Assembly: GCF_030817275.1 (NCBI RefSeq)
Contig: NZ_JAUSZD010000002.1
Location: forward strand, 5,022,001 to 5,086,000
Reading direction: 5' to 3'
From: Paenibacillus sp. V4I7
Lineage (GTDB): Bacteria; Bacillota; Bacilli; Paenibacillales; NBRC-103111
Length of the DNA: 64,000 nt
A model generated the notes under the pieces. That model worked only from the letters and a program-made list of their open reading frames with translations. It was not told the origin of the DNA and did not search any database. The stretch's first letter is position 1, and each line of letters opens with the position of its first letter. Shown one piece after another: positions 1 to 64,000 of the stretch. A program made the translations under genes and the position numbers.

Positions 1-2138
1 TCCACAATCTCAAGTTTAACAACAAGCTTTACTGCATCTTTTACAGCAAGGAGATCAGTCTCAAGTCCCCCTAGATCAAGGACTCCTCCTTCCTCGATCG
101 TCCTGATCGGCATTCTTCCATTTGCAATTACAAACCCGTTCGCTTCAACCTGTACGGACCATGCCAACACTGATTCCGACAAATCGAATGTGCCATAGTG
201 TGCAATTTGGACCGAAGCCTTGAATGTCTCGTCGTTCGTCCAAATGAATTTCTTCATCCGCAGTAATGGAACCGTTTCGCAGCAAAATTCCCGCCACTGC
301 TCCGGCTCAATTAACCCTTTCGATTCCATAAATGCATCCAATATGCCTATGAGAGCGGTGCCCTGCCCAGGAAAATCCTGCAGGTCGAGCAATTGAAATC
401 CGCCGAAATTAGGCGTTCGCAGCGCGGCTTCAATCTCCTCCCGATAGCATAGCACTGCAAGCTGCCCAGATGCCCTCTGGAAAAGCTTCGCCTTATGGAG
501 CAAGCCGTTCTCCTCCAGACGTTTGCGGAACGCCTCCAAATTGTTAGGTTTTAAGACGCCTTGATATTTCTCCAGTTCTTGAAAATCAGGGTGAACCTGA
601 AATTGTCCGACTTCGTGTCCGATTACCGGGATGGGCACGTGTCTGGTCGCATGTCGATAATCCTGCATCGTGGACGGCGGTAAATTATTGATATGGCCCC
701 GTATATGATGCGGCGTTGCTCCGCGAACATGCATTCCGCCGTAGCCAGGGGTTCTAAAATTCCATTTGCCTTCCGTCCAGAAGGTCGTCCAATAATCGGA
801 ATTTCGCGGTACCCGCGCTTGCGCAAAAAAATTATTCGAGCCGATCGCGTACAATCGTCTGGCATCCGTTCTCCGGCATTCCTCGCAAAGCTGCTCCATT
901 CTCTCAAGCGAACCTCCCAGTTCATTCCCCCATGCGAACATCACGAACGAAGGATGGTTGCCGTACGCACGAAGCATACGGAACGCCTCCTCACGATAAT
1001 ACTGCCATTGCTCATCGTCCTCTAACGCATGTCCGGGATCCCACAAAGGCAACTCCGGCTGAAGCAGGATGCCGATTTCGTCGGCTGCTTGAAACGCTGC
1101 CTCTGGAGGACACCATGAATGAAAGCGGTAATGATTGATACCGTACGATTTGGCGATCGCGAAAATCCGGCGCCACTCCGCCACCTCCATCGGAGCATAA
1201 CCGGTAAGCGGAAACACCGCACCATCGTGTTTTCCGCGCAAGAAAATCTTCTTCCCATTCATGAGAAAGCCTTTCGAAGAAGCCTCGAAGCGACGTATAC
1301 CGAAAGAAACCTCCCTCTCATCGTAATAATCGCCGCTTGGGGACTCAGCTTTCATTTCGGCATGAAGACGGTACAAGAACGGCTGATGTTCATCCCACAG
1401 CTTCATGTCCGACCCGAGAGACAGTGTCATCCATTGTTTGGTATCCCGTACTTGATCTCCGAGATGAAAGGATAAACTTTCCGATATACTCCCTTCACTG
1501 TTCTCGCAGCGCAGCAGGATTGTACAGCTTGCCTGTCCCTGGGTCGCTTTGTTTACTTGTACCATCACAACGGCTTTCCGTTTCCCATCGTTCGGGAACA
1601 CCTGAATGTCTTCAATCCAAACAGCGTCTTTGGCTTCAAGCACGATTCGACCGAGAATCCCATTCCAATTCGTTTGCGTTTCTTCGGACGCGATGTGAGA
1701 GTTGCGAATCTGCGGCCAGGACATGACGCCGGCGGCGTTGTCCACTTTGATCGTGATGGTGCGAATTCCAGGCAAAGCCTCTTTGGAGATGTCATACACT
1801 TGAGCCGTTACGAGACTGCTTTGCTTTCCGACCAAGTATCCATCCACATAAAGTTCGGTCTCTCGACTTCTTTCCATGAGAAGACTTAGCTGCTTGCCTG
1901 CCCAATGCTTGGGGATATTTACGGTTGTTTCATAATAAGCCGATCCTTCATATGTAAATTCACGATTAAGATGCTGAGCAGAAATGGCAGAATGAGGAAC
2001 ACCTACTCGATTTTCGTCCAGTGTTCCTGGAAGATTCGCTCGGAGAACTGTCTCCTCCTGTCCATCCAATCCGTCTACTCGTATTTTCCATTCCCCGCTC
2101 AATTTAATCGTTTCACGATGTGTTCGTTTCAATCCCAT
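1..2138 (-). CDS. GH2 family glycosidase, 3' end beyond window
   Basis: An uninterrupted reading frame of 712 codons runs off the left edge. The N-terminal region (about 10-150) is a GH2 jelly-roll sugar-binding domain, followed by an Ig-like domain (about 170-285) and a TIM barrel from about 290. The acid/base glutamate is probably E406 in FAWGNELGG and the nucleophile E509 in GHEVGQF. No signal peptide is seen, so it should act in the cytoplasm, cutting non-reducing-end sugars (galactose, glucuronic acid or similar) from imported oligosaccharides. The ATG at 2138 is preceded by a modest GAAAGGTTGAG site. It is the last visible gene of locus 1. Family assignment is firm; substrate is not. 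Confidence 0.85.
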   Translation of the reverse strand, partial: MGLKRTHRETIKLSGEWKIRVDGLDGQEETVLRANLPGTLDENRVGVPHSAISAQHLNREFTYEGSAYYETTVNIPKHWAGKQLSLLMERSRETELYVDGYLVGKQSSLVTAQVYDISKEALPGIRTITIKVDNAAGVMSWPQIRNSHIASEETQTNWNGILGRIVLEAKDAVWIEDIQVFPNDGKRKAVVMVQVNKATQGQASCTILLRCENSEGSISESLSFHLGDQVRDTKQWMTLSLGSDMKLWDEHQPFLYRLHAEMKAESPSGDYYDEREVSFGIRRFEASSKGFLMNGKKIFLRGKHDGAVFPLTGYAPMEVAEWRRIFAIAKSYGINHYRFHSWCPPEAAFQAADEIGILLQPELPLWDPGHALEDDEQWQYYREEAFRMLRAYGNHPSFVMFAWGNELGGSLERMEQLCEECRRTDARRLYAIGSNNFFAQARVPRNSDYWTTFWTEGKWNFRTPGYGGMHVRGATPHHIRGHINNLPPSTMQDYRHATRHVPIPVIGHEVGQFQVHPDFQELEKYQGVLKPNNLEAFRKRLEENGLLHKAKLFQRASGQLAVLCYREEIEAALRTPNFGGFQLLDLQDFPGQGTALIGILDAFMESKGLIEPEQWREFCCETVPLLRMKKFIWTNDETFKASVQIAHYGTFDLSESVLAWSVQVEANGFVIANGRMPIRTIEEGGVLDLGGLETDLLAVKDAVKLVVKLEIV

Positions 2139-2173
2139 CTCAACCTTTCAATCCCGTTATACAATCCCAATCC

Positions 2174-2342
2174 GCTCCTTCAGCTCGCGCAAGCCCGGGA
2201 CTGCATCGGCGCACTTGCTCCGGAAAATCGTCGGCCCTCGTCGCCCAATACAAGCCGACATGCGGTTGATCCGATTTCCCTGAAGCCAGTGTCCGACGAT
2301 TTTGCGGTCCGGATGGTGAGGAACTCATCTCCCGCCCGGTCG
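2174..2342 (-). pseudogene. Duplicated fragment of the GH115 gene
   Basis: This stretch aligns with 4553-4743 of the intact GH115 gene downstream in this listing, with a deletion of about 22 bases and scattered substitutions. In the better frame it still reads residues such as GKSDQPHVGLYWA, matching GKSDQPHVRLYWA of the complete enzyme. There is no start, no full domain and the frame is broken by the deletion. It lies between the GH43 and GH2 genes and looks like the remains of a second GH115 copy. The flanking 2343-2575 contains an open frame on the minus strand that I cannot identify. Confidence 0.8.
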
Positions 2343-2575
2343 GAAATTTTATCTTCAGATTTCATGATTTTTGTTAATCGATTTGCAAGAATTGAACTTG
2401 CGGGCAACTCAATATTACCCCACCTAACTTGCACATGAGATCGCATTGTCTTTTTTCTCAATGTTCTTACATCATCAAGCGACAGGAATCTACCGGAAAA
2501 TGGTCACAAAACGCCTATTCTCTCCTATATTCCGTCACTAGGGCACCACACTCAGCTTTGCGCCTAGCCTACCAA

Positions 2576-4018
2576 TCACTCTTCAATCATACGGTATCGA
2601 AATCGTGAAAATTCAGCCTCTCCGTTACCGGCCGCATAAATACCAAGACGAAGGCTAATAAATTCGCCAAATGTATTATGGTTATAACCTGAGACCTCCA
2701 TCGCTGAAGGAAACCGATTCCATTGAATACCATCGGTACTGTAAAACATCGTCACTGTATGGTGGTCGTTCCTAAGCTTCAAATGAAGCCGGCAGCCCAG
2801 GCCTTGTGCAGGATTGCCTTTGATACCTCGCCGATGTCGATAAATTTCTTGCTCCGTAAAGCTGATACCCACATAACAGCGGTCGTTATAGAAGAGCACA
2901 AGTCCTGCTTCAGCTTCAGGCCCGACCTTAATCTCAACTTCAGCTTCATAGGCCCGGTCGGGTGGAATGATGACGAGCGGTGCTGAATCCGCTGGTGAAT
3001 CCCCTTTGGCCTTCAGCTTCAAGACGCCCCTGCCTACTTCATAACGTTCAGGATCCAGTTCCTTGTAAAATCGCCACTGCCAACCGAGTGCACCCCCCTG
3101 GAAATCGTCAGATGGCTCCGGAGAAATCCCTTCCACCGGCTTCATCTCTCCGTCCGTATCCTGCGATACGATCGGCCAGCCGTCTTCTGTCCACTCGATA
3201 GGGTCCAGCAAGGTTTGCCTTCCAAGCGTGTAATAATCCTTTTCATAGGCATGATAGACGAAATACCATTTTCCATCAGGTGTATCGATCAACGTACCGT
3301 GCCCCTTGGACCACCAGCGTTCATCCTTCGACCAAGTATGCACAAGAGGATTATAGGGAGAGTTCTCCCAAGGCCCTAAAGGATTTTTGCTTCTGGCTGC
3401 AACCGCCATATGGCTAGTCGCAGGTCCAGCCGTTCCGCCTTGTGCGCAAATCAAATAATAATAATCGCCTCGGACTAGTAGTTTTGGAGATTCGAGAGCC
3501 ATCCCGTCCACAACCCATTCCCCTGGGATTGGCCACCCTTCATAAACCGTTTGTAAGTCGCCGGTAACGGAAAGGCCGTCCGGGGCTAAGGAAATAGCCC
3601 TTCCATAGTTTACGTACAGGTACCGCTGCCCATCCGGCGCTAGCAGGTGCCCCGGGTCAATCCCGTCTACTCTCAGATCAATTGGATCGCACCAGGGACC
3701 TTCCGCTTTCTCTGCATAGATAACATAATTCGTTCCGTTAGCGGGAAAGTAAATGTAAAAGAGTCCGTTCACATAGACCAGATCCGGTGCCCAAATATCT
3801 CCGACATAAGTCTGAAGAGCATGGCTAAGGGGGACCCAGTCGGTCAGATTGCGGGAATGCCATACGAGAAGCCCTGGAGCATACATGAAAGACGAATGTG
3901 TCATGTAATAATCTTTACCTACCCGGACTATGGAAGGATCGGGATAATCGCCCCTTAGAATATCGATCGGATAGGTTGCGCTTAATTTCGAATTAAACAC
4001 GGTCCTTATACACCTCAC
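2576..4018 (-). CDS. GH43 glycosidase (beta-xylosidase or arabinofuranosidase type)
   Basis: This 480-residue protein has the five-bladed propeller signatures of GH43: general base D27 in GDYPDPS, likely pKa modulator D121 in IDPGH, and acid E176 in ALESPK. Residues from about 310 to 480 form a C-terminal beta-sandwich (concanavalin-like) domain typical of larger GH43 enzymes. No signal peptide is visible, so it probably acts on imported xylo- or arabino-oligosaccharides. A GTG start at 4018 follows AAGGAAG by 8 bases; a second GTG at 4000 is possible. It follows the GH115 gene by 67 bases and shares its operon, which suggests the two jointly strip substituted xylan oligosaccharides. Confidence 0.88.
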   Translation of the reverse strand: MRCIRTVFNSKLSATYPIDILRGDYPDPSIVRVGKDYYMTHSSFMYAPGLLVWHSRNLTDWVPLSHALQTYVGDIWAPDLVYVNGLFYIYFPANGTNYVIYAEKAEGPWCDPIDLRVDGIDPGHLLAPDGQRYLYVNYGRAISLAPDGLSVTGDLQTVYEGWPIPGEWVVDGMALESPKLLVRGDYYYLICAQGGTAGPATSHMAVAARSKNPLGPWENSPYNPLVHTWSKDERWWSKGHGTLIDTPDGKWYFVYHAYEKDYYTLGRQTLLDPIEWTEDGWPIVSQDTDGEMKPVEGISPEPSDDFQGGALGWQWRFYKELDPERYEVGRGVLKLKAKGDSPADSAPLVIIPPDRAYEAEVEIKVGPEAEAGLVLFYNDRCYVGISFTEQEIYRHRRGIKGNPAQGLGCRLHLKLRNDHHTVTMFYSTDGIQWNRFPSAMEVSGYNHNTFGEFISLRLGIYAAGNGEAEFSRFRYRMIEE

Positions 4019-4085
4019 AGAAGAATCTTCCTTATTTCAATCCCGTCGCGGAAATCCCCACGACGATATATTTTTGCTATGAGGC

Positions 4086-6149
4086 TCAGACGCCGAACTT
4101 ATCTGCCAGCCTCTTGGCCAACTCGTCATCCGAAAGAGGATTGCGGTGCGTGTTCTCCAAATAAATATATTTCTCCGTTTCCGGCATCAGAAACTGCTTG
4201 TACCAAGCGAAGAAATCGGGGCTGTCGCCATGCATGCGAAGCCAGCGGCGAAGCGTGTCCATGTTTTGCACTGTGCTCTCGATATTCGTCAGCCAGTCCG
4301 CCCGGAAGAAGTTCGCCCACTTCCCGTGCTCGGCTTCCTGCAGAGCGATCTCGCCCCTCCGATACTTCCACATCGCCTGCGAAGCATAAACGAACGCCAG
4401 CGGATAGTTGCCTTCCAGGTAAGCGGAGTACGATTTTCCCAATGAGTCAAAGCCCTCGCAGCCGGACAGATGCAGCTCGACATGCAAAAGCAAATGATCT
4501 TTCAGCCGAAGGCGGTCCTGTTCCGAGAGCTCCGGAAGCAGCCGTTCGATATGCTCCTTCAGCTCGAGCCAGCCCGGAACGGCATCGGCGCACTTCCGGC
4601 GAAACCATTCGACTTGCTCCGGAAAATCAACGTCCCCCGCCGCCCAATACAAGCGTACATGCGGTTGATCCGATTTCCCCTGAAGCCAATGTCCGACGAT
4701 TATGCGGGCCGGATGATGATAGAACTCATCTCCCGCCCGGTCGTCTTCGTTCGGACCGTACGGAATCGTCCGTCGCGCATAGTCGCAGAACATCGCGGCG
4801 ATTTCTGGCGAACCCGAGGGGAACATCCGGCTGACAAACGCCCCAAGATGCTCTTCCGCATCCGCTTCTCCCCGCATCCACAATTCGCGTATCAAATCCA
4901 GCGTATAAACGTGCGGCCGGATGTTACCGCTGTTGACGAGCAGGTAATCCTTCGCTCCGGCCCGAAACGCCCCCTCTATCTCTCCTCTGACCAAATCGGC
5001 CGAAGCTGGGAATAAAGTTAAATGATTGGAGGCTTGAAGATCGTGAAACGTTACATGGTAGTAAATGCCATGCTTACCTTTTTCTTGAAGATCAGGCAAG
5101 GCCGGAACGCGATGGTTCTCGTTGCCGTTGCGCCGTGAAACCATCTTGCCGTACCCATTGTCCGCCCAAATCTTAATAATATCGTCCGGAATTGTGATAT
5201 GACCCGCTTTATACAATTCCGAGATCTCCCCATACAACGCTACGCAACACTGCGGATCGGCCACCTTGCCTCGAACCATTTCATATTGTTTGCGCACGAC
5301 TCGGCTGATCATTTCACCGCGCTTCTCCGGCGTGTCGAATGCGGGATCCTGTACCCAAAAAGGCTGATCTCCTTGTCCGCGGAATGATAGAACCCAAACA
5401 ATGTTACGGTCCTTCTGCTTCTCGATCGCTTCCTCCCATAAGGTCTCGAACAGCTCCGGGTTCTCTTGATAGCTTGCTTTCTTTCCTTCATAAGCTCTCA
5501 GAAACATCTCGGCACCCAAAGGCTCGGCATGGTGGTGGGTAACCCATAGTCCCATCTCCGCCGCCAGATCAGCATGAATCCCGTGCTTTGGCAGATCGGT
5601 TCCTGGTATGACCATATTCCCTCCGCAGCGCAGCAACGCTTCGAAGACCGGCTGCCATACCTCGCGAGTCGGAGGGTATTTCTCCTTCCAGCCGATCAGA
5701 CACACCTCGTCATTGACGAACCAGCCGCGGAACCGGACGAACGGTTCCGACGAATCATAATCATCAGTTGGAAGCTCTATATGGCTGCGCCTCTTGGGAG
5801 GCAGGTCAGCCCAGAACCAGAATGGATCGACGCTGAGATACTTTCCGCTGTACTCGAGCATGCCGTAGACCAGTCCGAGATCGTCGCCCGCAGCAATGTG
5901 AAGTTCCGTTCTGCTGCCGTCCTTGACGAAGCGGAAGCAATACGCCTCCGGACGTGCCGGACACCGGTCCTCAGGTACCGCGTAGCGGAAAACCACGTCT
6001 GCCCGCTCCTCCTCTCCCAAGTCGATGGTCGAAGCAGCGCCCAGAACCTGTTCATGGTCACGCTTCACCATTTCCCAAGCATGGCGGATAGGCGAAGCCG
6101 GATCCGACGGAATGCGGTAAGTCGTGTTCCTGTCAATGATAAATGCCAA
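4086..6149 (-). CDS. GH115 family alpha-glucuronidase-like enzyme
   Basis: GH115 enzymes remove 4-O-methyl-glucuronic acid from xylan. Visible family features are RGWFVNDE (141-148), GGNMVIPGTD (176-185) and the HHHAEP motif (205-210) at the barrel, plus VLSFRGQGDQPFW (253-265). At 687 residues it is shorter than many GH115 enzymes (commonly 800 or more), lacking extra C-terminal domains. No signal peptide is seen, consistent with action on imported aldouronic oligosaccharides. It lies 28 bases after the second permease of locus 1, and its presence makes glucuronoxylan the most likely substrate of that locus. A fragment of a second copy persists at 2174-2342. Exact specificity within the family is inferred. 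Confidence 0.85.
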   Translation of the reverse strand: MAFIIDRNTTYRIPSDPASPIRHAWEMVKRDHEQVLGAASTIDLGEEERADVVFRYAVPEDRCPARPEAYCFRFVKDGSRTELHIAAGDDLGLVYGMLEYSGKYLSVDPFWFWADLPPKRRSHIELPTDDYDSSEPFVRFRGWFVNDEVCLIGWKEKYPPTREVWQPVFEALLRCGGNMVIPGTDLPKHGIHADLAAEMGLWVTHHHAEPLGAEMFLRAYEGKKASYQENPELFETLWEEAIEKQKDRNIVWVLSFRGQGDQPFWVQDPAFDTPEKRGEMISRVVRKQYEMVRGKVADPQCCVALYGEISELYKAGHITIPDDIIKIWADNGYGKMVSRRNGNENHRVPALPDLQEKGKHGIYYHVTFHDLQASNHLTLFPASADLVRGEIEGAFRAGAKDYLLVNSGNIRPHVYTLDLIRELWMRGEADAEEHLGAFVSRMFPSGSPEIAAMFCDYARRTIPYGPNEDDRAGDEFYHHPARIIVGHWLQGKSDQPHVRLYWAAGDVDFPEQVEWFRRKCADAVPGWLELKEHIERLLPELSEQDRLRLKDHLLLHVELHLSGCEGFDSLGKSYSAYLEGNYPLAFVYASQAMWKYRRGEIALQEAEHGKWANFFRADWLTNIESTVQNMDTLRRWLRMHGDSPDFFAWYKQFLMPETEKYIYLENTHRNPLSDDELAKRLADKFGV

Positions 6150-6177
6150 CTTAAGTCTCCTCCTTATTCGTAAACCG

Positions 6178-7056
6178 TCAGCCTTTCAACGAACCGAGCA
6201 GCATGCCTTTATTGAAATGCTTCTGCAGAAATGGATAAATGACCATCATCGGCAGCGCAGAGACCACGATGGCAGCCATCTTCGCTCCCGGTGTGTAGAC
6301 GATCTCTTGCTGCATCAGGGTAGCGGATTCGTCTAAGGATTGATTCAGCACGAGAATTTGCCGTAAAAATACTTGCAACGGCCACATGCCCGAGTCGTTC
6401 AAATAAATAAGAGCCGAAAAATACGTATTCCAATAACCAACCATATAAAACAGCACAAAGGTGGCAATGGACGCCTTGGACAGAGGAAGCATAATGCTGA
6501 AGAACATTCTCCACTCCCCGCAGCCGTCTACGCGCGCGGACTCCTCCAGCTCAAACGGGATCGAGGAGAAGAAGCTTCGCATGACGATCAGATAGAACGG
6601 AGCGACAGCTCCCGGAAGCCATAGGGACCAGAACGTGTCAATCATCCCGAACTCCTTGATGACCAGATAAGTCGGGATCAAGCCCCCGGAGAACAGCATC
6701 GTGAATACGACCATAAAATTGAAAACGTTCCGTCCTTTAAGCCATTTTTTGGATAAGCCGTATGCCATCAATGTCGTTGCCGATATGCTGATCGTCGTGC
6801 CGACCACTGTAATGATGACGGCGTTCATGAAGCTCTTCGTAAAGCTATCGTTCGCGAGCAAATACAAATACGCGTCCCATGTCCACTCCCTCGGTATAAT
6901 GAAGAAACCTCGGGTCAAATAATCCTTCTCCGTAGCGAACGACGTCATCAATATATAGAGCAATGGGAAGATGATGAAAGCCCCCCAAAGGATAAGTACT
7001 GCATAAATGAGAATATCGAAATACCTTTCAGTGCCAGATAAACGGCGAATGTTCAT
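6178..7056 (-). CDS. Carbohydrate ABC transporter permease (LplC/YtcP type), locus 1
   Basis: This 292-residue integral membrane protein has about six hydrophobic helices and the cytoplasmic EAA loop (EESARVDGCGEWRMFF), which contacts the ATPase. The C-terminus ends in the typical PFLQKHFNKGMLLGSLKG pattern of this subfamily (cut here to 18 residues). It pairs with the LplB-type permease upstream; its ATG overlaps that gene's stop codon by one base (TAATG), indicating translational coupling. Together with the binding protein it should import xylan-derived oligosaccharides. No ATPase gene is nearby, so a shared MsmX-type ATPase is expected. Confidence 0.93.
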   Translation of the reverse strand: MNIRRLSGTERYFDILIYAVLILWGAFIIFPLLYILMTSFATEKDYLTRGFFIIPREWTWDAYLYLLANDSFTKSFMNAVIITVVGTTISISATTLMAYGLSKKWLKGRNVFNFMVVFTMLFSGGLIPTYLVIKEFGMIDTFWSLWLPGAVAPFYLIVMRSFFSSIPFELEESARVDGCGEWRMFFSIMLPLSKASIATFVLFYMVGYWNTYFSALIYLNDSGMWPLQVFLRQILVLNQSLDESATLMQQEIVYTPGAKMAAIVVSALPMMVIYPFLQKHFNKGMLLGSLKG

Positions 7057-8009
7057 TAGTAAACACCCTCCCTTCCAGACCGTTTCGCAATGGCGTTCGC
7101 GGAGAGCACAAGCACAAGCCCAACGACCGACTTGAACAGACCAACCGCCGTTGTATAGCTGAATTCGCCCTGCTGTACCCCAACACGATAGATATAGGTG
7201 TCAAAAACGTCGGATACCGCAAGATTGAGCGGGTTTTGCAGCAGAAATATATGCTCGAAGCCTACATCGATAAAGCTACCGAGACGGAGGATGAACAGGA
7301 TGAGAATCACATGGGCAAGAGACGGCAGCGTAATGTGCCAAATCTGTCTCCACCTATTGGCCCCGTCCATCACGGCGGCCTCATACAGCGTCGGATCGAT
7401 GGAAGCGAGAGCGGCCAAATAGATGATTGCGCTCCAGCCCACCTCTTTCCAAATGTTCTGCAGCAGCCATATCCAGCGGAAATGATCTGGGTCGTTCAAG
7501 CCTTGATACCTTGGAAGACCGAGGGAATCCAGCAACAGGTTGACCCCGCCGAATTCGCCGGCAAACAGGACGACGGTGATCCCGACAACGACAATCATCG
7601 AGACAAAGTGAGGCAAGTACACGACGGTTTGTAGCGTCGTTTTGAACCATTTCAAGCGAACCTCGCCCAGAATCAGCGCAAAGAGGATCGGCGCGGGAAA
7701 ATAAAAGCATATGTCGATAAGGTTGAGAATGAGCGTATTTTTGAGCAGGGTCACAAACTGCTGCTCGGTGAACAGGCGGACGAAATGATCGAGTCCCACC
7801 CACTCGCTGCCCCAGACCCCTCGGAACGGACTGTACTTCTGAAACGAGATGACAACCCCGAACATGGGCAAATATTTAAACAGAACAATCGACAAGAGCC
7901 CCGGCAATATCATCAAGTAGATGGGGAAAGCTCGTTTGATGTAATGGGCGAATGCTGAAGAAGCCCTTGATTTGCTGGCGGCTCTCAATTCGCTAACGGA
8001 CGACCTCAT
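7056..8009 (-). CDS. Carbohydrate ABC transporter permease (LplB type), locus 1
   Basis: This 317-residue permease has six predicted transmembrane segments and an EAA loop (YEAAVMDGANRWRQIWHI). The N-terminal cytoplasmic stretch is serine and arginine rich. It is the first permease of the locus, 65 bases after the binding-protein gene, and overlaps the following permease by one base. The ATG at 8009 is preceded by AAGGTGGG. Forms the channel heterodimer with the LplC-type partner. Confidence 0.93.
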   Translation of the reverse strand: MRSSVSELRAASKSRASSAFAHYIKRAFPIYLMILPGLLSIVLFKYLPMFGVVISFQKYSPFRGVWGSEWVGLDHFVRLFTEQQFVTLLKNTLILNLIDICFYFPAPILFALILGEVRLKWFKTTLQTVVYLPHFVSMIVVVGITVVLFAGEFGGVNLLLDSLGLPRYQGLNDPDHFRWIWLLQNIWKEVGWSAIIYLAALASIDPTLYEAAVMDGANRWRQIWHITLPSLAHVILILFILRLGSFIDVGFEHIFLLQNPLNLAVSDVFDTYIYRVGVQQGEFSYTTAVGLFKSVVGLVLVLSANAIAKRSGREGVY

Positions 8010-8074
8010 GCTGTCCCACCTTCCTTATTGAAAAATTTGTCGGCCGCATCCGATGCGGCCGACATGACTACTGA

Positions 8075-9616
8075 TTATTTGCTTTTATATTGGGCGTAGG
8101 CGTCGTTCATTTCCTGAATGATCTTATCGCCGCCGCCCGCTTTCCAAGCCGCGATCGCCTTGTCGATGCTTTCAACAGGCTCCTGCCCGACTACGATTTT
8201 GAGCTGGGTTTCCTTGAATTTCGTATCGAGGTCCTTCCCTAGCTTCGTGTTGGTTTCCGAATATATTTCCAAGCCGCCGGATTCGTTCTTCCAAGGATAT
8301 TTGGCATTGTTCTTATTGTAAGTTTCGTCGAACTTGGCTACCTCCGGATCCGTCCAGCGGAAATTCCCGAGGTTCGGATCAGCGCGCAAGAAAAACCAGT
8401 TGTTCATAATCCGCGGAAGGTCCGTATCGATGAGCGGCGTTGCCGTATATTTGCCATCAGCCGCCTTCGTATAGTGAACGCCCTCGATCCCGCTCTTCAT
8501 AATATCCGTGCCTTCGTCGGTTACCCACCAATCAAGCAGCTTCAGGATGCGCTGCTGTTTCTTGGCGTCGATTTTGCTGTTGATCACGACTTTATTGGTT
8601 CCGACCAAGCTCGTCGGATTGCCGCGAAGACCGGTAGGTCCGATCGGTGGAGCGAGCTGGACCAATTGTGCGTTCGGGTCGATTTTTTTCAGCTTTTCGG
8701 TATCCGTCCTCAGTCCAAGAGGGTGGTGGGTCCAAATGCCCGACTTGCCTCCCTGAAACAGCTCATAGACGTTGTTGCCTTTCTTGCTGAGAAAATCCTT
8801 GTCCAGAACGCCCTCCTCATACATTTTGCGAAGATAGCCGAGGAATTCTTTCTGCTCCTTGGACTGCACATTCTGGGGGATCAGCTTGCCGTCCACCAGC
8901 TTCCAGCCGTTGGCGAGGCCAAAAGCAGCCCGCAATTGGGCGGTGTTCGCCCCTAATTCTTGGTCTGTGGTGAAGCCGACTGTATCCTTCTTCCCGTTCT
9001 TGTCCGGATCGTTCAGCGCAAACGCCTTCATGATCTGATAAAATTCATCGACGCCAACCGTCTCTTCCTTCGGCATCGGCAGCCCTACATTGCGGATCCA
9101 GTCGGCCCGAATTTGATAGCTGTCCCGGACCTCAATTCCCCACGATGGCATCCCGAATAACTTCCCCTGCGGGTTCAGCAACTTCCATTGTTCATCCGGC
9201 CACGCCTTGGCCAGATTTGGGTACTTGTCCAGATGAGAGGCAAAATCCATGAAAACCCCCTCATTCTGCCACTTGATGAAATTGTCCGACGTGACTCGAT
9301 ACATGTCCGGCAATTCGCCCGATGCGGCCAATACATTCAATTTGTCCTTGTATGTCGGGCCGTCCGTCCACATGATCTTCATCTCGATATTAAATTTCTC
9401 GTTCAAATACTTGATGGTAGGGTGGTCTTCCCTCCACTTTCCTCCGCTCCACGATTCCGGCATAAAAGAGATTGTCAGCTTTTCTTTCATGTCATCCGCG
9501 ACACCGGCATTGTCCGTCTTTCCCCCGGTGTCTCCCGCTTGACCGTTCCCGGAACAGCCGGCTATAACGCCAGCAGCCAGTACCCCTGTGAGCAGAAGTG
9601 CTATTTGTTTTCTCAT
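8075..9616 (-). CDS. Extracellular sugar-binding lipoprotein (LipO type), locus 1
   Basis: This 513-residue family-1 solute-binding protein begins with a lipoprotein signal peptide; the lipobox is AAGVIAGC with acylated Cys near residue 20. The mature protein is the large two-lobed form typical of LipO/YtcQ proteins of Paenibacillus and Bacillus, with a calcium-loop-like DPDKNGKKDTVG segment. It would sit on the outer face of the membrane and deliver oligosaccharides to the two permeases downstream. The start at 9616 was chosen because GGAGGGG lies about 6 bases upstream; an upstream in-frame start would destroy the signal peptide. A perfect hairpin separates it from yesM. Confidence 0.93.
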   Translation of the reverse strand: MRKQIALLLTGVLAAGVIAGCSGNGQAGDTGGKTDNAGVADDMKEKLTISFMPESWSGGKWREDHPTIKYLNEKFNIEMKIMWTDGPTYKDKLNVLAASGELPDMYRVTSDNFIKWQNEGVFMDFASHLDKYPNLAKAWPDEQWKLLNPQGKLFGMPSWGIEVRDSYQIRADWIRNVGLPMPKEETVGVDEFYQIMKAFALNDPDKNGKKDTVGFTTDQELGANTAQLRAAFGLANGWKLVDGKLIPQNVQSKEQKEFLGYLRKMYEEGVLDKDFLSKKGNNVYELFQGGKSGIWTHHPLGLRTDTEKLKKIDPNAQLVQLAPPIGPTGLRGNPTSLVGTNKVVINSKIDAKKQQRILKLLDWWVTDEGTDIMKSGIEGVHYTKAADGKYTATPLIDTDLPRIMNNWFFLRADPNLGNFRWTDPEVAKFDETYNKNNAKYPWKNESGGLEIYSETNTKLGKDLDTKFKETQLKIVVGQEPVESIDKAIAAWKAGGGDKIIQEMNDAYAQYKSK

Positions 9617-9774
9617 CTTTGAACCCCTCCTGTAAGTGACTTCAAGTTCATTGTAGATCATAAGGAGCCCTTTGTTTTTTCAACATTTTACGATTCGTTA
9701 TCCGATTTCACTTTTTTACCACATAAGAAAGTATAAGTTTTCGATTCCGAATACAGCTTTCTTATTGGCGATAA

Positions 9775-9824
9775 AACCTAATATAGGGATCTTTGGTCGA
9801 GACCAAAGATCCCTATATTAGGTT
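9775..9824 (-). terminator. Perfect 24-bp inverted repeat between yesM and binding-protein gene
   Basis: Arms 9775-9798 and 9801-9824 are exact reverse complements with only GA between them. It starts two bases after the yesM stop codon and is followed in the minus direction by TTTTAT. It could terminate or attenuate the yesN-yesM transcript, or form a stable RNA processing boundary before the highly expressed binding-protein gene. The lower stem is A/T rich, so a simple strong terminator is not certain. Confidence 0.7.
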
Positions 9825-9826
9825 GC

Positions 9827-11677
9827 TCATCTTTGTTCGGCTTCGATAGAGGTTTTCTCATAGGGGAACCGGATGGATACGACCGTCCCCCTCGCCGGGA
9901 ACGAATCGATGCTCACCCCGTACCGGCCTCCATATCGCAGCACGAGTCGCGCATGCACATTGGCGAGGCCGAGCGAATCCCTTACGGCATAGTGGCCTTC
10001 GGCTTGCTGCTCGCCGACCTGAGCCAAAGAGCGTCGAATGTCCTCGAGCTTGTCCCGCGGGATTCCCGGGCCGTTATCTGCAACCTCGAGGATCAGGTCG
10101 TCCCCTTCGTCGAAGGCATTGATCAGGATAGCTGCATTTCCGTTCATTGGCTCCACCGCATATTTTACCGCGTTCTCCACAATCGGCTGCAGAGAGAGCT
10201 TGACCAGTCGTACCTCCATAAACTTCTCGTTAACGTAAACCTGGCTTTGAAAATTTTGTTTGAACCGGATATCGATAATCTCCAGGTATTTCCTCAAATG
10301 GTCGATCTCCTCGCGCAGCGTCACTTCCAGCGGCTCCAGCTTGGCGGTGTACCGGAAAAATGCTGCCAGATTGCCGGTAATCTTCTCGATCCGGGGAACC
10401 TCCTCCAGAAAAGCGATGCTCCGAATGATATCAAGCGTATTATATAAAAAATGCGGATTGATCTGCCCTTGCAGCGCTTTGATCATCGCATCCTTCTGCC
10501 GGACCTCCAGCTGCATCTCCCGCAATTGATACCGGTACACGTCATCGATCAAGTCGTTCAGCCGTCCGATCATCTGGCCGAAGCTGCGGTTCAAGCTCTG
10601 CAGCTCATCTTTTCCGGGATGATATTCGACCTGGACGTCCAGATTGCCCCTCTCAACTTGGTACATGACCTGCTTCAGGCGGACGACAGGCTCCATTAAC
10701 AGCTTGGTCGAGATCGGTACGACAAGAATGACGAACAAAAACAGGAAGAGCAGCACTATCAGCATCGATTTGGTGGCTACGTTCAATCCGGTTGCCATTT
10801 CCTGCAGCGGAACGACGGCTAGAATCCGCCATTCCGTGAAGTCCGACTGGGTAAATGTGATTAAATAATCCAAACTCCCCACCTTTTGCAAAGTGTCGGA
10901 AACGGATAAACGAAGATCGCCCAGTGATGTCTTCAAGAGCGGCTTACCGAGCAGGCTCGCATCAGGATGATACACAATCGTATCCGATGAAGAAATAATG
11001 ATAAACTTGCCGGTTTTACCTATCGACGTTTTGCCCATAATCTCTTTAATTTCGGACAATGACAGGTTGATGACCAACCGGCCAACAAGACGCGTGTTCT
11101 CTGTGCTGTACACCGGAATCACCAGAGAGACGATCGGAATTTGATAAGGATAAGACTCATATGTCGGGATGACTACGGTCTTCTCGGTAAACGGCAAACG
11201 AAGCCACGGTTCCTCGGGGCGGTATTCGACCTGTCCGTTTGAGGAAACGAGCTCACCGTTTTCCTTCAAGAGGACAAGACTTTCAATTTCGGAGTAATTG
11301 ATAGCGATATAGCGGCGAAGGGTGTCCTCGATGACTAGCCGGTTCGACAAGGTCAGAGGCTCCTTTCCGGTCATCCAAGCTTGAATCGCACCGGCTTCCT
11401 GGTTCGGATGAAACCCTCCGCCGATCGAACGGAGCGGTCCGGCGATTACGGCGGAGGTGGATTGGGACAACTGCTTGAAATAGCGGTCGATTTGGTGATT
11501 CAGACTGGCGGAGGAACCTCTTGCGATATTATAGAAGTCCTGGGTTGTCGCCCGGGTGTAGTAAAATTGCGCTGTCACCGCTATTGTTAATACCCCGAGC
11601 AGACTAACCGTCAGGAATGCGACGATCATCTTCTGCTTGATGGAAAATCGATACAAGTAACGTTTGAACTGATTCAT
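9827..11677 (-). CDS. Sensor histidine kinase, YesM family, locus 1
   Basis: This 616-residue membrane kinase has a transmembrane helix at 15-37, a Cache-type extracytoplasmic sensor (about 40-295), a second helix at 301-323, a HAMP linker, and the His_kinase domain with H409 in GQINPHFLYNTLD. The ATPase domain includes ENAVKYAVEP and DNGPGIP. It should sense an extracellular sugar ligand or the loaded binding protein and phosphorylate the YesN regulator encoded just upstream. Its ATG overlaps the yesN stop in an ATGA tetranucleotide. Confidence 0.93.
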   Translation of the reverse strand: MNQFKRYLYRFSIKQKMIVAFLTVSLLGVLTIAVTAQFYYTRATTQDFYNIARGSSASLNHQIDRYFKQLSQSTSAVIAGPLRSIGGGFHPNQEAGAIQAWMTGKEPLTLSNRLVIEDTLRRYIAINYSEIESLVLLKENGELVSSNGQVEYRPEEPWLRLPFTEKTVVIPTYESYPYQIPIVSLVIPVYSTENTRLVGRLVINLSLSEIKEIMGKTSIGKTGKFIIISSSDTIVYHPDASLLGKPLLKTSLGDLRLSVSDTLQKVGSLDYLITFTQSDFTEWRILAVVPLQEMATGLNVATKSMLIVLLFLFLFVILVVPISTKLLMEPVVRLKQVMYQVERGNLDVQVEYHPGKDELQSLNRSFGQMIGRLNDLIDDVYRYQLREMQLEVRQKDAMIKALQGQINPHFLYNTLDIIRSIAFLEEVPRIEKITGNLAAFFRYTAKLEPLEVTLREEIDHLRKYLEIIDIRFKQNFQSQVYVNEKFMEVRLVKLSLQPIVENAVKYAVEPMNGNAAILINAFDEGDDLILEVADNGPGIPRDKLEDIRRSLAQVGEQQAEGHYAVRDSLGLANVHARLVLRYGGRYGVSIDSFPARGTVVSIRFPYEKTSIEAEQR

Positions 11678-12690
11678 GACCCCATCCGCTTTCGGAACGT
11701 ATTGGGGGAAACGCCTACCGAGCTTTTAAATACCCGGATAAAATAAGGCTGTGTGGCGAACCCGACCCGTTCGGCTATCTCGTAATTTTTCAACTGCGTC
11801 TCGAGCAGAAGCTGCTTCGCCTTTTCAATTCTCACTTCCTGAATGTACTGAACCAGAGTGCGTCCTGTGCATCTTTTGAACAACGCGCTGAAATACGAAA
11901 TACTCATGTTGGCATATTGAGCCATTTCCGTTAAAGAAATATCCTTCTTAAAATGAGTATGGATGTAATCGCATACCCTTTTGATGATATGATTAATATT
12001 CGATTTGCTCTGCTCCGCATAATGCATAATCAGAACAACGGCCAATTGGTTGAAATAACGAAGTATCGCTGCATCCTCCGCATCGACCGGAATCGTCGGG
12101 ACGGTTTGTCCCGGCGACAATTCCTTCATCATGCCTGTGAGCTTCCATTCGAAGATGCGGAGCAAATTCATTCTTGCGGCCGGATTGATGTATTTGAGCT
12201 TCAAGACGGAATCGATGAGATCCGACATTTTTCGATTAACTGTCTGAGGGGCCATCTCGCCGAAGGCGTTCACAAGCTGCTGGAATCTGGACATATAGGA
12301 GCTGATTTCTTTCAGCTTTCCCATGCTTTGTTCAGATCTGTGCAGTGCCTCCCGGAGCTGCTCCATATCCACCGGCTTCAGCAAATATTCGGTAACTCCG
12401 TAGCGAATCGCTTTCTGCGCATATTGGAAATTATCATACCCGCTGATGATGATGTATATCATCGGAATTTCATGCTCATGGATTTTTTGGATCAGCGACA
12501 GACCATCCATCTTCGGCATCATGATGTCCGTAATCAGCACGGTCGGCCATAATTCCTGAATCAATGCCCAAGCTTCTTCCCCATTCGTCGCTTCCGATAC
12601 GGTGATCGTTCCTTCTCCGATCCGATTCACCATCTCGACGACAGAGCTTCGGATCCAAGGCTCATCCTCTGCCACCAGAATATGATACAT
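11674..12690 (-). CDS. Response regulator, YesN family (REC + AraC), locus 1
   Basis: This 338-residue regulator has an N-terminal receiver domain with phosphoacceptor D55 in VLITDIMMPK, a linker and a C-terminal AraC-type double helix-turn-helix (about 235-335, including LTEMAQYANMSISYFSALF and AERVGFATQPYFIRVFK). It should activate the downstream transporter and hydrolase genes of locus 1 when phosphorylated by the partner kinase. The ATG at 12690 is preceded by GAGGTG at 7 bases. It is shorter than the YesN proteins of loci 2 and 3 because the middle region is reduced. Confidence 0.93.
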   Translation of the reverse strand: MYHILVAEDEPWIRSSVVEMVNRIGEGTITVSEATNGEEAWALIQELWPTVLITDIMMPKMDGLSLIQKIHEHEIPMIYIIISGYDNFQYAQKAIRYGVTEYLLKPVDMEQLREALHRSEQSMGKLKEISSYMSRFQQLVNAFGEMAPQTVNRKMSDLIDSVLKLKYINPAARMNLLRIFEWKLTGMMKELSPGQTVPTIPVDAEDAAILRYFNQLAVVLIMHYAEQSKSNINHIIKRVCDYIHTHFKKDISLTEMAQYANMSISYFSALFKRCTGRTLVQYIQEVRIEKAKQLLLETQLKNYEIAERVGFATQPYFIRVFKSSVGVSPNTFRKRMGS

Positions 12691-12988
12691 AGCTTTTCAC
12701 CTCGGTAAGATTATTTCTCTATTTTATCAGATAATTGTTGTCTTATTTTCCGTTTTTTTATCCGATTTTCTTTAAATAAACCAAGTGGCAATGCCTATTC
12801 CTGTTCTTAGGTATTTACGTAACCATTTCCCCTATTTCCCTTCGTACCCTCGAATCCATTTTCGTCTAAGATAACTTCTTGATCTCCCCCGAGACTTAGC
12901 TCTTCAGGATCTCAAGGTTTTCCCGAGCAATCACAAAGGAAACCTTCACAGACATGAAACCCATCAAGGTTAAAATACAAGTATTTTC
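12691..12988. other. Intergenic region upstream of yesN, locus 1
   Basis: About 300 bases between the yesN start and the insertion sequence. I see no coding frame. It should hold the promoter of yesN-yesM, but no convincing -35/-10 pair was identified by eye. Confidence 0.4.
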
Positions 12989-13010
12989 CAGACCGTCTAA
13001 AAAAGCGCTT
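12989..13010. repeat. Left terminal inverted repeat of the IS1182 element
   Basis: Twenty-odd bases matching the right end with two or three mismatches and a one-base gap. The embedded AAAGCGCTTTC looks like a cre core but is part of the IS end, so I do not treat it as regulatory. Confidence 0.65.
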
Positions 13011-13051
13011 TCATCAGATGTGAACTGGCTGCAAAAGGGAACGAAGGTGTT

Positions 13052-14458
13052 TCATCCAGAGCATCTTGTTCGAAAAGGGGCAGCACAAATACACCCTCCT
13101 AGCCTAGCCAGGTACCTGGCTATTCGTTTGAGGTTCTGCGCGACACTTGTCATCAAGGTCTGCTCTTGCACACCTTTTCGTCCCCGGAACCGGCAACGGC
13201 GAAGCCCGTAGAGTTCTTTGGACTCTGCGAAACTTCGCTCAATGGTTTCCTTGCGTTTAGCATAAAGTTGTCGGCCGACCTCGCTTTGTGTGTGTGCGGT
13301 CACATGTTCCTTGTACACTTCCCATACGTGTCGTCCCATTTCGCGACGTTCTTCTGAAGCTGTACATTGGCCAAAGAGTGGGCAGTTCTTGCATGTTTCC
13401 CCCTCTGTGTGATATATCTTCTCCCCTGTTCGCTCCGTCGTGTAATAGATCATCTCCTGGTTTGCAGGACAGCGATAGACATCTTTGTCAGCGTCATAGG
13501 TAAATTGTTCTTTAGAAAAAATTCCTTTACGAGCGGGTATTTTACGCGGCGCAATCACACCCATGATGCTCATCTCTTCTAATTTCTTGCACACGTACGC
13601 ACCCTTGTATCCGGAATCTAGTATGACGGCTTCAATGTTTTCCTGCCAGCCAAACGTTTCTTGCTGACGCTGTAATCGGTCAATGTAAACCGTAGAATCG
13701 TTCACATTTCCAGGGGTGACAAACGAATCCGTGATGATGTTGAATTTAGCATCAACCGTCCGATGCTCCAAATAAAAGAAACCTTCTGGTTTTCCTTTAC
13801 GTTTCATATAACCACTGTCCGGATCCGTTTTGCTTACTATGTGACGTTCCTTTGGCCGTTCGGATGAGTCCGGTGCCAGTTCTTTTTGCCCATGTTTCTT
13901 GCGTTCTTCATTTACCGCCTGCTCCAGCTCTTCTAGATAAGCAGAGGGCGCTTTGGCGAGTTCTTGCATCGTGTACTTGTTTATATTCGCACTCGCCTGC
14001 ATGTGAGTGGAGTCTGTTACAAGCAGTCTTCCTGCAACCATACGATGGGAAATTGCCAGTCGAACAACTTCATCGAACACATCTTGAAACACACTGCCCG
14101 GAAAGCGGTGGTGCCGGTTCCAACTAATGGTGCTGTGATGCGGAACAGGATCTCTTAGTGAAAGACCGAGGAACCAGCGATAGGCGTTGTTGACTATGAT
14201 ATCCTGCTCTAGCTGCCGCTCCGAGCGAACACCAAATAGATAGCCGATCAGCATCATTTTAAACAATCGAATTGGGTCAATGGATGGTCGCCCGTGAGTC
14301 GGATGATAGTAATCCTTTACTTTATCCGTGATAAAAGAGAAGTCAATATGTCGCTGAAGCAAGCGAACGAGATGGTTATCTGGTACCAGTTCATCCAGAT
14401 AAACCATTTCGTAACTCATCTGAGGATTTTCCTTATCGCTATGCAACAATACGACCAC
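13052..14458 (-). CDS. IS1182-family transposase
   Basis: This 468-residue DDE transposase has the N-terminal DUF772-like region (HGRPSIDPIRLFKMMLIGY, FGVRSERQLEQDI), first Asp in LLVTDSTHMQASAN, second Asp in AVILDSGYKGAYVCKKL, and a Cys-containing insertion (CPANQEM, CKNCPLFGQC) before the final YAKRKETIERSFAESKE with the catalytic Glu. The length is normal for the family and no internal stop is seen, so it may be functional. GTG at 14458 follows GAGAAAG; starts slightly further downstream are possible. Confidence 0.93.
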   Translation of the reverse strand: MVVLLHSDKENPQMSYEMVYLDELVPDNHLVRLLQRHIDFSFITDKVKDYYHPTHGRPSIDPIRLFKMMLIGYLFGVRSERQLEQDIIVNNAYRWFLGLSLRDPVPHHSTISWNRHHRFPGSVFQDVFDEVVRLAISHRMVAGRLLVTDSTHMQASANINKYTMQELAKAPSAYLEELEQAVNEERKKHGQKELAPDSSERPKERHIVSKTDPDSGYMKRKGKPEGFFYLEHRTVDAKFNIITDSFVTPGNVNDSTVYIDRLQRQQETFGWQENIEAVILDSGYKGAYVCKKLEEMSIMGVIAPRKIPARKGIFSKEQFTYDADKDVYRCPANQEMIYYTTERTGEKIYHTEGETCKNCPLFGQCTASEERREMGRHVWEVYKEHVTAHTQSEVGRQLYAKRKETIERSFAESKELYGLRRCRFRGRKGVQEQTLMTSVAQNLKRIARYLARLGGCICAAPFRTRCSG

Positions 14459-14522
14459 CGCTTTCTCTTTTTATTCCTTATATTATACTACATTACCGCG
14501 TTAATTTGATGATGATACTATA

Positions 14523-14543
14523 AGGCACTTTTTCGACAGGTTG
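14523..14543. repeat. Right terminal inverted repeat of the IS1182 element
   Basis: Partner of the repeat at 12989-13010; reading inwards on the minus strand it begins CAACCTGTCG. Confidence 0.65.
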
Positions 14544-14632
14544 ATTTTCCCAACTCACTCTGTATTTAAGGGATTGTTGGTTTGAAATCATCCGAGACAC
14601 CACCTGAAATTAATTAACTAAATTATACAGGA

Positions 14633-14676
14633 AAACAGGGTACCTTTCCTCAGAATTAAAGTAAGGTACCCTGTTT
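14633..14676. terminator. Hairpin with 14-bp perfect arms
   Basis: Arms 14633-14646 and 14663-14676 (core AACAGGGTACCTT) are perfect reverse complements around a 16-base loop. It lies 90 bases beyond the end of the broken gene at 14767-15043, so it most likely was that gene's terminator; A/T-rich flanks allow function in either direction. Confidence 0.65.
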
Positions 14677-14766
14677 ATATGATTTGAATTTTTTCAGTGG
14701 CCTCGATGGTGCTGGCAGCCTGTTGTCATGGTGCTATCGTTTTCCGTTAGTTAAGTTACAACATGT

Positions 14767-15043
14767 TTAAAAAACATAGTTATTTGAATTATGCCGTTGT
14801 AAACCAGAAGTAGAGGTAATATTTTTCAGGGGTTTCCCAAAAAACTTTAAACCAATTCCATTTTTATACTCCATTCTTTCTAACAGGTAGAGGATTGCTT
14901 CTAAATCAGATGTAACAGCTGACTTATCTAACAATAATAAAAATGAACTTTCTTTACTTTGGGGAACTGAGTGTGTATAAAAATCAAAGTGGAGATACTT
15001 ATCTAAGTTTTTAATTTTTTCGGTATACGTCTTCGTACTTCAT
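14767..15043 (-). pseudogene. Frameshifted small gene, unknown function
   Basis: A perfect AAGGAGGT site is followed by an ATG at 15043, but the frame stops after ten codons (MKYEDVYRKN). One base out of register, an open frame of about 82 codons continues with protein-like composition (for example IKNLDKYLHFDFYTHSV and LEAILYLLERMEYKNGIG) to a TAA at 14767-14769. The simplest reading is a gene of about 90 residues disabled by a single frameshift near codon 9, or a sequencing error. I do not recognise the family. Nothing else is seen between 14544 and 15134 apart from the hairpin at 14633-14676. Confidence 0.55.
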
Positions 15044-15134
15044 TGGAATACCTCCTTTTTAGTTACTGTTTCTCCACTATTTTACCATACCTGACCGTCG
15101 TATTGACTGCGGCTATCTGCTCTTTAGGTATCAA

Positions 15135-16349
15135 TCAAGGACTTATTGCTTCGTGTAAAATCATTAATTCTTTGTTGAGCTCGGAACGAAGCTTGGCATC
15201 TATTTCGTTTAATTGAATGATAGAAGGCGAATTCAGGTCTTGAAGCTTGTTTGGGATTTCCGCGTTCCATATCTCCTCGGCTCTTCGGTCCAAAGGTGTT
15301 ACCCATATGCCGGGAAGCCGATCGTACCACAGCTTGCCTTCCAGGCTATCACGGTACGGGGCTTCTTGCGTCATGGAATGCTGGATATAGTCCCACGCCT
15401 CCGGCTTATTCTCACTTTTCTTATGCATGAGGATCGCTGCTCCTCCTCTGGTGACATAGCTGCCCAGTGGCAGCCGGGTCATTTTCCATTGCCCGCTTGT
15501 TTCCGGACTCCATTCCTTAAGCAGGTATTTCCCCCACTCTCCCCAATACAGCATAACGAGCTCTCCGTTACGAATGGCATTTTTTCCGTTATCGTCCCAT
15601 ATATTCAGATTTCTGACGAGGCCTTCCGCTTGGATGGCCTTGGCTGTGTTTAAGGCATTCACCATGCGTGCATCGTTCCGTGGATTTTCCTTATTCCTGC
15701 CCAAATAGCCAAGTCCCCCTGATACCATATAGGTCGGATCCGTAGCATAGCTGAAGATCCAATGGCTATGCTGTTTCAGTACTTTAGCCATATGCACCCA
15801 GTGAGCGGGATCCTCCAGATAATCACCTAATGCTTTCGGTTCAGGAGGAAATCCGTATTTCTCCAAGATATCTGCTCTATAAAATGTAAATTCGACGGGA
15901 AGATCCTTCGGTATAGCAATAAGCTTCGTGCCATCCAAGGATTTATAGGATGTCAGGTCCAGCTTGGGGAACCATTCATCTGTTATTCTCGATTCAGCCC
16001 GATAAGGGTCTTGACTAAGATCCTCGAACAAATCCAGGTCGTTTAGCTGCCTGATCCAAACATTATCCACGATAACCAGATCAGGACTGGTTTCACCGGC
16101 TAATGCGTAACTAAGGTCTTCCCCTTTTGTCTTGACCCATTCTACATTCTGGTCTGGATGGGCTTGACGAAAGGATTGCGTAATAGGCGTTTGTTCATCG
16201 ATCGTAGCGATAATCCGTATAGACTTCTTTGCTTCTGTTGCTTTAGCCGCTGGCTGTGCATACTCTTCACTCTTGGGCATAATCTCATCGCAGCCGCTTA
16301 AAGCCATCACGAGAAGAAGTATAATGGTAATTCCGCCTGATCTTTTCAT
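15135..16349 (-). CDS. Orphan family-1 solute-binding lipoprotein
   Basis: This 404-residue protein has a lipoprotein signal peptide (lipobox VMALSGC, Cys about residue 20) and a two-lobe sugar-binding fold with motifs such as SPDLVIVDNVWI, IPKDLPVEFTFYRADIL and GELVMLYWGEWGKY. It is clearly shorter than the 500-590 residue LipO-type proteins in this window and resembles classic maltose/multiple-sugar binding proteins. There are no permease genes beside it. Instead its ATG overlaps the stop codon of the GGDEF-EAL gene in ATGA, so both come from one transcript in a fixed ratio. That suggests a sensing role on the outer membrane face, handing a ligand signal to the c-di-GMP enzyme, rather than transport; this is inference. 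Confidence 0.85.
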   Translation of the reverse strand: MKRSGGITIILLLVMALSGCDEIMPKSEEYAQPAAKATEAKKSIRIIATIDEQTPITQSFRQAHPDQNVEWVKTKGEDLSYALAGETSPDLVIVDNVWIRQLNDLDLFEDLSQDPYRAESRITDEWFPKLDLTSYKSLDGTKLIAIPKDLPVEFTFYRADILEKYGFPPEPKALGDYLEDPAHWVHMAKVLKQHSHWIFSYATDPTYMVSGGLGYLGRNKENPRNDARMVNALNTAKAIQAEGLVRNLNIWDDNGKNAIRNGELVMLYWGEWGKYLLKEWSPETSGQWKMTRLPLGSYVTRGGAAILMHKKSENKPEAWDYIQHSMTQEAPYRDSLEGKLWYDRLPGIWVTPLDRRAEEIWNAEIPNKLQDLNSPSIIQLNEIDAKLRSELNKELMILHEAISP

Positions 16350-18961
16350 GGAGTGCCCCTTCTTTCATGGGATGTTATCTTCTGATCTCGCAGCAGCTCG
16401 GTCAGCTGAACAGCAGGCATTGGCTTCCAATGGTAATATCCTTGCTGAAGGGAGCAGGACATGCTCTGAAGAGCCGCCATGTCCTCCTGATCTTCGATTC
16501 CTTCGGCAATGACGCTCCAGCCTCGCGCGCCCGCTAACGATATCAGCGTCTGTACGATAGCCATATTGCCCGGCTCCTCCCTCATATCCTGAATAAAGGA
16601 ACGGTCAATTTTGAAGCCGTCGATCGGCAGCTTTTTGAGCATGGTTAAGGACGAATAGCCGGTGCCGAAATCATCGATCCATATTCGAATCCCTTGCTGC
16701 TGCAGCTTCTGCAGGGCTTCGATCATTTTTTCCGTTTTTTTAACGAACACTTCCTCGGTAATTTCTACATCCAAGCATTGGGATGGGAGATTCATTTCAT
16801 CTAGTACCCGGCTTAAATAAACAGCCGCGTGATGCTTGACCAGCTGCGTTGGCGATAAATTTATGGCGAGACGCATATAATCGAATCCTTCTTCCAGCCA
16901 GTCTTTCAATTGCCGGCAAGCTTCGCGAATGACCCATTCTCCCAATACCCCGATCAAACCGCTGTTTTCCGCTACGGATATTACCTTGATCGGCGGAATC
17001 CGCCCGAGTGTTGAATGATCCCAGCGAAGAAGAGCCTCGGCTCCTATAATGCTGCTGCTTTGTGTATCCATAATAGGCTGGTAATGAAGGGAAAGCTCAT
17101 TTCGTTCCAGCGCTTTACGAAGTTCGAATTCTAAAACCATATTCTCCGAGACCGTACCCGTTGCCTGAGGCTTGTAAAATCGATATATGTTCCCTCCCTT
17201 ACCCTTGGCCAGATACATAGCCGCATCCGCATGTTTCACCACGGTATCCATCGTTACGCCATCTTGGGGAGCGAGACTAATTCCTATACTCCCGCCAATG
17301 AACAACTCGTGCTCCTGTACCTTGAAAGAGCTGGCGAATGCTTCCAACACGCATACCGCCAGCTGACCTGCCGCCTCCTTATTGGCCTCCTTCATAACAA
17401 TGACAAACTCGTCTCCACCAAGACGGGCTATAAACGCCCGGTTCCCAATGGCTTCCGTTAAGCGTAAAGTTACCTGCTTAAGCAAACCGTCACCGATTCC
17501 ATGCCCTAAAGTATCATTGATCTGTTTAAAACGGTCCAAATCAATAAACATCACAGCTGTACATGCTCCGGTTCGTTCGTTTTGACGAAGCAGCTGGTCT
17601 AGATGCTCGTTAAAGTGCCTGCGATTAGGCAGGCCGGTCAGCGAGTCGAAATAAGCCTGCTCTTTGGATTCACCCAGCATCTGCTGAATCTTTTCCGTCA
17701 CGATCCGAAAATTATGGATAAGCGAATGCACTTCCCCGATATCCGAATGAATCCAGTGGATCTCTTTTCCTTCCTTAATCCGGTTCGGCAGATCATGGGA
17801 TAATGCGGCAAGCTTCATGATGGACTTGATAATGAACCGGTGCAGGAATAAAGCAAAGACTCCAATGATGATGACCGTATAAAGAACATTGACCGATTGG
17901 GATATATAGTAGATCGTCACTTCCCGGACATAACTTTCTGTGGACAATTTTACGTACAGTGTGAAGTTTCCTAATTCTATCTGATGCACGAGTGCGAAGC
18001 TTCGTTCATGAATGCCAGGAACATCGTTACGCCGGTGCGGCTGTTCCCAGATAACCAAGGAATCCGACATTCGTGTCCAATTGTGCTTATCCATCCAGGG
18101 GAAGCTCTCAAGCTGTTTGTTGGTTGACAGAATGAAATGCCCCCGTTTATGAAGCAATATGGCTTCACCGGCAGTCCCCAAAGAACTGGTGCGAAGTAGC
18201 TCGCGAAAGGCAGCTATTTGCAGCGAGCTCCGCAGCTCCAGCTTGAGCATCTGATCCGGAGACCAAGAAGCGTAAGCTATACGGAGCGATTCAGTCAAAT
18301 GCTTCATTTGCTGCGCAAGATCAAACTTAAAACTGCGCTCGGCGCTCTTCCCTGTATTTATGATGAAAAGAAGCGAGGAGCCGATAATACTGAACAGACT
18401 TAAGTAGATTAAGATGCCGGTCAGGCTGATTTTGCTTGTCCCGTTAGTATGAATAGCTGATCTTCTCATGTAAATGCTGATTGATTTATACAAGATATCG
18501 GCCATCAATGCGTTGAACAGCAAATTGACAACTAAAGTACATACATATAGCCCAATTTCCTGGTCTAAGTGACCGTTCTTCCAGTAATATAGCAAGCAAA
18601 TACTCGGTACGCCTATACCAAGCCAGAATATAACGCCCGGCAGCAAAACCCCATTTCTCGAAGGTCTATTGCTGCTATACATCATGACAAAGGCGATCTC
18701 TAAAGTCAGGAGCAAAAGAAGAATATAGCCTTCATGAAGGAAGAATACAGCAGCAGTATGCACGATCAAAGTTAAAGCAGCGGATTTTTTCCAACCGAAC
18801 AGATGATAGGACAGAAGTATAAATAGACTGGCGAAAAATAACTGCAGGCTAAATACTAAACTCACAGGATATGCGTAGGAAAGAAAAGCAAGTGCTCCCA
18901 ACAGCCAATAGGTCCACAAAGACTTGGACATAAGTGTGACTGTTCTATGAGATAGAGTCAT
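16346..18961 (-). CDS. Membrane-bound GGDEF-EAL c-di-GMP enzyme
   Basis: About 871 residues. Five to seven hydrophobic helices occupy roughly 10-215, then an extracytoplasmic region (about 215-350), a final helix (VNVLYTVIIIGVFALFLHRF) and a HAMP-like linker, a GGDEF domain (ARLGGDEFVIV intact) and an EAL domain. The EAL catalytic set looks complete: GAEALLRW, LAINLSPTQLV, VEITEEVF, WIDDFGTGYSSL, DGFKIDRSF and VIAEGIEDQ. The inhibitory RxxD site before GGDEF is not conserved (RAFI). It could both make and break c-di-GMP. The start at 18961 follows GAGG at 9 bases; an ATG 15 bases earlier is possible. It overlaps the binding-lipoprotein gene downstream. Confidence 0.9.
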   Translation of the reverse strand: MTLSHRTVTLMSKSLWTYWLLGALAFLSYAYPVSLVFSLQLFFASLFILLSYHLFGWKKSAALTLIVHTAAVFFLHEGYILLLLLTLEIAFVMMYSSNRPSRNGVLLPGVIFWLGIGVPSICLLYYWKNGHLDQEIGLYVCTLVVNLLFNALMADILYKSISIYMRRSAIHTNGTSKISLTGILIYLSLFSIIGSSLLFIINTGKSAERSFKFDLAQQMKHLTESLRIAYASWSPDQMLKLELRSSLQIAAFRELLRTSSLGTAGEAILLHKRGHFILSTNKQLESFPWMDKHNWTRMSDSLVIWEQPHRRNDVPGIHERSFALVHQIELGNFTLYVKLSTESYVREVTIYYISQSVNVLYTVIIIGVFALFLHRFIIKSIMKLAALSHDLPNRIKEGKEIHWIHSDIGEVHSLIHNFRIVTEKIQQMLGESKEQAYFDSLTGLPNRRHFNEHLDQLLRQNERTGACTAVMFIDLDRFKQINDTLGHGIGDGLLKQVTLRLTEAIGNRAFIARLGGDEFVIVMKEANKEAAGQLAVCVLEAFASSFKVQEHELFIGGSIGISLAPQDGVTMDTVVKHADAAMYLAKGKGGNIYRFYKPQATGTVSENMVLEFELRKALERNELSLHYQPIMDTQSSSIIGAEALLRWDHSTLGRIPPIKVISVAENSGLIGVLGEWVIREACRQLKDWLEEGFDYMRLAINLSPTQLVKHHAAVYLSRVLDEMNLPSQCLDVEITEEVFVKKTEKMIEALQKLQQQGIRIWIDDFGTGYSSLTMLKKLPIDGFKIDRSFIQDMREEPGNMAIVQTLISLAGARGWSVIAEGIEDQEDMAALQSMSCSLQQGYYHWKPMPAVQLTELLRDQKITSHERRGTP

Positions 18962-19078
18962 GGATAGCATCCTCATTCGGTTTAGGATTTAAGTAAATTT
19001 CTAGAATTCAATCTACCCTTTTCGACATCATACATAGCAGGCTCCTTTTAAAATCGTTCTTAGAAAAGGCGCAACAAG

Positions 19079-19109
19079 AAACGCCCTACCGCAAAGCGAC
19101 AGGGCGTTT
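19079..19109 (-). terminator. Hairpin downstream of gene debris
   Basis: Arms AAACGCCCT and AGGGCGTTT surround a 13-base loop. On the minus strand it lies just after the stop of the debris at 19133-19428 and upstream of the GGDEF-EAL gene, so it would end any transcript entering from the right. Confidence 0.65.
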
Positions 19110-19132
19110 ACTATAAGCTATTGATCAAACGC

Positions 19133-19428
19133 CTAGCCTTTCAAATTCCCTCCAGCCTCTCTATCCATTCTTCCATAGGTATCACCTTCCGGATGTTCCG
19201 GGGATGGAGAGATATGCCAATCGCTGTCTGTCAGTCTTCCCTGCTGGATATTCAGCTTAACTGGACAAGATCCTCAACGTTAAGATCCTTCAAATCTTTA
19301 TGCAAATGGATTCCTGCACCGTGAAAATCTTCATCCGAAATCTATTTGTTTGTGTCAAATGCCCTGCAAGAATGTCTGAACTGGTAAGCTTTTAATAATT
19401 CTTGTTTCTTACTCTCCGTTCCTATCAT
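19133..19428 (-). pseudogene. Gene debris including a nitroreductase N-terminus
   Basis: An ATG at 19428 opens a frame reading KKQELLKAYQFRHSCRAF followed by DTNK, an in-frame TAG, then ISDEDF. This matches the start of nitroreductase-family proteins, with the stop where a lysine is expected. Homology is lost after ISDEDF. The next bases read GAGIHLHKDLKDLNVEDL and, in shifted frames, short protein-like stretches ending near 19133 just ahead of a terminator; I cannot name that second part. It appears to be two broken genes joined by deletion. The rest of 18962-19815 shows no other gene. Confidence 0.6.
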
Positions 19429-19645
19429 GTGGAATCACACACTTAGTCCACTGGATGCTTATTCTGTTCGCACCACCCTTACGATGCTCTGCATGCTTTT
19501 TCACTGTTATCTCAGAAAGACATATTCAATAACGGAACGAGGGAAACAAAACCATTATTTCGATTGAAGAATTTCACTTCTAATCCCCAATGAAAAGACC
19601 GGTCTTAACGATACATCTGAGATAGTTGCTAATCGTTTATCATGA

Positions 19646-19680
19646 GATCATCTTGGGAATTCCCAGGATGATCCTTTTTT
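19646..19680 (+). terminator. Rho-independent terminator upstream of the FAD oxidase gene
   Basis: GATCATCTTGGG and CCCAGGATGATC pair around AATT and are followed by TTTTTT, a textbook plus-strand terminator. It lies 136 bases before the ATG of the FAD oxidase gene, with no plus-strand gene to its left. It may be an attenuator in that gene's leader, or a remnant of a deleted gene's end. I could not identify an upstream riboswitch fold by eye. Confidence 0.75.
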
Positions 19681-19815
19681 GGTTTCAATAATATCTGTAC
19701 TCGCTCAAAAGAATTTCACATCGTTGCTCTATTATGACCCGTTATAGCATATTTCAGAAAAAGGATTCATATTCACTTATCCTAAATCGTCATCAGACTG
19801 GCAGGTGTTACTACA

Positions 19816-21138
19816 ATGGCATGGACAGACGGACTGACTGGACGCATAATCCTACAAAACGCCTCGGGTTATGAGGAATCAAGACGAAATTTTAATGCTC
19901 GCTTCTCCAAATACCCAAAAGTGATTGTCTACTGTCAGACTGGTCAGGATGCTGCCAACGCCGTTCTATGGGTACGCAAACAAAAGATACCTTTTAGCGT
20001 ACGCTCTGGCGGCCACAGCTATGAAGCATTTTCGATTGTTGACGGTGGCCTAATTATTGATGTCAGCGATTTACTGCACCTGCGAATCGACAAAGCGAGG
20101 GATACTGTGAGCATTGGCGCTGGATTTCGAATGCAGCATTTGTACGAAGCCCTATGGAAAAATGGATTGACCATTCCCGGCGGAACTTGCCCTACGATAG
20201 GCGTGTCTGGGTTGACGCTTGGCGGAGGTTATGGTTTTTTATCTCGATTTTTTGGCATGACTTGTGACAATTTACTCGAAATAGAGATGGTTAATGCGCA
20301 AGGAAAGATTATTCATGCGAATGAAAAGTACAATAGTGATCTGCTTTGGGCATGCCGTGGCGGAGGAGATGGGAGTTTTGGCGTAATCACATCCATTACT
20401 TACCGCGTGTTTCCAATCGGAGATGTTGCACTTTGCAAGTTGACGTGGAATTTTTCTGACCTTGAAAATGTAGTACGCTTTTGGCAGACATGGGCTCCGA
20501 ATACCGATACCCGCTTGACTTCCCAGCTCAAGCTTCCGGCGCTAAATCAAGGCGATATTGAATCTTTCAGCGTGTTTGTCGGCTTAGAAAAAGAGCTGCG
20601 ACGCTTCGTATGTCCTTTGAAAGAGGCAGTTCCACCTAAAATGTTCTCGATCCGCTCAGCTTCCTGGATCGATGCCGCACGCAGGATAGCTGGAATGCCG
20701 ACATGGCAAGTCAAGTTTAAACATTCATCTGCCTACGCTTACGAACCCTTCTCGGACGCCGCGCTTAATATGCTGATCCAAAATTTAAAGAACTCTTCAG
20801 GCACCAGCAACTTTGTCGAACTTAACGCTTATGGGGGCGCGATTTTTGAGGTGCCACCGGATGCGACGGCGTTTGTGCACCGAAAAGCTCTGTTTGGGAT
20901 GCAGTATCAAACCTACTGGGAGCAGGATTCGGAAGAGGTTAATAACATTCTTTGGGTTAAACGGTTCCGGGAGTCTATGCTTCCTTTTACACAAGGCGCG
21001 TATCGTAACTATAGTGATCAACTAATTGATAACTGGCAGACTGCTTACTTTGGAGAGAACATTATCAGGTTAAAGCAGGTAAAACAAGTCTATGATCCAG
21101 AAAATCTGTTCCGCTTCAAACAGAGCATTCCTCCTTAG
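19816..21138 (+). CDS. Berberine-bridge-like FAD-dependent oxidase
   Basis: This 440-residue flavoprotein has a PCMH-type FAD-binding domain with both residues typical of bicovalent FAD attachment: His in [12 protein letters not shown] and Cys in [19 protein letters not shown]. The C-terminal BBE segment is recognisable ([12 protein letters not shown], ending [16 protein letters not shown]). Relatives oxidise sugars, oligosaccharides or secondary metabolites with oxygen as acceptor. No signal peptide is seen. It is one of the few plus-strand genes here and is flanked by debris on both sides. AGGTG lies 8 bases before the ATG. A weak hairpin at 21138-21169 follows. Confidence 0.9.
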
Positions 21139-21602
21139 CAGCTAAAAGCAAATTTGTTTAGGTAGCTGCATAATAAATCATCTTTTGTAAGACCATATCT
21201 CTTCGTACAAGGAGGTGATACAGCATGAATCAACAAGGTTTGGCTTTTGCTCTTCTCTATTTTAAGCTGCACTTTATCCACGACATCGTCAGCTTCCGTA
21301 CCGAGAATGTCGATAAGCGTAATTTCATTCCCCTCTTTGTCCGTTCCGATGGGATCATGCAAGGACACATCTTTGCGCGTTTTCTTCAACGAACGCAGGT
21401 GCATCAAGATCTCGTTCTCAATACATCGAGCTGCGAATGTCGCGAGTTTCGTCCCTTTGTTAGGTGAGAACGACTCGATAGCTTTGATCAAGCCTATCGT
21501 CCCCCTCGAAATCAAATCCTCCAAATCTTCTCCTGTGTTATCGAATTTTTGACAATATGAACACGAAGCAACGTAAAATTCTATCCATAGAGCGACTTCC
21601 AT
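21135..21602 (-). pseudogene. sigK: Truncated remnant of sporulation sigma-K gene
   Basis: From about 21548 to 21246 the frame is almost pure sigma-K region 2 sequence: [67 protein letters not shown]. Upstream, [11 protein letters not shown]-like residues matching NLRLVAHIVKK lie in another frame, indicating loss of one A in a run of A residues. After KIEKSK the homology stops and unrelated residues follow to a TGA or TAA near 21135, so region 4 is missing. It cannot encode a working sigma factor. At the right-hand breakpoint, on the plus strand, a perfect AAGGAGGTGAT site and ATG (21225) begin a frame that immediately runs antisense into the remnant, which looks like another truncated gene start. 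Confidence 0.85.
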
Positions 21603-21648
21603 TAATTAAAAAACGACAGTTCATAAATCGAAGCCAGTAGACAGCACA

Positions 21649-21683
21649 AAGCCCCCATCCTGCTGAAGCAGAATCGGAGGCTT
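21649..21683 (-). terminator. Terminator hairpin of locus 2
   Basis: A stem of about 16 pairs with one bulge (AAGCCTCC/GGGGGCTT outer, ATTCTGCT/AGCAGGAT inner) and a two-base loop lies 55 bases after the GH43 stop on the minus strand. The T run after it is short. Confidence 0.65.
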
Positions 21684-21737
21684 GATTTGCTGAATACCTA
21701 GACCCAGCTTAGCTTTGCATGGGACATGCTCTTCTTA

Positions 21738-23258
21738 CTATACGTTATTACCCACCTTTGTAAATCGAAAAAAATCAAAGTCAGCATGCCCGCCAACATG
21801 CTTGGAAGCATAGTTAAACAACCCGATCCGGTAGCCCATAAAATGGTCCAGCGTATACTTCATCTTCAACGAACTTCCGATTTGTTTCCATTCTTCACCG
21901 TTTGCTGAATAGTAAAAGCTTGCAATATCAACGCTATTTTCAAAATTGAAATGAACTTTCAAATAAATCAGGCTGTCCTCGTATTGAAGTCGTTCAACCG
22001 TTTCTTCACCGCCCCCTCCCCCATTGACACACATCGCAACATAGCGGTTGCCGTTCGCTGCAACTTGAATGCCGACAGTTCCGAAATGATTTTGCAATGC
22101 AACCAAACCTGCGTGATCACCCGACTTCATTTGAGATACATCCATCACCGTAATTCCGATACATACAGGACCTTCCGTACGTTGCGTCAATGTATTGCGT
22201 GCGAATAAGACACTACTGGTTACATTCCCCGTCACTAATCGCAACCAGCCTTGGCGCGCGGTCACAGACCAAATCCGGTTATCCGGATTATGATTCCACT
22301 GCCAATTCAATGCCAATTTATTTTCGTCATACTCGAACTCATCGCTTATTACCAAAGGGGCGGGAGCCGAACTTGGCAATTGCGCTTTGAATGCCAATCG
22401 CGCTTTTCCATCCATCCCGATGACCGGCCAATCGTCCACCCAAGAAACTGGAAGCACAATGGGAATTCTCCCCACAGCATCATGATCTTGAAATAACACA
22501 ACATACCACTCATTGGCTGGCGTGTCGATAATGCCTCCTTGAGCGATACCGTTATTACGGTAGCCCATGTCGTCATCGAGAATTACTTTATGTTCATAAG
22601 GACCCAGCAGCTCCCGCGAACGATAACAAAGTTGTCTGCGACGGCGGTTTCCGGTATTGGGCCATTCAATGAAGAACAAATAATAAAAACCGTTCAGCTT
22701 ATTCGCATGGCATCCCTCGCATCGCAGCATGATACCGTCACGCTCCGTCTCGAAGAGCCGTTGATGGACGCCGCCAGATTTTACGGTCATCACATCAGAC
22801 GTCAATTCTGTAATGTGAATACTCCCGTTGCCGTGAATGACGTAAACGCGGCCTTCGTCAAACAGCAGACTCGGATCATGATGGATTCCTGCAATTACAG
22901 AGCGTTCCCATCTCCCGTTCTCGATATCCGCCGTCCTGTAAATGTAAAACTGGTTCATATCATTACTTGAGAAGCACACATAAAACATGTCATTATGATG
23001 ACGCAAACTTACGGCCCATGATCCTTTGCCATAAATGCCTCTCCCGTCCAGCAAATTGTGCGCATCGTTATTCTCTAAGGTCTCGTAAACGTAGTTCACG
23101 ATTCTCCAATCCATCAAATTCTCAGACCTCATAATCGGGCATCCGGGCATCGAATGCATGCTTGTGCTAACCATATAGTAGGCCGTCCCTACTCTAATAA
23201 CACAAGGGTCAGGAACATCCGCCCAGATGATCGGATTCGTTATCGTCACATTCCCCAT
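21738..23258 (-). CDS. GH43 glycosidase (GH43_12-like) with C-terminal beta-sandwich, locus 2
   Basis: This 506-residue protein has base D17 in ADVPDPCVIRVG, likely modulator Asp in HHDPSLLFDEG and acid Glu in RCEGCHANKLNG, the pattern of the subfamily that includes alpha-L-arabinofuranosidases and beta-xylosidases. From about 320 a beta-xylosidase C-terminal domain follows (FEYDENKLALNWQWNHNP). No signal peptide. It is the last gene of locus 2, preceded by AAGGAGAGATAGCG at the ATG. It is homologous to the enzyme at 43493-45085 but clearly diverged. Acts on imported arabinoxylan or arabinan oligosaccharides, by inference. Confidence 0.88.
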   Translation of the reverse strand: MGNVTITNPIIWADVPDPCVIRVGTAYYMVSTSMHSMPGCPIMRSENLMDWRIVNYVYETLENNDAHNLLDGRGIYGKGSWAVSLRHHNDMFYVCFSSNDMNQFYIYRTADIENGRWERSVIAGIHHDPSLLFDEGRVYVIHGNGSIHITELTSDVMTVKSGGVHQRLFETERDGIMLRCEGCHANKLNGFYYLFFIEWPNTGNRRRRQLCYRSRELLGPYEHKVILDDDMGYRNNGIAQGGIIDTPANEWYVVLFQDHDAVGRIPIVLPVSWVDDWPVIGMDGKARLAFKAQLPSSAPAPLVISDEFEYDENKLALNWQWNHNPDNRIWSVTARQGWLRLVTGNVTSSVLFARNTLTQRTEGPVCIGITVMDVSQMKSGDHAGLVALQNHFGTVGIQVAANGNRYVAMCVNGGGGGEETVERLQYEDSLIYLKVHFNFENSVDIASFYYSANGEEWKQIGSSLKMKYTLDHFMGYRIGLFNYASKHVGGHADFDFFRFTKVGNNV

Positions 23259-23301
23259 CGCTATCTCTCCTTATACTCAAAAACAGTTGATACCAATGTT
23301 C

Positions 23302-24921
23302 TTATTTCCTTACAATCTCACGATATTCTACAGGAGTCACGCCGATAGATTTTTTGAAAAATCGAGTAAAAGAGTGCGGGGTTTCATACCCTACCTGCGC
23401 ACCCACTTCCGCAATCTTCAGCTCGTCTTTCTTGAGCAAATATTTGGCTTTCTCCATTCTAACTTCATCAATATACTCAGATAGATTGACTCCACTTTCC
23501 TGTTTAAAAAGCCGCGATAAATAGGACGGGTTGAAGTGAATCACGCTAGCTAAACGTACAAGAGACAAATCCTCACCCAGATGCTCCTCAATATACGACC
23601 GGACCTTCTCTATCACCGCAGCTGCTCTATTGCGTTCTACACTCAATCGAAGATCGAACAAGGACTCTGCGATCTGTTTCAAAAACCCGAAACTATCTTG
23701 CCAAGACGAATGCCTATCTCTTTGCATAAGCCCGGTTGTTCCAACTTTTTCGTGCAGCTCCCAACGGTTAATGTAAGATAAGAAGAAGAGCGCAATCGTA
23801 TAATACAGCTCCAAGGCAAAAGGTCCCCCATTTCCGCGTTCATCGAAAGCCGTTTCCATCAGTTCGTTGAACAGATGGAGAAATCCCTCTCTATTTCCAC
23901 CTTCAAGATGAATCGCCAAAGACTCCGCCTTTTCTCTCAGCGTCCTTGAGTTGGCCGCGGTTTCAATCGTTTCAAAGTTGACCGTTTGTACCATCTGGGC
24001 GCCGTCTCCCGCTCGCCAGTACTGTTGACTTCTAATTCGGTCGTACATCTCTGAAAGCTGCTTCCATTCACATGTATCGGCGCAGAGCGTTATGGCAAAA
24101 GTGATTCCCAGAGAATCATAACAAGCTCGCTGCATAAGCTCGAATTGTCCTTCTAGAAACTTTATCGTGCGGGCATAGGCTTCGCCCGATTCCTTTCCAT
24201 GTGCATACTTCGGTTGAACGAGCCAGACGAGGCCGCCGTAATGATCAATGATTCCAAGACTATCTGTGCGTTCTGCCAGGAATGTCTCTGCCAAGAATTT
24301 GACAGCAAGTGCCGCCTCCTGACTTTCAGCAAAGGAATGGTGCATGTTCGTACGCTGCAGGTCACCTACCGCCACAAGGACGGGCAAAGTTGGATCAAGA
24401 GCAATGCCCAATTTACGGAAATCAACTTCTAACTCCTCCGCTGCTCGCGTCCCCTGAAGCAAATAACGAAAATAATTCCCTTGAGCAAGCGTTTCGAGTG
24501 TGGTAAGCTTCTCACTCGATTGCTTGATTAGATTATGAAACTTTAAACTGTTCTCCAGTTCATGAATCGCATCGGTTACCGCCTTGATAATCTTATCGTA
24601 TTGTTCACTCTTTAGGAGATAGCTAACTCCGGGTGTTTGAATCGCCTGGTAGACATAATCAAAGTCATTATACCCGGTCAAAAAAATGATTTTGCAATGC
24701 AGCCAATTACTCCGTATGTTTCTCATTAGCTCGAGGCCATCCATCCCAGGCATACGGATATCGGACAACACAATGTCTACTCTCGTAGTATTCATCCAAT
24801 CCAGCGCTTCTTCACCGGAATAGGCTTTATACAAATCAAGATCCAGATTCAGTTGGCTAAATATGTCAAACAGCCCATCTGTAATGATTTCCTCATCATC
24901 AACGATCAGCATTCTAATCAT
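23302..24921 (-). CDS. Response regulator, YesN family (REC + AraC), locus 2
   Basis: About 539 residues: receiver domain with D54 in VLSDIRMPGMDG, a long middle region (about 130-430) and an AraC-type DNA-binding domain (DLSLVRLASVIHFNPSYLSRLF cut here as VIHFNPSYLSRLFKQESG and KIAEVGAQVGYETPHSF). The start at 24921 follows GGGAGG by 8 bases and overlaps the kinase stop by 8 bases. It should activate the locus 2 binding-protein promoter and the genes behind it, including its own. Confidence 0.93.
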   Translation of the reverse strand: MIRMLIVDDEEIITDGLFDIFSQLNLDLDLYKAYSGEEALDWMNTTRVDIVLSDIRMPGMDGLELMRNIRSNWLHCKIIFLTGYNDFDYVYQAIQTPGVSYLLKSEQYDKIIKAVTDAIHELENSLKFHNLIKQSSEKLTTLETLAQGNYFRYLLQGTRAAEELEVDFRKLGIALDPTLPVLVAVGDLQRTNMHHSFAESQEAALAVKFLAETFLAERTDSLGIIDHYGGLVWLVQPKYAHGKESGEAYARTIKFLEGQFELMQRACYDSLGITFAITLCADTCEWKQLSEMYDRIRSQQYWRAGDGAQMVQTVNFETIETAANSRTLREKAESLAIHLEGGNREGFLHLFNELMETAFDERGNGGPFALELYYTIALFFLSYINRWELHEKVGTTGLMQRDRHSSWQDSFGFLKQIAESLFDLRLSVERNRAAAVIEKVRSYIEEHLGEDLSLVRLASVIHFNPSYLSRLFKQESGVNLSEYIDEVRMEKAKYLLKKDELKIAEVGAQVGYETPHSFTRFFKKSIGVTPVEYREIVRK

Positions 24922-26671
24922 GAGCATCACCTCCCTTTAAGGGAATACAAATGATTGCTTGCAATCCCCCGAGCTCGCTTCGGCTTATTCGCAGACCGTA
25001 TGCTTCACCGAACGTGATTTTTACACGGCGGTGAATGTTCACCAAACCTGTCGTCTCCGTATGCTCACCACCGTTATCCAAGGTATCCCATATATTCTGC
25101 AATGCTTTATCCGTCAAGCTTTCACCGTTATCTTCCACCACAATATGGATTTCTGACTCTTTCATCTCGAAGCGGATGACAATCAATCCGCTGCGTTTCA
25201 TTTGTTCCAAACTGTGTTCAAATGCATTCTCAATGATAGGCTGTACAATTAAACGTGGTACTGACACCAGTTCAATTTCCCGCGGGAGAGCTTCGAATTG
25301 CACCCGGATACGCCGCGAGAAGCGCAATTCCTGAATCTCCGTGTACATTCGGGCATGATGAATTTCTTGTTTCAACCATACTTCGTCAGAAGCATTCCGG
25401 GTAACAAAATGAAAATATTCACCAAGCTGTCCTGCAAACTGTCCGATTCGTTCAACGTCTCCAATCTTCGCCATCGTTCTCAGAATAAAGAAGCTGTTGT
25501 ATAGAAAATGAGGATTAATTTGCGATTGAAGCTGCTTCAACTCTGCCCGCTGCGTCATAATTTTCTGCTTATAGACTTGATCAATCAAAGAACGAAGATT
25601 CGCGACCATTTGGTTAAATCTTCCATACAAGTATCCAAGCTCATCCTTAGACTCATGCTGGATGTTAACATCCAGATCCCCATTTTCCATACGCCGAAAA
25701 CTTTTAACAAGCGTGATCAACGGTTTGTGAATAAATTTGTAGGTGGAGAATGCATAAATCGCAATAATGACAACAGCTACGAGAATAAATAACCATGCCC
25801 ACATATAAAACTTGTCCAGCGGCCTCTTAATCATTTGTTCTGGAATAAACCGGTAAATAGACATATTTAAATAGTCAGAGCTTGCAATAGCGGTATAATA
25901 GCGGCTTCCCGAGATGGTAAAGGTCCCCGTACTATGCAGTGGATTCTCTCTTATTTGTTCAATAGTAGCCGTAATATCTTGCCATAGGTGCTCTAATGAT
26001 CCACTCGTGAGAATGACACCGGATTTGTCCGTGGTCATCAATGTTCCGCTGCCGGGATAGGTGTTGAACTGGCCTAGCGCCTCCTGCAGTCTGTCTTGAT
26101 CCAGTTCAATTTCAATGATGAACAATGGTTGATTCCCATTGGTCACACTTTGCTTTGCCGCACTTAAAAATAAGCCGCCATTCCACTCCATAATCTGGTT
26201 ATTCCTGCTGCTTAATACCGAGCGAAAGCCATTGTACCGTTCGGTATTAAATTCGCTTGGGCCATTAGCGGAAGAAACCGTTTTGGATAGCGGATAAATA
26301 TGAGCACTTACATTTTTGATATAAGGACTGCTGTTTTGAATCGCGTATAGCCGTTTTCGCAGCGAGTTAATTTTTTCAGTACGTTTAAACACATCCATCG
26401 TATCCCAGGTCAGCGTCAGTTCGTTGAGATCCTCATCCTCGATAACGCCATACTGGAGCAGCTTCATCCGTTCTACCTCTTTCTCAAGATCGGTTACATA
26501 GAAGGTGAGCTGGGATACCGCCGTTTTGGAGATGTCTTCGCTTGCCGTCTGGACGATCCAGTTATACAGGTAGACGCCAAATAATAGAATGGGGAGCATG
26601 ATAAGCAAAAAAGTACTGAGCAGCCTAAGGAAAATCGTGTTTCGCAAAGAGAATGGTTGACGGTTGATCAA
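24914..26671 (-). CDS. Sensor histidine kinase, YesM family, locus 2
   Basis: About 585 residues. An N-terminal helix (FLRLLSTFLLIMLPILLFGV), a large extracytoplasmic sensor, a second helix (MWAWLFILVAVVIIAIYAF), HAMP, the phosphoacceptor His in SQINPHFLYNSFF, and an ATPase domain with ENAFEHSLEQ and VEDNGESL are visible. A TTG start at 26671 has GGGGG 8 bases upstream; a TTG 15 bases earlier is also open. It lies between the permease and regulator genes and is probably co-transcribed with the transporter, giving positive feedback. Confidence 0.9.
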   Translation of the reverse strand: MINRQPFSLRNTIFLRLLSTFLLIMLPILLFGVYLYNWIVQTASEDISKTAVSQLTFYVTDLEKEVERMKLLQYGVIEDEDLNELTLTWDTMDVFKRTEKINSLRKRLYAIQNSSPYIKNVSAHIYPLSKTVSSANGPSEFNTERYNGFRSVLSSRNNQIMEWNGGLFLSAAKQSVTNGNQPLFIIEIELDQDRLQEALGQFNTYPGSGTLMTTDKSGVILTSGSLEHLWQDITATIEQIRENPLHSTGTFTISGSRYYTAIASSDYLNMSIYRFIPEQMIKRPLDKFYMWAWLFILVAVVIIAIYAFSTYKFIHKPLITLVKSFRRMENGDLDVNIQHESKDELGYLYGRFNQMVANLRSLIDQVYKQKIMTQRAELKQLQSQINPHFLYNSFFILRTMAKIGDVERIGQFAGQLGEYFHFVTRNASDEVWLKQEIHHARMYTEIQELRFSRRIRVQFEALPREIELVSVPRLIVQPIIENAFEHSLEQMKRSGLIVIRFEMKESEIHIVVEDNGESLTDKALQNIWDTLDNGGEHTETTGLVNIHRRVKITFGEAYGLRISRSELGGLQAIICIPLKGGDAHD

Positions 26672-26757
26672 GGCACAAGCCCCCAACTTTTTTTCTTCAA
26701 TTATAGCCTGAAGCTTGTAAGTTTCCTAAACATTTTCGTTATGAAGCAATCCACCTT

Positions 26758-27681
26758 TTACCCCTTGACGCTACCAAGTACAATCCCTTTAACAAAATAC
26801 TTCTGCAGGAATGGGTACGCCAAGATAATGGGAAGGGAGCCCAAGAATATCTGTGATGCTTTCAGCGTCCGGTCAGAAATGAGGGCCAAATTTATTGCTT
26901 CGTCACGCGACATATTCATTAAATTTTGCTGAATGACGATCGTCTGAATATAACTTTGCAGCGGGTAATGACTAGGATCTCCCATAAGCAGAAGGCCGTC
27001 AAACCAACTATTCCAATGCTCTACCATGGAAAATAAGGCAAGCGTTGCAAGAGCAGGCTTGGATATGGGCACATAAATTTTCCATAATGTCGTCCAGTAA
27101 CTTGCACCATCCATAACCGCTGCCTCTTCCAGTTCTTTCGGCACTTCCCGAAAAAAATTAAGCAGCAGTACCACACTGAAAACGGGAACCGCACCTGGTA
27201 AGACGAGTGCCCAAATCGTATCAAGCAAATTGTACTGCTTAAGTGTAGAGTACCAAGGAATTAAGCCGCCGTGAAAGAGCATCGTCATGAAGAAAATCCA
27301 AGCGTATACCATTCGCAGACGAAACGTCTTCGACTCCTTGGATAAAGGAAAGGCGACAAGGATGGTTAAAATCAAATTTAGTGGCGTCCCGATCGCTATG
27401 CGCTCCAAGGAAACAAGCATAGACTGCCAAAACGCTTCCCGGCTAGCCGTATACTTGTAAGATGCCAATGTGAAATCGACCGGCCACAGTTTCACATGAC
27501 CTGCTGCCGCTGCTGTGCTTGAACTAAACGAGACGGCAACGATATGGATTAACGGAAGGACACAAATCAACGATACGATGATGAGAAAGGAAACATTCAG
27601 AACGGAAAACCACTCGAATCGTCTTCGACTGTTGGATACCCGGATATATGCGTCAGACACAGAACTTGATGGCTGTACCAC
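26758..27681 (-). CDS. Carbohydrate ABC transporter permease (LplC/YtcP type), locus 2
   Basis: A 307-residue permease with six helices and EAA loop LEEAAVMDGASYWTTLW. Ends in PFLQKYFVKGIVLGSVKG. The GTG start is preceded by GGAGGG at 6 bases and lies 14 bases after the LplB-type partner. Imports the locus 2 oligosaccharide with partner permease and binding protein. Confidence 0.93.
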   Translation of the reverse strand: MVQPSSSVSDAYIRVSNSRRRFEWFSVLNVSFLIIVSLICVLPLIHIVAVSFSSSTAAAAGHVKLWPVDFTLASYKYTASREAFWQSMLVSLERIAIGTPLNLILTILVAFPLSKESKTFRLRMVYAWIFFMTMLFHGGLIPWYSTLKQYNLLDTIWALVLPGAVPVFSVVLLLNFFREVPKELEEAAVMDGASYWTTLWKIYVPISKPALATLALFSMVEHWNSWFDGLLLMGDPSHYPLQSYIQTIVIQQNLMNMSRDEAINLALISDRTLKASQIFLGSLPIILAYPFLQKYFVKGIVLGSVKG

Positions 27682-27695
27682 TGTTTTCCCTCCTC

Positions 27696-28598
27696 CTAGA
27701 AAATTCTATATTTTGCAAACCGATAAGCCACAAAGTACGAACTTGAAATCAATATAAGTGAAACTAGTGATTTGAATAATCCAACTGCTGTTGCCACACC
27801 GTATTGAGCATCCAACAAACCGATCCGATATACAAAAGTATCCAGAATATCGCCGCTTTCATACACTTGAGGGCTATACAAATTGAACACTTGATCGAAG
27901 CCCGCGTTCAGAAGCTGTCCTAGACTTAGAACCGAAAGCAGTACGATGACCATACGCATACCGGGAATGGTGATATGCCATATCTTATGCCAGCGGTTTG
28001 CGCCGTCGATCGTGGCAGCTTCATATAAACCGGGATCAATTCCCGTAATAGCCGCCAAATAAACAATAGTCCCATAACCAAAATTTTTCCATATATCAGA
28101 AGATACCAACGTAAACGGAAACCAATGATTGTCCCCAAGAAAGAATATCTTATTTATGCCGAACGCACCCAACAATTGGTTAACAATACCGCTAGAAGGG
28201 GATAAAATATCGATAAGTATGCCGCCTAGAACGACCCATGAGAGGAAATAGGGTAAATAAATGGTCGTTTGTACACTTCTTTTAATCACCTCATTCTTCA
28301 ATTCGTTGAGAAGAATGGCAAATACAATCGGCACGATCAAGCCTAGAATAAGCTTAAGACTTGAAATAAACAGGGTATTCCACAGAACCTGAGTAAAACT
28401 AGGCAGGTTCATGAGATATTTGAAATTCTCCAAACCAACCCACCGCTGATCACCGAAGAGTCCTTTCGCTGGGATGAACTTCTGAAAAGCAATAACAATT
28501 CCCGCCATGGGAACATATGAGAATAACACGATCAGTACCAGCCCAGGCAATATCATCAGATGCAGCGGAAGCTCTCTCCATATCTTTCTGGTTCCCAT
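27696..28598 (-). CDS. Carbohydrate ABC transporter permease (LplB type), locus 2
   Basis: A 300-residue permease with six helices, FSYVPMAGIVIAFQ in the first periplasmic region and EAA loop YEAATIDGANRWHKIWH. The ATG at 28598 has GGAGG six bases upstream, which is better than the ATG two codons earlier. It lies 67 bases after the binding-protein gene. Confidence 0.93.
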   Translation of the reverse strand: MGTRKIWRELPLHLMILPGLVLIVLFSYVPMAGIVIAFQKFIPAKGLFGDQRWVGLENFKYLMNLPSFTQVLWNTLFISSLKLILGLIVPIVFAILLNELKNEVIKRSVQTTIYLPYFLSWVVLGGILIDILSPSSGIVNQLLGAFGINKIFFLGDNHWFPFTLVSSDIWKNFGYGTIVYLAAITGIDPGLYEAATIDGANRWHKIWHITIPGMRMVIVLLSVLSLGQLLNAGFDQVFNLYSPQVYESGDILDTFVYRIGLLDAQYGVATAVGLFKSLVSLILISSSYFVAYRFAKYRIF

Positions 28599-28665
28599 AT
28601 CCATCCTCCATCATTTGAAGCAAAATAAGCAGAGGAAGGAAGGTGAATCCATCCTCTGCCTGATG

Positions 28666-30399
28666 CTATTTCTTCGTTGACATATACCAGTCATTTACTT
28701 CTTTCGTAATTTGTTCTCCGCCAAGCTTCGCCCAATCTTTGACAAATTTATCGAATTCATCGATTGACCCACCCATAATAATTTTGGTGTAAGTCTCATT
28801 CATTAACTTCTCCAAAGTCGATTTACGCTCAACCATCGTAGGCGTAGGTGCACCAACAAATTTATCCATCAGGAACTGATTGTTTTTGTCATATTGATCA
28901 ACAACCCCTTCAGAGCCTTCCGGGCCGTAAATCCGCTCCCATCCCCACAGCGCAAACCCTTCCTTAGATCCCGAATTGAAAGCATCTATTTTTCCTTGAA
29001 TCGTTTTGGCTTCCCCTTTCAATGTCGAGAAGTTGTTTGCTTTACGTGCCGCATCGATCGCTCTAAACGCCTCTACGTTCTTTTTTACCGGAGAAGGTGT
29101 TACCGGGGACAGCTGCCACACGCTCTCCGCTTCCGGCGGTGCGTAGTATTTGTCAAACTCTGCCGTTGTACCAAAGTTTTTCTCCAGATGCAGATTAAAC
29201 AGCTTGATAACTGCTTCAGGATGCTTGAATCCCTTTTTAACCGCAAAAAACTTGGTCGTACTGAACTTCAGGGGCACTTTTGGCATTTCGCCTGATTCCG
29301 AAACGATCGGATATGCCCGCCATTGTGCATTAGGGTCGTTGTTCCGGTTCAACTGAAGCGGCCAAATAGAATTCCACTGTTCGCCGTATTCCAATCCGAT
29401 CTTTCCGGCGGCGATTTGCTCGGATACCTTGCCTCCGTCTTTAATGCCGAACTCCTGATCCAGCTCTCCGTTCTTGAACATGCTCTGCAGAGATTGAAGC
29501 GCTTTCTTCACTTCCGGTTGAATGCCGCCAAAAACCAGTTTACCGGATGTGTCGGTGAGCCACATATTCGGATAAGCCTTATACCCGGCCATGAACCCTT
29601 CCAAGCCCATGGCTCCACCCCATAAGCCTTTGGTTAAGCCAAGTCCAAAGGTATCTTTTTTCCCGTTGCCATCCGGATCGTTTTCCGCAAATGCTTTCGA
29701 AATCGCCTGCACATCTGCCATCGTCTTCGGGGGTTGTAAGCCTAACTTCTGAAGCCAATCTGTACGAATCCAGATAAACATGGCACGTTCGATCGAAGAA
29801 TCAACCTGCGGGATCGCCATCAGTTTGCCGTCAATCTTAACGGCGTCGAATGGACTTGTTCCCTCTTGCAATAAGATTTCTTTGGTTAACGGAGAAGCAT
29901 ATTTCTCATATAAGGCCGTCATATCCTCAATTTGGCCGGCATCGGCCAATTGCTTCAGTTGGGTCGCATTCACTGGAATGACATCAGGCAGATCGCCGGA
30001 GGCTAGCGTTACATTCAGTTTCTGCAAATATTGCTCTGAAGTATCGTTCCCTTTTACGACCCAATTGTTTTTAATATTGATCCCAAGCTGTTCCTTATAC
30101 AGACGGGTCCAGCGGTTGTCTTCAAACGTTTCTCCCTTTAACGCGCCAAGCACATTATTTTCTACAACATCGTTGAGACTCCGGACAAACGACACGTCGA
30201 TTGGTGGATCATACTTACCCAGCGGGTCTGCATTTGCACCTTTCATATCGGTACTCCCGGCAGTGCTCACCGCTTCAATAGCCGTTTCATTCTGCCCAGT
30301 ATTCGTTGAATCGTTTTGACTGCTACATGCTGACAATAGCGTTGTGATTGCGAGAATGGAAACAGACAACGCTTTCATTTTGTGCTTTTTTGGTTTCAT
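28666..30399 (-). CDS. Extracellular sugar-binding lipoprotein (LipO type), locus 2
   Basis: About 577 residues with lipoprotein signal peptide (lipobox ITTLLSAC, Cys near residue 25) and a large family-1 binding fold including the calcium-loop-like DPDGNGKKDTFGLG. First gene of the locus 2 operon. The start at 30399 has GGGGG six bases upstream; the ATG two codons earlier would leave no spacer. A good sigma-A-type promoter and a 12-bp palindrome lie just upstream. Captures oligosaccharides at the cell surface. Confidence 0.93.
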   Translation of the reverse strand: MKPKKHKMKALSVSILAITTLLSACSSQNDSTNTGQNETAIEAVSTAGSTDMKGANADPLGKYDPPIDVSFVRSLNDVVENNVLGALKGETFEDNRWTRLYKEQLGINIKNNWVVKGNDTSEQYLQKLNVTLASGDLPDVIPVNATQLKQLADAGQIEDMTALYEKYASPLTKEILLQEGTSPFDAVKIDGKLMAIPQVDSSIERAMFIWIRTDWLQKLGLQPPKTMADVQAISKAFAENDPDGNGKKDTFGLGLTKGLWGGAMGLEGFMAGYKAYPNMWLTDTSGKLVFGGIQPEVKKALQSLQSMFKNGELDQEFGIKDGGKVSEQIAAGKIGLEYGEQWNSIWPLQLNRNNDPNAQWRAYPIVSESGEMPKVPLKFSTTKFFAVKKGFKHPEAVIKLFNLHLEKNFGTTAEFDKYYAPPEAESVWQLSPVTPSPVKKNVEAFRAIDAARKANNFSTLKGEAKTIQGKIDAFNSGSKEGFALWGWERIYGPEGSEGVVDQYDKNNQFLMDKFVGAPTPTMVERKSTLEKLMNETYTKIIMGGSIDEFDKFVKDWAKLGGEQITKEVNDWYMSTKK

Positions 30400-30430
30400 G
30401 TACATCCCCCTATATCGAATTTTTAAAGTA

Positions 30431-30442
30431 TCACTGCAGTGA
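30431..30442. promoter_or_regulatory. 12-bp perfect palindrome in the leader of locus 2
   Basis: TCACTGCAGTGA lies between the predicted promoter and the binding-protein start codon, where a repressor operator or regulator half-site could act. No protein is assigned. Confidence 0.4.
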
Positions 30443-30458
30443 CGTTGTTTATGTTTTT

Positions 30459-30487
30459 ATTATAGGGTCCGCACAATATCCAAACAA
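30459..30487 (-). promoter_or_regulatory. Predicted sigma-A promoter of locus 2
   Basis: On the minus strand, TTGTTT and TATAAT are separated by exactly 17 bases; transcription would start near 30452, about 50 bases before the binding-protein ATG. Confidence 0.6.
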
Positions 30488-30669
30488 TGTACAACTCTTT
30501 ACTTTACTTACCCAACGTTGTCATAATGTAAGCGTAATCATCTCGTGGCAGACCAACGCAGATTCTTTACAGTAACGGACAAACTCTTCGTCCATGTGGC
30601 TGCAATAAGAGTTGGTATAATAGTAGCAAGAACACTCCAATTTCTGTTTTAAACCTAAAATATCATTCA

Positions 30670-31518
30670 TTATTTATAATAAAGCAATCGGTTTACGTAA
30701 GCATTCCGGTAATCCGTAGGAGTCAAGCTTGTTATTTTCTTGAATGATTTGGTAAATGAATGACTATCTGGAAAACCTAGCTGCATAGAAATCTCATTAA
30801 TCTTTTGATTGGTGTCCGTCAGCAGAAATTTAGCCGCCTCCATTTTTTCTTGCATGATGAATTGTTTTAATGAAACACCCGCCATAGAAGAAAATATGCT
30901 GGAGAGATGTTTGGCGTTATATCCAAAATGTTTAGCAAGTTGTGTAACTCTTATATTCTCTTGCCGATTCCATTTGATGTAGTCCACAATATCATTGTAA
31001 AGCTGCTGTTTTAGCAGTTTCTTAGATTGGTTTGGGACCACAAACATCTGGTTGTATATCTCGCACAAAATACTGGTGGTCAAGTAATTGTTTAAGGTCT
31101 GTTCCCTGTAGCTGCGAATGGAATCCTGCAATTGCTTCAGCATCACAATGAGCTTTTCGGGACTGCGCAGCGTACCTGTTTGGGGAAGGACGATAATTCC
31201 CGGTTCGTAGACATGCTCGTGAGCGGCCTCATGATACGTTTCATGCCCGTATGTTGAAAAATGTAACCAGTAAAAGCTGCAATCGGACTCTTGGTAGCCA
31301 TATTGTTGGGTGCGGGGAGGCATGATCAAGAACTCCCCTTCCCTAAGGGCGAAGCGGTCTATGCCGCATGAGATGTACATCGTTCCGCGGGTTTGAATGA
31401 ATAACTCGTAATTCATCAATACTCGGTTCATGTGCTTCCATTCCGGAGACGGCGATACAAATTTTCCTGTCATATCCATGACCACCGGTACATCCACACG
31501 GAATTGATACAATACCAT
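30670..31518 (-). CDS. AraC-family regulator with cupin-like sensor domain
   Basis: About 282 residues. The N-terminal half is a cupin-type ligand domain (ELFIQTRGTMYISCGIDRF, FLIMPPRTQQYGY) and the C-terminal half a double helix-turn-helix (TQLAKHFGYNAKHLSSIFSS cut to RVTQLAKHFGYNAKHLSSIF, and EISMQLGFPDSHSFTKSFK). The ATG at 31518 with AGGG upstream is preferred to a start 26 codons earlier. It is divergent from the GH127 gene and is the likely local regulator of it, binding an arabinose-type sugar directly; that ligand is inferred from context. Confidence 0.88.
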   Translation of the reverse strand: MVLYQFRVDVPVVMDMTGKFVSPSPEWKHMNRVLMNYELFIQTRGTMYISCGIDRFALREGEFLIMPPRTQQYGYQESDCSFYWLHFSTYGHETYHEAAHEHVYEPGIIVLPQTGTLRSPEKLIVMLKQLQDSIRSYREQTLNNYLTTSILCEIYNQMFVVPNQSKKLLKQQLYNDIVDYIKWNRQENIRVTQLAKHFGYNAKHLSSIFSSMAGVSLKQFIMQEKMEAAKFLLTDTNQKINEISMQLGFPDSHSFTKSFKKITSLTPTDYRNAYVNRLLYYK

Positions 31519-31655
31519 ATTACTGATCCCTGCCCTTTCAGACTTTTTCACACTTGGCTTAATAACAGAGTAGCAGAAATATAGGGTTATTTCCATGTAC
31601 TATGAGGCTTCAGAAATTGATGACAGTAAAGACGACGCGATGAAACCCTTCCTTT

Positions 31656-31684
31656 TTGACACATAATCCAACCTTATGTTATTT
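31656..31684 (+). promoter_or_regulatory. Possible promoter of the GH127 gene
   Basis: A consensus TTGACA is followed after 17 bases by the weak -10 hexamer TTATTT, a typical arrangement for an activator-dependent promoter. It lies between the divergent AraC and GH127 genes. Confidence 0.4.
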
Positions 31685-31757
31685 ACCCTATCGGTAGAAG
31701 ACGCTAAGCTTAATATAGTCTCCATCGGAGAACGTTACTATAACGGAGGGATTGGAT

Positions 31758-34043
31758 ATGAAGGAAGCTGCGCCGAGTATGGGGGTTCTGAAGGATATTG
31801 GCATGAACCGGGTAGAGTTGACCGGAGCCTATCATGTGAATGCATTCGAGAAGGAAATGGCTTATTTGGCGAGCTATGATGCGGATCGTCTGCTGGTTGG
31901 TTTTCGTGAAGTGGCAGGATTGCCGGCCAAGGCCCGGATCTATCCCGGATGGGAAAATACGGAGATCAGAGGCCACACTTTAGGTCACTATCTTACCGCC
32001 TGTGCACAGGCTTATTCGCAGAATCAAAGCGCAGAGCTGCTTGCAAAGTTGGAGTATATCGTGGCTGAATTGGCCGTCTGTCAGCTGGAAAGCGGATACT
32101 TGTCGGCATTTCCGGAGAGACTATTCGAGAATGTGGAGAATAGGAAACCAGCCTGGGTTCCATGGTATACGATGCACAAGATCATCGCCGGTCTGATCGA
32201 TGTCTACGAATGGACTCGAAACCAAACGGCCTATGACGTTGTCAATAAACTGGGGGATTGGGTAGCGTACCGCACCTCCAAATGGTCCAAGGAATTGCAG
32301 GCTACAGTACTGGCTGTGGAATATGGCGGCATGAACGATTGCCTCTACGACCTGTTCAAATTGACGGGGAATAACCGCCACTTGGAAGCGGCCCATCAGT
32401 TTGATGAGCTTAGCTTGTTTGAGGCAATCTGGGAAGGCAAGGACATATTAAAAGGCAAACATGCCAACACAATGATTCCCAAGTTCATAGGAGCCTTGAA
32501 TCGCTATCTGACATTGGGAGAAAGCGAAGTGTTTTACCGGGAGGCTGCTGCAAGATTCTGGGATATGGTGGTATATCACCACAGCTATATCACAGGCGGA
32601 AACAGCGAATCCGAGCATTTTGGCGAGCCTGATCTTCTGGATGCCAAACGCAACGATATCACTTGCGAAACCTGCAACAGCTACAATATGCTGAAGCTGA
32701 CGAGGGAGCTTTTCAAGCTAACGCAGGATGTCAAATACGCTGATTTTTACGAGAATACCTATGTGAACGCCATTCTGTCATCTCAGAATCCGGACACCGG
32801 GATGACGATGTATTTCCAGCCGATGGCAACGGGTTATTTCAAGGTTTACAGCTCGCCGTTCGAGCATTTTTGGTGCTGTACCGGCACGGGCATGGAAAGC
32901 TTCACGAAATTGAGCGATAGCATCTATTTCCAACTGGACCAGCGGTTGTACGTGAATCAATATGTCAGCAGCCAGTTGGATTGGTCGGAACAGAAGGTGA
33001 AGATTATACAAACCACCGACCTTCCGTTCACCGATACGGTTCATCTGTCCGTTGAAACGACCGATCAGCAGGAGCAGCGTTTGTCCATTTATCTGCGTGT
33101 GCCTTATTGGACTGCAGGCGAAATGGCGGTTGCTGTGAATGGCAAAGCCGTTCAACCGCAGGTAAGCAATGGTTATGCTTTAATCGAACGGGTTTGGAAG
33201 AACGGCGACACCGTTCATGTCCAAATCCCGATGAAAGCCACTTACTCCTCCTTGCCGGATGCGCCGCATGTGGTCGGATTTAAGTACGGTCCAGTGGTAC
33301 TAAGCGCCGCATTGGGCAAAGACGATATGGTCGAGTCCAGGACAGGCGTTATCGTAAGTATTCCGACCAAGCGAATGCTCGTGAAAGACTTTATCACCCC
33401 TCAAGGTATGAGTGTCCAGGAGTGGTTAGGCGGATTCGATCAGTATTTCGTTCGCAAGAACGGCGAATTAGCCTTTGTGCTCCAAAATACGGATGAGGAC
33501 GATCATCTGGTCTTTACGCCTCACTATAAGCAGCATAATGAAAGATACGGGATTTATTGGAAATTGGCTGAGGTCGGTTCGGATGATTTACGGGAGCATC
33601 TGGATAAGAGCCGTAAGGAGCAGCTCATCAGAGAGACTACGATCGACAGTGTACAGGTGGGCAATGACCAATATGAGCTGGAGCATCAGGTCAAAGGCGA
33701 GCTTACGCATGCCGGTAGCTTTGAGGGGCTGAATGGCAGAAGAGCAGAGCCTGACGGGTGGTTCAGTTATGAATTGAAGGTATCGTCCGGACAAAAGAAC
33801 GGTCTGTCGGTCACCTTCTTCTATTGGCTCAAGGACAGCAGCTTGGAAATCTGGATTGACGGGAAACTGTTGATAACCGAAACCTCACCGAATGAGAGAA
33901 TTCGGGGTTTTTATGAGAAAATAATTGAAATCCCTGCGGATATGATTGCATCAGATCAAGAATCGGTTGTGGTCAAGTTTGTACCCAATGGAGGTTTGAA
34001 CGGTATTTATGGCATTCTTAGATCCATAAAGCTTAGTTCATAA
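31758..34043 (+). CDS. GH127 family beta-L-arabinofuranosidase-like enzyme
   Basis: This 761-residue protein (formerly DUF1680 family) has the all-alpha barrel motif RGHTLGHYLTACAQAY and the metal/catalytic residues of the family: E304 and C306 in ITCETCNSYNMLKL, C373 and C374 in HFWCCTGTGMES. These match the zinc-binding Glu and three Cys of characterised GH127 enzymes, one Cys being the nucleophile. No signal peptide. It would release beta-L-arabinofuranose from short arabinosides inside the cell. The ATG at 31758 has GGAGGG seven bases upstream. A strong terminator follows. It is monocistronic and divergent from an AraC regulator. Confidence 0.92.
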   Translation: MKEAAPSMGVLKDIGMNRVELTGAYHVNAFEKEMAYLASYDADRLLVGFREVAGLPAKARIYPGWENTEIRGHTLGHYLTACAQAYSQNQSAELLAKLEYIVAELAVCQLESGYLSAFPERLFENVENRKPAWVPWYTMHKIIAGLIDVYEWTRNQTAYDVVNKLGDWVAYRTSKWSKELQATVLAVEYGGMNDCLYDLFKLTGNNRHLEAAHQFDELSLFEAIWEGKDILKGKHANTMIPKFIGALNRYLTLGESEVFYREAAARFWDMVVYHHSYITGGNSESEHFGEPDLLDAKRNDITCETCNSYNMLKLTRELFKLTQDVKYADFYENTYVNAILSSQNPDTGMTMYFQPMATGYFKVYSSPFEHFWCCTGTGMESFTKLSDSIYFQLDQRLYVNQYVSSQLDWSEQKVKIIQTTDLPFTDTVHLSVETTDQQEQRLSIYLRVPYWTAGEMAVAVNGKAVQPQVSNGYALIERVWKNGDTVHVQIPMKATYSSLPDAPHVVGFKYGPVVLSAALGKDDMVESRTGVIVSIPTKRMLVKDFITPQGMSVQEWLGGFDQYFVRKNGELAFVLQNTDEDDHLVFTPHYKQHNERYGIYWKLAEVGSDDLREHLDKSRKEQLIRETTIDSVQVGNDQYELEHQVKGELTHAGSFEGLNGRRAEPDGWFSYELKVSSGQKNGLSVTFFYWLKDSSLEIWIDGKLLITETSPNERIRGFYEKIIEIPADMIASDQESVVVKFVPNGGLNGIYGILRSIKLSS

Positions 34044-34132
34044 ACCCTCTATTATAAGATCGTGGAAAACCATTTTATTTTAAACCACATGCAATTTCGG
34101 CTCATTGGCAGTGCTATCGCTTCCAAACGCAC

Positions 34133-34165
34133 AAAAACGCCGCCGCATCTTGCGGTGGCGTTTTT
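34133..34165 (+). terminator. Rho-independent terminator after GH127
   Basis: AAAAACGCCGCCGCA pairs with TGCGGTGGCGTTTTT (one or two G-U pairs) around TCT, ending in a T run 90 bases after the GH127 stop. It is symmetrical enough to work in both directions. Confidence 0.85.
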
Positions 34166-34236
34166 GATTTAGCGGTTGTTCAGGTAAATCGCAGTTCGAA
34201 GTTTCATCCGATTCCTCTTAATTCGAATTGTGGGGT

Positions 34237-34687
34237 TTAATTATTAAGTAGTACCCTAGTAGTCGTTGTTTTCCCGCTGCTTGAAATCGCTGTCATTGTA
34301 AAACTACCTCCAGTAATGCCCGGACCATAAGAAACATTGACCTTATTGTTTAGTCCCTCAGAGCTTAATGAAAGACTGACAGTTAATCCCTGCGATACAT
34401 CATTAATCATATAAATCACAGGTGCTATTTCTTTATAAGCTAAGATATTGGCATTTTTAAATTCATTACCATACTGATCTTTTAAAGTTACATCCCCCAT
34501 CAGCTGCCAGGCAAGTGCACCATCAGCTCCTTGAACTTTAACTGTAGTACCATCACTGTCATAAACAGGGGGTGCAAGAGAAACCATAGGGGTAATCAAT
34601 GCACCAGAATCTTTGGTAATGACAGCACCGTACTGATCGTACTGTGTTAAAGGGATCAGAGCCGTTTCACCCACTAAGTTTAATGCC
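34237..34687 (-). pseudogene. C-terminal fragment of a surface protein with Ig-like domain
   Basis: About 145 residues rich in Ser/Thr/Gly with the YDQYGAV and KDQYGNEF signatures of Ig-like repeats in secreted and S-layer-associated proteins. There is no plausible start or signal peptide: the frame enters from a stop codon directly at the boundary with an AraC fragment. It is the tail of a larger cell-surface protein cut by recombination. Confidence 0.6.
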
Positions 34688-34690
34688 GTC

Positions 34691-35040
34691 TTACCTCAAT
34701 GGCTTGTTCATTTTTAAACGAAATTGCAGAAAGAGAGGTAGGTTACATTCAAAACGAATTGTAGCGATTTCCCAAATTTCTCCTAATGGTTGGTACTCGT
34801 ATTTCGTGTTAGGCATAATAATAACCATATGATTAGCTTGTATGAGAAACTCTTGCTCACTATTCATTCGAAGCAGCCCTATTCCTCTTAAACAAAAAAT
34901 GACTCCGCCATGACTACTACCCTCTTTAACATGTCCTGTTGGATTGAGAACATATCTTGCGGAGCAAAGACGCAATGGAAGTGATAAATGCGGCTGGACG
35001 GCCTCTGAGTAAGTATTCTGTGTATAACATGGATCAAAGC
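34691..35040 (-). pseudogene. N-terminal (cupin) fragment of an AraC-family regulator
   Basis: The frame reads YSEAVQPHLSLPLRLCSARY, then SSHGGVIFCLRGIGLLRM and MVIIMPNTKYEYQPLGEIWE, the typical sensor half of AraC-type regulators. It ends at the junction with the surface-protein fragment, without any DNA-binding domain, and no good start codon with a ribosome site is seen. 35041-35330 shows no gene. Confidence 0.6.
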
Positions 35041-35330
35041 ATTCTTATTATATGACCCTTATCTTATACAAACGCGCTGCCTGCCTGTTCCGTGTTTTAT
35101 TGAACTCGTTGTCTATTTGTCCAGGCTGGTTATCAGCTGCAGTGAAAAATCCCCCTACGGCTTACAGTGTCTAGAGCTTAAGAGATCTCATTTCACTCTC
35201 TACTATAGGGGGACCATTACTTACTAGGAACCTTTTGAGTTGAACACGCTGTTACTCTGAATCGAAAGTAGCCCCGTCATCATTGAACAGATGTCTCCCT
35301 TTTCCGCTATAAACCTAATCATTGTTACAA

Positions 35331-36935
35331 TTAGGGATTAACAAACTGCCATTGCAGGTTGGTACTGGTGTCACTGCTCCACTGCTTCAAGTCGGAGCCG
35401 TTTGCCGTATTACCGCCGCCATCCAAATAAAGGCCGGTTGAAGCATTCTTGATCCTGTAATTGCCTCCGTATGCTTCCAAAATCCATCGCTGGTTGTAGC
35501 TGTCGCTACTGCTCCACTGCCCGCAAATGGAGCCGTTAGCGGTACGGTACATACCGTCAAGATACAAACCTGTAGCAACATTTTTTATTTTGTAATAGCT
35601 TCCGTAGAATTCCATCACCCATTGCTGGTTGCTGCTGGCGCTGGTACTCCATTGGCCTGCATTTGAACCGTCTGCGGTACGGCCCATGCCGTCAATATAC
35701 AAACCTGTAGTAACGTTTTTCATTTTAGAAGTGTTCATGACACTCATGATCGCATCAATAATTCCTTGCTGAGTGACAGCGTAGGTGGACCTGTTAAATA
35801 ATCCAAAACCATAACTTCCATTCCACCCATTATCCCAAACGACAGGTACGGCACCGTATTTTCTGGAAGTTTCGCTTACTGCTTTTGCAAATGCCGCACG
35901 ATACGTATTATTCGTTGAATCAAACGCTGTTTTATCTGCGGAACCGAGTTCACCGATGACTACAGGATATCCTTGGGTTACGAATTTATCATACGTGGAC
36001 TTCAGTTGCGAATCCAAATAATCTTCCTGTCCCCAAGTGGATTTTTTCGACGTGTTGGTAGCTGTTGCTCCCCATTGGGTTATGGTGCCGGATTCCTCAC
36101 CACTGAAGTCCCAAGGCGAGTAATAATGAACGGATATCATGATTCTCTTCTCAGAACTCGGAATCGCAGTTGATCTGTAATTGTCTGTAGGAAGCGCAAA
36201 GCCATAATTACCTACAGTATAATCAATGTTAGTATTCCAGCCGGGAATTAGAAGCCATCTTGCACTATTGTTTCCTCCGGTTTGTCTTACAGTATCTACA
36301 AAGATTTGATTATAAGCATTAAGATTTGAATAGTATGTGGTGTTAGGTGTGCCAAAAGTCCCGTCAAATTCTTCGTTCATGGATTCAAAGATCAAATGCT
36401 CATCATAATTGACAAACGTATTTGCAATCTGCTGCCACACTTTTTGATATTTGGCCCGAATCGTCGTTTGATCGCTTGAATTGACTAACAGCCAAGAGCC
36501 TGGAACGGTATTGTAACCATCTCCATGAATGTTGGTGATAACATACAAGCCTTCGTTGTAGGCATAATCCACGACTGTTTTCACTCTGTTCAGCTATGCA
36601 GAATCAATCGTATAATTTGGTGCACTCCCTACACTATTCAAATACGAAACAGGGATCCGGATTGTTTTAAATCCTGCTGCCTTTACCTTTTGAATGAACG
36701 CCTGCGTGACATTAGGAGTGCTTTCGCTGGGTGTACCGGTGGAACTGAGTTCAAGCTGGTTTCCCAAATTCCAGCCCGCACCCATTTCAAAAACAATTTG
36801 TGACGCATTCAATTGCGTGAAATCGGCCGTTTCTGCAGATACTGACGGAATCCAACCGGGTATACCAGTTGCAAACACCAATACCATGGCTAACAAAAAG
36901 ACCCTGAATCTCTTAACTATTGACAACATGCACAA
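35331..36935 (-). pseudogene. Secreted GH5 endoglucanase-like gene with CBM13, one in-frame amber codon
   Basis: The frame encodes a signal peptide (FLLAMVLVFATGIPGWIPSV then SAET), a GH5 barrel (GAGWNLGNQLE near 52-62) and a C-terminal ricin-type beta-trefoil of three repeats (about 396-534, GLYLDGMYRTANGS and similar). Counting through the stop, the acid/base is E188 (FESMNEE) and the nucleophile E329 (VVIGELGS). The frame is intact apart from one TAG at 36594-36596 (codon 114), in a context (DSA-stop-LNRVKTVVDYAY) where Trp (TGG) is usual. So it is a recent nonsense mutation, a suppressible stop or a base-calling error. The enzyme would cut beta-1,4-glucan chains such as xyloglucan outside the cell. 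Confidence 0.88.
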
Positions 36936-37254
36936 TCCCTCCGTCTCACATTTTTCTTCAATTTAAATGAGTTCAACTGAAAAACTTCGATCCGATAACG
37001 ACTTTATGAATTCCCCCTTTCCATTAAATATAGTCTCATGGAATTTCTTCCTAAAGACTGGAGTATGAATAGCTCCGATGCAATTTAATTATATGATAAT
37101 AAATGCATAAGAAATCACCCCATAAATTGTTACAAAAATCATATAAAAATAGTGAAAGGGCTTTCAAAGAGAGATCTTCATCTCGCACAAATAATACTGC
37201 AGTGGTGCATCCACAGCCTTTAGTTCACCTCGTTTGGAGCAATTTATTATAGTG
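36936..37254. other. Upstream region of the GH5 gene
   Basis: A/T-rich, with no coding frame. It should contain the GH5 promoter and includes the cre-like element at 37152-37167. Confidence 0.4.
37152..37167. promoter_or_regulatory. cre-like element upstream of GH5
   Basis: GTGAAAGGGCTTTCAA differs at one core position from the palindromic CcpA site TGAAAGCGCTTTCA. It lies about 215 bases before the GH5 start codon. The CG core is altered, so function is uncertain. Confidence 0.4.
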
Positions 37255-37575
37255 GTATGCTTGTCAAATCATTCACAACTTGGCCGATCATTCTCCAATT
37301 CACCAGATCTTTGGAATGCAGTACTGCCACCGAAAGTCCGAACACGCCGTTCTTTCCGGATTCCCGTTGGTTCATTCACTTCCGCTGCATTCTATTTGTT
37401 CATCACTTAACATTGACATCCTTGATAGTTCATTATCGTTTGACTACAGTATAAAGCAATCGCATTCTTGGAGGTATGTCAGGTTTTTTGTATTTTTGTG
37501 TAATTCGAATCAGCGACGGAATTTAACACCTAATTGTGGAACAAGTTACCGATAAATAATACAAAAAATAGGATT
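37255..37575 (-). pseudogene. Mosaic of fragments related to locus 3
   Basis: Three pieces lie in a row. 37255-37331 matches 44845-44921 inside the GH43 gene and reads VAVLHSKDLVNWRMIG. 37339-37412 matches 45661-45736. 37465-37575 resembles the yesN-lplB intergenic region and yesN end at 49425-49550 (shared CACCTAATT and AACAAGTTACCGAT). None can be expressed as a protein. This is debris of a second copy of locus 3 sequence. Confidence 0.65.
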
Positions 37576-37613
37576 CCACCCATCCCCTCGGCGGCTCGCA
37601 TCTCTTGAATAAC

Positions 37614-37651
37614 AGGAAGCTTCCGAATGTATATAGGTTCGGAAGCTTCCT
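37614..37651 (-). terminator. Terminator hairpin after GH31, end of locus 3
   Basis: Perfect 14-bp arms (AGGAAGCTTCCGAA and its complement) around a 10-base loop, 46 bases after the GH31 stop. A related GAAGCTTC hairpin lies at 45787-45828. Confidence 0.7.
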
Positions 37652-37697
37652 CGCATTATCACATTATCATGGCCTTTCGTCGTTTCCTATTCGAATA

Positions 37698-39716
37698 TTA
37701 AATGATTCCGATGAGATGCTCTTGTTTTCCATCCCGTAAAAAAACCGGAATCGTGCTTAGAGGAGCTTCAACATGAATGGTTTGTCCGCCTTCGAAGATC
37801 CTTCCTGTACGTGCATCCGTCCAGCTTGCACCTTCAGGCAGATATACCCCTCTCGATATGGAACCTTCATATAATATTGGAGCAACTAATATATCTGGAC
37901 CATATAGGTATTCATCCTTAATATCCCAAACCCTATCATCATTTTGGAATTCGTAGAAGAGTGGTCTCATAACCGGTGCGCCTTTTTCATGAGCTTCTTT
38001 CATCAATTCGCGGGTATAATCTCTTAGAGCTTCACGTAATTCCATATATTTAACTAAAATATCATAAGCTTCTTCTCCAAAACTCCATACCTCGTTGTTT
38101 CCGCCGGTATTTAATGCTTTGCTGCCGTCTTTTCTGAATACTTCCTTGCCACCCCTGCGGTCGCCATGCAATCTCATAACAGGACAGAAAGCCCCCCATT
38201 GGAACCATCTGATTAATAATTCACGGAATTTGGGATCGTCTGGATTACCGCCTCCAAAGCCTCCAATATCCGTTGTCCACCAAGGTATTCCTGCCATTCC
38301 CATATGAAGGCCTGCAACGATTTGTTTTCTGAAATCTTCAAAAGAAGAATGAATATCTCCCGACCATACTAATGCGCCATATCGTTGGCTGCCTGCCCAA
38401 GCGCAGCGAACCGTGTTTACGATTTTGTCCTGTCCTTCCGCCTGCATGCCTTCGAAAAAGGTTTTAGAGTAGCGCTGCGGGTATATATTTCCTATTTGAA
38501 CATTAGGTCCCATAGCGTAGCGATAATTATCAAAGTCATATACATCGTATTCCGGTTCTGCTTCATCCAGCCAGAAGATCTTGATGCCATGATCATAATA
38601 ATTCTTCTTGCATTTTGACCATACATATTCCCTGGCTTTAGGATTTGTAGCATCATAATATATACTAGCAGGGAACCAATCCATCATGGCAACTTGGACT
38701 CCCCTTTCAGCTTTAATCAGATAACCCTTTTGGCGCATTTCATCAAAATTTTCGCTGTGGCGGTCAATTTGAGGCCAAACAGAAACCATCAATTCGATTC
38801 CCATGGATTTTAGCTCATCTACCATTGCTTTTGGATCTGGGAAAAATTCTTCCTCAAATCTAAAGTCTCCCTGTTTGGGCCAGTGGAAGAAGTCAACTAC
38901 GATTACATCGATCGGCAGCTTTCTTCTCTTATATTCTCTTGCAACTTCTAATAACTGCTCCTGATTATAATATCTTAATTTGCATTGCCAGAAGCCAAGT
39001 CCATATTCAGGCATCATTGGGACGGTACCCACTGCTTTTCCATATGCGGCTTCTATTTCTGCCGGTGAATCGCCTGCTGTGATCCAATAATCCATCTGTT
39101 TTGTACTTTCGGCAAACCATTCGGTTCTATTATTCGCAAAATTCACCTTTCCAATAGCTGGATTATGCCATAAGAAACCATACCCTTTACTGGAATATAA
39201 AAATGGGACACTCGCTTGAGAATTACGATGAGCCAATTCAAGAGTAGAGCCTTTCAAATCAAAGGTTTCTTGTTGGTATTGACCCATTCCGTAGATTTTT
39301 TCGCCATCATTCCCGGCAAAGGAAACCGTTAATTGATGATCCCCTCCAATAATAGATTTAAATGCTCTTGCTCGAAGCTTCAAGGCTCCACCACTGCTTA
39401 TTTCTTGAAGCAATAATTCTCCTTTTTCATTGTAAAAAGTAATTCGTCCAGGGGTATCCCAAAATGACTGTCTAACAACTGCTCTTATCTTACCGTTTGT
39501 AATTGAAGCAATTGAAGCAGTATGAGCTTCATTATTTATCTCAATCTCAGCTTCCACATCGCCATTAAAAGGCAGTAAGGCATAATCTGTATCCAGTATT
39601 TCACCCATCATTCGAGAGCGAATACGTAAACTATTTTCACCCCAGGCCTCAATTTGTAAGATTTCTCCGTTGTACTCAAAAATCAGCTTCCCATTCCCTG
39701 CAGTAAAAAATTCCAT
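37698..39716 (-). CDS. GH31 glycosidase, alpha-xylosidase-like
   Basis: About 672 residues. The N-terminal beta-sandwich precedes a TIM barrel with nucleophile Asp in IFWLDEAEPEYDVY and acid/base Asp in LVWSGDIHSSFEDF; PWWTTDIGGFGGGN is also typical. The WLDEAEP pattern resembles alpha-xylosidases more than alpha-glucosidases. No signal peptide. It would trim alpha-xylose from imported xyloglucan oligosaccharides. The ATG at 39716 has AAGGGG six bases upstream; a start 13 codons earlier lacks a site. A copy of its 3' end is found at 45118-45262. Confidence 0.88.
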   Translation of the reverse strand: MEFFTAGNGKLIFEYNGEILQIEAWGENSLRIRSRMMGEILDTDYALLPFNGDVEAEIEINNEAHTASIASITNGKIRAVVRQSFWDTPGRITFYNEKGELLLQEISSGGALKLRARAFKSIIGGDHQLTVSFAGNDGEKIYGMGQYQQETFDLKGSTLELAHRNSQASVPFLYSSKGYGFLWHNPAIGKVNFANNRTEWFAESTKQMDYWITAGDSPAEIEAAYGKAVGTVPMMPEYGLGFWQCKLRYYNQEQLLEVAREYKRRKLPIDVIVVDFFHWPKQGDFRFEEEFFPDPKAMVDELKSMGIELMVSVWPQIDRHSENFDEMRQKGYLIKAERGVQVAMMDWFPASIYYDATNPKAREYVWSKCKKNYYDHGIKIFWLDEAEPEYDVYDFDNYRYAMGPNVQIGNIYPQRYSKTFFEGMQAEGQDKIVNTVRCAWAGSQRYGALVWSGDIHSSFEDFRKQIVAGLHMGMAGIPWWTTDIGGFGGGNPDDPKFRELLIRWFQWGAFCPVMRLHGDRRGGKEVFRKDGSKALNTGGNNEVWSFGEEAYDILVKYMELREALRDYTRELMKEAHEKGAPVMRPLFYEFQNDDRVWDIKDEYLYGPDILVAPILYEGSISRGVYLPEGASWTDARTGRIFEGGQTIHVEAPLSTIPVFLRDGKQEHLIGII

Positions 39717-39890
39717 GCTTATCCCCTTCCGCAAAAGCGTTTTTATGTTTTTCATCTGTCTTTTATATGCAGCGCCCTGAATGATAGGACAAGAAATATT
39801 ATTATATAGGCGGGAAATCAGAAGGCTGGGGTAAAATTCATCATCATGTAACTGCTGTCATTGAAACGTATCACCTATAGACACAAGTCT

Positions 39891-42269
39891 TCAAACGGCC
39901 GATACTACGTACCGTTTTCCAGCTTCAGCATGGAACCCGATACAACCGCTCTCTTCTTGAGAATAATGTGCTTCTTCGCCATCCTGCGTAATCCTGACCT
40001 TTTGTTTGGCGAGGACTTTGCAGGTCTGTGTTATGGAAACGGCGATTTCCGCCTTTGACAATACGCCATTCTCCCACTCAAGATCGACCTCATACCCCCC
40101 TCTGCCCCGCAAGCCTTTGACATATCCGTCTTTCCAGGCATCGGGCAACGCCGGCAGGAGTTCCAAGCAGCCTTGATGCGATTGCAGCAGCATCTCTGAA
40201 ATCCCCGCTGTGGCGGCAAAGTTTCCGTCGATTTGGAAAGGAGGATGCGCGTCGAACAGATTGGCGTAAACACCGCCTCGGCCACGATGAATCGAATCTT
40301 CTCCCTTAACGAGCGACAGTAAATTCGAGATTAAACGCTCAGCGCGGTTGCCCTCCTTGAATCTTGCCCATAGGCCGATTTTCCAGCCCAGACTCCAGCC
40401 CGTTCCCCCGTCTCCCCTTATTTCAAGCGATGTCTTCGCAGCTCGGAACAGATCGGGAGCAGACTGCTCCGTAATCAGACGCCCCGGATAAACCCCGACA
40501 AGATGAGAGACGTGACGATGATGGACATCTTCCTCCTCGAAATCTTGGAACCATTCCTGCAATCGACCGTGCCTGCCGATTTGAAGCGGCAGCAGCTTTT
40601 GCTTCTTCTCTGCCAGTGTCTTTGCAAAATCTTCATCAATCCCAAGCAGGTTCGCAGACATGATGCAGTTGTAGAAACATTCGCCGATCAGAGACAGGTC
40701 CATGGTCGTCGCCGCGCTTACGGCATGGCGCTTATCGCCAACCTGGAATTTCAGCTCTGGAGAGGTGGAAGGTGAAGTAATCAAATAACCGTCTTGATCT
40801 TCCATGAGCCAATCCAGACAGAATAACGCCGCTTCCTTCATGATGGGGTACGCGGTTTCTTGTAAAAACGCTTCATCCCCGCTGTAAGCATAATGCTCCC
40901 ACAAATGCTGGGTCAGCCATACGCCTCCCATCGGCCAGTACGCCCATACCGGGTCTCCATCACCATAATCGCCAACCGGCGCCGTTTGGGCCCAAAGATC
41001 GGAATTATGGTGCGCCACCCACCCTCTTGCGCCATAATTCGTTTCAGCAGTCTTCTTTCCATTCAATGCCAATCTACGGATAAAATCAATCAACGGCTCG
41101 TGCATTTCCGCCATATTGCAAGACTCTGCCGGCCAGTAGTTCATCTCGGCATTGATATTAAGCGTGTGGTTGCTGCTCCATGGCGCTCTCGTTTCCTCAT
41201 TCCATATGCCTTGCAGATTGGCAGGCTGGGTTCCCGGGCGGGAGCTTGCAATCATCAGGTACCGGCCATAATGGAACAAGAGCTCCACCAGCCCCGGATC
41301 GCTGCTGCCATATTCAGCAATTCGCCGATCGGTCGGCATATCGGAGGGAGCTTTGGACTCTCCCAAAGACAAGTCAACTCTGTCAAACAGCTTGCGATGA
41401 TCGTCAAGATGCCGGTTTCGAATCTCCTCATACGTCATACCGCTAACAGCCTGGATGGCATCCGTTGTGATTTTCCGCAGATCCCGTTCAGAATGGCTCG
41501 CGCCCATGCTTGCGTCAAAGGAGGTGGCTGCGCTGAAAAACAAGGTCGCGCTGGTCGCTCCGACAACGTGCAAGCCGTCTGCATTAACCTTCAACGTCCC
41601 GCCTTCATGCACCACAGCCAATCCGCCGTGGAACTTCAAAGCTTTTGATGACTCAGGCGCGCCGTAAACAATGGGATTTTCCGAGTTGTAGTAGCTGGGC
41701 CATACTTGCTCAGGAGCTGTACCGGATATCATATATTGTTTTTGATCGGCATCAAAGGACGATGCATAATGAATGGGACTGTCCAGCCAGGCCCGAAAAT
41801 CGAGCATCCCTTCCTTGCTCGACGTCAGACGCACGACAATGGATTGATCGGGATAAGAAACGAATGTTTCTCGGGTATACTGAACGCCGCCAACGTTATA
41901 GGTAACCGTCACGATGCCGGTTGACAGATCAAGCTTCCGGCTGTATTGGTGGTTCACATCGCCATGATGCATCACGAAACGCAAGTCTCCGAAAGGCAAA
42001 TAGGATTGCGTATAGGGACCCATCATTTCCTTGCAGAGACGATCCGCTTCCTCATAGTTCTCTTGGGCAATAAGCTCTCTCACCTTCGGCAACACTTCTT
42101 TGGCCCCCGGATTATTCCAATCTTTAGGGTAACCGGACCATAGCGTGTCCTCATTCAATGCAATGCGTTCTATCTCAACTCCGCCAAATATCATCGCGCC
42201 AAGTCTTCCGTTTCCAACGGGAAGGGCTTCCGTCCAATAAACGGCGGGGGACTGAAATTGTATTTTCAT
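39891..42269 (-). CDS. GH95 family alpha-L-fucosidase or alpha-L-galactosidase
   Basis: This 792-residue protein shows the complete GH95 catalytic signature: [15 protein letters not shown] (paired Asn), [12 protein letters not shown] (acid Glu) and [17 protein letters not shown] (Asp). The N-terminal beta domain begins with [15 protein letters not shown]. No signal peptide. It should remove alpha-1,2-linked fucose (or L-galactose) from oligosaccharides such as fucosylated xyloglucan units. AAGGAACT precedes the ATG. It lies between the GH43-like and GH31 genes; 174 bases separate it from GH31. Confidence 0.92.
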
Positions 42270-42301
42270 GTTGAGTTCCTTTCCTTCTATTTCAGAATTT
42301 T

Positions 42302-42430
42302 ACTCGTTGTTCATACCGAATAATCGAAACGATCTCAGGTTTGCAGGCACCTTTGCCGGCTCCAGCTCGACCCTTTTCGGAAACTTGACTCCTTCCAAAT
42401 CGAGCAGCCACGTCCGGCTTACTCGCAGGT
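42302..42430 (-). pseudogene. C-terminal remnant of an unidentified protein
   Basis: In a frame overlapping the last codons of the GH43-like gene, about 43 codons read SRTWLLDLEGVKFPKRV, then ELEPAKVPANLRSFRLFG and MNNE before TAA. The composition is clearly protein-like, but there is no start. It may be the original C-terminus of the upstream gene after a frameshift, or the tail of a lost neighbour. I do not recognise it. Confidence 0.45.
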
Positions 42431-43339
42431 CGGAGGCATAAGCTTCAGTTCAAACGGCCGGTCTCGGTCGCATACCAGCTTACCGTCAACAACGTCCAAT
42501 TGGGCTACTTGTATGGAGGAACGCCGTGTACCGTAGGTGTAGGAAGGAGGTTCTTGCCCGGTTAATCTCTCCGGATGGGTGAAATAAAAGATATAGGCTT
42601 CGTCCCCTGAGCAGACTACATCCGCATGCAAGCCAATCGTGCCATCATCTTCCCTCGTGCCTGGCTGATCGAGAATGAGGCTGTTCCGTTCCCAGTTGAT
42701 CAAATCATCCGATCGGTATACACCTTGCCCTCTCCACTCGTCCACGATTAACCAATAATATTCTTTGAACCGAAAGACATTTGGCCCTTCATGTCCCCGT
42801 CCCTCGATAATCAGCCCTACACGTTCCCAATGGTATAGATCCTTGCTTTCGGCGGCGTAGGTGTTGTTGTCTTCTTTGAACCACATTCTGAACAGGCCGT
42901 TAGGGAGACGGTAAATACAAGCATCTATAATATTTGTCTCGCTGATATCCAGCCTGGACTGAAACGTCCAATTGAGGAGATCCGGACTTGTATAATGGAG
43001 CATGTCCGCCCGACCTACCCAATCCTCAGGTACCCCTTGAATATAAGTGACATACATATGATAAATGCCTTCATGCCAGTAAATCTCAGGCGCCCAGAAC
43101 GTATTTCTTCCCCATTCGATGTCCAGCCCCGGGAGCGTTCCCCGGTAAACCCAATCGCTCCCGTCTTTGGATGAAGCAACGCCGAGATCAGTGCCGTGCA
43201 CCCAGGCAAATCGGCGATCTTCCGCAGTTGCCCTGCGGTTTGTGTAAATCATCCACCATTCCTTGGCTTCTCTGTTCCAAATAACGACCGGATCCGCTGC
43301 TCCGTCATAAATAGGGTCTCGATACAATGGCGTTTTCAT
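42419..43339 (-). CDS. GH43-like five-bladed propeller glycosidase
   Basis: This 306-residue single-domain protein has base D16 in YDGAADPVVIWN, FWAPEIYWHEG, likely modulator Asp in NIIDACIYRLPNG and acid Glu in GHEGPNVFRFK, the GH43/GH117 clan layout. No signal peptide. The subfamily and sugar are not clear; an arabinosidase or galactosidase role in locus 3 is likely. The last residues (PPTCE) overlap another protein-like frame, so the natural C-terminus may have been changed by a frameshift. Confidence 0.75.
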   Translation of the reverse strand: MKTPLYRDPIYDGAADPVVIWNREAKEWWMIYTNRRATAEDRRFAWVHGTDLGVASSKDGSDWVYRGTLPGLDIEWGRNTFWAPEIYWHEGIYHMYVTYIQGVPEDWVGRADMLHYTSPDLLNWTFQSRLDISETNIIDACIYRLPNGLFRMWFKEDNNTYAAESKDLYHWERVGLIIEGRGHEGPNVFRFKEYYWLIVDEWRGQGVYRSDDLINWERNSLILDQPGTREDDGTIGLHADVVCSGDEAYIFYFTHPERLTGQEPPSYTYGTRRSSIQVAQLDVVDGKLVCDRDRPFELKLMPPTCE

Positions 43340-43492
43340 TATACCCTCCAGTGTGTGCTCGTCATGTTTAGGATATGCTTATATTACTTATTCAAAAACC
43401 GTTGTTGATCGAACGTCATGTGCCGTAATACTTCAAGCCGAAATGAGTCCGTACGGATCGCTGTGGTGATGCTGCACGGATACCGCCGTTCG

Positions 43493-45085
43493 TCATGGTC
43501 GACGAGCCGCCGCTGGGGCTATTGTGGCTTGCATTGCTCCTGCGACCTCATAACAAAATTGGTCTACATCGATATAACCCTGTTCATTTTCACAGTTATA
43601 GCTGTATAACCCGATCCGATCTCCCCTATAATTCCCCCACCCAAGCTGATACGCGTCTCCAAAGCTCGTGAAATGGTCCCCATCGACGCTATACTCGAAC
43701 CGGTTGATTCCGTCTATGTTCCACACAGACCTTAACCAAAGGGTGGAACCCGTTAATTCCGGACCCCATTCTACGGTACCCGAATTGTTAAACTTCAGAA
43801 CCTTTGTCCCATTCTGTTGTTGAACGCCAATCGTGCAATAAGTTTGTGCAAAATGGCAAAGCCCCGCTTCTTGCCCGTCCGCCATGCCGTTGATTTCTAT
43901 TGTTACGGTTGCCGTATTGTGAACGGTTCTAAATGCTCTTTGTGAAATGACGTTGCAGAAGGTAAAAAAATTGTCCTTATCGATGGGTTGGCATGCATGT
44001 AGGCGCAAATAGCCGGGCCGTTCCGCTAACGACCATTTGTCGGCTCTCGGCTGATGGTTCCATTCCCAATACGGCTCAAGCACCGCTCGTTCAAAATCGT
44101 CATTTGTGGCAAGAACCGTCACGGGATGTCCGTTTATGGGCTTCCTGCCTCCCCATACCATCTCCCCGATTCCGTCACCGTCCGTATCGTTTCCGATGAT
44201 CGGCCATCCGTCAATCCACGTTACGGGCAGCAAGTGAAGCGGTCTCCCCTCGTACTCGCCCGTTCCTTGATGCGAAATGAAATACCAATCACCGGAAACG
44301 GTCTGGACAAGTCCGCCTTGATTCGGCTCCCGGTCTACATCCTTGCCGTGCGTATGGATAATCTCCTTCTCCTCGTAGGGCCCATAAATATGTTTCGCCC
44401 TTAACATCATGACGACTCTGACTTCAACGCCTTCCTCACGGCGAACCTCGCTGTGGAAAAAATAGTAGGTTCCGTTTATTTTGTAGAGCTTATTGGCTTC
44501 GCTCCCTTTGTGCTGATGAATAATCGTATCGCTGTTATGCAATAGTTCTTTGCCGTCTTCACTTAATTTAAATAAATGGATATTATAGTTATCGGCAAAA
44601 TTAGTGGCAACAAAGTAGCCTTGTCCGTCATCGTCCCAAAACGGACAGCAGTCGTCCCAGCCGCTAACCGCCCAAACTTGATGAAGCGGCTCCCAAGGTC
44701 CAGCTGGATCGGAAGCCGTGCTCATAAACAATCCCTCATCGGGCGTGAAAAAATACACCCAATACTTATCCTGGTGGAATCGGATGGCACCTGCCCAGAC
44801 TCCTCTGCCATAACGGTTCATTCGATTGTAATTGTATTCCGGGCCGATTCTTGTCAAATCGTCCACAACATGCCCAATCATTTTCCAATTCACAAGATCT
44901 TTGGAATGCAGTACCGCCATCCCCGGAGAGCAATGCAATGTAGAGGAGATGCCGTAATAATCATCTCCGACTCGAATGACATCCGGATCGCTATAATCTC
45001 CTGGCAAGACAGGATTGACATAGGTGCCGTCCCCCTGATCTCCCCAAGCTCCCTTCTTCGATAACAGATTGTAGTTATCTTCCAT
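43493..45085 (-). CDS. GH43_12-like arabinofuranosidase/xylosidase, locus 3
   Basis: This 530-residue protein has base Asp in PGDYSDPDVIRVGDDYY, modulator Asp in WDDCCPFWDDDG and acid Glu in HKGSEANKLYKING. The C-terminal half is a beta-xylosidase beta-sandwich (WNHQPRADKWSLAERPG). No signal peptide. It is the first hydrolase after the locus 3 binding-protein gene, separated by debris. Removal of arabinose side chains from xyloglucan or arabinoxylan oligosaccharides is the likely task. Part of it is duplicated at 37255-37331. Confidence 0.88.
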   Translation of the reverse strand: MEDNYNLLSKKGAWGDQGDGTYVNPVLPGDYSDPDVIRVGDDYYGISSTLHCSPGMAVLHSKDLVNWKMIGHVVDDLTRIGPEYNYNRMNRYGRGVWAGAIRFHQDKYWVYFFTPDEGLFMSTASDPAGPWEPLHQVWAVSGWDDCCPFWDDDGQGYFVATNFADNYNIHLFKLSEDGKELLHNSDTIIHQHKGSEANKLYKINGTYYFFHSEVRREEGVEVRVVMMLRAKHIYGPYEEKEIIHTHGKDVDREPNQGGLVQTVSGDWYFISHQGTGEYEGRPLHLLPVTWIDGWPIIGNDTDGDGIGEMVWGGRKPINGHPVTVLATNDDFERAVLEPYWEWNHQPRADKWSLAERPGYLRLHACQPIDKDNFFTFCNVISQRAFRTVHNTATVTIEINGMADGQEAGLCHFAQTYCTIGVQQQNGTKVLKFNNSGTVEWGPELTGSTLWLRSVWNIDGINRFEYSVDGDHFTSFGDAYQLGWGNYRGDRIGLYSYNCENEQGYIDVDQFCYEVAGAMQATIAPAAARRP

Positions 45086-45117
45086 AACAGAGTCATCCTT
45101 TCCATTCTAAAAGAACA

Positions 45118-45262
45118 TTATATGTTTCCGATCAGATACTCTTGTTTTCCGTCCCGTAAAAATACCGGAATCGTGCTTAGTTGAGCTTCAACATGGATGG
45201 TTTGTCCGCCTTCGAAGATCCTTCCTGTACGTGCATCCGTCCATCTTGATGTTCGCCTCAGG
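45118..45262 (-). pseudogene. Duplicate of the GH31 3' end
   Basis: About 130 bases nearly identical to 37698-37840: the frame reads TDARTGRIFEGGQTIHVEA, then LSTIPVFLRDGKQEYLIG and NI before TAA. Homology stops just before the stop codon of the small gene at 45267. This is the tail of a second GH31 gene whose body has been lost. Confidence 0.85.
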
Positions 45263-45266
45263 CGAT

Positions 45267-45515
45267 TCAGTCAATAATTACCTGATCGTACGTGCTCCCC
45301 ATGTCTTCGTTTAGAGAGTACAGCAGATAATAACGTCCATTCACAACCCCGCGAAATGACTGTGGGTAGGCTTCATACTCCTCACGAGTAAGTAGAGGGT
45401 AAATTCTCAAGCTCGTTTTCGCGCGTTCTTGTACCATTTTCTTGATTGCATCCCCAAGTTTGTCCATGACGGAAAGAACAGATGCCTTTTGTTCATCGTA
45501 CAAACAGAATCTCAC
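45267..45515 (-). CDS. Small hypothetical protein, 82 residues
   Basis: A GTG start with GAGGGGG seven bases upstream opens a frame with protein-like composition (VLSVMDKLGDAIKKMVQERA, YLLYSLNEDMGSTYDQVIID). It is cytoplasmic with no recognised motif. It ends exactly where the GH31 duplicate begins, so it may itself be truncated. The upstream remnant at 45538-45660 would have been its operon partner. Confidence 0.5.
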   Translation of the reverse strand: MRFCLYDEQKASVLSVMDKLGDAIKKMVQERAKTSLRIYPLLTREEYEAYPQSFRGVVNGRYYLLYSLNEDMGSTYDQVIID

Positions 45516-45537
45516 ATCTTAGCCCCCTCACTCTTGA

Positions 45538-45736
45538 TGTGCTGTAACTTCTAACGTAACTCTAATCACTCTCGGTACATACGCACAGTTTCCGATACAT
45601 TCGTCAAAAGTATCATTCAACGGATCAGAATAATGCTCCACCGTCGAATCAATGACGGAAAGTCCGGAACATGGTTCATGTTCCGGACTTCCGCTGGTTC
45701 ATTCACTGCCGCTGCAATCTACTCGGTCATCACAGC
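45538..45736 (-). pseudogene. Protein-like remnant and repeated segment
   Basis: From about 45660 to 45538 an open frame reads EHYSDPLNDTFDECIGNCAY and VPRVIRVTLEVTAHQE before TGA, without a start. The adjoining 45661-45736 contains a 13-bp hairpin (AGTCCGGAACATG arms at 45661-45673 and 45677-45689) and matches 37339-37412. I cannot name the source gene. Confidence 0.45.
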
Positions 45737-45786
45737 CGTTACTTCCTGAGCGGTTAAAGCACTGTTGTAGATGTATCAGGAACAAG

Positions 45787-45828
45787 AGAAGCTTCACGAA
45801 CATGATGCGCATGGTTCGGAAGCTTCTT
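45787..45828 (-). terminator. Imperfect hairpin after the locus 3 binding-protein gene
   Basis: GAAGCTTCACGAACATG and CATGGTTCGGAAGCTTC pair with one or two mismatches, 33 bases after the binding-protein stop on the minus strand. Probably reduces read-through into the hydrolase genes. Confidence 0.55.
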
Positions 45829-45860
45829 CGTGTCACTGAACGGTCATGAAAAAGGAGTTG

Positions 45861-47483
45861 TTACTTGATGCCTCTCTTGGCTACCTCATCGTTCACTTCT
45901 TTGATGGCTTCAGGCACACCTTTGGCGTCGTATCCCTTGACGATTTCTTTCCACTGGGCAATCGGGTCACCTTTACCCAAAATCACTTTAATGATGTCGT
46001 TCTGGATATCGGGGTCTAGAGCCGTAAACTTATTTTTTGCTGGGGTCGATATCGCATTGAAATCAAAGTTGACAGGCATTGACGTATCTTCTTGTTTATA
46101 ACGATTCCACGTTTCAATTTGCAGCTTCTGCAGTGCTGCAGCTTCAGGATCTGAGCTTACCACTTTTTTGCCCTTATACAGGAGGGGGTCCCATGCGGCA
46201 AGCCAAACCAGTTTTGACGTGATCGGGTATTTGTCGGCAAGCGTTTCACCGGCTTTCAGCAGGGAAACGTATTGGCCATTTTCCACTTTATAATCGACAT
46301 TTTCGATTCCATTAATGCCCAGTACCCTATATTCATCAGACATCATGTAATCCAACACTTGGAGCGCCCGTTTGAATTTTTCATCGCTAAGCGTAGCGGG
46401 GAATAACGTTTCGGACCAGAAAGGAGCTCCAGCCATCGTATAGCGCTTGCCGTCAGCCGCAGGCCAAATATTCAAATACCCGATTGCTTTGGAAGGGCTG
46501 ACTCCCGGATTCGCTTTTTTGAATGCGGTTACTTGTTCATCAGTCACGCCTTCCAGGCCATATAGCGCAAAGCTTTGGCCGGACAAAAACTTGTTCGTGC
46601 CATCGGCGTCTTTCTGGGTTGCAAAGTCCTTGTCAAGGACGCCATCCGTATAGAGCGTACGAAGCTGCTGGATACCGGTATAGGCTCTCTCGGACGTGAA
46701 GGCGGGAATCCACTTGCCGTTTTCCTGGGTCCAGTTATTGCTAAATAACATTTCAGGAAAGCTTCCCAAAAATGGTGTTAACAGATAGCCCTTCGAATTA
46801 ATGGTCAACCCGCTGATTCCGGGGTGTTTCTGTATGACGGCTTTGGTCATGGCCATGAATTCCTCAAAACTTTTCGGATCCTTTGTATATCCCGCTTCCT
46901 CCGCCCAGTCCTTGCGATAACGTATTGGCCTGCCTAGCCTGCCATCGCCGACATCCTCGCCGCCAAAGCGCGGAACCGTATAAAATTTTCCATCCACCTT
47001 GAACGGTTGCACAGCCGGATTGGAAAAGATTTTTTTCAAATTCGGATACGGGCTCAGGTCGTCGGGGAGTGCCTTGAGGACGCCTTGCTTGGCCCAGGTT
47101 TGGTACAACCCGATATTATCGGTAGCAAGCGCGTTGGCGAACATGTCGGGAAGCTGCTTGGACGCGGCCCATACCTTTGCCTTCTCCTGCCAGTCGTTCC
47201 AGGTAATCTGAACGGGTTTGATCGTGATGTTGAATTTCTTGGTCAAATCGTTGTAAACGGTGTCATTTTTTGCATTGGGAGCGTTAAAGCCTGTCTCAAT
47301 GTCCCATACTGCAACGCTGAGCTCTAATGGCTTGCTCATTGCCGTATCATCTGGCTTCTGTGATGCGTTTGACGTTACGCTCGGGGTATTTGTCTTGCTC
47401 TCCTCTTTGCTGCAGGCGGATAGCACCGTACCTGCAAGCAAAATCAAAGCCGAACATGTTAATACTCTTTGTTTGACCTTCAT
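45861..47483 (-). CDS. Extracellular sugar-binding lipoprotein (LipO type), locus 3
   Basis: This 540-residue protein has a lipoprotein signal peptide (lipobox GTVLSAC, Cys near residue 24) and a large family-1 binding fold (AVWDIETGFNAPNAKND; ITWNDWQEKAKVWAASKQLP). It is encoded after both permeases here, unlike loci 1 and 2, where it comes first. It would present xyloglucan-type or related oligosaccharides to the permeases. Confidence 0.93.
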   Translation of the reverse strand: MKVKQRVLTCSALILLAGTVLSACSKEESKTNTPSVTSNASQKPDDTAMSKPLELSVAVWDIETGFNAPNAKNDTVYNDLTKKFNITIKPVQITWNDWQEKAKVWAASKQLPDMFANALATDNIGLYQTWAKQGVLKALPDDLSPYPNLKKIFSNPAVQPFKVDGKFYTVPRFGGEDVGDGRLGRPIRYRKDWAEEAGYTKDPKSFEEFMAMTKAVIQKHPGISGLTINSKGYLLTPFLGSFPEMLFSNNWTQENGKWIPAFTSERAYTGIQQLRTLYTDGVLDKDFATQKDADGTNKFLSGQSFALYGLEGVTDEQVTAFKKANPGVSPSKAIGYLNIWPAADGKRYTMAGAPFWSETLFPATLSDEKFKRALQVLDYMMSDEYRVLGINGIENVDYKVENGQYVSLLKAGETLADKYPITSKLVWLAAWDPLLYKGKKVVSSDPEAAALQKLQIETWNRYKQEDTSMPVNFDFNAISTPAKNKFTALDPDIQNDIIKVILGKGDPIAQWKEIVKGYDAKGVPEAIKEVNDEVAKRGIK

Positions 47484-47548
47484 TTCGTTAACCCTCCTTG
47501 TATTTTAGAAGCTCAAGATGTATATAATAAAGGCTGAAGCCATTATTA

Positions 47549-48421
47549 TCATTCCTTTACGGAACCGATCATAACCCCCGCATTGAAGTGTTTCTGCACG
47601 AATGGATAAACCATTAATATGGGAATGGCGGAAACGATGATCATCGCTGACTTTACCGATTCCGGGTAAACGTTTTGCATTTGCGAGGCTAGCTGTTGGC
47701 CTGTCGGGCTGTTGATCGACTGACTCAGATTGGTTATCGTGTCTCTTAATACAAGCTGCAAGGGATGCAAGTTTATATCGTTGATAAACAACATCGGGAG
47801 ATACCATTCATTCCAACGATCAACCGCATAAAACAAGGACATGGTCGCCATGATCGGCAACGAAACGGGTATGACGACGCGAATGAGGATACTAAAATCG
47901 TTGGCCCCGTCAATTTTGGCCGACTCCTCAAGAGCAGGATTGACGCTTCCGAAGAAGTTCTTCATCAGGATGAGGTTGAACGCGTTTACAGCCGCCGGCA
48001 AAATCATGACAAGTAAATTATTCTGCAAGTGCAGGCTTTGAATCGTCAAATAATAGGGAATAAGACCGCCTGAAAAAAACATCGTAAAGATGATGCAAGT
48101 AAGGATCACGTTTCGGCCTGGCATCGAATTCTTGGATAACGCGTAAGCGCCTGTCGTCGTTACTACCAAATTTACCAATGTGCCTAACACGGTCACGAAG
48201 ACCGATATAAGCAAACCATTGACCACTTTGCCTTCATGAAAAATATATTGATACGAAGAGAGATCAATGGATCTCGGAAACAACATGACCCCTCCCGCTT
48301 TCCTGTCTAATAGGGTAGACAAGGACAGAACGAGCGTTTGATAAAACGGGAATACAGCCGCGATCGCGCACAGCCCCAGGATGATCGCGATCAGCGCATT
48401 AGAAACCGATAAGCGCTTCAA
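47549..48421 (-). CDS. Carbohydrate ABC transporter permease (LplC/YtcP type), locus 3
   Basis: About 290 residues with six helices and EAA loop LEESAKIDGANDFSILIRV. The start chosen is TTG at 48421, giving MKRLSVSNALIAI: it has GGGGGG six bases upstream and overlaps the partner permease's TGA as TTGA. The longer frame to 48484 would run 21 residues into the preceding gene and lacks a site. Confidence 0.9.
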   Translation of the reverse strand: MKRLSVSNALIAIILGLCAIAAVFPFYQTLVLSLSTLLDRKAGGVMLFPRSIDLSSYQYIFHEGKVVNGLLISVFVTVLGTLVNLVVTTTGAYALSKNSMPGRNVILTCIIFTMFFSGGLIPYYLTIQSLHLQNNLLVMILPAAVNAFNLILMKNFFGSVNPALEESAKIDGANDFSILIRVVIPVSLPIMATMSLFYAVDRWNEWYLPMLFINDINLHPLQLVLRDTITNLSQSINSPTGQQLASQMQNVYPESVKSAMIIVSAIPILMVYPFVQKHFNAGVMIGSVKE

Positions 48422-49377
48422 TAGAGGCCCCCCTCCTTCATAACATGCTTCACAAAAAAGTTTGCTCCGAAAAGCAACAAGCAACTGATGACGGATTTCA
48501 GTAAACCAACCGTAGTGGAATAGCCGAACCCCGTTGCGTCTACAAAAGCGCTGCGATACACGTAGGTATCGAGAATATCGGCGCGTTCATAAACAGCCGG
48601 GTTATACAAATTGAAGATCTGGTCGAACCCGCCGTTCATAATACCGCCGACTGCCAGAATAAGCAGAATAGCTGCCGTGGTACGAATCACCGGCCATGTA
48701 ATGGCCTTCATTTGCTGATAACGGTTTGCACCGTCTATGGCCGCCGCCTCATAAAGCTCGGGATTGATGCCTGCGATGGCTGCCAGATAAATAATGGAGG
48801 ACCAGCCTGCTTCTTTCCATATGTTCGACGTGAACAGCAGCGCCAGAAAACTTCCGTCGTGGATCAGGATCGAGTTTTTTCCCCATCCGAATAGCTGCAG
48901 GATCTGATTGAGCACGCCCTGATCGCTCAGGATACTCGTAATGATTCCGCTTAACACGACCCAGCTGATGAAATGCGGAAACGTAAATACAGTTTGATAG
49001 ATCCGCTTCAATCTTCTGTGTCGCATTTCATTCAGCAGAATCGCCAGCAGGATCGGGATCGGAAATTCGATAAGCAAACGCCCGAAGCTGATCAACAAGG
49101 TGTTGTTGAACGCATGCTGGAATTTCGGATCACCCAGCACATCCCGAAAGTTTTGAAAGTTATTCCAGGGACTGTTCATGATGCCCAGAGAATAATTGAA
49201 GTCCTTAAAAGCCAAGATCACGCCGTACATAGGCACATACGCGAAGATCAGAAAGAACAGCACGGTTGGAAATACCATCAAGTAGAAGTACTTATGACGG
49301 ACGATTTCCTGCCATTTGCGGTTGGTTTTTCCCTTCAAACGCCCCTTGTATTTCGCGTGAATTACTGTATTTTGCAT
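48418..49377 (-). CDS. Carbohydrate ABC transporter permease (LplB type), locus 3
   Basis: About 319 residues, six helices, FAYVPMYGVILAFKDFNY and EAA loop YEAAAIDGANRYQQMKAI. The ATG at 49377 (MQNTVIHAKYKG) follows GGAGG by about 10 bases and replaces an upstream start without a site. First gene after yesN; a cre-like element lies 30 bases before it. Confidence 0.93.
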   Translation of the reverse strand: MQNTVIHAKYKGRLKGKTNRKWQEIVRHKYFYLMVFPTVLFFLIFAYVPMYGVILAFKDFNYSLGIMNSPWNNFQNFRDVLGDPKFQHAFNNTLLISFGRLLIEFPIPILLAILLNEMRHRRLKRIYQTVFTFPHFISWVVLSGIITSILSDQGVLNQILQLFGWGKNSILIHDGSFLALLFTSNIWKEAGWSSIIYLAAIAGINPELYEAAAIDGANRYQQMKAITWPVIRTTAAILLILAVGGIMNGGFDQIFNLYNPAVYERADILDTYVYRSAFVDATGFGYSTTVGLLKSVISCLLLFGANFFVKHVMKEGGLY

Positions 49378-49405
49378 GCCCCTCTCGCCTCCTGAAATTA
49401 TTATA

Positions 49406-49420
49406 AAGCAAGCGCTTTCC
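49406..49420. promoter_or_regulatory. cre-like element before the locus 3 permeases
   Basis: AAGCAAGCGCTTTCC fits the CcpA consensus WTGNAANCGNWNNCW at all but two positions. Located between the yesN stop and lplB start, it could block transcription when preferred sugars are present. Confidence 0.45.
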
Positions 49421-49550
49421 AAGGGGTATGTCGTGCAATTAGCTTTTATTTTGTATTTTTAAGCAACTTTGTGTCGAATAGGAGTCGGAATGGTCTTGCA
49501 CCTAATTCAAGTACAAGTTACCGATTTGTAGTACAAAAAAAAGGACTCCT

Positions 49551-50987
49551 TTATTCAGGAGCCGGAAAAAAGCCGTTTTGACCTTGGTCGAATCGATAGG
49601 TTCTAGGCGGAACGCCCATCATTTTTTTGAACATTTTACTGAAATAAAAATAATCCCTATATCCTACCTGATCCGCTATCTCGTTGATCGGAATGGAGGT
49701 GGTCTTGAGCAACTCCGAAGCGCGGCTCATTCTAAGGCCGGTCATGTATTCGGTGAAGGTTTTATCCAGTTCTTTTCTGAATAATTGCGAGATGTAGTTT
49801 GGGTTTAAATTGAATCGTTTACTTATGCCTAATATGGTAATGTCCTCGCTGAAGTGCTCGTTGATGTATTCCAGCATGGCAGAGAATGTACTGCGTCCAG
49901 GTTGTATGGAAACGTGCTGTTGATCGTTCTGCTCCTCCCGGAACAATCGTTTTAAATATTGGATCATATCGCTGACATCTTTAAACTGATCTGCCAATTG
50001 TTCGAGTGAATAGAGGTAGAAATCGTCCGATTCCTTTCCCTTTCGACTTAACTGCGATATGCAATCGTTATATAACAACAAGGCATGCCGAATATTCAGA
50101 AGGCCGCTCTGAAACATGAATAAAAAGGAATCCAACTGCGTATGGATCGCCTGGTCATTTCCTTCTGCCAACACTGCAAATGCCGACTTCAAATCATGGG
50201 GTTTCCACTTCTCTTTCCATGCGGGCGTTTCAGCTAAGGTGAAATATTGATAGGCTTGAAGTTCCGCTTCCTGGATAGCCTGCGTAAATTCTGCCGGTTC
50301 GACAACCTGCTCGCTGAACCCGATTCCTTTCCAGAATTCACGACTTTCAGAAGAAAAGTTGGACATGAACTGGGCCGCGTCTCTGTCCGTCATTACGTAA
50401 ATAAACTTGCGATAACCGATACGCACCGTAAGGCAAGGTGTTTGTTCATGGATCGGCAGCCTGTCCCTTCTTACGGTAAGCATGATACGCAAGTCGTCTT
50501 TTCCGGACCCGTCAATGCCGGCAAAAGCTAACTCCCGCCGCAATCTGCTGTTTGCTTCCGGCGTGCCGCTCTCAATCAAATCAAGGATTTCCCCTTCAGG
50601 CAACAGACGGCGGGCGTCTAATTCCCGCTTGATCTTTTTCAGATACCCCATGAGTTCCATCTCGTCGAAAGGCTTCAGGCAATAACCGGATATGCCGTTC
50701 TGGATCGCTTTCTGCGCGAGAGCAAATTCCGCCAGACCGCTCACTATGATAAATTTGGAGGATATGCCGGCGTCGTCCAATCGTTTTTTCAGTTCCAGCC
50801 CGTTCATTCCGGGCATCCGAATATCGGAAAAAACCACATCCGGTTGAATTTGTTTTACAACTTCCACTGCCTCCTCCCCGCTCTGCGCATACCCAACAAC
50901 TTCATAGCCGCAGCCCTTCCAATCCACCGACGCTTTCAAGCTTTCTATAACCAGTTCCTCGTCATCCACAATAAAGACTTTATACAT
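49551..50987 (-). CDS. Response regulator, YesN family (REC + AraC), locus 3
   Basis: About 478 residues: receiver domain with D55 in VVFSDIRMPGMNG, a middle region and an AraC DNA-binding domain (ITILGISKRFNLNPNYISQL and EIADQVGYRDYFYFSKMFK). The ATG at 50987 has GGAG eight bases upstream and overlaps the yesM stop. Should activate the permease-binding protein-hydrolase genes of locus 3. Confidence 0.93.
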   Translation of the reverse strand: MYKVFIVDDEELVIESLKASVDWKGCGYEVVGYAQSGEEAVEVVKQIQPDVVFSDIRMPGMNGLELKKRLDDAGISSKFIIVSGLAEFALAQKAIQNGISGYCLKPFDEMELMGYLKKIKRELDARRLLPEGEILDLIESGTPEANSRLRRELAFAGIDGSGKDDLRIMLTVRRDRLPIHEQTPCLTVRIGYRKFIYVMTDRDAAQFMSNFSSESREFWKGIGFSEQVVEPAEFTQAIQEAELQAYQYFTLAETPAWKEKWKPHDLKSAFAVLAEGNDQAIHTQLDSFLFMFQSGLLNIRHALLLYNDCISQLSRKGKESDDFYLYSLEQLADQFKDVSDMIQYLKRLFREEQNDQQHVSIQPGRSTFSAMLEYINEHFSEDITILGISKRFNLNPNYISQLFRKELDKTFTEYMTGLRMSRASELLKTTSIPINEIADQVGYRDYFYFSKMFKKMMGVPPRTYRFDQGQNGFFPAPE

Positions 50988-52749
50988 AACCTTCACTCCT
51001 GACCGGTATTATAAGCGAGACCGTTGTTCCGCCTTCAAGCTCGCTCGTCAACCTGATGCCGTATGGTTCTCCGAAGATCATTCGGATTCTGTTATGCACA
51101 TTCGCCAGTCCGATGCCGGATACGGAATCGCCATCAAGGCCATCGGTTGCCGATCGGCATTCTATTGTATGATTAATTTCCTCTAACTTTTCCAAACTTA
51201 TTCCTGTACCGTTATCATTGACGGAGAGATACAACTTCTCCCCATCCCTGTAGCCTTTTATCACCAACACACCGGTTCGTCTGAGCGGCTCAATGCCATG
51301 TTTGATGGCATTTTCCACGATAGGCTGCAAGATCATTTTTGGGACAAGACAAGCGAGGCATTCCGTAGAAATGTCATATTCCACATGCAAGCGTTCGCCA
51401 AATCGGATTTGATGAATGAAGATATAGTATTTTATGATGATCCATTCTCTTTCCAAGGAAATCATATCAGGTCCCTGGATACTGTAACGGAAAAACATAG
51501 CTAACGCTTTTGTCAGCTCGAATATTTGCGAAGAACCCTCTCTCGCGGCAAGCCCTTTGATCGATTCCAGCGTATTGTATAAAAAATGCGGATTGATTTG
51601 ACTTTGCAAAAAGCTGAGTTCCGCTCTCCGTTTAATTAATTCCGTCTCGTAGAGGACACGCTTGCTTTCCAGCAAATGATCCGTCAACTTCTCAATTTCC
51701 GTCAACATTTCATTGAAACGCGAAGCCATAATAATCATTTCCGCATAACCATCTACTGCGATTCGTTTGCTGAGATGTTTTTTTTCCCCGAGACTCACTT
51801 CTCCCATCAGGCTCATAAACTTCTTCAAAGGCTGCAGAATGTTGTTGCTCACGAACAGAAGCGGTATGATCATTAGAACGAGTGCGATGGCTACCATGAT
51901 AAGCTGCTGTAGACGAATCTCATTAAGACCTTGAAGGAGCACACGATTCGGCACTTCAATCACAATTTCGCCGTCCAAATCCGGAATGGCTTCCCTATGA
52001 ATCATATATTGACGGTTATGATTCAATAATTTATCTTTTGGAATCGGCTCCCCCAGGTTACTTGAATCATCATTCGTATAGAAGAGCCTTCCGTTACGAT
52101 CAGCCATGTAGACTAAGGCACCATCGGGTAAATTGACAGGGTTGCCGTCGCCGAAGAGCAGTCGATTGTCGATTATCAAAAGCAGAGTTCCAAGTTTACT
52201 TCTGACGGCCTCAAAATCAGTTGTTGAATAGATAGGTGCTCCCGCCACCAATACCGGCGTTGTAGTATAAGGTAAATCGATCATTTTATGCCCCAAAAAA
52301 TAGGACAAGTTATCTTTCGGAATCTCCCGGGAAATTGCTGCGATTTGAGCCGTATTGGCCAGGAGGTTGAATACGGCGCCGTTATTTTCAACCAGTGCAA
52401 TATCCAGAATAGCCTTTTTCATTTTCCTCATATCTGACAAATAAGCTTTTAACTGGTTGTACATTTCAAACTTTTGGGCTGGATTTGTCTCAGACAAAAA
52501 ATTTTGTACGGTTTGACCGTTGTAGGCAATCGTTTCCATAATTCTTTTAACATCATTACTATTCGAGGAAATGGACTGGTTCAGTTGCGAAATAACACCT
52601 TTGATGTAATCGCTGTTATTCTTCTTTACGACATTGACGGCACGGTAATAATTCACAGCCATGATCGAAATCATAACCATAACAATTAATAAACCCAATA
52701 AAGATAACTGCACCGTGATGGGAAGTTTTTTCAAATATGGTCGTTTCAT
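50980..52749 (-). CDS. Sensor histidine kinase, YesM family, locus 3
   Basis: About 589 residues: first helix near 14-36 (VQLSLLGLLIVMVMISIMAV), extracytoplasmic sensor (about 37-285), second helix (LIMVAIALVLMIIPLLFV), HAMP, phosphoacceptor His in SQINPHFLYNTLES and ATPase domain with ENAIKHGIEPL and NDNGTGISLE. The ATG at 52749 has AAGGA eight bases upstream; the longer frame would add an atypical 42-residue extension. First gene of locus 3. Confidence 0.93.
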   Translation of the reverse strand: MKRPYLKKLPITVQLSLLGLLIVMVMISIMAVNYYRAVNVVKKNNSDYIKGVISQLNQSISSNSNDVKRIMETIAYNGQTVQNFLSETNPAQKFEMYNQLKAYLSDMRKMKKAILDIALVENNGAVFNLLANTAQIAAISREIPKDNLSYFLGHKMIDLPYTTTPVLVAGAPIYSTTDFEAVRSKLGTLLLIIDNRLLFGDGNPVNLPDGALVYMADRNGRLFYTNDDSSNLGEPIPKDKLLNHNRQYMIHREAIPDLDGEIVIEVPNRVLLQGLNEIRLQQLIMVAIALVLMIIPLLFVSNNILQPLKKFMSLMGEVSLGEKKHLSKRIAVDGYAEMIIMASRFNEMLTEIEKLTDHLLESKRVLYETELIKRRAELSFLQSQINPHFLYNTLESIKGLAAREGSSQIFELTKALAMFFRYSIQGPDMISLEREWIIIKYYIFIHQIRFGERLHVEYDISTECLACLVPKMILQPIVENAIKHGIEPLRRTGVLVIKGYRDGEKLYLSVNDNGTGISLEKLEEINHTIECRSATDGLDGDSVSGIGLANVHNRIRMIFGEPYGIRLTSELEGGTTVSLIIPVRSEGYV

Positions 52750-53069
52750 GTGACTTTTCCTTCTTTGATAGTTAATTTGATGAATAGGTTTAAATCTCAC
52801 AGAATCATAACATATTTGAATGAGAACGGTGAAGTTGATGTATTTTCCTGGCCTGTTCCGGAAAATAGCGGTCACACCAATTAATGATTCGAGTTTTCGC
52901 TTGAATTAAGCTCACCATGACCTTCTCGCGCAAATTCATGAGAATGTTCCAGTTCTGCATATTCCTTCTTCGGTATAGAACAGCCTAGTGGCAGGCAGAA
53001 TTCAACGCCGCGCTCATCCGACTTCGGCTCCCTGCGCAGAACTGAACCTCGGGGTTCGCCCCTTTGCGG
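52750..53069. other. Region upstream of locus 3 with a coding-like remnant
   Basis: Holds the yesM promoter region. Around 52885-52985 a minus-strand frame reads IPKKEYAELEHSHEFAREGH and GELNSSENSNH before a stop, which looks like the tail of a small protein without a start. I do not recognise it. A G/C-rich stretch with GGGGTTCGCCCC at 53052-53063 precedes the palindrome. Confidence 0.35.
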
Positions 53070-53123
53070 GGCTCCATATAGCAAAAGACGCCACCCCTTT
53101 TGTGGTGACGTCCTTGTGCTATA

Positions 53124-53130
<7 letters not shown>
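53070..53130. terminator. Long palindrome downstream of tRNA-Ala remnant
   Basis: Perfect outer arms of 14 bases (GGCTCCATATAGCA and its complement, 53070-53083 and 53117-53130) enclose an imperfect inner stem (GACGCCACC/GGTGACGTC). One outer arm is the tRNA 3' acceptor sequence plus following bases. It can terminate transcription from the beta-galactosidase side, but the inclusion of tRNA sequence is unusual. Confidence 0.65.
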
Positions 53131-53186
<56 letters not shown>

Positions 53187-53203
53187 TGGACTTCTGAAGC
53201 TGT

Positions 53204-56326
<3,123 letters not shown>

Positions 56327-56361
56327 TCAATTGTTCTAATTGGTTGTACTATAAAATCGAT

Positions 56362-56380
56362 ATCCTTATAATATAAGGAT
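56362..56380. promoter_or_regulatory. 19-bp palindrome between lacZ-like and AraC genes
   Basis: ATCCTTATA, a central A, then TATAAGGAT form a perfect odd palindrome in the 140-base divergent promoter region. It may be an operator for the adjacent AraC-type regulator or part of the promoter itself (it contains TATAAT). Confidence 0.4.
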
Positions 56381-56445
56381 AAGTCTTTATATGAAATGTT
56401 AAGTCTGGTAATTCATTTATCCATTTTGGTAGGTGTAGCAACGAT

Positions 56446-57285
56446 ATGTATTACGACGATATAAAGGAAAATGATGTCGTATACCGGTGTATCGGCGACG
56501 ATTTCGACCAAGGCATTTTGTCATGCGGCTTTATGAGAAAATTAACGGCAGAGCGTTCCCAATATGACTTTAAGATCGGATATTACAGCTGTTTTTTGAT
56601 CCTGCAAGGCAGTGGACGATTTATCTCAGAGGACGGTACCGTTATTCCGATGCAAGCGGGGGATCTGGTTCAGCGTTTGCCTGAACGTTTGCACTCCACC
56701 GAAATCGAGCCAAATGGGGAATGGATAGAGTTTTATATGAGCGTAGGTTATCCTGTCTATCATTACCTAATAACACTTGGAATTGTAAATTCCGATAAAG
56801 AGGTGCAAGCAACGCAGGTTACGCGCGATTTTGTTATTGAATTAGCTGCCTTGCTAAACAGCCTTAAAGGCGCTGCGGATGAAAGGCTCCCCTATTTGCT
56901 GATGAGAGCACAAGAGCTCATGATCCGATTACACGGCAGCGTTCATTATTCGCAGAGAGAGCACAATGATCCTAAAATATCGAAGGCTTGCCAACTCATC
57001 GGCAGCTCTAATGATATCCATTATGATATGAAGGAAACTGCAGCAGCCGTAAATATGGGCTATGAGAATTTCAGGAAGTTATTTAAAGCCACGACCGGGG
57101 TTTCCCCTCAGCGATACCACATTGAACATTTAATGAAACAGGCAAAAATGATGCTCCTCTCTGGACTCCCCATCAAACATGTAGCCGTTAGTCTTGGTTA
57201 TGGGGATATTTACTCCTTTACCAAACAATTTACTAAATCGGAAGGAATGCCTCCAGGACGTTATATCCGTAACCGCCACAGGTGA
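56446..57285 (+). CDS. AraC-family regulator divergent from the beta-galactosidase gene
   Basis: This 279-residue regulator has an N-terminal cupin sensor (YYSCFLILQGSGRFIS, MQAGDLVQRLPERLHS) and a C-terminal double helix-turn-helix (MKETAAAVNMGYENFRKLFK, IKHVAVSLGYGDIYSFTKQF). It has no receiver domain and so probably binds a sugar directly. Position and divergence make it the likely regulator of the adjacent GH2 gene and possibly of the binding protein and permeases of locus 4. Confidence 0.9.
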   Translation: MYYDDIKENDVVYRCIGDDFDQGILSCGFMRKLTAERSQYDFKIGYYSCFLILQGSGRFISEDGTVIPMQAGDLVQRLPERLHSTEIEPNGEWIEFYMSVGYPVYHYLITLGIVNSDKEVQATQVTRDFVIELAALLNSLKGAADERLPYLLMRAQELMIRLHGSVHYSQREHNDPKISKACQLIGSSNDIHYDMKETAAAVNMGYENFRKLFKATTGVSPQRYHIEHLMKQAKMMLLSGLPIKHVAVSLGYGDIYSFTKQFTKSEGMPPGRYIRNRHR

Positions 57286-57332
57286 CAATGCTCTACAGCC
57301 AATATAGGCATTCGCTCAGAAAAACAAATAAC

Positions 57333-57356
57333 AAAGCCCCGAGAAATCGGGGCTTT
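57333..57356. terminator. Bidirectional-looking terminator
   Basis: AAAGCCCCGA pairs with TCGGGGCTTT around GAAA, 47 bases after the AraC stop. T/A runs on both sides allow it to end the AraC transcript and any minus-strand transcript from locus 4. Confidence 0.75.
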
Positions 57357-57365
57357 GCCTCTTCA

Positions 57366-57470
57366 TTTACTTGTTCTCTTTGTTTATTTCCGGCAAGGGC
57401 GTCCGGAAGTAACGATAAAACAGCAGGCTGATCGTAAAAATTCCGTGAGCCAGTAATGCCCACGGAATTT
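57366..57470 (-). pseudogene. Possible C-terminal fragment of a membrane protein
   Basis: A minus-strand frame reads IPWALLAHGIFTISLLFYRY then FRTPLPEINKENK before TAA, with the hydrophobic-then-charged pattern of a transporter C-terminus. There is no start; the preceding codon is a stop. Inside it, AAATTCCGTG arms at 57438-57447 and 57461-57470 form a hairpin followed by T residues that may now serve as the terminator of the binding-protein gene. Confidence 0.4.
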
Positions 57471-57547
57471 AGATTTCACGAAGCTTAATCGTTTCAAGTA
57501 ATTTCGATGGAACATTCGATAGAATAGTCGCATTCCATCTTTATTGA

Positions 57548-59281
57548 TTACTTTTTCAACGCCGCACCGACCGTTTTTTCGTATTGGTCGACTTGCCACT
57601 TGACAACTTCGTCGTAGCCCAAACCTTTGGCTTTCGTGATCAATTGCTGTTTCAGGCTGTTAAACTCGTTATCATTCTTCGCGAACATCAACTTCCAGGA
57701 GTATTCCTTGATGACTTTGCCCACTTCGCTGTTCTTCTGCTTGATGTCGGCTGGTTGATCCACCGCCGCTACGCTGCTGTTGTACGCAGGTGCCACGGCA
57801 ACTTGGTTGTGCTTGACGACGTAATCTTTCACCGTCAGCGCACCCATAGCGTCCCGCCAACTCTTCGTGACCGGATCCGGATTATGATTCAAATACGAGG
57901 TCCACATCGTGTAATCATACGGTTCCCCAGTTTCCGGATTGTTCATAGATCTGGAGATCGTCGAGTTGTTGATTTGGTTAGTTCCGTCCTTGTACAGCCC
58001 GCCGCCGTATTCATCAGGCATATTGACGGAGTTCACGATCGCTTTGTATCCGAAATCGGTCAGGGTCGACTTTCCATCCTTGATATCCCAAATCAAGCCC
58101 TTCGGTCCGTAATTGGATTCCATGATCCCCTCCGGCGTATACAGCCAGTTAAGGAATTGCATCACACGCTCCGGATACTTCGTTTTCGCGCCAATGGTCC
58201 AATAGTAATTGCTGCCCTCTGGTTTAAACCCGGCGGATGACTGTTTCTCATCGCCGAATGGTACGAATCCGAAACCTTTTCCTGCGGACGTGTTGTTCGG
58301 GATGTTAAAACCGCTGCTTACCCAAGGAAATTGCGCGAATAGAATTTGCCCGTCCTTGTACTTATTGGTCACGTCGGCGAACTTCTGCGTCAAAGAGTCT
58401 GGATCAAGCAGTCCCATCTTATTGGCATCAAAGAAGAATTTCACGCCTTTCATGTAGTAACCGTTGTCATCGATAATGCCTTGCCATTTCGCTTCATCGG
58501 CCTTTGTCAGGATCATATCAGCTTTGTTGTTGAATCCGTCCCCTACCCTATAGCCGTATAATGCAGCTATAGAACCCACGTTCATTGAACCGGACCCGTC
58601 CCAGTCCGACCACAGCGAAAATCCGTACGTAGGCTTGCCGGTATCGCTCTTCGGACTGAGCTGCTGCATTTGCTTGAGGACGGGCAGATAGTCGTCCAAC
58701 GTTTTGATTTGCGGACTGCCCAGCTTCTGGTACAAGTCCCAGCGGATATTGGGACCGAACGTCATATCGGCGCCTTCGCTCGGGCCGCTGCCGTTGCCTA
58801 CCTCATTCCCCACCGAGTAGATCGCCGTGCCGCCGCCGAATTGCTTGCTGTGGGCTTCAAGCGATTTACCGGCATATTTTCGAATGTCTTGGCCGTATTT
58901 GTCAAGCAGCCCGTTTTTATTCCAATCCAACAGCAGGCCAGCTTTGATCGCATCTTTGTTGTTGATTGCAACCTGGATATCGCCTACATCGCCCGAGGCC
59001 AACAACGTAGCCTCTTTTCCCTGGCCGCCACCGATAATGTTTAATTTGATATTAAATTTTTCCTTGATCAGCTTCGCAAACCAACCCGGTTGATCCCCGG
59101 AATAGTTAGCCACGTTCGAGAATACCGTCAGTGTGACTTCCGGCTGCTTCGAAGGATCGGTGCTTGCGCTCGATTGCGCCGGTGAATCTACCGCGGTTTT
59201 GCCGCCGCTGCATGCGGACAATAATACAAGCACGACGCTCATCGAGACCGCGGTCGCCATCCACTTTTTTCCTCTAATCAT
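57548..59281 (-). CDS. Extracellular sugar-binding lipoprotein (LipO type), locus 4
   Basis: About 577 residues with lipoprotein signal peptide (lipobox LVLLSAC, Cys near residue 25) and a large family-1 binding fold. The ATG at 59281 (MIRGKKWMATA) is preceded by AAGGAGGT about 10 bases upstream. Last gene of the locus 4 transporter operon, after both permeases. The substrate is unknown; the neighbouring beta-galactosidase and esterase suggest galactose-containing or acetylated oligosaccharides. Confidence 0.92.
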   Translation of the reverse strand: MIRGKKWMATAVSMSVVLVLLSACSGGKTAVDSPAQSSASTDPSKQPEVTLTVFSNVANYSGDQPGWFAKLIKEKFNIKLNIIGGGQGKEATLLASGDVGDIQVAINNKDAIKAGLLLDWNKNGLLDKYGQDIRKYAGKSLEAHSKQFGGGTAIYSVGNEVGNGSGPSEGADMTFGPNIRWDLYQKLGSPQIKTLDDYLPVLKQMQQLSPKSDTGKPTYGFSLWSDWDGSGSMNVGSIAALYGYRVGDGFNNKADMILTKADEAKWQGIIDDNGYYMKGVKFFFDANKMGLLDPDSLTQKFADVTNKYKDGQILFAQFPWVSSGFNIPNNTSAGKGFGFVPFGDEKQSSAGFKPEGSNYYWTIGAKTKYPERVMQFLNWLYTPEGIMESNYGPKGLIWDIKDGKSTLTDFGYKAIVNSVNMPDEYGGGLYKDGTNQINNSTISRSMNNPETGEPYDYTMWTSYLNHNPDPVTKSWRDAMGALTVKDYVVKHNQVAVAPAYNSSVAAVDQPADIKQKNSEVGKVIKEYSWKLMFAKNDNEFNSLKQQLITKAKGLGYDEVVKWQVDQYEKTVGAALKK

Positions 59282-59420
59282 TTGTTTGTTAACCTCCTTG
59301 TCATGTACCTGCATAGTCGTACTTTTTCATTGCGGTTAAGAAATGAATCCTGACGTCCCTTTGACAATTACAATACAAGCATACAATGTCCCGCCTCACC
59401 TCCTTTGCAGAGTTCCAAAT

Positions 59421-60308
59421 TCACCCCTTCACGGCACCGATCAAAATGCCTTTGACAAAGTATCGTTGGAAGAAAGGATAAACTAGCAAAATCGGGATGA
59501 CGACAACCATCGAAACCGTCGTCCGAATCGAAGTGGCCGTCTGCATATTGGCCAGATCCGCATTGATAGCCCCGCTGGATTTTATCAGATTTGCCAGCGA
59601 TGTCGCTGCGTTTAAAAAGCGATACAGGAGAAATTGCAGCGTAAACAGCTTCGGGTCCGTGACCAGGAACAACGTGTCCTGGAAAGAGTTCCACTGACCG
59701 ATGGCCGAGAAGATGGCGATCGTTGCCAGAATCGGCGTGATCAAAGGCATGACGATCTTCCAGAAGATCGTGAAATAGCCGGCTCCGTCGATTTGCGCCG
59801 ATTCCTGCAGGGAGATCGGCGTCGACTCGATGAATGTTTTGACAAGGATGATATTGAACGGAGCAACGATCCCGGGTATGATATAGACCAGGAAATTGTT
59901 TACCAGGCCAAGCTTAAGCATGATAAGAAACCATGGAATCAACCCGGCATTAAAATACATGGTCACAATAAGGAACCGGTACCAAAATTTACGTCCCCAC
60001 ATTACGTTTTTCGTAAACAAGTATCCGAGAAATCCCGATGCAGCCACGGTCAACAATGTGCCAATCACAGTGCGTCCTATAGATACGAGCGCGGCTGTAC
60101 CCAGTCCGGGAATCTTGAATACTTCAATATAGTTGTTTATATGAATCCCCCGCGGGTAAAACATGACAAGGCCTCTGCTGCTCAAGTCGTTGTTGCTAAT
60201 CGTATTGATGAACAAATAATAGAACGGAAAGAAACAAGCCAGAGTGAAAAGGGCAAACCACGTATAATTCAGGATGTCAAATATCGTAATCTTTCTCATC
60301 TTTCCCAT
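59421..60308 (-). CDS. Carbohydrate ABC transporter permease (LplC/YtcP type), locus 4
   Basis: About 295 residues with six helices and EAA loop LQESAQIDGAGYFTIFWKI. The ATG at 60308 (MGKMRKITIFD) has AGGAG seven bases upstream and lies 27 bases after the LplB-type partner. Ends PFFQRYFVKGILIGAVKG. Confidence 0.92.
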   Translation of the reverse strand: MGKMRKITIFDILNYTWFALFTLACFFPFYYLFINTISNNDLSSRGLVMFYPRGIHINNYIEVFKIPGLGTAALVSIGRTVIGTLLTVAASGFLGYLFTKNVMWGRKFWYRFLIVTMYFNAGLIPWFLIMLKLGLVNNFLVYIIPGIVAPFNIILVKTFIESTPISLQESAQIDGAGYFTIFWKIVMPLITPILATIAIFSAIGQWNSFQDTLFLVTDPKLFTLQFLLYRFLNAATSLANLIKSSGAINADLANMQTATSIRTTVSMVVVIPILLVYPFFQRYFVKGILIGAVKG

Positions 60309-60335
60309 GTCGATACTCCTCTCTTCCACAATGAC

Positions 60336-61292
60336 TTAGATGACGCCTTCGCCGCGAACCAGCTTCGACAGGCCATTGGCTACAAACAGCAAGAACAAGC
60401 TGATAATCGATTTCAGAATGCTGACCGCCGTCGCGAACCCGAAGTTGGAATTCACCACCCCGATGTTGTATACGTACAGATCGAGCACCTCGATATGATT
60501 CATGTTTATCGCGTTCGAGAACACATAATATTGCTCAAGCCCATTATTGATAAAGTTCGCGATTCCCAATATGAGAAGCACGAAGAATGTCGGTATAATC
60601 CCGGGAATCGTCACGTGCCATATCAACTGAAAACGGCTTGCTCCATCCACTCTCGCCGCCTCATACAATTCCGGATCAATCCCGGTAATCGCAGCAATGT
60701 ACAAGATCGATCCCCAACCGAGTCCCTTCCATATGCCCCACAAGGTCATGGCCAACCAGGTATGGCTGTCCGATGCCAGCAAATTCAGCGGGCTTTCTAT
60801 CAGATGCATGCTCATCAGCAAATTGTTCAGGAAACCGTTGTCAACAGAAAACAATATGAAGGCGAAGGAGTACACTAGCACCCAGCTGATAAAGTTCGGC
60901 AGCGTCGTAAGCGTCTGCACGATTTTCTTAAACGGCGCGTTTTTTATTTCCATCAGGAGAATCGCGAAGATGACCGGCAGAACCGAAGTCAGAATGCCAA
61001 GCGAACTGAACACCAACGTGTTTCGCAGGACCCTGAGAATTTCCTGGACCTGAGCCGGATTCGACACCAACTTGGTAAACCAGCTCAGGCCTACAAACTC
61101 GGTCTGGGACAGCGGAATGCCGGGCCTGTAGTCGTAAAAGGCATAGACCCAGCCGTACAGCGGCAAATATGAGAACAAAAAGACAAGAACAAGAAAAGGA
61201 AGAGCCATAAGAAATAATTTATACTTATCTTTAAATTGAAAGCGCTTTCCCGAAACTGGTGAATAGGCGTGTTCGGACAACTTTGCGTTCAT
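60336..61292 (-). CDS. Carbohydrate ABC transporter permease (LplB type), locus 4
   Basis: 318 residues, six helices, FSYLPLYGWVYAFYDYRPG and EAA loop YEAARVDGASRFQLIWHV. The ATG has GGGGGGAG upstream. First gene of locus 4. A strong cre-like sequence lies inside its first 20 codons and another about 205 bases upstream, so catabolite repression is likely. Confidence 0.93.
   Translation of the reverse strand: MNAKLSEHAYSPVSGKRFQFKDKYKLFLMALPFLVLVFLFSYLPLYGWVYAFYDYRPGIPLSQTEFVGLSWFTKLVSNPAQVQEILRVLRNTLVFSSLGILTSVLPVIFAILLMEIKNAPFKKIVQTLTTLPNFISWVLVYSFAFILFSVDNGFLNNLLMSMHLIESPLNLLASDSHTWLAMTLWGIWKGLGWGSILYIAAITGIDPELYEAARVDGASRFQLIWHVTIPGIIPTFFVLLILGIANFINNGLEQYYVFSNAINMNHIEVLDLYVYNIGVVNSNFGFATAVSILKSIISLFLLFVANGLSKLVRGEGVI
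61236..61250. promoter_or_regulatory. cre-like element inside the start of locus 4 lplB
   Basis: TTGAAAGCGCTTTCC matches the CcpA consensus except at the last base and contains the ideal palindrome GAAAGCGCTTTC. Intragenic sites near the start can act as roadblocks. It coincides with codons for KRFQF, so coincidence is possible. Confidence 0.5.
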
Positions 61293-61497
61293 GTTTCTCC
61301 CCCCGCTATTAAATAATGTTTTCTTTCATTTGCTCACTTTTACTTGGATTTTCAAATCGGCTATCTTAGGAGGTCTAGAACTCCTGCTGGTATGACATTT
61401 CCTCATCAACTCCCTATCAGCGGTGGAACCTGCTTCAGGTTTTGCTCCACAGATTCAGTATGCGGGCAAACTCTCAACCTCTTTGTTTCGATTATAA

Positions 61498-61512
61498 CGA
61501 AATCGTTTTCAT
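61498..61512. promoter_or_regulatory. cre-like element upstream of locus 4
   Basis: On the minus strand ATGAAAACGATTTCG fits the CcpA consensus at 14 of 15 positions. About 205 bases before lplB, probably close to its promoter. The rest of 61293-61691 shows no gene. Confidence 0.5.
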
Positions 61513-61691
61513 CATAATACCCGATAAATTTCACTTAAAATCCAGCCATAATTAGTGTTTTTCCGTGCCGGGAAATAATCGGCAATACTATCTTTGTTTG
61601 TATGGCATCTACCGTCTGATGTACGGTTCTCTTAGAAGGTACCGAAAAGATTAAGTTTCTCTTCGGAATAGAATGTTCATTAATAAGAAGA

Positions 61692-61728
61692 AGCTATCCC
61701 CGGTTTAATAACCACTGGGATAGCCTCT
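61692..61728 (-). terminator. Terminator hairpin after the CE2-like esterase gene
   Basis: GGCTATCCCAGTGGT and ACCGGGGATAGC pair imperfectly, about 40 bases after the esterase stop on the minus strand, separating it from locus 4. Confidence 0.6.
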
Positions 61729-61765
61729 TGCATTTTTACTTCAAATATTGTTTAGTCTGCCGAAC

Positions 61766-63694
61766 CTACCAATTCATTACCTCTTTTATTTTGGCAATCA
61801 GCTTGTTTGCAGCTTTGGTATGGGTTGCCTCCGACGGATGCCAATCTGCACCGAAGCCGTCTTCCCACAATTGAATTTCAAACTTCATAACCGAAATTTT
61901 GGTATCGCCGGTTTGATTCGTATAAGCTGCGGCTGCTTGCTCCACCATCGGGAAAATTGCATCCCCCATTATGCCCACGGTGCACATCAAACGCGCATTC
62001 GCGTTACGCGATCGAACCTGCTTCAGGAATTCGACATAGGCATCTCTGTACTCAGCTTGCTTCACCGAATCATCCTTTGTATACGAATAATCGTTCGTCC
62101 CAAGATTTATTACAATCAGATCAGGTACGAATTTGTTAAAGTCCCATGGTGAGTTGTTGATATCCAGATTCCCGTCAATACGGCCGGCAGATCTGGCAAT
62201 GATGTCATAATTATTCGGAACCAGCAGCCCGGTGTTCTTCTCACCATTACCGGTATAGCCAGAGACGATGCCATGACCGCTGTAGGCAACCACGCTGTAG
62301 TCGGCCTGGAGCGCAGCTGCCGTTTTATATGCATAGGTTTTGGTCACGTCTTCTGTCGCAGTGGAAAATCCGTTCTCCTTCATATCATCAACCCCATAGC
62401 CGGCCGTGATCGAATCGCCGATGATCTCGATCTTCCGAGCCGAACCCTGCGTCGGGTGAATCCCATCCACAGAATTAACTCGAATCTCCTGGATTCCTGC
62501 GGTAGATCTGATCGCCTCCGACAGCTTGACGACCTTAATGACGACATCCTGTTGTGTAGCACTTTCAAATACGGTGTAAGTCTTCTGAGACTGTTTTAAT
62601 AAATCGTCTACGACTCGTACGCCGTTAACATAAATGCCGATCCTTGCATAATCGGTCTGCCCTAACGCAACCTGGTCGCCTTTCATCGTAATTTGCGCCT
62701 TTGTGCCTCTAAACTTGTACTCCGCCCCGCTGCCGGACAACGCCAACCAAAGCGTGTCATTATAGAAAACGGTTCTGCCGATCTGCTTTACGAAGTCCTT
62801 ATTTGCTCTAAATAATTGATCACCCTGCAGCAATATAATATTGTCTACATTCCAGCCCGTATCTCCAGTATCATATTGGAGCTTCAATGTCGCGCCTGCA
62901 GGAATATTGACCGGCATGGTCACGCTGGTGTAGGCGCCATTCCAAGTGCCATTCCCGGTGAAGTTGATTGTCTGTGTCTTAACTCCATTCACGTACATAC
63001 TATACGTACCCGAGCTAGTGGCAGCATATCTCACAGTAAGGCTGTTTGCAGCAGGGACATTGTTGAACTGAAGGCCATTGCCGCTCACATGAAGATACTC
63101 GACCGCTTGACCGCCTGACGCTGCGGAGTCATTGTAGACAGAAGCGAATCCCAGCCTGATCGCAGTTTCCGCTTCAATTGGCGCAGGAGAAACCCGAATA
63201 TGGTCGAGGTTAATGATTCCCGTATCGCCACTGTCAAATTTGTAAGCAATCGTATTGGCGCCGGCATATAAATCCAACGTTTCCGTTTGATCGCCCCATG
63301 TATCCCAGTTCGCAAGTAAAGGCAAGCTTGTCTGCTTGATTTTCGTTCCATTTACAATAAGACTCAGTGTAGCCGGATTATAAGTGGCATTGCCGTAACG
63401 TGCGGTTACTTTGTATTTCCCTGAAGCCGGAACGTTAGCGGTAAAAGTCGCTGTTCCTCCAAAATTCCAGTATCCATCCAGAAAGCCGCTGCCCGTGTAT
63501 CCAGGATGATTGGTATTCACCTGGAGCCCGCCTGTCAGCTGGGCTTGTTCGGCTTCAAGCTGAATGGTTGCTGCATTCGAAGGATCGCTGTCAGCAGCTG
63601 TGGCGGGAAGCGCGCACATCAGCAGCAGTGAAACGGACATACATAAGGAAATGATTTGTTTGATGAAGCGAAGCGACTTTTTTCTTGTTGTCAT
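61766..63694 (-). CDS. Secreted SGNH esterase (CE2-like) with two carbohydrate-binding modules
   Basis: This 642-residue protein has a Sec signal peptide ending near PATAAD. A CBM35/CBM6-type module follows (about 40-170: IQLEAEQAQLTGG, GYWNFGGTATF, NLDHIRVS), then a second related module (about 172-290), a jelly-roll region (about 300-410) and an SGNH domain with IIGDSITAGYGV (nucleophile Ser), INLGTNDYSY and DWHPSEATH (Asp-His). The jelly roll plus SGNH order is that of CE2 acetyl esterases. It should deacetylate xylan or another acetylated hemicellulose outside the cell. Confidence 0.88.
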   Translation of the reverse strand: MTTRKKSLRFIKQIISLCMSVSLLLMCALPATAADSDPSNAATIQLEAEQAQLTGGLQVNTNHPGYTGSGFLDGYWNFGGTATFTANVPASGKYKVTARYGNATYNPATLSLIVNGTKIKQTSLPLLANWDTWGDQTETLDLYAGANTIAYKFDSGDTGIINLDHIRVSPAPIEAETAIRLGFASVYNDSAASGGQAVEYLHVSGNGLQFNNVPAANSLTVRYAATSSGTYSMYVNGVKTQTINFTGNGTWNGAYTSVTMPVNIPAGATLKLQYDTGDTGWNVDNIILLQGDQLFRANKDFVKQIGRTVFYNDTLWLALSGSGAEYKFRGTKAQITMKGDQVALGQTDYARIGIYVNGVRVVDDLLKQSQKTYTVFESATQQDVVIKVVKLSEAIRSTAGIQEIRVNSVDGIHPTQGSARKIEIIGDSITAGYGVDDMKENGFSTATEDVTKTYAYKTAAALQADYSVVAYSGHGIVSGYTGNGEKNTGLLVPNNYDIIARSAGRIDGNLDINNSPWDFNKFVPDLIVINLGTNDYSYTKDDSVKQAEYRDAYVEFLKQVRSRNANARLMCTVGIMGDAIFPMVEQAAAAYTNQTGDTKISVMKFEIQLWEDGFGADWHPSEATHTKAANKLIAKIKEVMNW

Positions 63695-64000
63695 CTTGAT
63701 GGTCTCCTTTTTTAAATTTTAAAAGCGCATACATCTAAACTTTGGTAAACACTCCCCGTGGTTTATAACGGTGAACCGAGTATACAGCGCGTTTACATGA
63801 TAACGATGTGTATACATTTTTTTTGAGAATATCCAGTTGGGTCCTATTTAGACCTGTCTATTTACGGGAATTGAGCAGTCTAACACGTGAGATAGACAGC
63901 TCCGACATTGTTGTTTTCCAATAAGTTACAGTTGTGGTTTCAGGCATTAGTAAGTGTCTCGGATTCAGGAGTTTATGAAGGCTCCAAAAATTGCCAATTT
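63695..64000. other. Promoter region of the esterase gene
   Basis: No coding frame is recognised. It contains GTATAC repeats and the cre-like element at 63784-63798; GGAGACC lies just before the esterase ATG. Confidence 0.4.
63784..63798. promoter_or_regulatory. cre-like element upstream of the esterase gene
   Basis: On the minus strand ATGTAAACGCGCTGT matches the CcpA consensus at 13 of 15 positions and lies about 90 bases before the start codon. Confidence 0.4.

Follow-up and report, generated by a model that had tools for sequence, protein, structure and literature searches.

Does a solute-binding lipoprotein whose gene overlaps that of a membrane-bound GGDEF-EAL protein belong to a transporter, or do the two genes together encode a receptor? 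This question is raised by a gene pair in a stretch of 64,000 nucleotides from Paenibacillus sp. V4I7, which was analysed as a whole and is termed the window in the following. We consider it likely that the two genes specify one two-piece receptor, in which the loaded lipoprotein would dock on a Cache domain of the membrane protein and thereby shift its balance of GGDEF and EAL activities.

The receptor gene (16346..18976; all features described here are encoded on the reverse strand) gives a membrane GGDEF-EAL protein of 876 residues if the longest open reading frame is taken; Pfam domains and full-length relatives with 32-52% identity support it. A start at the third in-frame ATG (18961), which would result in 871 residues, is as plausible as the start at 18976, because a GAGG is found at a suitable distance 5' of it. 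Hydropathy and the helices of the AF2 model indicate an N-terminal membrane region of about six transmembrane helices (residues ~20-163; 18488..18919) that is not covered by any Pfam family. A seventh helix at residues 188-206 and another at residues ~357-383 enclose an extracytoplasmic segment of ~145-150 residues (residues ~207-352; 17921..18358), and a HAMP-like or coil linker lies between the last transmembrane helix and the GGDEF domain. The AF2 model of the extracytoplasmic segment shows a long helix that is followed by six strands. We regard it as a putative single-Cache-like domain, as this topology fits and longer homologues score with dCache_1 (E 6e-14), the receptor itself being without a Pfam Cache match. 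A Foldseek search with the whole receptor returned GGDEF-EAL matches only and left the extracytoplasmic domain unclassified.

Both output domains are intact. The GGDEF domain (residues 441-596; 17189..17656; Pfam E 1e-46) has its canonical motif at residues 520-524, and in the EAL domain (residues 618-852; 16421..17125; Pfam E 4.5e-73), which was also recognized by Foldseek, all ten catalytic positions examined in the alignment are kept (E647, R651, N706, E738, D768, D769, K789, E825, E828, and Q845). An RxxD motif at the I-site was found in none of 14 aligned family members, the receptor from the window among them, and product inhibition of that kind is thus not expected.

The second gene (15135..16349) encodes a lipoprotein of 404 residues that belongs to the SBP_bac_8/SBP_bac_1 families of solute-binding proteins (SBPs) and has a sugar-binding fold, as judged from the open reading frame, Pfam, the AF2 model, Foldseek, and searches of PDB sequences. 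Its lipobox LSGC with Cys20 (16290..16301) leads into a flexible linker that extends as far as residue ~41, with residues 15-39 modelled at low pLDDT, whereas the protein as a whole is predicted as a two-lobe SBP fold (pLDDT 88). The lipobox cysteine is conserved in ~95% of 59 partner SBPs. The two genes share the sequence ATGA (16346..16349), which combines the TGA stop codon of the receptor (16348-16346) with the ATG start codon of the lipoprotein (16349-16347), and this exact overlap of 4 nucleotides recurs in many relatives. An AAGGGG is located 6 nucleotides 5' of the lipoprotein ATG. Each gene hence has a Shine-Dalgarno-like site of its own, and translation of the lipoprotein could start on its own or be coupled to that of the receptor. 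A promoter scan of the region was uninformative, as promoter-like sites were rarer than in shuffled sequences. The gene overlap, the lipobox, the intact GGDEF and EAL residues, the missing RxxD site, and the extracytoplasmic region of a multi-helix protein had all been noted in a preliminary description of this locus, and the sequence, Pfam, alignments, transmembrane predictions, and the AF2 model bear them out.

The same description had singled out the lipoprotein gene as the only permease-free binding-protein gene in the window. This is correct, as the four other binding-protein-like genes (at 8075, 28666, 45861, and 57548), only two of which score with SBP_bac_8 in Pfam, all adjoin permease pairs. 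No permease genes accompany the receptor-lipoprotein pair, either in the window or in its receptor-paired relatives. Adjacency in one genome alone means little, however, because the genome contains at least 139 SBP_bac_1 genes and ~30 GGDEF loci; by our own estimate, based on roughly 7,500 genes, about 0.5 chance SBP/GGDEF neighbours are to be expected in it. The adjacency within this genome is therefore not above chance, and it is clearly above chance once conservation is counted.

Conservation was assessed in several ways. When 100 related genomes were searched with each of the two proteins separately, the best SBP relatives were found to adjoin full-length receptor relatives, with one pair each in G072, G077, G033, G036, G054, and G017, two each in G062 and G071, and a further one, noticed upon re-inspection, in G068. 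A check for conserved adjacency of the two families without permeases had already been proposed in the preliminary description, and it turned out positive from both sides. A blind search of named genomes with an SBP profile gave 40 loci, at 35 of which the SBP gene lies directly downstream, on the same strand, of a sensor gene with the same N-terminus and with GGDEF or GGDEF-EAL output; of the other five, three are transporter operons that include permeases, and two are orphan genes of clostridial assemblies. Conversely, a search with the sensor N-terminal region only was positive in 125 of 395 genomes of the order, and an SBP gene was found downstream in 36 of the 41 sensor-fetched loci with a short extracytoplasmic domain and GGDEF output. 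With both searches pooled and duplicates removed, an SBP gene is present beside 60 of 65 short-Cache GGDEF sensors, 19 of these 60 sensors having GGDEF-only output, and wherever a member of this SBP family adjoins the receptor gene (60 of 60 pairs), it is downstream of it. As a control, other GGDEF-EAL loci of the same genome set were inspected, and none of 19 had an SBP neighbour.

Among the taxa with the pair are Bacilli (Paenibacillus, Aquibacillus, Litchfieldia, Halalkalibacter, Evansella, Gracilibacillus, and Brevibacillus migulae, halophilic Bacillaceae being represented) and Clostridia (Clostridium saudiense, C. paraputrificum, Ruminiclostridium sufflavum, and Niameybacter). A coincidental adjacency or a neutral, inherited linkage of functionally unrelated genes, for which the above half a chance neighbour per single genome could be quoted, is hardly credible, since the pair persists across families and classes, at 25-35% identity and amid differing flanking genes, and since the 19 control loci lack it. 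The spread is patchy: the sensor is present in 3 of 30 sampled genomes of its own genus, and the SBP, at a strict threshold, in 3 of 300 sampled genomes of the class, one of the three being a transporter-type relative.

Four loci, all of genus g40 (L171, L172, L177, and L191), keep a short-Cache sensor without an adjacent SBP gene, and the SBP may therefore be dispensable or unlinked in them. The truncated sensor of genome G029 had been considered a pseudogene, which was dropped, as GGDEF-only forms of ~620 residues are a regular type; only the SBP frame is broken there. In G043, an unrelated SBP gene is positioned upstream of the sensor (L073), possibly reflecting a partner swap; as such genomes are rich in SBP genes, this locus was given no weight.

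The N-terminal region of the receptor also occurs in proteins of other architecture. In some, the extracytoplasmic domain has ~262 instead of ~150 residues, and it is this longer form that scores with dCache_1; others are histidine kinases. None of four long (dCache) GGDEF-EAL forms had an SBP neighbour, nor did any of seven histidine kinases, both being small counts in which kinship is ignored; three of the seven kinases were confirmed by Pfam, and the others were assigned by length and the absence of GGDEF. As only short-Cache GGDEF forms have an SBP neighbour, the simplest interpretation would be SBP docking on the short Cache and direct sensing by the double Cache.

These distributions also bear on the possibility that the lipoprotein is an orphan SBP of an ABC transporter that serves a distant permease and is co-transcribed with the GGDEF-EAL gene only because both respond to a common condition. 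Its membership in a transport SBP family, the permease neighbours of close SBP relatives (L075, L077, L136, L143, and L154), and the many permeases and SBP_bac_1 genes of the genome would suit such a role. Nevertheless, we judge it to be quite improbable, as dozens of pair loci across Bacilli and Clostridia are free of permeases, and as the SBP is strictly tied to one sensor N-terminal family and missing where the sensing domain of the neighbour is larger or of another kind. The joint divergence of the two partners, to which we now turn, speaks against it as well.

For 58 pairs, the distances between SBPs correlated with those between Cache domains (Mantel r 0.75), and none of 2000 label permutations reached a value as high; after removal of the GGDEF distance, the partial r was still 0.57. 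The correlation of the SBP with the N-terminal membrane region (r 0.77) is as strong as that with the Cache domain, and species relatedness adds to both. In genomes G062 and G071, each with two pairs, the nearest relatives match pair by pair, and in G100, with four pairs, two of the four match. The two partners co-diverge. Together with the permease-free conservation of the pair across Bacilli and Clostridia, this supports the earlier proposal of a dedicated two-protein module that is not part of a transporter.

As the membrane region is also conserved and tracks the SBP as closely as the Cache domain does, the lipoprotein could alternatively be a ligand-independent subunit that sits constitutively on the Cache domain, stabilizing or inhibiting the enzyme, while the real signal is perceived by the six-helix region or by the cell envelope. 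We regard this as unlikely. The lipoprotein is predicted with high confidence to adopt the two-lobe SBP fold, and the conserved motifs of the SBP family, G-x-W and T-x-Y-R-x-D among them, are kept, which argues against a ligand-free role, under which erosion of the cleft would be expected.

Receptor-paired and transporter-paired sequences cluster strongly in the SBP tree, but 11 SBPs, some transporter-paired and some unpaired, form a clade that is nested inside the receptor-paired set, indicating that SBPs switched partners at least once. Three positions distinguish the groups: Trp184, Met266, and Trp280 are found in 93, 95, and 81% of the receptor-paired SBPs and in 9, 27, and 27% of the nested clade, respectively. 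Conservation that is confined to receptor pairing is as expected for a different docking partner, and the three residues are therefore candidate docking contacts from a sequence perspective.

Regarding the ligand, the nearest solved relatives in phmmer and profile searches of PDB sequences are sugar SBPs, namely Lin1841, CebE, and MalE-like proteins. The ligand class of Lin1841 (PDB 5ysb) is beta-1,2-glucan oligosaccharide, and CebE (8bfy) binds cellotriose. Foldseek with the lipoprotein model led to the same class, with Lin1841 and CebE among the best matches by fold, at 15-16% identity in the structural alignment. The polyamine SBPs PotD and PotF were absent from the phmmer and profile returns, and PotD was not among the top 50 Foldseek matches. 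The Trp of G-x-W and the Tyr of T-x-Y-R-x-D presumably align with sugar-contacting motifs of the maltose-binding protein, which we take as a lead. Sequence relatives and the predicted fold thus support the assignment of the lipoprotein to the sugar-binding class, in agreement with the sugar ligand suggested in the preliminary description. Some transporter-paired SBPs of the sister clade are encoded in operons that, as read from their sequence, resemble those for arabinose or arabinan utilization. Based on these operons and on the sugar-SBP relatives, our best guess for the ligand is a small oligosaccharide.

The two-piece receptor could function as follows. The lipoprotein, anchored on the exterior of the membrane through lipidated Cys20 and the flexible linker, would bind a solute outside the cell, a small oligosaccharide being the most likely candidate. 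In its closed and loaded form or, if the response has the opposite sign, in its open form, it would then dock on the single-Cache domain, and the resulting movement would be relayed via the last transmembrane helix and the linker, shifting synthesis versus hydrolysis of c-di-GMP. Such a signal could be read by the 18 c-di-GMP-I riboswitches and 5 PilZ proteins that are encoded in the genome. From docking onward, we infer every step, including the ligand, the sign of the response, and the downstream behaviour, for which the preliminary description had suggested motility or biofilm formation on plant material.

To our knowledge, most GGDEF/EAL proteins are without an assigned input. A census of c-di-GMP stimuli from 2022 lists a single carbohydrate pathway, in which the PTS protein EIIA-Glc acts on PdeS, and only one studied input domain with a binding-protein fold, the fused SBP_bac_3 domain of RmcA (PMC8846402). 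In the literature that we searched, which is not complete, we found neither a published Gram-positive SBP/GGDEF pair nor a description of the present one. If our reading is true, the pair would be, as far as this literature shows, the first SBP-gated c-di-GMP receptor of Gram-positive bacteria and the first that is gated by an oligosaccharide. A separable lipoprotein that can be screened for ligands would give direct access to the signal, and the paired and unpaired sensor variants would constitute a natural experiment on direct sensing by Cache domains versus sensing through a binding protein.

SBP-driven c-di-GMP receptors are already a known kind. In ScrB-ScrC of Vibrio parahaemolyticus, a periplasmic binding protein acts on a membrane GGDEF-EAL protein, and the ScrABC system includes the signal-making enzyme ScrA, whereas no such enzyme accompanies the V4I7 pair. 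The transporter SBP ArtI offers a further comparison. ArtI-STM1987 of Salmonella, where a binding-protein fold feeds a Cache-domain c-di-GMP enzyme, and RmcA of Pseudomonas, where such a fold is fused to the enzyme (PMC8846402), differ from the V4I7 pair in being proteobacterial and in having amino-acid ligands, and RmcA is a single protein. ScrB-ScrC and NspS-MbaA are cited as SBP-activated c-di-GMP receptors in another article (PMC9602780). The lipoprotein has its closest solved relatives by sequence in Lin1841 and CebE, which are ABC transporter components, and it shares its SBP_bac_1/SBP_bac_8 fold and lipobox with the SBPs of CUT-type ABC transporters, but it has no cognate permeases alongside.

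The closest parallel is NspS-MbaA of Vibrio cholerae and Sinorhizobium meliloti, in which an SBP and a membrane GGDEF-EAL protein are encoded in one overlapping operon and NspS is not part of a transporter, setting instead the balance of cyclase and phosphodiesterase activities of MbaA (PMC8967002, PMC9993111). Norspermidine-loaded NspS favours the cyclase activity, and its absence favours the phosphodiesterase activity (PMC8967002). The nspS gene is upstream of mbaA, and the periplasmic domain of MbaA is located between two transmembrane segments (PMC9993111). The V4I7 pair likewise combines SBP and GGDEF-EAL genes in one operon without permeases. Unlike the soluble, periplasmic, PotD-type polyamine SBP NspS, its SBP is a lipoprotein of a Gram-positive bacterium and of the sugar-binding class; the SBP gene follows that of the receptor instead of preceding it, and about six further transmembrane helices are placed before the Cache domain. 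With about even confidence, we extend this to a receptor class of Bacillota (Paenibacillus, Bacillaceae, and Clostridia) that might use a carbohydrate-binding lipoprotein as a dedicated sensing subunit, have GGDEF or GGDEF-EAL outputs, and change to direct sensing once the Cache domain is enlarged. For the pair itself, the best reading is that it would work like NspS-MbaA, while the type of its SBP, the order of the genes, and the topology of the receptor place it outside that family.

In the window, the overlapping genes of the sensor and its solute-binding lipoprotein (SBP) are followed downstream by a DUF772/DDE transposase gene (13052-14458, minus strand), and the FAD-binding/BBE oxidase gene on the upstream side (19816-21138, plus strand) is divergently transcribed. 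A short minus-strand ORF of 155 aa (21135-21602) contains only sigma-70 region 2 and is possibly a truncated sigma factor gene.

A small clade of the SBPs encoded beside such sensors is missing the lipobox cysteine (genes at position 4547 of locus L182 and at position 4527 of L183), and these proteins seem to retain a membrane anchor or signal peptide in its place. At one clostridial locus, a single sensor gene is followed by a tandem of two related SBP genes (L133:6569-9320). The sensor of genome G043 (locus L073) has no SBP gene downstream, and an SBP_bac_1 gene is located immediately upstream (L073:6775-8256). The encoded protein lacks a typical lipobox and is an unrelated SBP (BLASTP against P0001, E 0.12); a partner swap of this sensor to another SBP is possible.

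The N-terminal 6TM-Cache region is also common to histidine kinases (L192, L193, L195, L197, L200, L202, and L203; kinase identity was confirmed by Pfam in three of the seven), and none of these seven loci had an SBP neighbor.

c-di-GMP-I riboswitches were found in none of the 14 control genomes. The strain's own genome carries 18 above the gathering score (for example, C2:7209625-7209711 at locus L228) as well as five PilZ proteins, which makes for a rich c-di-GMP readout within one genome.
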